From: a virus
Direction: 5' to 3' (one strand)
DNA: 24,594 nucleotides
IMG/VR virus record: IMGVR_UViG_3300035034_001546
Location: 1 to 24,594 of that record
Position 1 is the first letter of the stretch, and each line of letters starts with the position of its first letter. Made by a program: the position numbers and the translations under genes. Below are positions 1 to 24,594 of the stretch, piece after piece. The notes beneath the pieces are model-generated. The model saw nothing but the letters and a program-made list of their open reading frames with translations, made no database searches and was not told where the DNA came from.

Positions 1-1347
1 GCGTATGAACAAGCCAAGGCCGACAGTGGCGGCAGCTATCGCCGCTCCTATAGCAAGGAAAGTGCCTACTACGATACCGAGGGCTGCAAGAGTAAACGCG
101 GTCTGGGCCAACGCTGCGGCCATAGCAACGCGCCACGCTGCGATAGCGGTTATCAAAAGCTTTACTGCTTTGTACATAGCGACAAGGGCGGCTATGCCGG
201 GTCCAATGATAAATACGAACAATCCACGAGCCACAATAAGTGCAGCAGCGATGGCCCCTCCAAGCGCGACCATCTGTATACGTGACCGCTGTATTTCTGG
301 ATCAAGCGCCTTGAAGTTTGCGGCAGCTTGTCGGAGATAAGTGGAAATATCGACCAGATATGGAGCGAGTTCTTCGCCAATATCCTTAGCAATATCGACA
401 ACGGTATTCCGCAACAGTTTCATCGACCCGTCGAAGGTGTCGAGGTTTGTTGCCGCCAATTCCAGCGCCCTATCAGTATCCGTGATCGCGGCAAGCAATC
501 TACTATATTGGCTTTCACCAGTATCGCCTATTTCTTCCAAAGCGTTCGTAAACGCTTTTACGCCTGCAAGGGCTTCTGTTTCAAAGATACGCGCAAGGTC
601 GGCGTCGGAAAGGTCCGAATTCCTGATGTCATTCAAAATATCAACGAGATTTCGCAGTTCACCCGTTGTTGTCTTGGTTGCAATTCCCGCGTCTCGTAGA
701 AGAGTACCCGCCTCCCCCAATGGGCGAACAAGTCGGATGATGATGTTACGCAAAGCTGTACCGGCTTGTTCACCGCGCAGACCCACGTTGAACAGCACAC
801 CCAAGGCGGCAGACGTTTCTTCAATAGAAAGGCCAGCAAGTTCGGCGACAGGTGCTACCTGACGAAAGGCGAAGGCCAGTTTATCGATACTGGCAAGCGA
901 CCCTGTGATCGTCGCCACAAACACGTTCGCAACACGGGTTGTTTCATTGGCTTCCAGTCGGAAAGCCCGAATGTTGGAGGTCAGCACATCGGAAGCTACG
1001 CCAACGTCTGCAAGTGTCGCCTGCGATAGAAGCAACACGCCGTTCATGGCCGCGAGGCTTTCCTTGGTAGTAAAACCGGCCTGCGCAAGGTTCTGTAGTG
1101 CGCGACCTGCATCCAAGGCACTTGTGGTAGTAATCAACGAGAAATTACGAGCCGCTGCACTCATTTCTCGGAACGTGGTGATAGTTCCGCCAGCAATGGC
1201 GTTCGTCAGTTTAAGCTGCACCTCAAACTGACGAAACTCATTCAGTGCAAATCCCAGACCTCGGGCTGCTACTGTGGCTGCGGCAAACGCCCCAGCCATA
1301 GCTTGTAGGTCTCTTGCTGCTGCTCTGAAATCTGCACCTTCGGCCAT
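1..1347 (-). CDS. Tail tape measure protein, N-terminal part (runs off left edge)
   Basis: The tape measure protein fixes tail length, occupies the tail lumen and is thought to help DNA cross the host envelope. The visible 449 residues start with MAEGADFRAAARDL and have no stop before the left edge. Residues of about 20-300 match the pattern of the TP901-1/PhageMin_Tail core: helical, Ala/Leu-rich, with blocks such as TTTSALDAGRALQNLAQAG and LAGLSIEETSAALGVLFN. From about residue 380 to the edge the protein is strongly hydrophobic and Ala/Gly-rich, as expected for the membrane-active stretch of these proteins. The ATG at 1347 has an AAGGA ribosome site seven bases upstream and lies nine bases after the chaperone-extension stop, so the two are probably co-translated. 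Family assignment is by recognition of sequence pattern and by gene order. Confidence 0.92.
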   Translation of the reverse strand, partial: MAEGADFRAAARDLQAMAGAFAAATVAARGLGFALNEFRQFEVQLKLTNAIAGGTITTFREMSAAARNFSLITTTSALDAGRALQNLAQAGFTTKESLAAMNGVLLLSQATLADVGVASDVLTSNIRAFRLEANETTRVANVFVATITGSLASIDKLAFAFRQVAPVAELAGLSIEETSAALGVLFNVGLRGEQAGTALRNIIIRLVRPLGEAGTLLRDAGIATKTTTGELRNLVDILNDIRNSDLSDADLARIFETEALAGVKAFTNALEEIGDTGESQYSRLLAAITDTDRALELAATNLDTFDGSMKLLRNTVVDIAKDIGEELAPYLVDISTYLRQAAANFKALDPEIQRSRIQMVALGGAIAAALIVARGLFVFIIGPGIAALVAMYKAVKLLITAIAAWRVAMAAALAQTAFTLAALGIVVGTFLAIGAAIAAATVGLGLFIR

Positions 1348-1356
1348 TCTGCGTCC

Positions 1357-1845
1357 TTACTTCTGCTTACCCTTGGTGGGTATCCGAGCCATTCCGGGAT
1401 TTCCGTGTGCGCCTGCTGAGTATTTTTGCTGCGCCTTAGAACGTTCGATCATTTCATCGCGCGTCTTGGAAGTTTCCCGTTCAAACTGTTGTTCGGCATT
1501 TACGGCAGATGATATGATCTGCATGGTTGGCAGAAATAGGGCGGGTTGTTCGTCTAACCCCCCTTTGGCTGGTAGAAAACCCTTGTCGTAAGCGTTGTAG
1601 GTGGTGATTATTTGCCCCCACCATTCCGGGTCTTCTTTGATAGGAGAACGAGGACACCTATTCTGAGGTTCCCCGTCCGGTAGTTCCCAATAGTTACCCG
1701 TCTTGAAAGCGTCGGGCGTGACTAGGTGTCGTTTCAGTTCGGCAGGACTTGTGCATCCTCGCTCTCGCTGCTGTTCCTCGGTGCAGTCGTCGCAGCGCCA
1801 CTCTCTAAACTCCCTTCGATGAGTGGCGGCAACGGATTTTCGGAG
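1357..1845 (-). CDS. Tail assembly chaperone C-terminal extension (gpT-like), made by -1 frameshift
   Basis: In lambda-like siphophages the G gene is followed by T, translated only as a G-T fusion after a -1 slip; the fusion recruits tail tube subunits to the tape measure. Here the downstream reading frame overlaps the end of the upstream chaperone gene and has no convincing start of its own: its most upstream start is a TTG at 1935, deep in the other gene. A slip on GGGAAAC at 1851-1845 joins 174 residues of the first gene to 162 residues of this frame, giving 336 aa. The extension has cysteines at its residues 18, 21, 31 and 64 (CDDC near the start), which could bind a metal. It ends nine bases before the tape measure start, the classic position. 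The split at 1845 is inferred from the slippery site. Confidence 0.82.
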   Translation of the reverse strand, partial: LRKSVAATHRREFREWRCDDCTEEQQRERGCTSPAELKRHLVTPDAFKTGNYWELPDGEPQNRCPRSPIKEDPEWWGQIITTYNAYDKGFLPAKGGLDEQPALFLPTMQIISSAVNAEQQFERETSKTRDEMIERSKAQQKYSAGAHGNPGMARIPTKGKQK

Positions 1846-2366
1846 TTTCCCACCATGTCCGAAGTCATCCCGTTTTTCTTCAAGATGGCCTCCGAAAGTT
1901 CGAGCATCACTTCCTGCGAGAAATGCGTCATGCAATCCTCGTGTACCACGGACTTGAAGCCCGTTTCGCCCACCTGACCTGTGCCCCGTTTGAAGGGAAC
2001 AACTTTGCCCGTGGCAGAAAGCATGTTCTCCCAGCCCACAAGCCCACGTTCGACAAGCGCATAGGCCCGCTGAACCCGCCGCATCTGCATGGAAATACCG
2101 CCGTCCTTGAGCGTCGGCGTGGCGTTCAGATCGCCAAGTTCGATACGGTCAGAGCGGGTCAGGTTGCCAATGTGAAAAGTCGTCGGTTCGCCTGCATCTT
2201 CGGCAACCTCGTTCTCGACTGTGGAACGTGCCTCTGCACGGGCATCCGGGTCCGTGAATTCCTTGAGGCGTTTTTCAACCTCTTTCTTGATCTGGTCGGG
2301 GTGTGCCGGATCGCTCTTGAGAACGATGGGTTCTTTTTCTGCGAGGGATACGCCTTTGATCGCCAT
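1734..2366 (-). CDS. Tail assembly chaperone, short form (gpG-like)
   Basis: This 210-aa, mostly helical and charged protein lies directly after the tail tube gene and before the tape measure gene, the fixed position of the siphophage tail assembly chaperone. No sequence family is recognised beyond that context. The ATG at 2366 has a strong AAAGGAG site eight bases upstream. The last 36 codons after the GGGAAAC heptamer are the part replaced in the frameshift product; they are low complexity (rich in Ser, Glu, Ala and Pro), as is common for the terminated form. The 0-frame stop is at 1734-1736. The short form normally greatly outnumbers the fused form. Confidence 0.82.
   Translation of the reverse strand: MAIKGVSLAEKEPIVLKSDPAHPDQIKKEVEKRLKEFTDPDARAEARSTVENEVAEDAGEPTTFHIGNLTRSDRIELGDLNATPTLKDGGISMQMRRVQRAYALVERGLVGWENMLSATGKVVPFKRGTGQVGETGFKSVVHEDCMTHFSQEVMLELSEAILKKNGMTSDMVGNSENPLPPLIEGSLESGAATTAPRNSSESEDAQVLPN
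1796..1851 (-). promoter_or_regulatory. Programmed -1 ribosomal frameshift signal: GGGAAAC plus downstream stem-loop
   Basis: On the minus strand the heptamer GGGAAAC (1851-1845) is read as G GGA AAC in the chaperone frame, a canonical X XXY YYZ site and one base different from lambda's GGGAAAG. After a 16-base spacer, CGCCACTC (1828-1821) can pair with GAGTGGCG (1803-1796), giving an 8-bp perfect stem with a 17-base loop. The spacer is longer than the usual five to nine bases, so the role of the stem is less certain than the slip site itself. Confidence 0.8.
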
Positions 2367-2402
2367 TGCTGCTGCTCCTTTTGTGCTGCTGCTATGTGCG
2401 CG

Positions 2403-2576
2403 TTATTTAGTGGCTACTATTTTTCTAACGCGCACGGTTCCTTGTTGTATTTCGTCTGCAAAGTCTTCCTCTGCTTTGGCCCGTGTCAGACGTGCCGTAA
2501 CAGCGTGAAATACTTCTACACCATTACTGTCGCGTAGTCCACTCGACTTTTCTACAAGATAGACTACAGAACGCAT
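2403..2576 (-). CDS. Small hypothetical protein, 57 aa
   Basis: A 57-residue ORF fills most of the gap between the tail chaperone and tail tube genes. It starts with MRSVVYLVEKSSGLRD and ends KIVATK before TAA at 2403-2405. The ATG at 2576 is preceded by AAGGGG (2588-2583) at a good six-base spacing. The predicted product is soluble, with a helical middle (RLTRAKAEEDF) and a basic C-terminus; no signal peptide or membrane segment is evident. It is the first gene after the tail tube terminator, and one copy of the dispersed 14-bp palindrome (2588-2601) abuts its ribosome site. I do not recognise a family. A small chaperone or head-tail accessory role would only be a guess from position. Confidence 0.65.
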   Translation of the reverse strand: MRSVVYLVEKSSGLRDSNGVEVFHAVTARLTRAKAEEDFADEIQQGTVRVRKIVATK

Positions 2577-2587
2577 GATGATCCCCT

Positions 2588-2601
2588 TGCAATTGATTGT
2601 A
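2588..2601. repeat. Dispersed 14-bp near-palindrome, site 1
   Basis: TGCAATTGATTGTA on the plus strand. It lies in the 5' leader of the 57-aa gene, touching its ribosome site, and about 20 bases downstream of the tail tube terminator. Identical to sites 2 and 4. Confidence 0.8.
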
Positions 2602-2621
2602 GCGAATTTTATTCAAAAGAA

Positions 2622-2645
2622 AAGGGCGCTCCGAAGAACGCCCTT
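2622..2645 (-). terminator. Intrinsic terminator after the tail tube gene, UUCG-capped
   Basis: Read on the minus strand, AAGGGCGTTC pairs with GAGCGCCCTT (one G-T wobble) around a TTCG loop, giving a 10-bp stem closed by the exceptionally stable C(UUCG)G tetraloop. TTCTTTT follows immediately. It lies 34 bases after the tail tube stop and would limit transcription into the chaperone and tape measure genes. Confidence 0.88.
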
Positions 2646-2679
2646 CCCTTGCATGGGGGGGTAGTGGTTACACTCTACA

Positions 2680-4239
2680 CTAGTGGAACGAAACGCGCAA
2701 CTCGTCATCGCCAGCGGGGGAAAGACCGTTCAACTGGAACGAGGCTTCCAAGGTCACGGTGTTGTTCCGGTCGCCGTAGGTCAGACCTGTGTAGGTCACA
2801 CGGTCCATGAAGAAGCGCACCGTGTTTCCTGCAACCGTGCCGACGCGGATATGCAGCGGGAACTCGATGTTTTTCGAGAAGTTGCCCCACATGCCCGTAT
2901 AGGCTTCGTAAGTCGCCTCCGGGTTCAACTGCGCCGTGGGTTCACGGCCCGTGATCTGCGAACCATCGTAGCCGTCCGCTGCGTTCATGCACTCTTTCGG
3001 GTTGATGGTGTTGCCCAGAGCGATGGTGAACGACTGTGCGCAGAAGTCGCCGTCACCATTGATCGACATTTGCGCCAGTTCGACTTGCGGAGGCAGCGTC
3101 TGTTCGAACGCGGCGTCCAGCGGTGTGGGTTCTTCGAGAGGATCGATGTAGTTGCCTTGGAACTCGAAAGAAGCCTGCGAAAGATTTCCAGCTTCCCCGT
3201 TGAACGTCACAGTGCCGTTACAGGCCGTGATCTTGTGCAGAACGCCGTCTTTGTAGGCGTACATCGTGATCGTGTCGGTCAGAGCCTGCCGCGAAGTCGG
3301 GAAGTAAGTGTAGCCTTCTTCGTAGAGGTTCACGATCCACTTCTGTCCGACCACGAGGTCGCCGGTCCATGTCGGCGTGATTTCCGCCCCACTGGCACCA
3401 AGGTCAATTGCTGTGGACCCGGAAGTAGTCGCAACAGGCAATGCGCCAGAGGTGAAAGTCACGGTAATGACCCCGGCGGTCGCGCTGGCCGCAAGTCGGG
3501 TATCTGCGTCGATCAGTGCAGCGATAGCTGTCGCCACGCCTGCGGCGTCGGTGTTGGCGGTGACACTGGTATACGGGAATGTAACACCACCGATAGTGGC
3601 GTAGAAATCATCGCCAGCCGTGAAAGTGCCAGCTACTGTGAATGTCAGCGATGTCCTGTCGGTGGCGTCGAGCACCATCGTCATGGTCGCGCTGTCGTTC
3701 ATGCGGGCGTCGTGTCGCGTGTTGGGCAGAACTGTCAAATCGGGAACCGCGCCGGTCCAACGAGATACAGCGAGTTCCGCTGTGGCGGAAGCACCTCCGG
3801 TAACGCATTCGACAAGATACGAGCCATACCGAGAGGCAGGTGCCGTGGTCAAGGCCCACGAGACAGTAGGTCCGACAACGCTGCCAAACACGACAGGCGG
3901 TGCGATTTGTGTTGCCGCGCCAGACGTGACAAGCAGTTCACGCATACCGCAACCGCGCAACAGGGTGCCGAGACGCGGGCGCACAGTCGCATCGCCCGAG
4001 CCTTTGACTTCGGCGTCGAACGTAATGTTCATGATTTTCCGGCCAACGCCCTCGGGGATCGGCGAGAAAGATGGACGAAAAACGTTCCGTTCCAGCAGCG
4101 TGGGATCGAGTTGAATATCGAGGTTGCCGACAAGAAAGGCGTCGTCGGCAGCGGTGGGGATGGGGTCAACGCCCCGCGTCACTTCCAACTTCGCAGTCAT
4201 CAGCGCGAGTGACGTTCTCATTGATGGTTTTACAGCCAT
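2680..4239 (-). CDS. Major tail tube protein
   Basis: This 519-aa protein is the likely building block of the tail tube. The position between the head-tail joining genes and the frameshifting tail chaperone is diagnostic. The C-terminal part reads as a beta-rich tube subunit (for example RFFMDRVTYTGLTYGDRNN near the end). It is longer than many tube proteins because of a Thr/Ala/Gly-rich central region, about residues 190-290, with the pattern SVTANTDAAGVATAIAALI; similar segments occur in surface-exposed domains of tail tube and sheath proteins, so this is probably a decoration domain on the outside of the tail. The ATG at 4239 has AAGGA-type sites nearby and a CACACAC tract further upstream. 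A strong terminator follows. Identification rests on pattern and gene order. Confidence 0.85.
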   Translation of the reverse strand: MAVKPSMRTSLALMTAKLEVTRGVDPIPTAADDAFLVGNLDIQLDPTLLERNVFRPSFSPIPEGVGRKIMNITFDAEVKGSGDATVRPRLGTLLRGCGMRELLVTSGAATQIAPPVVFGSVVGPTVSWALTTAPASRYGSYLVECVTGGASATAELAVSRWTGAVPDLTVLPNTRHDARMNDSATMTMVLDATDRTSLTFTVAGTFTAGDDFYATIGGVTFPYTSVTANTDAAGVATAIAALIDADTRLAASATAGVITVTFTSGALPVATTSGSTAIDLGASGAEITPTWTGDLVVGQKWIVNLYEEGYTYFPTSRQALTDTITMYAYKDGVLHKITACNGTVTFNGEAGNLSQASFEFQGNYIDPLEEPTPLDAAFEQTLPPQVELAQMSINGDGDFCAQSFTIALGNTINPKECMNAADGYDGSQITGREPTAQLNPEATYEAYTGMWGNFSKNIEFPLHIRVGTVAGNTVRFFMDRVTYTGLTYGDRNNTVTLEASFQLNGLSPAGDDELRVSFH

Positions 4240-4269
4240 GGTCCTTGGTTCCTTCGTTTGTGGTGTGTG

Positions 4270-4767
4270 TCAGCTTTCGCCTATCAGTCTATACGGGTCA
4301 TGGAGCCGGGTTTTGTACTTGACGATAACGACAAGAGTTCCACCGGGATAGGCGTCATTGATGCCTAGGATCGTGGGTGAGTTGCTTTCTTCCTGTATGT
4401 CCGTAGTTAGACTGCCAAGGTTGTGATCTTCCAAGACTGCCTTCTTCACTAGTCCGAGATAATACTGATAAAGGTCCACCTCGTCCACCCCTCTATCCCC
4501 GCGAAAGCGAAACGAGAAAAACATGGGTAATTCGTAGTTGGAGCAGCCCCCATAGGCTTCCTCCATCGTCTCGGTCCCTTCTTCAATACCAGCGAAGGGT
4601 GCCTTATCGTTTGGAAGTTCTTCGGTATTGCCTTGGTAGACAGTACGAAACACAGAACCTACGCCGTCACCATAGTCATCGGTGAGGTTTACAAGCTTGG
4701 TTTCAAACGCCAACTTGATGCGTTGACGTACAGTTGCGCCATTTACTGATGAAATTCTCTGGGGCAT
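4270..4767 (-). CDS. Probable tail terminator / tail completion protein
   Basis: A 165-aa protein (MPQRISSVNG...) located between the gp10-like neck gene and the tail tube gene, where siphophages of HK97/lambda type carry the tail terminator, which caps the tail tube and docks it to the head. It opens with a helix rich in basic and hydrophobic residues (ATVRQRIKLAFETKLVNL) and then alternates strands, as known terminators do. The motif GTLVVIVKYKTRLHDPYRL near the C-terminus matches a typical last strand. Its ATG overlaps the upstream stop as TAATG, suggesting coupled translation. The assignment is mainly positional, because these proteins diverge strongly in sequence. Confidence 0.68.
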   Translation of the reverse strand: MPQRISSVNGATVRQRIKLAFETKLVNLTDDYGDGVGSVFRTVYQGNTEELPNDKAPFAGIEEGTETMEEAYGGCSNYELPMFFSFRFRGDRGVDEVDLYQYYLGLVKKAVLEDHNLGSLTTDIQEESNSPTILGINDAYPGGTLVVIVKYKTRLHDPYRLIGES

Positions 4768-5441
4768 TAGCTTCTACGTCCTCTTCCTCTGCTACCTCTA
4801 CTTGCGATGCCTGCCGCCCTAACAAAGTCAAACTTCGCCATTTCCTGTACTACTACGCGGCCCAAGGCAGCGATGAAACGGGAAGAATTACGCTCCCATG
4901 CTTTCGCAAGCAAACCGCGCCCTTCTACCTCGGCGAAATCTACTAGAACATAAAGAAGGCGCAACTTATCGCCTTCCTTGTAAGCAATGAACGAACTTCC
5001 GGTTTTCTTGCTTTTATAAACAAACGTTTTCTTGATATTGGACCACGAACGGGGGCCGGGAAGTTTTGCTGTGCCGTCCGGTCTTAACCCGTCATATACG
5101 GGTAGTGCCAACTTTTCTGTTCTCCGAGGCTCTATGGTTCCCCCCTCTTCCTGTCGCAGAAGATAGGAGGGTCCAATAATGTGACCTCTTATGTTTGTGA
5201 ACGTGGCTCCAAATACTCTGACGCCGCCCGCCCTCATTATGTTTCTAGCGCGTCCTGATCGGTTGTATCCACGCTCTGTGGTTACTTCGTCAACGACGCG
5301 CTTTAGTATGATGCTCAGTTCAAGACGAATTTCCGCAGCTATCAATGATCTGCGTCTTTGCGGCACACGAAGAGGGCTAAGTGCCGCCGCCGTTACTAGC
5401 GTGACATCGGGGTCAAAAACCTTAACATTACGGCTAGGCAT
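4767..5441 (-). CDS. Neck / head-tail joining protein, HK97 gp10-like
   Basis: A 224-aa, strongly basic protein starting MPSRNVKVFDPDV. HK97 gp10-like proteins sit at the neck or connect the head-completion complex to the tail. A long N-terminal helix (RRRSLIAAEIRLELSIILKR) is followed by a Gly/Arg-rich strand region with LLRQEEGGTIEPRRTEKLAL and a C-terminal Arg/Gly-rich tail. The gene order adaptor, this gene, terminator, tail tube is the standard one. The ATG at 5441 overlaps the end of the adaptor gene by eight bases and has no clear ribosome site, so translation is probably coupled. Function is inferred from pattern and place. Confidence 0.7.
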   Translation of the reverse strand: MPSRNVKVFDPDVTLVTAAALSPLRVPQRRRSLIAAEIRLELSIILKRVVDEVTTERGYNRSGRARNIMRAGGVRVFGATFTNIRGHIIGPSYLLRQEEGGTIEPRRTEKLALPVYDGLRPDGTAKLPGPRSWSNIKKTFVYKSKKTGSSFIAYKEGDKLRLLYVLVDFAEVEGRGLLAKAWERNSSRFIAALGRVVVQEMAKFDFVRAAGIASRGSRGRGRRS

Positions 5442-6096
5442 TGCTTGCCATAAACAACCGTGTTTCAGGCGTCAGAAACACCAAGGCTTCCTGCACAAAA
5501 CCAGATGCGGTCAATTTGCGGTTAGCAGTTCTGTTTGCTTCTGCGTCACGAGAGTTACCCAGCAAATCGTTGAGGATACGTCGCACCTGATACGCAGCTT
5601 GCGCTATACAAGCCTGTTTCAGGTTCGCAGACACAAGCAGCAAATTGGGGTCTGTGTCGTCTACGGGAAAGCCCGCGAAATACGAAACTCGCAGAGAACG
5701 ACCATACGAACGCATCTTGATTGGATAGAAGACAATCTGACCAAGACGTGTATCTACATCGTATGATGTGGTCGGAATATCCCCGGTGTTTTCCCAATCA
5801 CCTCCCGTGTTGAACTTTACTGTGGGGTATTCCCCATCCGCGATACTGATCGGCTTCTCACGGGTCGAGAACTTGACAAAACCTACTCCCTGCCGGATAG
5901 CAACGTCAATGTCATACGTGTTGAAGTAATCAACGTAGTTGGCTTTCTCCCAATCACGGCGAGTGTACGCCCGAATAAGAGTTGTGGCCTGAATAATCTG
6001 AGCCTGCATGAGGCTGTTATCTTCTGTCCAACCGGCTTCTGTACGGAGATAGCCGCGAAGATCATCCACTGTGCAGAACATGTTGGTGGTTGTCAT
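5434..6096 (-). CDS. Head-tail adaptor (gp6-like head completion protein)
   Basis: The 220-aa product would bind under the portal as the first ring of the head completion complex. Residues 1-60 look like the helical bundle of gp6/gp15-type adaptors (VDDLRGYLRTEAGWTEDNSL, then IIQATTLIRAYTRRDW). A beta-rich insertion follows, and the C-terminal helices (LKQACIAQAAYQVRRILNDL) resemble the end of these proteins. I chose the ATG at 6096 over a TTG at 6114: it has ACGGAG at a suitable spacing, whereas the TTG lies inside the dispersed palindrome. The gene follows a hairpin and begins the head-tail joining block. Confidence 0.76.
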   Translation of the reverse strand: MTTTNMFCTVDDLRGYLRTEAGWTEDNSLMQAQIIQATTLIRAYTRRDWEKANYVDYFNTYDIDVAIRQGVGFVKFSTREKPISIADGEYPTVKFNTGGDWENTGDIPTTSYDVDTRLGQIVFYPIKMRSYGRSLRVSYFAGFPVDDTDPNLLLVSANLKQACIAQAAYQVRRILNDLLGNSRDAEANRTANRKLTASGFVQEALVFLTPETRLFMASNA

Positions 6097-6109
6097 CGCA
6101 AAACTCCGT

Positions 6110-6123
6110 TGCAATTGATTGTA
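6110..6123. repeat. Dispersed 14-bp near-palindrome, site 2
   Basis: TGCAATTGATTGTA on the plus strand, in the 5' leader of the head-tail adaptor gene, 13 bases upstream of its ATG and just after a GC-rich hairpin. This is the same arrangement as site 1. Confidence 0.8.
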
Positions 6124-6131
6124 GTGTCGGA

Positions 6132-6153
6132 AAGGGGAGCCTAGGCCCCCCTT
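6132..6153 (-). terminator. Probable terminator hairpin before the head-tail adaptor gene
   Basis: AAGGGG/CCCCTT arms with an inner GCC/GGC helix, interrupted by one A-C mismatch, form a compact GC-rich hairpin. On the minus strand only a short TTT run follows, so termination is likely partial. It begins ten bases after the stop of the 112-aa gene. Confidence 0.55.
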
Positions 6154-6162
6154 CGCGTTGTT

Positions 6163-6501
6163 CTATGCGCGACTGCGTGGGCGCTTTCGCACAACGCGAT
6201 CTGCGGCCAGTTTGGTCGGACGGGCACGACTGCCGGATTGCCCATAGTTGTTTTCCGCTTCGACCTGAACGTTTTCGTCAATGCGGAAAATGGGTTTGTC
6301 GTAATACTCGCCGTCGCCGTCCCGTGTTTCTTCGGTGAGGTTTTCCAAGATGTCAACGATACGAGTGTCGTTGATCGGCACGGGTACTCCACGTTCAAAC
6401 CGCAGAGCCTCAATCGGGTTCTGCGGCGTGTTGTCGGGGTGGCGAAGGGAATAGAGTGAACCACGAATGAGGGTGGCGGTAGTGGCTTTCTTTGTGGGCA
6501 T
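6163..6501 (-). CDS. Hypothetical protein between capsid and head-tail adaptor, 112 aa
   Basis: A 112-aa protein starting MPTKKATTATLIRGSLYSLR with a strong AAGGAGAG ribosome site. The middle (PIEALRFERGVPVPINDTRIVDILENL) is well formed and probably folded; the C-terminal 30 residues are basic and probably disordered (ends RKRPRSRA). Its place, directly after the major capsid protein, is often taken by small neck, decoration or head-completion proteins in siphophages, but no family is recognised here. It sits between two hairpins (6521-6559 upstream and 6132-6153 downstream), so its mRNA level may be set separately from that of the capsid gene. Confidence 0.72.
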   Translation of the reverse strand: MPTKKATTATLIRGSLYSLRHPDNTPQNPIEALRFERGVPVPINDTRIVDILENLTEETRDGDGEYYDKPIFRIDENVQVEAENNYGQSGSRARPTKLAADRVVRKRPRSRA

Positions 6502-6520
6502 GATATGGACTCTCCTTGAC

Positions 6521-6559
6521 AGGCTCCGGTGAAACGTTTGGTGTGTGACGCCGGAGCCT
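6521..6559 (-). other. Perfect 9-bp inverted repeat between capsid gene and next gene
   Basis: AGGCTCCGG (6521-6529) pairs perfectly with CCGGAGCCT (6551-6559) and the stem can be extended by two further pairs. There is no T-run on the minus strand, so it is more likely an mRNA-stabilising or processing hairpin at the 3' end of the capsid message than a simple terminator. The loop contains CACACACC. Confidence 0.6.
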
Positions 6560-6577
6560 ATCTTGGTATTGCGGCCT

Positions 6578-7534
6578 TTAACCGAGGTTGATGGCCTTGA
6601 CGACCATGTCTTCCTGTTCCAGCTTGAAATCGAACCGCATGGTGAAGACGATGATCAGCACACGCTCACGGCTGTCGCGGTCGAATTCCATCCGCATCTG
6701 GCGCTGAACACCGAAGATGATGTTCGCCGGATCGATGAATAGGCCCATGTTCGAGGGCATCGACGCGGCCCCGATCAGCGGAACGCCAAAGGGAGCGAAG
6801 TTCGTACCATCGCCGGAAACGAGAACACTGTCACCAAGGCCGGTCTGGCGCTGTGCGACCTGCATCATGTATTGCAGCCGCTTGTTGTGGGCGACATAGA
6901 ACTTGTAGCGGTTCATGACCCGTTTGAACTTGTCGGGCAAGGTCTGGATCATTTCGTTGAACGTCACGGCATCGAGAGCCGCGCCGCCGTTGTTGACCAC
7001 GTTGGAAGTCGATTGTACGAGGATACCGTCGCGGGCCGCAAGGAAAGCATCGCCCGAGCCTGTGTCGCCGTTGAACATCACGTCTTCGATGTCCACGCGG
7101 ATGCGTTCGCCCAGCTTCGCCAGCACCGTCTGCTGGAATTGGGTGTTGTCGATCTGACCGCCTTCGATGGTGTCTTCGAGAACCTCGTAAGGAAGGTTGA
7201 CCTCGGCGATCACCTCGTAGGTGTTCAGCGTCACCTTGGTCGTCGTGACCTTGGTACGGTTGGCCCGCGACAAAGCACGGGGGCCTTCCTCGCCGGACAG
7301 CGGCGAGGAAACATTCCCTTGGTTCGCAACGCGCAGGGCGCGGGTGGCGAGGTCCAGCTTGTTCACGACCAGCGACGGCGTGTTCATCATCTGCATCCGC
7401 ACATCATCGAGCAGGGCTGTGTCCTGCGTCAGAATACGGATGAAGTTGTTGGCCTGCGTGGGTTGCATCAATCCGCCGTTCGCCAGATCGGCGAGTGCGA
7501 TGTCGGCTTTTGCGAGAAGTGACTTCATCTTCAT
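6578..7534 (-). CDS. Major capsid protein, HK97 fold
   Basis: The 318-aa product assembles the icosahedral shell. The N-terminal helix region (MKMKSLLAKADIALADLANG) is followed by NNFIRILTQDTALLDDVRM, then by an E-loop-like Ser/Gly segment (about residues 75-90), a long strand (TTTKVTLNTYEVIAEVNLP) and the P-domain helix DIEDVMFNGDTGSG, an ordering typical of HK97-fold capsid proteins in phages with XkdF-like proteases. The C-terminal strands (GVQRQMRMEFDRDSRERVL) fit the A-domain end. It follows protease and scaffold genes. The ATG at 7534 has AAGGGA at a good spacing. There is no long N-terminal delta domain, consistent with a separately encoded scaffold. Confidence 0.9.
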   Translation of the reverse strand: MKMKSLLAKADIALADLANGGLMQPTQANNFIRILTQDTALLDDVRMQMMNTPSLVVNKLDLATRALRVANQGNVSSPLSGEEGPRALSRANRTKVTTTKVTLNTYEVIAEVNLPYEVLEDTIEGGQIDNTQFQQTVLAKLGERIRVDIEDVMFNGDTGSGDAFLAARDGILVQSTSNVVNNGGAALDAVTFNEMIQTLPDKFKRVMNRYKFYVAHNKRLQYMMQVAQRQTGLGDSVLVSGDGTNFAPFGVPLIGAASMPSNMGLFIDPANIIFGVQRQMRMEFDRDSRERVLIIVFTMRFDFKLEQEDMVVKAINLG

Positions 7535-7597
7535 GGTTATTGTCCCTTTGTTCCAGTCGTGTGTGTGTTTGTAGGCCCCCGGAGGGTTAGACGGGGT

Positions 7598-8914
7598 TTA
7601 TCCCATCAAACCCTTCGAGGTCTTCTTCCGCGCCCATTCGTCGGGATCGTCGGCGGCGGGAGTCTGCTTCTGGGAAAGCGCAGTCGCGCCCTCTTCGGCA
7701 TCTGCCCCCTTCTTCATCGGACGCCGGGACGCGAGGTCCACAACCGTTTTGGAAACGGTCTCGACCTGACCTGCCACACCAGCGACGGCGGCTTTGATCA
7801 TGTCTTCGACACGCTTGTAATCGATTGCAGCATCGCTGTCAGTCGATTTGGTGGACACCTCGGGCAGCGGTGTCGTGGTATTGCCCGCAGCGAAGTCGCC
7901 AAAGTCTTCGGCCCACTTCGTCATGGCCGCGCGATCTTCGTCTGTCGTGAACGCCTTGGCGATGGTCTCTTCATCGGCACTGACGAATGCGTCGAAGTAG
8001 CTGTCCAGCCCGCCGATGATTTCGGCAAAGTCAGCAGCGGTCTTGTTCAGCATACCTTGCTTGTCGCCGTCTTCGCTGGAAACGATGTTCGAGATACTGG
8101 CATTGAACGCGGCCAGCACTTCGTAGAAGCCGGGAGGTGTGGCGTCATAGGACATACCGTCCTTGAGCGTTTTCGCCATCGTGTTGCCTTTGGAGTAACG
8201 GGCATCCCACGCATCGAATTTCTGTGCCTTGGCGGCTTCCCGCTTGGCGAGGAATTCTTGGCGTTTGGTCAACGCAACGACCGGCACGGTCTCGGCGGCT
8301 TTCGGGATCACGGCAGCAGGCTTCTTCGGCACGGTCTTGTATTGGGGCTTCTTCTTGCCCGCCGCCGCCTCGACCTCTTCGGCTTCGTCTTCGTCTTCGT
8401 CGTCGGCTTCGTCTTCGTCTTCGTCGTCTTCGACCTCTTCCTCTTCGTCGTCATCCGACTTGGTGAAAGTGCCGACCCACGCTTCGACGCCCTCTTCGTC
8501 GGTCTCGACCTTGGCAAGACGATCATAGTCATCGTCGGCCATGTCGTTCCCGCGAACTTCGAAATCGCCGTCATCGGTCTCGGTGATGGTGATTTCCTCG
8601 GTATCCCATTCCATCTTCTCGACGGCAACTCGCACGTCCGCTTCATTCTCGAAGTGGTCGCCATCGAAAATCATCTTTGCCATGATGGTCGTGGTGGCGT
8701 CAGACTGAGACGCCTTCTTGCGATTGCCGACCGCCTTGTGCGATTTGGGGGTCATGGTCCGCTTCTTGATGGGCATAGCGCCTGTTCCTTTCGCTGTCTT
8801 GATCAGTTTGAATGGCGTTTCATTTGCGCCGCGATCCACGAGCGAGACGTAGGTTGCGTCTGCGCCGTAAAGCAGGGAAGCTTCCCTGCGGGCTTTCTTA
8901 ACCTTCGGTCTCAT
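7598..8914 (-). CDS. Capsid scaffold-like protein with nested internal start
   Basis: A 438-aa, highly charged protein between the prohead protease and the major capsid protein, the place of the scaffold. The first 46 residues contain YVSLVDRGANETPFKLIK, a block that in XkdF-like phage proteins follows the protease domain; here it begins a separate ORF that overlaps the protease stop (ATGA). Residues 153-182 are almost entirely Asp and Glu, encoded by a CTTCGTC-type repeat tract near 8380-8455. The C-terminal third is helical and ends basic (RKKTSKGLMG), as scaffolds that bind capsid protein often do. A second ATG at 8776 (residue 47, MPIKKR) has its own AAAGGA site and would give a 392-aa product lacking the VDRG block. 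Both products may be made. Confidence 0.78.
   Translation of the reverse strand: MRPKVKKARREASLLYGADATYVSLVDRGANETPFKLIKTAKGTGAMPIKKRTMTPKSHKAVGNRKKASQSDATTTIMAKMIFDGDHFENEADVRVAVEKMEWDTEEITITETDDGDFEVRGNDMADDDYDRLAKVETDEEGVEAWVGTFTKSDDDEEEEVEDDEDEDEADDEDEDEAEEVEAAAGKKKPQYKTVPKKPAAVIPKAAETVPVVALTKRQEFLAKREAAKAQKFDAWDARYSKGNTMAKTLKDGMSYDATPPGFYEVLAAFNASISNIVSSEDGDKQGMLNKTAADFAEIIGGLDSYFDAFVSADEETIAKAFTTDEDRAAMTKWAEDFGDFAAGNTTTPLPEVSTKSTDSDAAIDYKRVEDMIKAAVAGVAGQVETVSKTVVDLASRRPMKKGADAEEGATALSQKQTPAADDPDEWARKKTSKGLMG
7816..7829. repeat. Dispersed 14-bp near-palindrome, site 3
   Basis: TGTAATCGATTGCA on the plus strand, inside the scaffold gene, where the minus strand encodes AAIDYK. Confidence 0.8.
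8786..8791 (-). promoter_or_regulatory. Internal ribosome-binding site for a shorter scaffold form
   Basis: AAAGGA lies nine bases upstream of an in-frame ATG at 8776 inside the scaffold ORF. The protein from this ATG starts MPIKKR, the same N-terminus used by several other genes in the window, which supports use of this start. Confidence 0.55.
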
Positions 8915-9549
8915 TCTGTCGCTCTCAGATGGATGCGATGGATTTTGCCATCGACGGCTTCTGTAATATTGCTCTTTGTGATGGAATGAGCCGGAGAACC
9001 GTTTGATCCAAGCCCGGTTTGGCCTGAGACGATTTCGCCGTTACTGTCCAATCGGACAAGGAAGGGATGGTCATGTTTATCATGCGGATCAGGGTCCGTA
9101 AAGCCATAATACCAAGTTTGGTATTCAATCTCTACGTTGAGGTCATCCCTGTAAGTCATGATTTCGAACGAGTAGCCGTTTATCTGGCCTTCTTTGACCA
9201 TCTTCCAAATACTCGTGTCGTTGATCTTTACTGTGGCTACCCACGATCCAGCCTCGTAGTCAGGGTCGTTCGGGCGGGCAATGAAGCTTTCAACGATCAC
9301 TGCATCGACCAGCTTATTATCATGCTGTAGATCGATTGAGGTTGCCAGACCGTTCGCCATGAACCGATGAGCGACCTTCTTGAGTTCCGCCGCCGTCATG
9401 TAGTGGCCGTGGGCGTCGAGAGTATCCGGGGCGTAGACCTGACCTGTGACAGTTTGTTCGTCCACGGCCACTTTGGCTATAGTATACTGTGCATGAACGA
9501 TTTCAGGGCCACTTTGTGCCTTACGGATAAGGTCTCTCACCGTTGTCAT
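8911..9549 (-). CDS. Prohead serine protease, XkdF-like
   Basis: The 212-aa protein carries the XkdF-type protease domain, which cleaves scaffold or capsid precursors inside the prohead with a Ser-His arrangement of the herpesvirus-assemblin type. Diagnostic blocks are GQVYAPDTLDAHGHYMTAAEL (about 36-56), the histidine block DLQHDNKLVDAVIVESF (His76), WVATVKINDTSIWKMVKEG, and the serine block INGYSFEI (Ser127). The ATG at 9549 overlaps the portal stop as ATGA, and the stop overlaps the next ATG in the same way, so portal, protease and scaffold form a coupled translation unit. A (CA)5 tract lies in the leader. The assignment of His76 and Ser127 is by alignment from memory. Confidence 0.86.
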   Translation of the reverse strand: MTTVRDLIRKAQSGPEIVHAQYTIAKVAVDEQTVTGQVYAPDTLDAHGHYMTAAELKKVAHRFMANGLATSIDLQHDNKLVDAVIVESFIARPNDPDYEAGSWVATVKINDTSIWKMVKEGQINGYSFEIMTYRDDLNVEIEYQTWYYGFTDPDPHDKHDHPFLVRLDSNGEIVSGQTGLGSNGSPAHSITKSNITEAVDGKIHRIHLRATE

Positions 9550-11330
9550 TGCAGTTCGTTCCCCGTGTGTGTGTCTGCAATTGATTGTAACGCTTCTTGC
9601 AGCTTGTCATCCATTGTATTCGAAATGGCATTCAAAAGTCTACGGGACATTTTCACAAGCGGCACGTTTGCATCCCGCATGTCGAGTTCGTCGTCTTCTT
9701 CCTCCGGCAAGTTTTCGTTTATCACCTCTTCGAAGTCGTCCAGACCGGCGTAAACCTTGCCCTCTTTGACGTGCTGCATGACGATGGAGAAGGGCATGTT
9801 ACCCCAATCATCCATAACCGGGCGAATGTCGGCATCCAGATAGCGGTTCGCCAGCTTGATGGCAATGTTCGCCGTAAGCGCCCCTTCGCGGCCAAGGCTG
9901 TTGACGATCCGTGCAACCTCTGCCGGGTCTTGCAGTCCGGGGCCGCTGGATTTGACACGCCAGAATTTGATCTTGTGTGTGGACAACACGACGCGCTCGA
10001 AAAGGTCGTCCCACGCGAGACGCTCGGGAATAAAGATTTGCTGATCCGCTGTGAGCACGGACGCGAACGCAGAGGCCCGATTGTAATCTGCGGCGCTGCC
10101 GATGTATATGGGAGGCAGGCGAAAGGCTGACCGCGTTTTGCGCTCCGCTTCGTTGATATACCCAGAGAACAGGCCCTCGTGTTGTCGTTCGGATAGCAGG
10201 GGTTCCATGGTGATCCGGGGCGCGGGTTGGGAGCCGTCGATGCCTGAAAAGATTGCAGCATCCGCCATGGCTTCAAGAACCACGATCCTGTTCATCGACG
10301 CCTGACCGCGAACACCTGCGATATATTGATTGATCTTTTCGAAACTGTCTTCGGTCAGTGCGCCGCCGCTGACCATAACCGCCATGGCCGGGATTGCGTT
10401 GTCACGAAAGAAGTTGAGGTTAACCATTTCAGCTTCGCGGGAGCCGAGCAGCGACGGAATAGCGCCAGACCAACGCGGGACACCGTAGGGCGTTCCCGGC
10501 GTGTACCGGAAGTCTGCGTAAATTTCCGTGGCCTCGTCTTCGATTTCTAATTCGTCATTGACCTTGCCCGTGGACGGATCGATTGACCGTGGATCACCGT
10601 ACTCCTTGAACCACGTCTTACGCCCATCATCTGCGATCTGTACAAAGCGACGGAAACGGCGGCGCAGTTCCTTGAATGTCCCGGTCTCGGCGTCATAGAA
10701 CGAAACCACAGTGATGGATTTTTCTCGGGTAGTAACACGCAGAGTAGAGGTAGAGATATGATCAAAACTCACCACCCTGCCCGCAGCATCGCGGATCACC
10801 TCGAAGTGACGGCTACCGAAAACCTCTTTGTCCACTCGTGACGCCGCCCGGTGTTCCTGAATGCTGCGACCATCGCTGGTCAGCGTGTTGAGTATACGCT
10901 GGACTCTTGCTTTCTCGTTCTGGGAAGCGCGGGTATCTTCCTTGCCTTCCTCGCCGATGTATTCGAGGTCAACGCCGTAGCTTTCGATATTCGTCACCAT
11001 ACTGTCAACGCATTGTTGCAGGATTGTGGACGAATAGTAAAGCTTGATCAGGTCTTTGTAGGCGAACACAGGCTCAACGATGCGAACTTCTGCGTGGCCG
11101 AGAATATCCCCCTGCACAACGTAGTGGTGGGGGTTGTCCGATATTTCAAAGAGGCCGAAAAGGTCTTTCTCCAACCGTTCAAGATCGGTGGAGTTGGAGA
11201 GGGTTGCGGTGTTCCCGACCACATCATAGATACCGCCCGCGAAGCTGGCATCGCGGTAAGACTTATTTGTCTGAGAAGGTTGCGGGGCAACGCGAGCCTT
11301 GGCGACTTTGCGCTTCAAACGTGTGGGCAT
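9546..11330 (-). CDS. Portal protein, PBSX-like
   Basis: The 594-aa portal forms the dodecameric ring at the capsid vertex through which DNA enters and leaves. Blocks such as YYSSTILQQCVDSMVTNIES, FRYTPGTPYGVPRWSGAIPS, the stem/crown helix region around NLNFFRDNAIPAMAVMVSGG, and FRLPPIYIGSAADYNRASAF match the PBSX-type capsid portal family. The N-terminus is the basic MPTRLKRKVAKAR also seen in variant form on other genes. The ATG at 11330 is preceded by GGAG and, 29 bases further upstream of the start, by a promoter-like TATAGT. The Glu/Asp-rich C-terminal region (about 540-555) precedes a final helix. Length is normal to slightly long for the family. Confidence 0.9.
   Translation of the reverse strand: MPTRLKRKVAKARVAPQPSQTNKSYRDASFAGGIYDVVGNTATLSNSTDLERLEKDLFGLFEISDNPHHYVVQGDILGHAEVRIVEPVFAYKDLIKLYYSSTILQQCVDSMVTNIESYGVDLEYIGEEGKEDTRASQNEKARVQRILNTLTSDGRSIQEHRAASRVDKEVFGSRHFEVIRDAAGRVVSFDHISTSTLRVTTREKSITVVSFYDAETGTFKELRRRFRRFVQIADDGRKTWFKEYGDPRSIDPSTGKVNDELEIEDEATEIYADFRYTPGTPYGVPRWSGAIPSLLGSREAEMVNLNFFRDNAIPAMAVMVSGGALTEDSFEKINQYIAGVRGQASMNRIVVLEAMADAAIFSGIDGSQPAPRITMEPLLSERQHEGLFSGYINEAERKTRSAFRLPPIYIGSAADYNRASAFASVLTADQQIFIPERLAWDDLFERVVLSTHKIKFWRVKSSGPGLQDPAEVARIVNSLGREGALTANIAIKLANRYLDADIRPVMDDWGNMPFSIVMQHVKEGKVYAGLDDFEEVINENLPEEEDDELDMRDANVPLVKMSRRLLNAISNTMDDKLQEALQSIADTHTGNELQ
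9576..9589. repeat. Dispersed 14-bp near-palindrome, site 4
   Basis: TGCAATTGATTGTA on the plus strand, inside the last codons of the portal gene (encoding QSIAD) and 26 bases upstream of the protease ATG, next to a (GT)5 tract at 9565-9574. Confidence 0.8.
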
Positions 11331-11358
11331 GTTGGCAAACTCCGATGAGGTTTCGCCG

Positions 11359-11387
11359 ACTATACCTTTATTGCCTCAAAACGGCAA
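11359..11387 (-). promoter_or_regulatory. Putative promoter upstream of portal gene
   Basis: On the minus strand TTGCCG (11387-11382), a 17-base AT-rich spacer and TATAGT (11364-11359) form a sigma70-like promoter in the 57-base gap before the portal gene. The same layout (TTGC at -35, exact 17-base spacer, TATART at -10) occurs in two other gaps. Confidence 0.5.
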
Positions 11388-11882
11388 CTACTTGCGTAGG
11401 TGTTTGCGTAAAGGTCGTTTACTGACCTTCGGCTTGGGCTTAGGTTTTACAACCATTACCACTTTAGGACGAGGCGGGAACCGCAACATGCCTTTTTTGA
11501 ATACGTTAAGCTTTGGCATATCCCACAGTAGAAACTGGTGATAAACAACGTGGCAATTGTTTTGCACGTCAGAAGAATGTTCGGTCAAGTGCTTGTACAA
11601 TCGATTGTAAGCGGTATCCGTTAGCAACTCTGCGCCATATGCTCTATAAAGCAAGTTGGATAATCCAAGAATAAAAACCTTATTTTGCCAGCTTGCGCCT
11701 TGCCATCCCGATACCATGTTAAGAGCGTGGCTGATATTCTCAATAGATGTATCGTAACGGTCATACGCCATGCCGCTGTGCGACATTGCCGCAATAGCTG
11801 GGTGCTGTAAGGCGTTCCTCCAATTAGGCCCGACCATACTGATGATACGCTCTTCGGGGGTCTTACGCTTGACTATAGGCAT
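11388..11882 (-). CDS. Hypothetical protein, 164 aa, with basic ends
   Basis: Unrecognised protein starting MPIVKRKTPEERIISMVG. The central part (about 20-130) looks folded and helical, with ISHALNMVSGWQGASWQNKV and several aromatic residues (VYHQFLLWDM). The last 25 residues are a Pro/Lys/Arg-rich tail (KPKPKPKVSKRPLRKHLRK), which suggests nucleic acid or acidic-protein binding. The ATG at 11882 has AGGGAT at a nine-base spacing. The gene lies directly upstream of the portal gene, in a cluster of small genes that separates terminase from portal. One copy of the dispersed palindrome lies inside it. No function can be assigned. Confidence 0.75.
   Translation of the reverse strand: MPIVKRKTPEERIISMVGPNWRNALQHPAIAAMSHSGMAYDRYDTSIENISHALNMVSGWQGASWQNKVFILGLSNLLYRAYGAELLTDTAYNRLYKHLTEHSSDVQNNCHVVYHQFLLWDMPKLNVFKKGMLRFPPRPKVVMVVKPKPKPKVSKRPLRKHLRK
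11596..11609. repeat. Dispersed 14-bp palindrome, site 5 (perfect)
   Basis: TACAATCGATTGTA, a perfect palindrome, inside the 164-aa gene, where the minus strand encodes YNRLY. Confidence 0.82.
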
Positions 11883-11893
11883 TTAGCCAATCC

Positions 11894-12331
11894 CTATTTC
11901 TTCGATTTTCCGTAGAACGGGTCACTTCCAAATCGAAAGGCCCAGAGAGGGCATTGGGTTTCCGCACACTCGGTTACGCCTTTGCGCCCGCCTGTGCAGA
12001 TTACGCAAAATGCTGTGATTGCAGTTGCGCGTCCCTTGATCCGGTTGCGGTAACGTTGCTCCTGCGGATTTTTATCATCGTAAGGAGTCCGCAAGGCGGT
12101 GAACCTGTCCTTTACCGTCATGTGGTCGTCGGGGGTATCGCCATGCTTGGCAGCTAACTGGCCGAACCTTAACAGCAGGCTTCGCGGTGCGCTATCGCCA
12201 TACACGGCGTTTAAGGCGCTATTGTCAGGGACCGGAGTTTTGGGTTTCGCCACTATATGTAATTTCCCGTCTGACGGTGTTTCAAAAACGGCATCCTTGG
12301 ACGGTATAGCTGATCTGCGTTTGATGGGCAT
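11894..12331 (-). CDS. Four-cysteine phage protein, paralogue 1 (145 aa)
   Basis: The protein starts MPIKRRSAIPSK and ends with a compact cysteine module: C109-x2-C112-x9-C122-x4-C127 followed by PLWAFRFGSDPFYG. I recognise this module (CxxC ... C ... CPLxxFRxGxxP) from small uncharacterised phage proteins in many hosts; it probably binds one zinc ion, but its role is unknown to me. The same module, at about 50% identity by eye, ends the gene two places upstream (paralogue 2). The N-terminal half differs between the two. The ATG directly follows the upstream stop, with GGAG eight bases before it. Confidence 0.78.
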   Translation of the reverse strand: MPIKRRSAIPSKDAVFETPSDGKLHIVAKPKTPVPDNSALNAVYGDSAPRSLLLRFGQLAAKHGDTPDDHMTVKDRFTALRTPYDDKNPQEQRYRNRIKGRATAITAFCVICTGGRKGVTECAETQCPLWAFRFGSDPFYGKSKK

Positions 12332-12646
12332 TCAATAGGCTCCGGGGCATGATGGGCCACCTGTGCATCCCATGTAACCGCCGCAACGTTTACATGGCTT
12401 TCTGGGAAGCCCAAGTTTGGGTTTTACTGTGTTTGGCTTGGCTTTCTTAATTCTTAAAATTACAGCTTCGCTGCATTCTATCTTGAGGGCAATTTTATGC
12501 AGATCGTCTAAATTACATATGGGCGCAATACAGAACATGTTTGATTTCAAGAGAGAAATTTCCTCTTCAAGTAACGCAATTAGCCAATTAGCTTGGTAAG
12601 CGGGGAACTTGACATTGTACCTAATCGACATTTGCATCGCCGTCAT
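12332..12646 (-). CDS. Hypothetical protein with zinc-ribbon-like C-terminus, about 100 aa
   Basis: Unrecognised protein between the two four-cysteine paralogues. Residues 15-65 look helical (ANWLIALLEEEISLLKSN), followed by a basic linker and a C-terminal cysteine knuckle, C85-x2-C88-x5-C94-x5-C100, rich in glycine. Three in-frame ATGs (12646, 12637, 12631) all overlap the 3' end of the upstream gene and none has a strong ribosome site, so the start is uncertain and translation is probably coupled. The longest form is given. The MSIRYN start at 12631 is about as likely. Confidence 0.68.
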   Translation of the reverse strand: MTAMQMSIRYNVKFPAYQANWLIALLEEEISLLKSNMFCIAPICNLDDLHKIALKIECSEAVILRIKKAKPNTVKPKLGLPRKPCKRCGGYMGCTGGPSCPGAY

Positions 12647-13130
12647 CGTCGTCGCCGTCCTCGAAAAGATCGGGTCCGTCTTCGTCTGCTATTTCGATAA
12701 CAACAGTAGGAGGCGGTAGCCAGCCCCGCAGCGGGTCTTTTCCCATGCGGAACGGATGGAGTGGGCAAGTAATTGACGCGCAGTCTTTGACGGCAGCTAC
12801 TACACCGCCCTGACACATTACGCACATAGCGCGGATGGAGGTAGCGCGGCTGCTGATACGCGCTCGATACTTGTTAATGAGCGGATCGTCCTCGACATCG
12901 GCTTCACGTATATGATCACGCAAAATGTTGAAGTCGATTTCCTTGGGATTTGCGCCTTGATATTCGACTGGAAAGTCGGCAGTATCGATGCGCTTCAACG
13001 CTCGCAGACGCTCAATACCTTCGAGTCCGTCAAGGCTCGCGTAAAGGTCGTTTAGTTTTTGCTCCAAGTCTTCGCGTATTTCCCGGCCTTCCTGACTCAA
13101 CGTTCCGCTGTAGTTTGGGGGCTGACTCAT
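12621..13130 (-). CDS. Four-cysteine phage protein, paralogue 2 (169 aa)
   Basis: The protein has a charged helical N-terminus (EGREIREDLEQKLNDLYASL), then the same module as paralogue 1: C103-x2-C106-x10-C117-x4-C122 followed by PLHPFRMGKDPLRG. The tail is very acidic (EDGDDDDGDANVD). The ATG at 13130 has a good AAGAGGT site even though it lies 101 bases inside the upstream gene, in another frame. The pair of paralogues suggests a local duplication with divergence of the flanks. A metal-binding role is inferred from the cysteines. Confidence 0.78.
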   Translation of the reverse strand: MSQPPNYSGTLSQEGREIREDLEQKLNDLYASLDGLEGIERLRALKRIDTADFPVEYQGANPKEIDFNILRDHIREADVEDDPLINKYRARISSRATSIRAMCVMCQGGVVAAVKDCASITCPLHPFRMGKDPLRGWLPPPTVVIEIADEDGPDLFEDGDDDDGDANVD

Positions 13131-13476
13131 TTTTACCTCTTACGGAATTTGAATTGTCTATGCTTGCACTGTCTCGCAACGCTGTTACCAGCGCGGTTGC
13201 CATATCTGGATTGACGCACACGGCCCATGGTCGTGTTCGATTATTAAAGCGTACTATGGCTTGAAAATTATCGGGTTCAAGATTGTGATCGAATTGAGAC
13301 ACACGCAAAACGATTTCGTCAGCATCGTTAGCCAAGGCATCTTTGAGAAGTTGGCCTAAGTCGATATTGCTACAATTGATTGCAGCGGTGTCGCGGTCAC
13401 GCGGCGCGGCGTCAAAGGCTAGACCATCGCCGCCGCGCAAATTTGCATTGCGTTTGAGACGTTTCTTGATGGGCAT
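13030..13476 (-). CDS. Hypothetical protein, 148 aa, MPIKKR N-terminus
   Basis: Unrecognised protein starting MPIKKRLKRNANLRGG. The middle (SNIDLGQLLKDALANDADEIVLRV to about residue 100, ending MATALVTALRDS) reads as a small alpha/beta fold. The last 45 residues are basic and probably disordered, and they are encoded in the region that overlaps the next gene by 101 bases. It is the first gene after the terminase and is preceded by the best promoter-like sequence in the window (13511-13539). One dispersed palindrome lies inside it. The start is supported by the shared N-terminal peptide more than by its ribosome site, which is GGAG at a long spacing. Confidence 0.72.
   Translation of the reverse strand: MPIKKRLKRNANLRGGDGLAFDAAPRDRDTAAINCSNIDLGQLLKDALANDADEIVLRVSQFDHNLEPDNFQAIVRFNNRTRPWAVCVNPDMATALVTALRDSASIDNSNSVRGKNESAPKLQRNVESGRPGNTRRLGAKTKRPLREP
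13371..13384. repeat. Dispersed 14-bp near-palindrome, site 6
   Basis: TACAATTGATTGCA on the plus strand, inside the 148-aa gene, where the minus strand encodes AAINCS. Confidence 0.8.
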
Positions 13477-13510
13477 TTGTGCGCCGCTCCGGGTTGTGTT
13501 GCTTCCCCGT

Positions 13511-13539
13511 ATTATAGGTTATTTGATCAATGACCGCAA
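13511..13539 (-). promoter_or_regulatory. Putative promoter after the terminase gene
   Basis: On the minus strand TTGCGG (13539-13534), a 17-base AT-rich spacer and a consensus TATAAT (13516-13511) lie in the 69-base gap between the terminase stop and the 148-aa gene. This is the strongest sigma70-like promoter match in the window and would drive the small-gene cluster and the head genes. Confidence 0.6.
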
Positions 13540-13545
13540 GAGGAA

Positions 13546-16500
13546 TTATCCTGACTTTGGCAGACGGCGAGTCTTCATTCGGTCGATAGAACGCCGCTTT
13601 ACTGTGGCCCGTCCTGACATTGTATCTTGCACCATTTCGTCACTAGTTAGTTCTTCTAGGTGCGCAGAACTATTACCCATGCGGTGCCCATGAAGCATCA
13701 AGCCGCCTTCGCCACGGAACGTTGGTTGCTGAGTCCATGTATGCTTGCGCGTAAGCAAAAAAGTAGCTGCACCGCATACCGCGTCAGCTACGTCTTTCGA
13801 TCCTCGCGGCTTATGGTCAATCTTTTCTTTTGCCCCATTCTGAATGTACTCTAGTTCTGTCAATTCAGTAATCAAAGTAGGATTGCGGGGCAACAGTATG
13901 CGACGATCATACAGTGCATCACGCAACGAGCGGTAAGGTTGTGTCGTCCTGTCTATAGATAGGTATTCTGTGGCGTAGCCTTTCTTTCCGAGAATTTGTC
14001 TGAAATCTGCGCTTTGAAATCCGTCTGTGGTTACAACCTTGATAGGTATGCCGTGGTTGTCACGCATGTCATAGATGATAGACCTGATCTTGGCGAAGTC
14101 GATTTCACCGTCACGCGGAGGATTGATCCGCAGAACGAGGTCAAAAGCTATTACTGGTAATATTTCTACCTGTCGGTTGCCGGTAATGGGATCGATACGC
14201 TCCATGCTGCGAACGCCAGCTACGTAGCCAACGGCAAGGCCCGCACTATCTCTAGTCAATGCAAGGTCAACGTGAGCCACGCGCATAGAAGGCACGTCGT
14301 CCCTTACTCGTTCTGATATGATTACAGGTTGTGCCACTTCAAGATCAATTTCTGGATAACCTATGACAGATTGTACGTCATATTGATCCGCCAGCGCCAT
14401 GCACTCAAACAGGGCTTCTCGGTTGTGAATGAAGGGCCTAGAGGCCAGCGTAGTCAGGCCCGCAAAGTCGCGGATAGCGTCACCTACGTCCTTTTCAAAT
14501 TCAGACCGAAGATCGACAGGGACTTCGATTACTTGATCGTCAGACGTAAGTATTTCGTCATCGCGTAAAATACGCGCTCTTTGCCGTTCGTTTCCTACGA
14601 GAACCCGGAAACTTTCCGACGAGTATTTTTCCCGACCACGGCCTTCCCAGAGGGATTGGGAGAGGACGAATATTTCGGGGTCTTTGCCTCCGCACATTTC
14701 GGCTTCTGCGGCTTTGACCTCGGTAAAATCATCTGGGTAACGGGACGACGAAACCAAGAAGAGCGTTCCCGGCAACTTGCCTTGTTGCATGAAGCGGGAC
14801 CGGCGACGGCGTGACAACGTTTGATAGAGCGTTTTGGCTTGGTCATATTCACCCCCAGCTTCTGCGTTAGCATTTTTAGATTTCTTGACACGCTCCATAA
14901 AGTTCACTTCGTCAAGCATACCGCCAATGACGTTCATGGAAATTGCACCAGTATCCGACGAAGATACAGGCATGACTTGGACGCGGTGTTCACGGAAATA
15001 CATACTCGACGCAATGCGCTTGTCATAAGGATAGACTTCGTTGAAATATGGCGAGTTGTGCAGGAAGGGTCCGAGTTCGTCAAACACGGCTTTCTTGGCC
15101 GTGGACAAACGTACAGACTGAATAGTGAACACAATAGACGAATGACCTTGGATGCCAAAGGTCTGCTGCGGATTACGCATACACGAGATTTTGTAAATCT
15201 GTCTGGCTATTGATAGGTTAGCCGCCGTGGTGTTATGCGTGACGATTGTTTCACGCCCTGCAAGGTATAGGCTGGACTGGCTATCTACGGTGATGCAGCG
15301 AACCGGGACGCTTGTAATCGATTGCACGTCCACAATGTAACGAGAACGCTGACGGATAGCCTGCGCCCCAGAAGTGGGTTGCCGTTCCCGTTTACGAGCA
15401 AGACGAAACACGGGCAAAAGGTCACGATACGCAGTGAATGTGATACGGTGGTAGTTTCGTCCCTTAACGGTCTTTATGGATTGCGTGGGCTTGAGGCCAA
15501 GCAGCCACAAAAGTTGCATTACGTCATCCGAAAGTTGCTTGTTGACGAGAGTAATTTCGCATACGCCTGTCTTATTACAGGTTCCGTCAGTATCCATTAA
15601 ACCTTGAAGAAGGTCGCGCTTCTGCCGATAGCTACCAAGCAGCAGACGTTCCGGTATGTGCTTGTTGTTCAACAGCCCAGAGCGACTAAGGGCGTTATGG
15701 AACCCGTTGATGCCGCAAGTTTCAATTAAATAGGTAGGGCATTTGTCTTCGGACACGTAGTCAAGCCGACGAATACGCGCACCTGCATCCTCCATGTGTT
15801 CTATGATTTCATAATCATCGTCATGGCAGTAGAACCGGGCCTGTGCCGATGATCCGTCGCCAAGCCAACAACCTAGAACATACGGGTCGAAGTCCATACG
15901 CGCGGCTACACCGTCTACGCCGCTATGGAGCGGTACACTGTGGTTGGTGTAGCGCCCCTCCACCCAAAGCGTCGAAAGAATTTCTTCTGTGTTCTTGACT
16001 GTGCCGCTTCGCTTCGCGCAACGATCTGCACGAGTTTCCGTGTACCAAAGATGCTCTGCGTCCGCGACGAGACTTGTGCCATCCGAGAATGACACCCGGT
16101 AGCAGGGTCTATTGTAGCGAATGTCGTGCGCCGTAACTACGCGGCACGGTTGCCCGTGTTCGTCATAAACCCGGTCGCCGTCTTTGACGGTTTCCATAGT
16201 TTTCCAGCCGCGCGTGGTGAGAATGGGTGTATCTAACGAAAGCGATTTGCCAATGCCTATCGACCCCTTCAATACGGCTTCAACGTACCGCTCAGTTTCA
16301 AGCGCCTCAAGGGTCTGACGCACGGCTGGGTATAGTTCCTTTGGGTCCATGCCAAGGTAGGTATCAGAGAACAAGAATTCGTCTAACGGCACCGCGCCCC
16401 TACGATACCTAGCGAGGTCTATCATGTGCGACAGATCGCCGTCTTTTGAAACCTCTTGGATAGCGTAGGTATACTGTTCCCGCAACAAGGGGTCACTTAC

Positions 16501-16635
16501 TGAGGCTACTTCCTGCATAAGGGCTTTTACTGTGTCTGCGATAGTTATCTCGCGTTCAAGGTCTTCGGGGCTTACCGAATAGTTAGTCAACGCTTTTGGC
16601 TGCTGTCGATAGACGGATTTCAACCTTTTAGGCAC
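13546..16635 (-). CDS. Terminase large subunit containing an intein
   Basis: The precursor is 1029 aa. Removing the intein (residues 131-468) leaves a 691-aa terminase, the ATPase and nuclease that packages DNA into the prohead. The spliced Walker A reads GSIGIGKTT; without splicing it is broken. Walker B is GGMLDEVNF. The C-terminal nuclease carries the acidic motifs HVDLALTRDSAG, VTTDGFQSADF and KDVADAVCGA. An N-terminal extension of about 100 residues precedes the ATPase, longer than usual. The start is a GTG at 16635 overlapping the end of the small terminase gene, giving MPKRLKSVYRQQ. The alternative, a defective terminase, is unlikely because the intein blocks are intact. Confidence 0.92.
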   Translation of the reverse strand: MPKRLKSVYRQQPKALTNYSVSPEDLEREITIADTVKALMQEVASVSDPLLREQYTYAIQEVSKDGDLSHMIDLARYRRGAVPLDEFLFSDTYLGMDPKELYPAVRQTLEALETERYVEAVLKGSIGIGKSLSLDTPILTTRGWKTMETVKDGDRVYDEHGQPCRVVTAHDIRYNRPCYRVSFSDGTSLVADAEHLWYTETRADRCAKRSGTVKNTEEILSTLWVEGRYTNHSVPLHSGVDGVAARMDFDPYVLGCWLGDGSSAQARFYCHDDDYEIIEHMEDAGARIRRLDYVSEDKCPTYLIETCGINGFHNALSRSGLLNNKHIPERLLLGSYRQKRDLLQGLMDTDGTCNKTGVCEITLVNKQLSDDVMQLLWLLGLKPTQSIKTVKGRNYHRITFTAYRDLLPVFRLARKRERQPTSGAQAIRQRSRYIVDVQSITSVPVRCITVDSQSSLYLAGRETIVTHNTTAANLSIARQIYKISCMRNPQQTFGIQGHSSIVFTIQSVRLSTAKKAVFDELGPFLHNSPYFNEVYPYDKRIASSMYFREHRVQVMPVSSSDTGAISMNVIGGMLDEVNFMERVKKSKNANAEAGGEYDQAKTLYQTLSRRRRSRFMQQGKLPGTLFLVSSSRYPDDFTEVKAAEAEMCGGKDPEIFVLSQSLWEGRGREKYSSESFRVLVGNERQRARILRDDEILTSDDQVIEVPVDLRSEFEKDVGDAIRDFAGLTTLASRPFIHNREALFECMALADQYDVQSVIGYPEIDLEVAQPVIISERVRDDVPSMRVAHVDLALTRDSAGLAVGYVAGVRSMERIDPITGNRQVEILPVIAFDLVLRINPPRDGEIDFAKIRSIIYDMRDNHGIPIKVVTTDGFQSADFRQILGKKGYATEYLSIDRTTQPYRSLRDALYDRRILLPRNPTLITELTELEYIQNGAKEKIDHKPRGSKDVADAVCGAATFLLTRKHTWTQQPTFRGEGGLMLHGHRMGNSSAHLEELTSDEMVQDTMSGRATVKRRSIDRMKTRRLPKSG
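15232..16245 (-). mobile_element. Intein with LAGLIDADG homing endonuclease, in terminase Walker A
   Basis: Residues 131-468 of the terminase form a full-length 338-aa intein. Splicing block A is SLSLDTPILTTRGW with Ser as first residue; block B is the histidine block around DAEHLWY. The two LAGLIDADG helices are VLGCWLGDG and LLQGLMDTDG, both with the catalytic Asp. Blocks F and G are CITVDSQSSLYLAGRETIV and THN. The +1 extein residue is Thr. The insertion point is in the P-loop between Lys and Thr, a favoured site for inteins in terminases. The endonuclease looks intact, so the element may still home into intein-free relatives. Confidence 0.93.
15313..15326. repeat. Dispersed 14-bp near-palindrome, site 7 (inside the intein)
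   Basis: TGTAATCGATTGCA on the plus strand, identical to site 3, inside the intein near its C-terminus, where the minus strand encodes QSITS. Confidence 0.8.
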
Positions 16636-17284
16636 GGACTACACCTATCAAGTCCGTAACAAGAGTGGCAATAGTATTGCGCTGCTTCTCGTCTTGTTGA
16701 ATTCCCTTTAGATCATCCTTGACCGTTTCCGGGTGGTGGGAAAGATTGACATTCATGGACGTGCCTACGAGGCCGCGCAACTTGGCTAGGTCCATCACGA
16801 GGTTTCGCAATTCTTCCACTTCTCGGCGATTGTCGGCCAGTAGAACTCCGATAGACCGTTCATTCTTGAAGCCGATACCGAGCCGTGCCTGTTGCAACTT
16901 GATAAGACGCAACATTTCAAGTTCTTCGTCCAGCACTATGACGTTGCCGTCGAATAAGTGATCATAGCCAAGGGTGTTAAGCCGCACTTCCATGTCTTCG
17001 CTATCTTCGTCAACAGGAACCTGCGGCCTGCACAGATTGGGCTGGGCCTTGCGAAAATATTGCAGATAGCCGACGAATGTTTTCTGGTTCAAATCGACAT
17101 AGCCACGCATGATGGCCCATTCCGCGATCTTGCTGTTCGGTGTTCCAGCGCGGATAAGACGCAAGATCGTATCATAATGGGAGTTGTCCATTACAAACCG
17201 AACTGCCGTCCGTTGTTGACGTTCGGCAGGCGTTTCTTGGCCCTTGACGTTGACCCTGCGTTTGACGCGGCGCTTAGTTGTCAT
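16628..17284 (-). CDS. Probable terminase small subunit
   Basis: The 218-aa protein starts MTTKRRVKRRVNVKGQ and lies immediately upstream of the large terminase, overlapping it by eight bases. Residues 20-75 contain a likely helix-turn-helix region (YDTILRLIRAGTPNSKIAEWAIMRG) of the kind small terminases use to bind the packaging site. The middle (EELEMLRLIKLQQARLGIGFKNERSIGVLL, then NRREVEELRNLVMDLAKLRGL) is long-helical and suits oligomerisation. I chose the ATG at 17284 because it overlaps the upstream gene only slightly and gives the basic N-terminus seen on other genes; a longer form from 17419 would run through most of the upstream ORF. The function is inferred from position and layout. 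Confidence 0.7.
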   Translation of the reverse strand: MTTKRRVKRRVNVKGQETPAERQQRTAVRFVMDNSHYDTILRLIRAGTPNSKIAEWAIMRGYVDLNQKTFVGYLQYFRKAQPNLCRPQVPVDEDSEDMEVRLNTLGYDHLFDGNVIVLDEELEMLRLIKLQQARLGIGFKNERSIGVLLADNRREVEELRNLVMDLAKLRGLVGTSMNVNLSHHPETVKDDLKGIQQDEKQRNTIATLVTDLIGVVRA

Positions 17285-17474
17285 CTGGAAACCATTCTTC
17301 GATTGCGAGTGTCGTGACGGTCTGTTCGTGATCTGACGTATCATCGCCGGGAAGCATTGATATACTGAAACGGGCGTCTGGTTGGCCTTCCGTAGAGACC
17401 CTATAAGTGCGTTCCTCACACCCTGTTTTCTTGTTGTGCAGTACGCCTTCGAGAACCATGATTATCTGTATCAT
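17274..17474 (-). CDS. Small hypothetical protein, 66 aa
   Basis: Unrecognised 66-residue protein (MIQIIMVLEGVLHNKKTG...), strand-rich at the start and acidic at the end (EEWFPDDN). The ATG at 17474 overlaps the ParB-like gene's stop as ATGA and has GAAGG eight bases upstream; a second ATG at 17459 is possible. Its stop overlaps the start of the small terminase gene. The tight overlaps on both sides support a real, co-translated gene. No signal peptide or membrane segment is evident. Confidence 0.65.
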   Translation of the reverse strand: MIQIIMVLEGVLHNKKTGCEERTYRVSTEGQPDARFSISMLPGDDTSDHEQTVTTLAIEEWFPDDN

Positions 17475-18298
17475 TTCTTGGGCCTTCGGATAATCTTGGA
17501 TTTTTGTCCACTCTTTGTAGCAGAGCCGTTCCCTGTTGGCAACTCCGCGCCTGCTACAATCGATTGTATGTATTGCGTGTAGTTGATGTTTGCATCAGCG
17601 CAGGCTGCAATAATGTCTTTGAGTTTTTTGTCTGTCGCTTCGTCGGTCTTAAAGTAATGGTGATTACGACCGCCCCACGAGAACACCATATAACCATGAT
17701 CAAGGTCGCTTCCTGACTCTTTGAAGATTGTATTGAGAACAGACGACAAGTCGTCCATTGACTTGATGCTTTCCTTCGCCGCAGCCAGTTTCTTCTTCTG
17801 CTTGGGTGTCATGCTTTTCGCAGCCTGTTCGATCAAGGCTTCGAATTTCTTGGTATCTGTGAAGCCGATTTCCCGTTGAACAACATTGGGGTCTCGGCCC
17901 TTAGATATGTCTTTGAACAGCTTCGCCAGTTTGGCTTTGTTGAACCCACCGCGCAGTTCGTTGCGCTTGATCAACGATACCTTGAGTTCTCGGTCGGTCC
18001 ACTCTTTGACGATAGCGGGAACCTCTTGCATACCGAGCACCATTGCCGCCTTTGTACGGTGATGACCTGATCCGATTTGGTACTTGCCCTTGATCGTAGG
18101 GTGCTTGCGAACGAGGATAGGTTCATCGAAACCTTGTTCAGTCATTTCCTCGATAAGCAAATCGAAAACCTCGGGCGACATTTCATTCGGGTTGTCTTCG
18201 TCGGGGATCAGGTCTTCAACCGGGATCATGACTATTTCGACATGATCTACGGGAGTCTTGCCCTCGGGTTTTTTGACGGGACGTTTACTGATGGGCAT
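17471..18298 (-). CDS. ParB/Srx-domain protein (ParB-like nuclease fold)
   Basis: The 275-aa protein starts MPISKRPVKKPEG. Residues 20-105 are a ParB N-terminal (ParB/Srx) domain: IPVEDLIPDEDNPNEM, then EPILVRKH and the nucleotide-binding box GSGHHRTKAA at 76-85. In chromosomal ParB this fold is a CTP-dependent clamp; in phages, related proteins are often found near terminase genes with unknown roles, some as nucleases. After the domain come charged helices (KLAKLFKDI, MTPKQKKKLAAAKESIKSM) and a basic tail (KSKIIRRPKK). No canonical HTH of ParB is obvious. The ATG at 18298 has AAGGA and gives the shared N-terminus; longer forms run through the neighbouring gene. The dispersed palindrome family makes a DNA-site partner worth considering. 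Confidence 0.82.
   Translation of the reverse strand: MPISKRPVKKPEGKTPVDHVEIVMIPVEDLIPDEDNPNEMSPEVFDLLIEEMTEQGFDEPILVRKHPTIKGKYQIGSGHHRTKAAMVLGMQEVPAIVKEWTDRELKVSLIKRNELRGGFNKAKLAKLFKDISKGRDPNVVQREIGFTDTKKFEALIEQAAKSMTPKQKKKLAAAKESIKSMDDLSSVLNTIFKESGSDLDHGYMVFSWGGRNHHYFKTDEATDKKLKDIIAACADANINYTQYIQSIVAGAELPTGNGSATKSGQKSKIIRRPKK
17555..17568. repeat. Dispersed 14-bp palindrome, site 8 (perfect)
   Basis: TACAATCGATTGTA, inside the 3' part of the ParB-domain gene, where the minus strand encodes QSIVA. Confidence 0.82.
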
Positions 18299-18308
18299 GG
18301 TGTGATCC

Positions 18309-18623
18309 TTAATCGGATATGCGCAGATACAGACCAGAAGCCTGTTCTGAGGGGTTTGTGGTGATGACACGGTTGAAGGACAGGCGGACAGTTTGTCTGT
18401 CCTCGTTGAGTTTCTTGATAGCATAGAGCGCAGACCGCGTAGCACACAGATCGTGGCGTATCTCGGCAAGTAGCGATGCGCTGGTGTAAATCCCAGCGTG
18501 GCCGCTATTGATGAGTTTCATAGTCTCGTACGTGTAGAGAAAGACGGAGTTTCTTTCCGACCTTTCCATATGGGCTTCGATAGATAGCAGATCACGGGGA
18601 GTTCCCGGCAATGTGTACTTCAT
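18309..18623 (-). CDS. Hypothetical protein, 104 aa
   Basis: Unrecognised protein (MKYTLPGTPRDLLSIEAHME...). The region SLLAEIRHDLCATRSALYAIKKLNEDRQTVRL could form a helix-turn-helix-like or helical hairpin unit, but no family is evident. The ATG at 18623 overlaps the glycosyltransferase stop as ATGA, and the stop lies ten bases before the ParB-domain start, so it is a link in the same translation chain. There is no signal peptide or membrane segment. Confidence 0.7.
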   Translation of the reverse strand: MKYTLPGTPRDLLSIEAHMERSERNSVFLYTYETMKLINSGHAGIYTSASLLAEIRHDLCATRSALYAIKKLNEDRQTVRLSFNRVITTNPSEQASGLYLRISD

Positions 18624-20191
18624 GTTTTTTGCTTCCGCAGTTTGCGTTTGGGTTTGCTTGCACTTGATTGTAAGGCGTCAAATACGTCTCTTCTAACGAA
18701 CACTTCGTCGGGTCCGTTACACAGGTCCACGTATCCACAATAACGCATACTGTGATGAATAGTGCCACGGCCATAAGTCCAAGTTGCGCGGATACCCAGA
18801 TCACCCACAGAAATACCCATGCGACCGCTTTCGCGCAGGTACTCAACCACATCGCCGAATGTGTAAGTTTCACCTTTGAGTTCGGAAAGGAAACCAAGTA
18901 TCGCCCCTGATGTTTTGAATAGGGGCAAGGGACGCCGTGCCATCGTTTCGATTTCGTCAGCAATCAACGCGGTATTTTTTGGGGCATCAAAAGTCTCGCG
19001 TATCACCTGACGCCATGGTTCAATAAGTTCCCGTGCTTTTTCGGGATCATTCTTGATGTCGGTCAGGTGCATTAGCAAAGCCGCCTTGTCTGACGGCTTG
19101 ATCACAAACGGATAGTCAGGAAAGAAAGTCTTCTGGTAATCCGCCTGTGGCATGATGCAAGGGACGCCCATATATATCGCCTCCGAGAGGCCCACGGGGC
19201 AATCGAGGTGGGACATCGGGGCGATACCGCAGTGAACCGTCCGCAGCAACTTCAAAAAGGAACTTCGCGGGTTGTTCTCGATCAATTGAAATTGCGGATT
19301 GTCTGTATCGAAATTGACGCCAATTTTGGTAAGCGCGGCTGACATAGGACCACCAAGCCCGCCCGACAACGAGACTATAAGCTTTGCGTCCACGCCGGAT
19401 TTGTATAAATAGTCGAACCACGCTAGATGCTCCCTATAGCTGACGCCCATAATCCTACCAACAGATAGAACGCGGAAACCGCTTTCCACTTTCCACCTAC
19501 TTGGCTGATAGATTTTGTCGAGTTCATTGATTTCGATACCAGATGGTATGATAGAGGTCTTATCCTCTGCCCATCGCCTGATCATGCTGTTAGTGTAGAT
19601 ACCTTGCATGGCGGCTGTTACTTCGGATCGATTGTGGTCACTTATAAAGATCGACCGATCCGCCGTCAAGTAACCCTGACATTGGTTCAACCAGTAGGCA
19701 TCGCCAACGTGTTGCGCTTTTGGCGTCTGGGGGAACTCTTCGACAACCATCATGGGCAGACCGTAATGTTTGTCAGTGAACGCCCGGCCTTTGTCGTGGA
19801 AACGTGGGCTTTCCAGTGTGCGTTTCATCATGCTCGCAGCCCCGGTGCGCCCGGTAACTATGGCGTCGATATGGTACTTGCCAGCAATGCGATTAAACAT
19901 GTTGAAAAAGTCGTCTGTAACCAGACCGTCAACGATAAATTGGTCTTGAATGTATTCGGTACGGATTATCCCTACATGATCGCTTTCTTCGATGTCGTCT
20001 GGCGTATATTTGGCGTCGGGGATCATCCAGTAGACAAAATGACCACGTCTCACCAGTTCGGCAACAAGCTTGCGATACTTGTTGTAGGTCGAAGATGAGT
20101 TCAGGTTTGCCGATTGTATATAAACAAGATCGATCAGGATGCGCAGACGTGGTGCCTGCACGTCCCTGTGCTGCCACTTTGGCTCGCTCAT
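18620..20191 (-). CDS. Glycosyltransferase (GT-B fold) with extra C-terminal winged-helix-like domain
   Basis: The 523-aa protein begins MSEPKWQHRD; the ATG at 20191 overlaps the epimerase stop as ATGA. Residues 15-420 look like a two-domain GT-B transferase: RILIDLVYIQ at the first strand, a helical region with HYGLPMMVVEEFP, then FRVLSVGRIMG (second domain start) and the donor-sugar loop DCPVGLSEAIYMGVPCIMP. Residues 425-523 are an additional domain (ILGFLSELKGETYTFGDVVEYL ... GDLGIRATWTYGRGTIHHSMRYCGYV) that reads like a winged helix, then a basic tail (KPKRKLRKQKT). That combination is unusual for a cell-surface transferase. The donor is probably the product of the two upstream enzymes; the acceptor (phage DNA, virion protein or host surface sugar) cannot be read from the sequence. 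Confidence 0.82.
   Translation of the reverse strand: MSEPKWQHRDVQAPRLRILIDLVYIQSANLNSSSTYNKYRKLVAELVRRGHFVYWMIPDAKYTPDDIEESDHVGIIRTEYIQDQFIVDGLVTDDFFNMFNRIAGKYHIDAIVTGRTGAASMMKRTLESPRFHDKGRAFTDKHYGLPMMVVEEFPQTPKAQHVGDAYWLNQCQGYLTADRSIFISDHNRSEVTAAMQGIYTNSMIRRWAEDKTSIIPSGIEINELDKIYQPSRWKVESGFRVLSVGRIMGVSYREHLAWFDYLYKSGVDAKLIVSLSGGLGGPMSAALTKIGVNFDTDNPQFQLIENNPRSSFLKLLRTVHCGIAPMSHLDCPVGLSEAIYMGVPCIMPQADYQKTFFPDYPFVIKPSDKAALLMHLTDIKNDPEKARELIEPWRQVIRETFDAPKNTALIADEIETMARRPLPLFKTSGAILGFLSELKGETYTFGDVVEYLRESGRMGISVGDLGIRATWTYGRGTIHHSMRYCGYVDLCNGPDEVFVRRDVFDALQSSASKPKRKLRKQKT
18659..18672. repeat. Dispersed 14-bp near-palindrome, site 9 (one mismatch)
   Basis: TGCACTTGATTGTA on the plus strand, one base different from sites 1, 2 and 4. 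It lies at the 3' end of the glycosyltransferase gene (encoding QSSAS), 35 bases upstream of the next ATG. Confidence 0.65.
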
Positions 20192-21129
20192 GTCAGCAAC
20201 CCTGTAGGATATACCCATCCTTCGCGTAGCCCCGCCCGATGTTGGACTACACGTTCTATACCTTTACTGAAAAGGGTAGGCTCGAACGTGGAAATTTGAC
20301 GTAGACGGGTAGTGTCCGCAATCCGATTGGGAATATCTCGGTAAACCTCTCGATCATCGTAATTGTTTGGTAATACAGCGTAATGCGGTACTACAGGGTG
20401 GGAGAAAGCCGCCGCCGTCTTCATGACAACGTCCTTGAGCCGTAGAACTTCGTTCGAAGACACGTTTATAATTTCTCCGTTGTACGCCCGATGCGCGATA
20501 TGGTTTAGGTACATCGCCGCGTCCTGTGCATAAAGATAACACCGTTTGTTGTCAGGACTGCCGAACAGGTGCGGAGTCTCGCCGTTAGCGAGTTGATGCA
20601 CGATCTTTGGCACAAAGAACTGTTTTACCTGACCTAGGCCGTAACAGTTGAACATGCGAGCGATGACGATTTTCATGCCGCTGTCCTTACTGAGCAGATA
20701 GTGCTCGCTTCGCGCCTTACCCCGCGCATAAACATTGCTCCCCTTCAACGGATATGTTTCCGCCATAGGCGTGTCGTCGCCGGGGTCGCCGTACACCTCT
20801 GACGATGACGTAAATATGAAAGACTTGGCCCCGGCAAGCCGCGCAGCGGTATACGCCATCTGGGTTCCGAACTCGTTAATCTCGCGGCAAAGATCGGGAT
20901 TGTCCTCAGTGTTCTTGACACCAAGCATGGCAGCACAGTGGTAGACCCGGTCAGGTTCGAACTCAAGCATTGCTCGGTTCAGGGTAGCGCCATTGCGAAT
21001 GTCGCCTACTGTGATCGAAGCCTGTTCAGAGAACACGTCATACCCACGAACCTTGTTTCCGTTGACGGCATAGTGACGCATAAGGGCCGAGCCTAGCATT
21101 CCACTCGCACCTGTTATGAATACCTTCAT
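20188..21129 (-). CDS. NAD-dependent nucleotide-sugar epimerase/dehydratase (extended SDR)
   Basis: The 313-aa enzyme has the extended short-chain dehydrogenase layout: NAD-binding GASGMLG at 7-13, DIR at 43-45, SSSEVYGD at 108-115 and the catalytic YARGK (Tyr134, Lys138). It belongs to the UDP-glucose 4-epimerase / dTDP-glucose dehydratase superfamily. Coupled with the sugar dehydrogenase it most likely interconverts UDP-sugars or UDP-uronic acids (for example C4 epimerisation). The exact substrate is not deducible. The ATG at 21129 has AGGGGA six bases upstream and lies ten bases after the dehydrogenase stop. Length is typical. Confidence 0.88.
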   Translation of the reverse strand: MKVFITGASGMLGSALMRHYAVNGNKVRGYDVFSEQASITVGDIRNGATLNRAMLEFEPDRVYHCAAMLGVKNTEDNPDLCREINEFGTQMAYTAARLAGAKSFIFTSSSEVYGDPGDDTPMAETYPLKGSNVYARGKARSEHYLLSKDSGMKIVIARMFNCYGLGQVKQFFVPKIVHQLANGETPHLFGSPDNKRCYLYAQDAAMYLNHIAHRAYNGEIINVSSNEVLRLKDVVMKTAAAFSHPVVPHYAVLPNNYDDREVYRDIPNRIADTTRLRQISTFEPTLFSKGIERVVQHRAGLREGWVYPTGLLT

Positions 21130-21139
21130 GGTAGTTCCC

Positions 21140-22369
21140 CTAGTAATTGATGATGTTCCCGATACCAAAGAGTTGATCGGGCCTGAATTGGCACCCTACG
21201 TTATAGAAGGTACAATCTTCGGATATTGGCAGCGCATACAGGATTTGGTTATACTTTCCAGTATGGTTTATGATACCGACAACCGTTGTGAATGTGTACT
21301 CGGTATCAAGATCGCCGTCGATCAGGGGGTCGTGCAAGATACAAGGCACGTCTTCGCCTTGCAATCGATTGTAGAGGGCAATCCCGCCAGAATTTCTAGT
21401 GTCGGTTACGTCTGCCTTGTAGGATTTGCCTATTATCAGTATTGGCAGATCGTCAGCCTCATAGGTGAGCATTAGTGCAAGGCTTTCTAGATAGTCGTCG
21501 TGACACTCGCGGGAATGCAGCGGCAAAGACAGTTCATTGCGTGTGTGTGATCCGTACCATTCCGCGAGATAGTAGGGATCGACCGGGATGCAGTGACCTC
21601 CCACAAGACCCGGCATAAACTTGGGGCTGCTGGGCTTAGTCCGAAGGGCCTCTATCACATCAAGTAAGTCGATTTCTGCGGCGTTGCAGTGAATAGACAG
21701 TTCGTTCATCAAGGCGATATTCATGTCTCGCTGTGCATTTTCGAAACACTTGGCGACCTCTCCTACACGTGTATCAGAAAACACCCGAACCTTATGAAAA
21801 GCCTTGCCGTACACATCTACTATCTCTTCTTGCTGAGACGGCGACACATTATCAGAGAAGCAGATAATCTTGGTCTCGTCTGCGAGTTCGGCGTAAGAGT
21901 TTGGACCGGGGTTTACTCGTTCAGGGCTGTAAGCGATGGGATGGTGCTTTGCGCTGCCCATCATGTCCCGGCGTAGGAGTTCCGTTGTACCGGGCGCTAC
22001 TGTGCTTTCAAGCACAACGTATGATCCGTTTTTCGCCTCGAACAAGATACTGCGCATCGCAGCAAACACATAATCGTTGTCGGCTATAACGCCTTTCATG
22101 GGGTGGTATTTCACGGGCGTAGGTACGCACACGATATACATGTCAGCTTCGGGCGGCAGGGTGTTTGTCCATTCGATATGGGGGCCATAGCTTGTAAGAA
22201 CGAAGGGCGGGATCAGACCTGTGTGATCCACGCCGCTTTTTATATTTGTCAGCAGTTCAGTATTGATGTCGTAACCGGACACTCTCAGGCCAGCCTGACA
22301 AAGGCGGTGTGCGAGAGGGAAGCCGACAAAACCAAGGCCAACAACGCATACGTGAAAGACTGTTTCCAT
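21140..22369 (-). CDS. Nucleotide-sugar (UDP-hexose/HexNAc) 6-dehydrogenase
   Basis: The 409-aa enzyme oxidises a UDP-sugar C6 hydroxyl to a carboxylate in two NAD-dependent steps. It has the Rossmann motif GLGFVG at 11-16, the VCVPTP strand near 80-85, STVAPGTTE at 122-130, the lysine block AKCFENAQRDMNIALMNE (Lys207) and the catalytic cysteine in GLVGGHCIPVDPYYL (Cys260). The PVDPYYL form is typical of the UDP-HexNAc dehydrogenase branch (WbpO/TviB/WecC-like), so a UDP-N-acetylated uronic acid is a reasonable guess for the product. The ATG at 22369 has GAGG at eight bases. The final 80 residues are the UDP-binding domain, including GKSYKADVTDTRNSG. A dispersed palindrome lies inside that part. 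Confidence 0.92.
   Translation of the reverse strand: METVFHVCVVGLGFVGFPLAHRLCQAGLRVSGYDINTELLTNIKSGVDHTGLIPPFVLTSYGPHIEWTNTLPPEADMYIVCVPTPVKYHPMKGVIADNDYVFAAMRSILFEAKNGSYVVLESTVAPGTTELLRRDMMGSAKHHPIAYSPERVNPGPNSYAELADETKIICFSDNVSPSQQEEIVDVYGKAFHKVRVFSDTRVGEVAKCFENAQRDMNIALMNELSIHCNAAEIDLLDVIEALRTKPSSPKFMPGLVGGHCIPVDPYYLAEWYGSHTRNELSLPLHSRECHDDYLESLALMLTYEADDLPILIIGKSYKADVTDTRNSGGIALYNRLQGEDVPCILHDPLIDGDLDTEYTFTTVVGIINHTGKYNQILYALPISEDCTFYNVGCQFRPDQLFGIGNIINY
21360..21373. repeat. Dispersed 14-bp near-palindrome, site 10
   Basis: TGCAATCGATTGTA on the plus strand, inside the sugar dehydrogenase gene, where the minus strand encodes YNRLQ. Confidence 0.82.
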
Positions 22370-22378
22370 GGTGCGACC

Positions 22379-22774
22379 TCAACGAACGGGAAATACGTGG
22401 CACTCGCGGCCATGACTTACTGCATTAGCGATAGGTTGAACGAGGTTCATGACATAACCGTCCCAAAACATCAGCAGCATTTCTGACTGTGCCACGATCA
22501 TGTTGTTGCGGTGAGCAAACCCTTCGGGCGTCTGGGAGTTCGGACTGATTGTGCGGATGCTAATGTCGTTTTCACCCGCCCACTTGATCAGTTCTTCCTC
22601 TACGCCTTTTCCGCCGCCCGTAACAAGACTGTAGTGGGAAAAATTTCTGGCTTTTGCGTACCCAGATACGCACTCGCCTATGTAGCTTCGGTTGGAGTAT
22701 ATTTTTCCTTTGAAATCTCGGATACCGATAACGCCAATAATGGCTGGGGTAGGGGTAGGTTTAGATGACGCCAT
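22379..22774 (-). CDS. SLOG-fold protein (DUF2493/YspA-like)
   Basis: The 131-aa protein has a Rossmann-like SLOG pattern: IIGVIGIRDF strand, the nucleotide-binding TGGGKGVEE at 52-60, then WAGENDISIRTI, the RNN block FAHRNNMIV and the sugar/nucleotide pocket MLLMFWDG near 100-106. SLOG proteins bind nucleotides or nucleotide-derived ligands; related families include DprA, LOG cytokinin-activating hydrolases and nucleotide-sensing domains. It is the first gene of the sugar operon, nine bases from the dehydrogenase gene, so it might process or sense a nucleotide related to that pathway. The ATG at 22774 with GAGG upstream is preferred to a GTG at 22813, which would overlap the promoter-like -10. 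Confidence 0.78.
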   Translation of the reverse strand: MASSKPTPTPAIIGVIGIRDFKGKIYSNRSYIGECVSGYAKARNFSHYSLVTGGGKGVEEELIKWAGENDISIRTISPNSQTPEGFAHRNNMIVAQSEMLLMFWDGYVMNLVQPIANAVSHGRECHVFPVR

Positions 22775-22811
22775 TGATCTAGCCTCGTGGGATGGAGTGA
22801 GTATTTTCACC

Positions 22812-22840
22812 ACTATAGCTAGTATTTAACTGCAACGCAA
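22812..22840 (-). promoter_or_regulatory. Putative promoter of the sugar-nucleotide operon
   Basis: On the minus strand TTGCGT (22840-22835), a 17-base spacer and TATAGT (22817-22812) lie in the 68-base gap before the SLOG gene. The layout matches the promoter-like sequences at 11359-11387 and 13511-13539. Confidence 0.42.
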
Positions 22841-22842
22841 CG

Positions 22843-23430
22843 TCAGCTAATCGTTGTAAAATCCCCTTCAATAATGTCGTCGGCTGTGGCCCGTTTTTCC
22901 CCCGGCTTTAGAATTGAAACGCTGCCGTTAGGGGCGTTCGTGGGGCGGCTGTAGGTGTCGGGGTGAGGGGCGGTAAGTGTGAGCCGCTTGCGTTGTATGG
23001 TGGTGCTATGGGGGGCCGTTGACGGCGCTCCGACGACCGAGGCCCGCGCCCCGTAGTTGCCGTTACAATCGATTGTAAGTTCGACTTCGATTTGCACCCG
23101 GTCTAGAGGCGAGGCACCCGTCTTGCGTTCTGTTGCGGCCAGTGTCTTCGACAGAACGCCCGAACGACCCGCCCTACGCGCAGGAGGTTCCCAGATATAG
23201 CCTTCGTCAATGAGTTCCTTAACACGAGCAGTCGCGGTAGAGGATTTCATTCCGAGTTGACGGGAAACCTCGTCGCGGATACAGCCGGGGTTGCCTTCGA
23301 TAAATGCGTATACATCATATCTCTGGCCCTGCAATTGAGGGTGGCGGGCTTGATTGGTCGCCCCCTCCGTTCGATCCTCCGTCGCCTGCGTCTTGGGGTC
23401 CGGTAGTATTGATCGGCGTTTGATCGGCAT
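22843..23430 (-). CDS. Winged-helix DNA-binding protein, MPIKRR N-terminus
   Basis: The 195-aa protein starts MPIKRRSILPDP with AGAAGG eight bases upstream. Residues 38-80 form a winged helix-turn-helix: RYDVYAFIEGNPGCIRDEVS, then the recognition helix SSTATARVKELIDEGYI and a wing. This is similar in layout to the DNA-binding domains of MarR/LexA-like regulators. The C-terminal half is probably partly disordered, with strands LDRVQIEVELTI, and ends acidic. It could be a regulator or a packaging/replication accessory protein. The gene starts 116 bases inside the upstream ORF in another frame. A perfect copy of the dispersed palindrome lies inside it, so autoregulation through that site is a possible but unproved idea. 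Confidence 0.75.
   Translation of the reverse strand: MPIKRRSILPDPKTQATEDRTEGATNQARHPQLQGQRYDVYAFIEGNPGCIRDEVSRQLGMKSSTATARVKELIDEGYIWEPPARRAGRSGVLSKTLAATERKTGASPLDRVQIEVELTIDCNGNYGARASVVGAPSTAPHSTTIQRKRLTLTAPHPDTYSRPTNAPNGSVSILKPGEKRATADDIIEGDFTTIS
23064..23077. repeat. Dispersed 14-bp palindrome, site 11 (perfect)
   Basis: TACAATCGATTGTA, inside the winged-helix gene, where the minus strand encodes LTIDCN. Confidence 0.82.
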
Positions 23431-24298
23431 TGGACTGACCTTCTCTACGGTAATAATGTAAGGGGCTTTGTTCAGCGTTTGATATAGCTTCGCGTAGTGT
23501 AGCCGCGACCCTTCGTCGGGGTATTCTTCCTTGACTTTGTTCAAAGTTATGAACAGACGAAATAGTGACACACAACAAGTTAGACGCTAACTTGAAATAG
23601 CTTTCTGACGGCGCATCACTTATAGTGCATGTGTTGAAGAACCGCTCGTCTACTCGCAGGCGTTCAATAGTCGCTCTCACGCCACAATAAAGTGGAGTTG
23701 ATGGGTCCATATACTGTGCTGCTACTAGCTGATATTCCTCGCGGCAAAGTGTGGCTTGTGTGTCCATGGCTACTGCTACTGCTTGCAGCCCGTTCCACGT
23801 CCTCGCGCCTACTGTGGCTGTAACGTAGAGAATGTCATTGATAATAATATTGTAGACCACGTTCCAGTATTCATCGTCGGAAGCTGCAATGTCCTCTCTT
23901 CTTTCTATACGGTCGGCAACGTCGAGTAGTATCTGGTCGCCGGGAGTAATACGTCTCATTAACAACTCGGCTGCGCCGGGATTACGCATGGCAAAATTAG
24001 GGTAAGGCGCGGAGTCTACGTGCCCTGTCCATACGCCTTGGTTGGCAAGTAACTGTTGCACTATAGGCGTGGACTGACCGTAGTAAGTTTCAAGCGGCGG
24101 TCTATACGTGTTGCTGGCTTGCTTTACCGCGCTATGTACATCAGTGGAGTCCCAACCGCTGTTTTGTAGCCAAGTGAAAAGCTTTTCTGCGTTAGTGTCT
24201 GAAAGCCCGAAGTCACGTCTCATTAGCAACTTTATACGGCGCATTTCATCCATGCTATCCGTGATGCGTTGACCGCGAATATGGACTTTACGTGCCAT
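23315..24298 (-). CDS. Hypothetical protein, 327 aa
   Basis: Unrecognised protein starting MARKVHIRGQRITDSM. It is mostly helical with many charged residues (MRRIKLLMRRDFGLSDTNAEKLFTWL). A central region has aromatic residues and a WNGLQAVAVAMD helix. The last 45 residues are a Gly/Ser/Pro/Gln-rich tail encoded where the gene overlaps the winged-helix gene by 116 bases. The ATG at 24298 overlaps the upstream stop by one base (TAATG), suggesting coupled translation. A longer start at 24373 would run into the upstream gene and has no better ribosome site. No function can be given. Confidence 0.74.
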   Translation of the reverse strand: MARKVHIRGQRITDSMDEMRRIKLLMRRDFGLSDTNAEKLFTWLQNSGWDSTDVHSAVKQASNTYRPPLETYYGQSTPIVQQLLANQGVWTGHVDSAPYPNFAMRNPGAAELLMRRITPGDQILLDVADRIERREDIAASDDEYWNVVYNIIINDILYVTATVGARTWNGLQAVAVAMDTQATLCREEYQLVAAQYMDPSTPLYCGVRATIERLRVDERFFNTCTISDAPSESYFKLASNLLCVTISSVHNFEQSQGRIPRRRVAATLREAISNAEQSPLHYYRREGQSNADQTPINTTGPQDAGDGGSNGGGDQSSPPPSIAGPEI

Positions 24299-24594
24299 TA
24301 TATGAAAAACCCCGTTTGCTTCGATAGTGCTGCATACGCGATTGTAACGGAATGGCTCAATGAAGTCGAGCAAGAAACGACTGTCATTCGAGGGTATTGG
24401 TATCCATATTTGGGTTCTTTTTTACGGTCGGTATACGACATAACGCAGCGATAGGTTACCTGATCAGGGAAGTTGATTTGCAGAGTAGTTACTGTGCAAT
24501 CCACCCGCTCCATTATACAGGAAGCAAGGTATTCGTAACTGAATGCAAGGTTTTCATCGAAGGAGCAATTGATCAGCCCCGCAATTTCCTTAGA
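24298..24594 (-). CDS. Hypothetical protein, C-terminal 98 aa (runs off right edge)
   Basis: The frame is open from the right edge to TAA at 24298-24300 with no stop, and reads as a plausible protein end: SKEIAGLINCSFDENLAF at the edge, then YEYLASCIMERVDCTV, INFPDQVTYRCVMSYTD and a C-terminal hydrophobic stretch ending KQTGFFI. An ATG at 24513 lies within it but has no ribosome site, so the true start is probably beyond the window. Its stop overlaps the next start by one base. Family unknown. Confidence 0.62.
   Translation of the reverse strand, partial: SKEIAGLINCSFDENLAFSYEYLASCIMERVDCTVTTLQINFPDQVTYRCVMSYTDRKKEPKYGYQYPRMTVVSCSTSLSHSVTIAYAALSKQTGFFI

Follow-up and report, generated by a model that had tools for sequence, protein, structure and literature searches.

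A conserved glycosyltransferase with a winged-helix-like domain is locked to ParB and terminase genes in phages of very different hosts

Phage glycosyltransferases (GTs) are usually regarded as accessory functions that protect DNA, bring about seroconversion or decorate the capsid. GT-bearing mycobacteriophages offer a precedent for the last of these, with covalent capsid glycans reported for Che8 and Rita (as cited in PMC11256854); these phages encode their own GTs, as does the phage studied here. The closest described relatives of our locus are the RcF-cluster Rhodobacter phages RcDurkin and RcTiptonus, Agrobacterium phage JP1 and the Delepquintavirus members DLP3 and DLP5. For DLP3, its authors proposed seroconversion from an RfaB domain match, and the DNA of DLP3 and DLP5 was reported to be restriction-resistant, being cut by 0/15 and 4/36 enzymes, respectively. 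We analysed a related locus in a 24,594-nt window, which is the whole stretch of DNA considered here (IMG/VR record IMGVR_UViG_3300035034_001546, positions 1 to 24,594). In this lineage of tailed phages one GT type belongs to the core genome: it carries a conserved winged-helix-like domain and keeps its place beside ParB and terminase in phages whose hosts differ widely, while genes for the donor sugar are present in some members and missing in others.

The whole module is encoded on the minus strand of the window. It runs from a SLOG-family protein (YspA/DprA-like, 131 aa, 22379..22774) through a HexNAc-type nucleotide-sugar 6-dehydrogenase (409 aa, 21140..22369), an SDR-family nucleotide-sugar epimerase/dehydratase/decarboxylase (313 aa, 20188..21129), the GT (18620..20191), a 104-aa ORF (18309..18623), a ParB-N domain protein (275 aa, 17471..18298), a small ORF and a TerS-like gene (218 aa, 16628..17284) to the terminase large subunit, TerL (13546..16635). 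The genes are separated by 9 nt (SLOG/dehydrogenase) and 10 nt (dehydrogenase/SDR), the SDR and GT genes share a 4-nt ATGA overlap, the 3' end of the GT at 18620 forms another ATGA overlap with the 104-aa ORF, a gap of 10 precedes ParB, and the TerS-like gene and TerL overlap by 8. The tight sugar-nucleotide operon that a sequence-only reading had proposed was thus confirmed from SLOG through GT, and its proposed link to packaging genes proved stronger than claimed, being kept across phages of several host phyla. Immediate upstream context is also conserved: a winged-HTH protein (195 aa from the ATG at 23430, 22843..23430, minus strand; PF13412, 5.8e-07) had tblastn matches in most close-clade relatives and in L035 and L036. 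The SLOG assignment is weak (PF10686, 18.2 bits against a cut-off of 28.2, E 0.0023), though it is stronger among RcDurkin proteins, the best of which reaches 7.2e-12; the RcDurkin and JP1 homologues are called DprA-like, and among relatives the gene is conserved immediately upstream of the GT or of the GT's sugar cassette. Profile searches assigned no family to the 104-aa ORF, which had tblastn matches in three related loci (L008, L009 and L013).

On the packaging side, ParB, the GT's constant partner, matched PF02195 (3e-12) and phrog_26387 (6.1e-45), and in PADLOC it was hit by the ParB-like parts of type II methyltransferase models, whereas no defence-system match was returned for the GT, SLOG or sugar genes. 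ParB-N domains frequently accompany DNA-modifying enzymes (PMC12783734). The putative terminase small subunit had no domain match and is named from its position, which is conserved between ParB and TerL in relatives. TerL (phrog_36964, 1.5e-36; LAGLIDADG_3) carries an in-frame intein at residues 131-468 (15232-16245), inserted within the Walker A motif at the junction GSIGIGK^TTAAN and lacking in most relatives.

The GT probably starts at 20191 (523 aa), as the alternative start at 20218 gives 532 aa with 9 extra residues that are missing in relatives. Its fold is GT-B of the GT4 type (Foldseek E 3.6e-12, with a TM over target of 0.66-0.72 to many GT4 enzymes). Its scores lay under the curated cut-offs for PF00534 (15.5 bits vs 26.4; Pfam E 0.012) and NF041876 (30.9 vs 400), and by sequence it would be a divergent GT4/GT-B member at most. 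Identity was 68-78% within the close clade, 70% to RcDurkin and 57% to JP1; Arthrobacter phage GTs matched full-length with E down to 1.8e-20, and full-length alignment extended to distant module GTs. In every related locus examined (25 IMG/VR loci, RcDurkin and JP1) the GT precedes ParB on the same strand, and in the close clade TerL follows wherever the contig extends that far. Divergent GTs likewise precede ParB in Stenotrophomonas, Rhizobium, Vibrio and Arthrobacter phages and in RcZahn, with the same gene order in DLP_3, RHph_Y1_11, PG28, KarBoss and RcZahn. Together with portal, capsid and polymerase, the GT is among the core proteins common to RcDurkin, JP1, DLP3, RcZahn and KarBoss. 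A pattern-based search of 84,980 bacterial/archaeal genomes found one relative, on a phage-like contig.

Both donor-sugar enzymes have intact active-site motifs. The dehydrogenase scored 223.5 bits against TIGR03026 (cut-off 189.8), 125-142 bits as WecC/TviB-type versus 29-63 for UDP-glucose dehydrogenases, and 4e-35 against Cap5O in the PDB; with these subfamily scores and the catalytic Cys260 intact within GGHCIPVDP, its sequence identifies it as a HexNAc 6-dehydrogenase of the WecC/TviB/Cap5O type, in support of the UDP-HexNAc-uronic donor suggested earlier. The SDR (PF01370, 8e-38; phrog_540, 1.7e-52; PDB 6vlo, 9.4e-22; UDP-glucuronate decarboxylase, ~1e-13) retains YxxxK at 134 and SEVYGDP at 110. 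The two genes form a cassette that only some loci carry between the SLOG and GT genes, with the dehydrogenase also present in L010, L028 and L030 and other sugar genes in its place in other lineages. Most relatives do without the sugar genes, which are therefore dispensable for the system, and the idea that the sugar operon is its heart was rejected; the constant part of the module is the GT. On the GT tree, loci group by cassette label, as a match between GT and donor would predict, and free swapping of donor genes was accordingly softened, a single gain being possible.

We examined the GT's C-terminal domain (18671..18919; residues 434-516 when counted from the 532-aa start), which had been read as a winged helix with a basic tail. 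In the AlphaFold2 (AF2) model (pLDDT 76.7) its elements run alpha, beta, alpha, alpha, beta, beta, alpha, with low confidence in the loop preceding the third helix, and the H1-S1-H2-H3-S2-S3 winged-helix topology is present. Its best PDB matches were mostly winged helices (FOXO1, Fur, FOXN1, Rv0081, DpnI and BlaI), but all had E of at least 0.15, and searches against Pfam and PDB sequences gave no significant match. Mean column conservation in the domain is 0.84, equal to that of the catalytic part, and the domain's D74 and C76 are invariant in 22 sequences; its core is slightly acidic (9 K/R, 11 D/E). The tail (18623..18670) has 7 K/R in 16 residues and no D/E, but its mean conservation is 0.39 and it is missing in L017, L033, L035 and L036. 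Thus, the conserved winged-helix-like topology stood, whereas the structural match was not significant and the basic tail, absent in several relatives, was rejected as a conserved DNA anchor.

Taken together, we tentatively prefer a packaging-linked phage glycosylation module in which the GT acts on a phage macromolecule, a protein being likelier than DNA bases. The GT4-type GT-B enzyme with its fused domain is the constant component and would share a single late-type operon with ParB, TerS and TerL. Its nucleotide-sugar donor would be supplied by the host in most relatives and, in the present phage, would be a phage-made HexNAc-uronic derivative produced by the dehydrogenase and then the SDR. 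The sugar would be moved onto a macromolecule present at packaging, perhaps a virion or DNA-bound phage protein, with the C-terminal domain possibly docking the GT on its target. A protein acceptor is only slightly favoured over DNA, as the winged-helix-like domain and the ParB neighbour point towards DNA, and the reported restriction resistance of DLP3 and DLP5 DNA also weighs against it.

Glycosylation of DNA itself before packaging, which the sequence-only reading had raised beside that of a DNA-bound protein, appears somewhat doubtful; the winged-helix domain and perhaps ParB would guide the GT, and the sugar would block restriction. The constant ParB and terminase neighbours agree with it, and varied donor genes would fit evasion of modification-dependent restriction, whereas the non-basic domain core argues against it. 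In its known form the proposal was not borne out. Thymidylate-synthase-type hydroxymethylase (PF00303) was absent in 19 records, including complete GT-sharing relatives, the window itself being a fragment, while all positive controls (T4, SPO1, M6 and PhiW-14) were detected; TET/JBP oxygenase (PF12851) gave no match in 13 records in a search without a positive control; and C5-methylase (PF00145), which could feed a TET route, was absent in seven of the complete genomes (RcDurkin, JP1, DLP3, RHph_Y1_11, PG28, KarBoss and RcZahn). Since complete relatives lack the hydroxymethylase, the T4 route was rejected; the TET route is considered unlikely on the searches just described. DLP3 gp107, a divergent ThyX beside TerL, is not a general handle enzyme, as RcDurkin and JP1 lack it, and no obvious candidate for a shared base-activating enzyme was found among the core proteins of RcDurkin, JP1, DLP3, RcZahn and KarBoss. 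One core protein of unassigned role remains, at 67668-68963 in RcDurkin. With no known base handle encoded, attachment to DNA would therefore need new chemistry or an unrecognised enzyme; that a GT4 enzyme with a winged-helix domain glycosylates DNA lacking a hydroxymethylated base, directly or via an unrecognised base-activating enzyme, shortly before packaging and with optional donor cassettes, across Alphaproteobacteria, Stenotrophomonas, Vibrio and Arthrobacter phages, seems unlikely.

Palindrome and restriction data bear on the same question. Six-base palindromes were depleted in the window (34/64 missing; O/E 0.44, compared with 0.94 in T4 and 0.79 in SPO1 and PhiW-14), and module-bearing relatives also avoid restriction palindromes, which speaks against modified DNA, though the modified phage M6 does likewise (O/E 0.46). 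RcSimone-Hastad, in which no module was seen in the 50 kb examined and whose DNA may be modified or not, had an O/E of 0.89. Avoidance was dropped as a decisive test because M6 avoids palindromes despite its modification, while RcSimone-Hastad does not avoid them. The DLP3 genome holds 68 SmaI, 18 ClaI, 7 EcoRI and 4 NdeI sites in DNA reported uncut, in favour of modification; however, 10/15 of the enzymes used have no site in that genome, which weakens this resistance as clean proof. RcDurkin has 70 ClaI and 39 HindIII sites. No restriction digests of the Vibrio members were found in the publications consulted.

A role in counter-defence, with a BshA/MshA-like GT modifying a host signalling nucleotide or metabolite and SLOG sensing or handling a related nucleotide, is considered quite improbable. 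Among the closest solved folds are the small-molecule glycosyltransferases BshA and MshA, PIG-L deacetylases neighbour the GT in other lineages as in the bacillithiol pathway, the DLP3 GT has a weak GT4-conflict match, and SLOG lies next door; yet the conserved C-terminal domain and the fixed place beside ParB and terminase would be left unexplained, and SLOG was not found by similarity search in L035, L036 and L038 and is not annotated in the DLP3 module. Host surface modification (seroconversion), suggested for DLP3 and consistent with the LPS enzymes in GT4 and with WaaG among the fold matches, is very unlikely, as the sequence-only reading had suggested, given that no GtrA/GtrB, flippase or membrane partner was recognised in the operon and that the GT is a soluble core gene product with a nucleic-acid-type tail, kept with packaging genes in unrelated hosts and with the one relative from the pattern-based search of cellular genomes on a phage-like contig.

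With a protein acceptor, glycosylation would count among the core steps close to packaging; with DNA as acceptor, the chemistry would be new. The cultured phages RcDurkin, JP1 and DLP3 allow a direct test of the sugar acceptor and of a role in packaging or restriction escape.

Among known systems, the GT4 enzymes BshA, MshA and PglA, which use UDP-HexNAc donors, are among the closest solved folds to the window GT; their acceptors are small molecules or lipids, and they are not known to have a C-terminal winged-helix-like domain. The T4 alpha- and beta-glucosyltransferases have the GT-B fold in common with it (1y6f, E 8.2e-09), a generic likeness ranked behind many other GT4 enzymes, and T4 DNA glycosylation uses a hydroxymethylase, which genomes with the window-type module lack. 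The DLP3/DLP5 gp102 module, shared with RcZahn, RHph_Y1_11 and KarBoss, has a distantly related GT with a related C-terminal end, then ParB, TerS-like and TerL, and places sugar-tailoring genes immediately upstream of the GT as in the window, but these are PIG-L, SDR, DegT aminotransferase and methyltransferase genes instead of the dehydrogenase and SDR. Nearest are RcDurkin/RcTiptonus gp21 and JP1 gp4 (70% and 57%), which have the same GT with its C-terminal domain in the same SLOG-GT-ParB-TerS-TerL order, and which, unlike the window, carry neither dehydrogenase nor SDR between SLOG and GT.

The window, a virus record of 24.6 kb, carries on its minus strand genes for, in order, an HTH protein, a SLOG-family protein (SLOG), a nucleotide-sugar dehydrogenase, a nucleotide-sugar SDR-family enzyme, a GT4-type glycosyltransferase (GT), a small ORF, a ParB-N domain protein (ParB), another small ORF, a TerS-like protein and TerL, followed by portal, protease, major capsid and tail genes named via their homologues. 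The sequence-only reading had described a tightly packed sugar operon running into the ParB and terminase genes, and this holds, with 4-nt ATGA overlaps or 9-10 nt gaps from SLOG to ParB. For the GT, 20191 is the most likely start (523 aa), because its relatives start there and an ATGA overlap with the SDR stop then arises. TerL (13546-16635, minus strand) harbors a 338-residue intein (15232-16245) with a LAGLIDADG-type domain, placed exactly inside the Walker A motif (junction GSIGIGK^TTAAN) and patchily distributed, being present in phage RcDurkin and related loci L010 and L019 and absent from L008, L009 and L011-L017. A short basic tag, MPI(K/S/V)KR, opens several unrelated window proteins (the HTH protein, ParB and three small ORFs; minus-strand starts at 23430, 18298, 13476, 12331 and 11882), with similar starts in L014 (n = 4), L016 (n = 5) and L031 (n = 4) and none in the stretch of RcDurkin searched; it may act as a signal for targeting or translation. 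ORFs 12621-13130 and 11894-12331 are adjoining paralogues, each matching the other's homologues in relatives.

The constant part of this module is the GT. Patterns derived from it matched loci in two IMG/VR scans, in which some contigs were present twice, and also two groups of cultured phages (RcDurkin/RcTiptonus/RcMenchie/RcKickapoo and JP1) and a phage-like contig from the bin of a Rickettsiales MAG. The proposed linkage of the GT to packaging genes was borne out, as ParB lies downstream on the same strand in every pattern-found locus, both cultured groups and the Rickettsiales-MAG contig included, and in the closest relatives TerL also follows wherever the contig extends far enough. Within this close clade, identity was 67-78% for the GT, compared to 25-43% for SLOG and 45-65% for ParB. 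Using ParB and the DLP3 GT as queries extended the set to phages of Stenotrophomonas (DLP_3, DLP_5, Summit), Rhizobium (RHph_Y1_11, TM16), Vibrio (KarBoss, PG28), Rhodobacter (RcZahn) and Arthrobacter (KellEzio, Kitkat, DanielleIgnace), with a GT of comparable length upstream of ParB where the region was read; in the proteobacterial members, ParB is followed by a TerS-like gene and TerL (in RcZahn, across the record start). Support for homology between these distant GTs and that of the window comes from phmmer (1e-4 to 1e-7), a profile comparison (97.5%, E 5.1e-12) and structural matches along the full length of the window GT to those of the Arthrobacter phages (E to 1.8e-20; other viral GTs ~1e-11). 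Among the proteins that RcDurkin, JP1, DLP3, RcZahn and KarBoss have in common are the GT and those encoded by terminase, portal, capsid, polymerase and recombination genes. A 431-aa protein of unassigned function adjoining RuvC (phrog_17202; RcDurkin 67668-68963, L005:22668-23963) is core in RcDurkin, JP1, DLP3 and KarBoss. KellEzio gp84 (L042:1486-2991), annotated as hypothetical, looks like a second glycosyltransferase whose C-terminus is similar. In L033, an HNH-like ORF (11533-11925) follows the GT and the region closes with a copy of GT residues 488-521, which would fit a homing endonuclease that duplicated the gene end upon insertion.

The donor genes, located between SLOG and the GT in every contig that covers the site, are optional. 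The dehydrogenase and SDR occur together in the window and L010, the dehydrogenase without the SDR in L028 and L030 (which starts within the dehydrogenase), the SDR alone in L016, and neither in any of the remaining relatives read, RcDurkin and JP1 among them. These labels cluster on the GT tree with 3 changes, the minimum possible, which fits either adaptation of the GT to its donor or a single gain with losses. The same slot holds PIG-L deacetylase, SDR, DegT aminotransferase and methyltransferase genes in DLP3 and RcZahn, WbqC-like proteins in PG28, and a radical SAM protein with further GTs in the distant relative L038, where the segment 8994-14686 (radical SAM protein, three glycosyltransferases, methyltransferase) lies directly upstream of ParB, a TerS-like gene and TerL, and the third glycosyltransferase likewise has a C-terminal domain similar to the tail of the window GT. 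The DLP3 cassette SDR (gp97) was found by mass spectrometry in virion ghost preparations (52 PSMs; PMC7326821), which may reflect contamination. Of the suggested UDP-uronic or UDP-HexNAc-uronic donor, the HexNAc type is favored: the window dehydrogenase exceeds the curated TIGR03026 cut-off, retains its catalytic cysteine, scores far higher as a UDP-ManNAc/UDP-GlcNAc dehydrogenase than as a UDP-glucose dehydrogenase, and has Cap5O as its closest solved relative. The SDR has an intact YxxxK motif and is about equally similar to 4,6-dehydratases, epimerases and UDP-glucuronate decarboxylases; the product is thus probably a HexNAc-uronic acid or its derivative, the SDR step being one that sequence does not name.

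Fold comparison places the GT among GT-B, GT4-type enzymes, with weak matches to sequence profiles. Its residues 434-516 are as conserved (0.84) as the catalytic part (0.79-0.83), compared to 0.39 for the last 16 residues, so the basic tail noted by the sequence-only reading is not a conserved feature. The winged-helix-like domain fared better: an AlphaFold2 model built from 22 sequences (pLDDT 76.7) shows the winged-helix topology (alpha, beta, alpha, alpha, beta, beta, alpha), and most of its closest matches among solved structures are winged helices, though with a best E of 0.15, which makes the fold plausible, short of proof. Since the domain core has 9 K/R and 11 D/E and the basic tail is unconserved, DNA binding is possible, with no pointer to it from charge.

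Beyond the observed gene order, enzyme families and conservation, we infer an activity, an acceptor and a role for the tail: the GT would be produced together with the packaging genes, use a nucleotide sugar supplied by the host or made by the phage, and be steered by its conserved C-terminal domain to a DNA-bound or head-associated phage protein, an acceptor that we tentatively rank first. DNA itself as the acceptor ranks second and appears rather unlikely. T4-type and TET-type DNA glycosylation require a hydroxyl handle on the base. This requirement for known DNA glycosylation is also stated in PMC12783734. Thymidylate-synthase-type enzymes were found in none of 19 module-bearing records (nine of them complete phage genomes) by a family search that matched the controls T4, SPO1, M6 and PhiW-14; C5-cytosine methylases were absent from seven of the complete genomes (the IMG/VR record behind L036 does carry them), and a Pfam scan of 58 mostly uncharacterized RcDurkin proteins gave no base-modifying enzyme. 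Six-base palindromes are strongly avoided in the window (observed/expected 0.44; 34/64 absent) and in five complete relatives (0.36-0.61) relative to T4 (0.94), SPO1 and PhiW-14 (both 0.79), which suggests phage DNA exposed to restriction, a leaning only because the modified phage M6 is also low (0.46). In favor of DNA, none of 15 enzymes reportedly cut the DNA of DLP3 (PMC7326821), and 4 of 36 cut that of DLP5 (PMC5834331), but our site count shows that the DLP3 genome lacks sites for 10 of the 15, sufficient alone to explain those failures. The other five have sites (SmaI 68, ClaI 18, EcoRI 7, NdeI 4, XbaI 1), so genuine modification in DLP3 is possible, its tie to the GT being hypothetical. 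Transfer to a small molecule, ranked third, is improbable, and host surface modification, ranked last, more improbable still.

DLP3 differs from RcDurkin in having a divergent ThyX adjoining TerL (gp107, L041:9342-10235, directly after it; phrog_85 1.5e-70, PF02511 7e-07). In the literature searched, we found no description of a GT with such a tail that is a core gene, keeps a fixed place beside ParB and terminase and has an optional donor cassette, whereas phage GTs acting on DNA, capsid and host surface are already known, and the DLP3 authors had noted the GT of their phage and guessed at LPS modification (PMC7326821).
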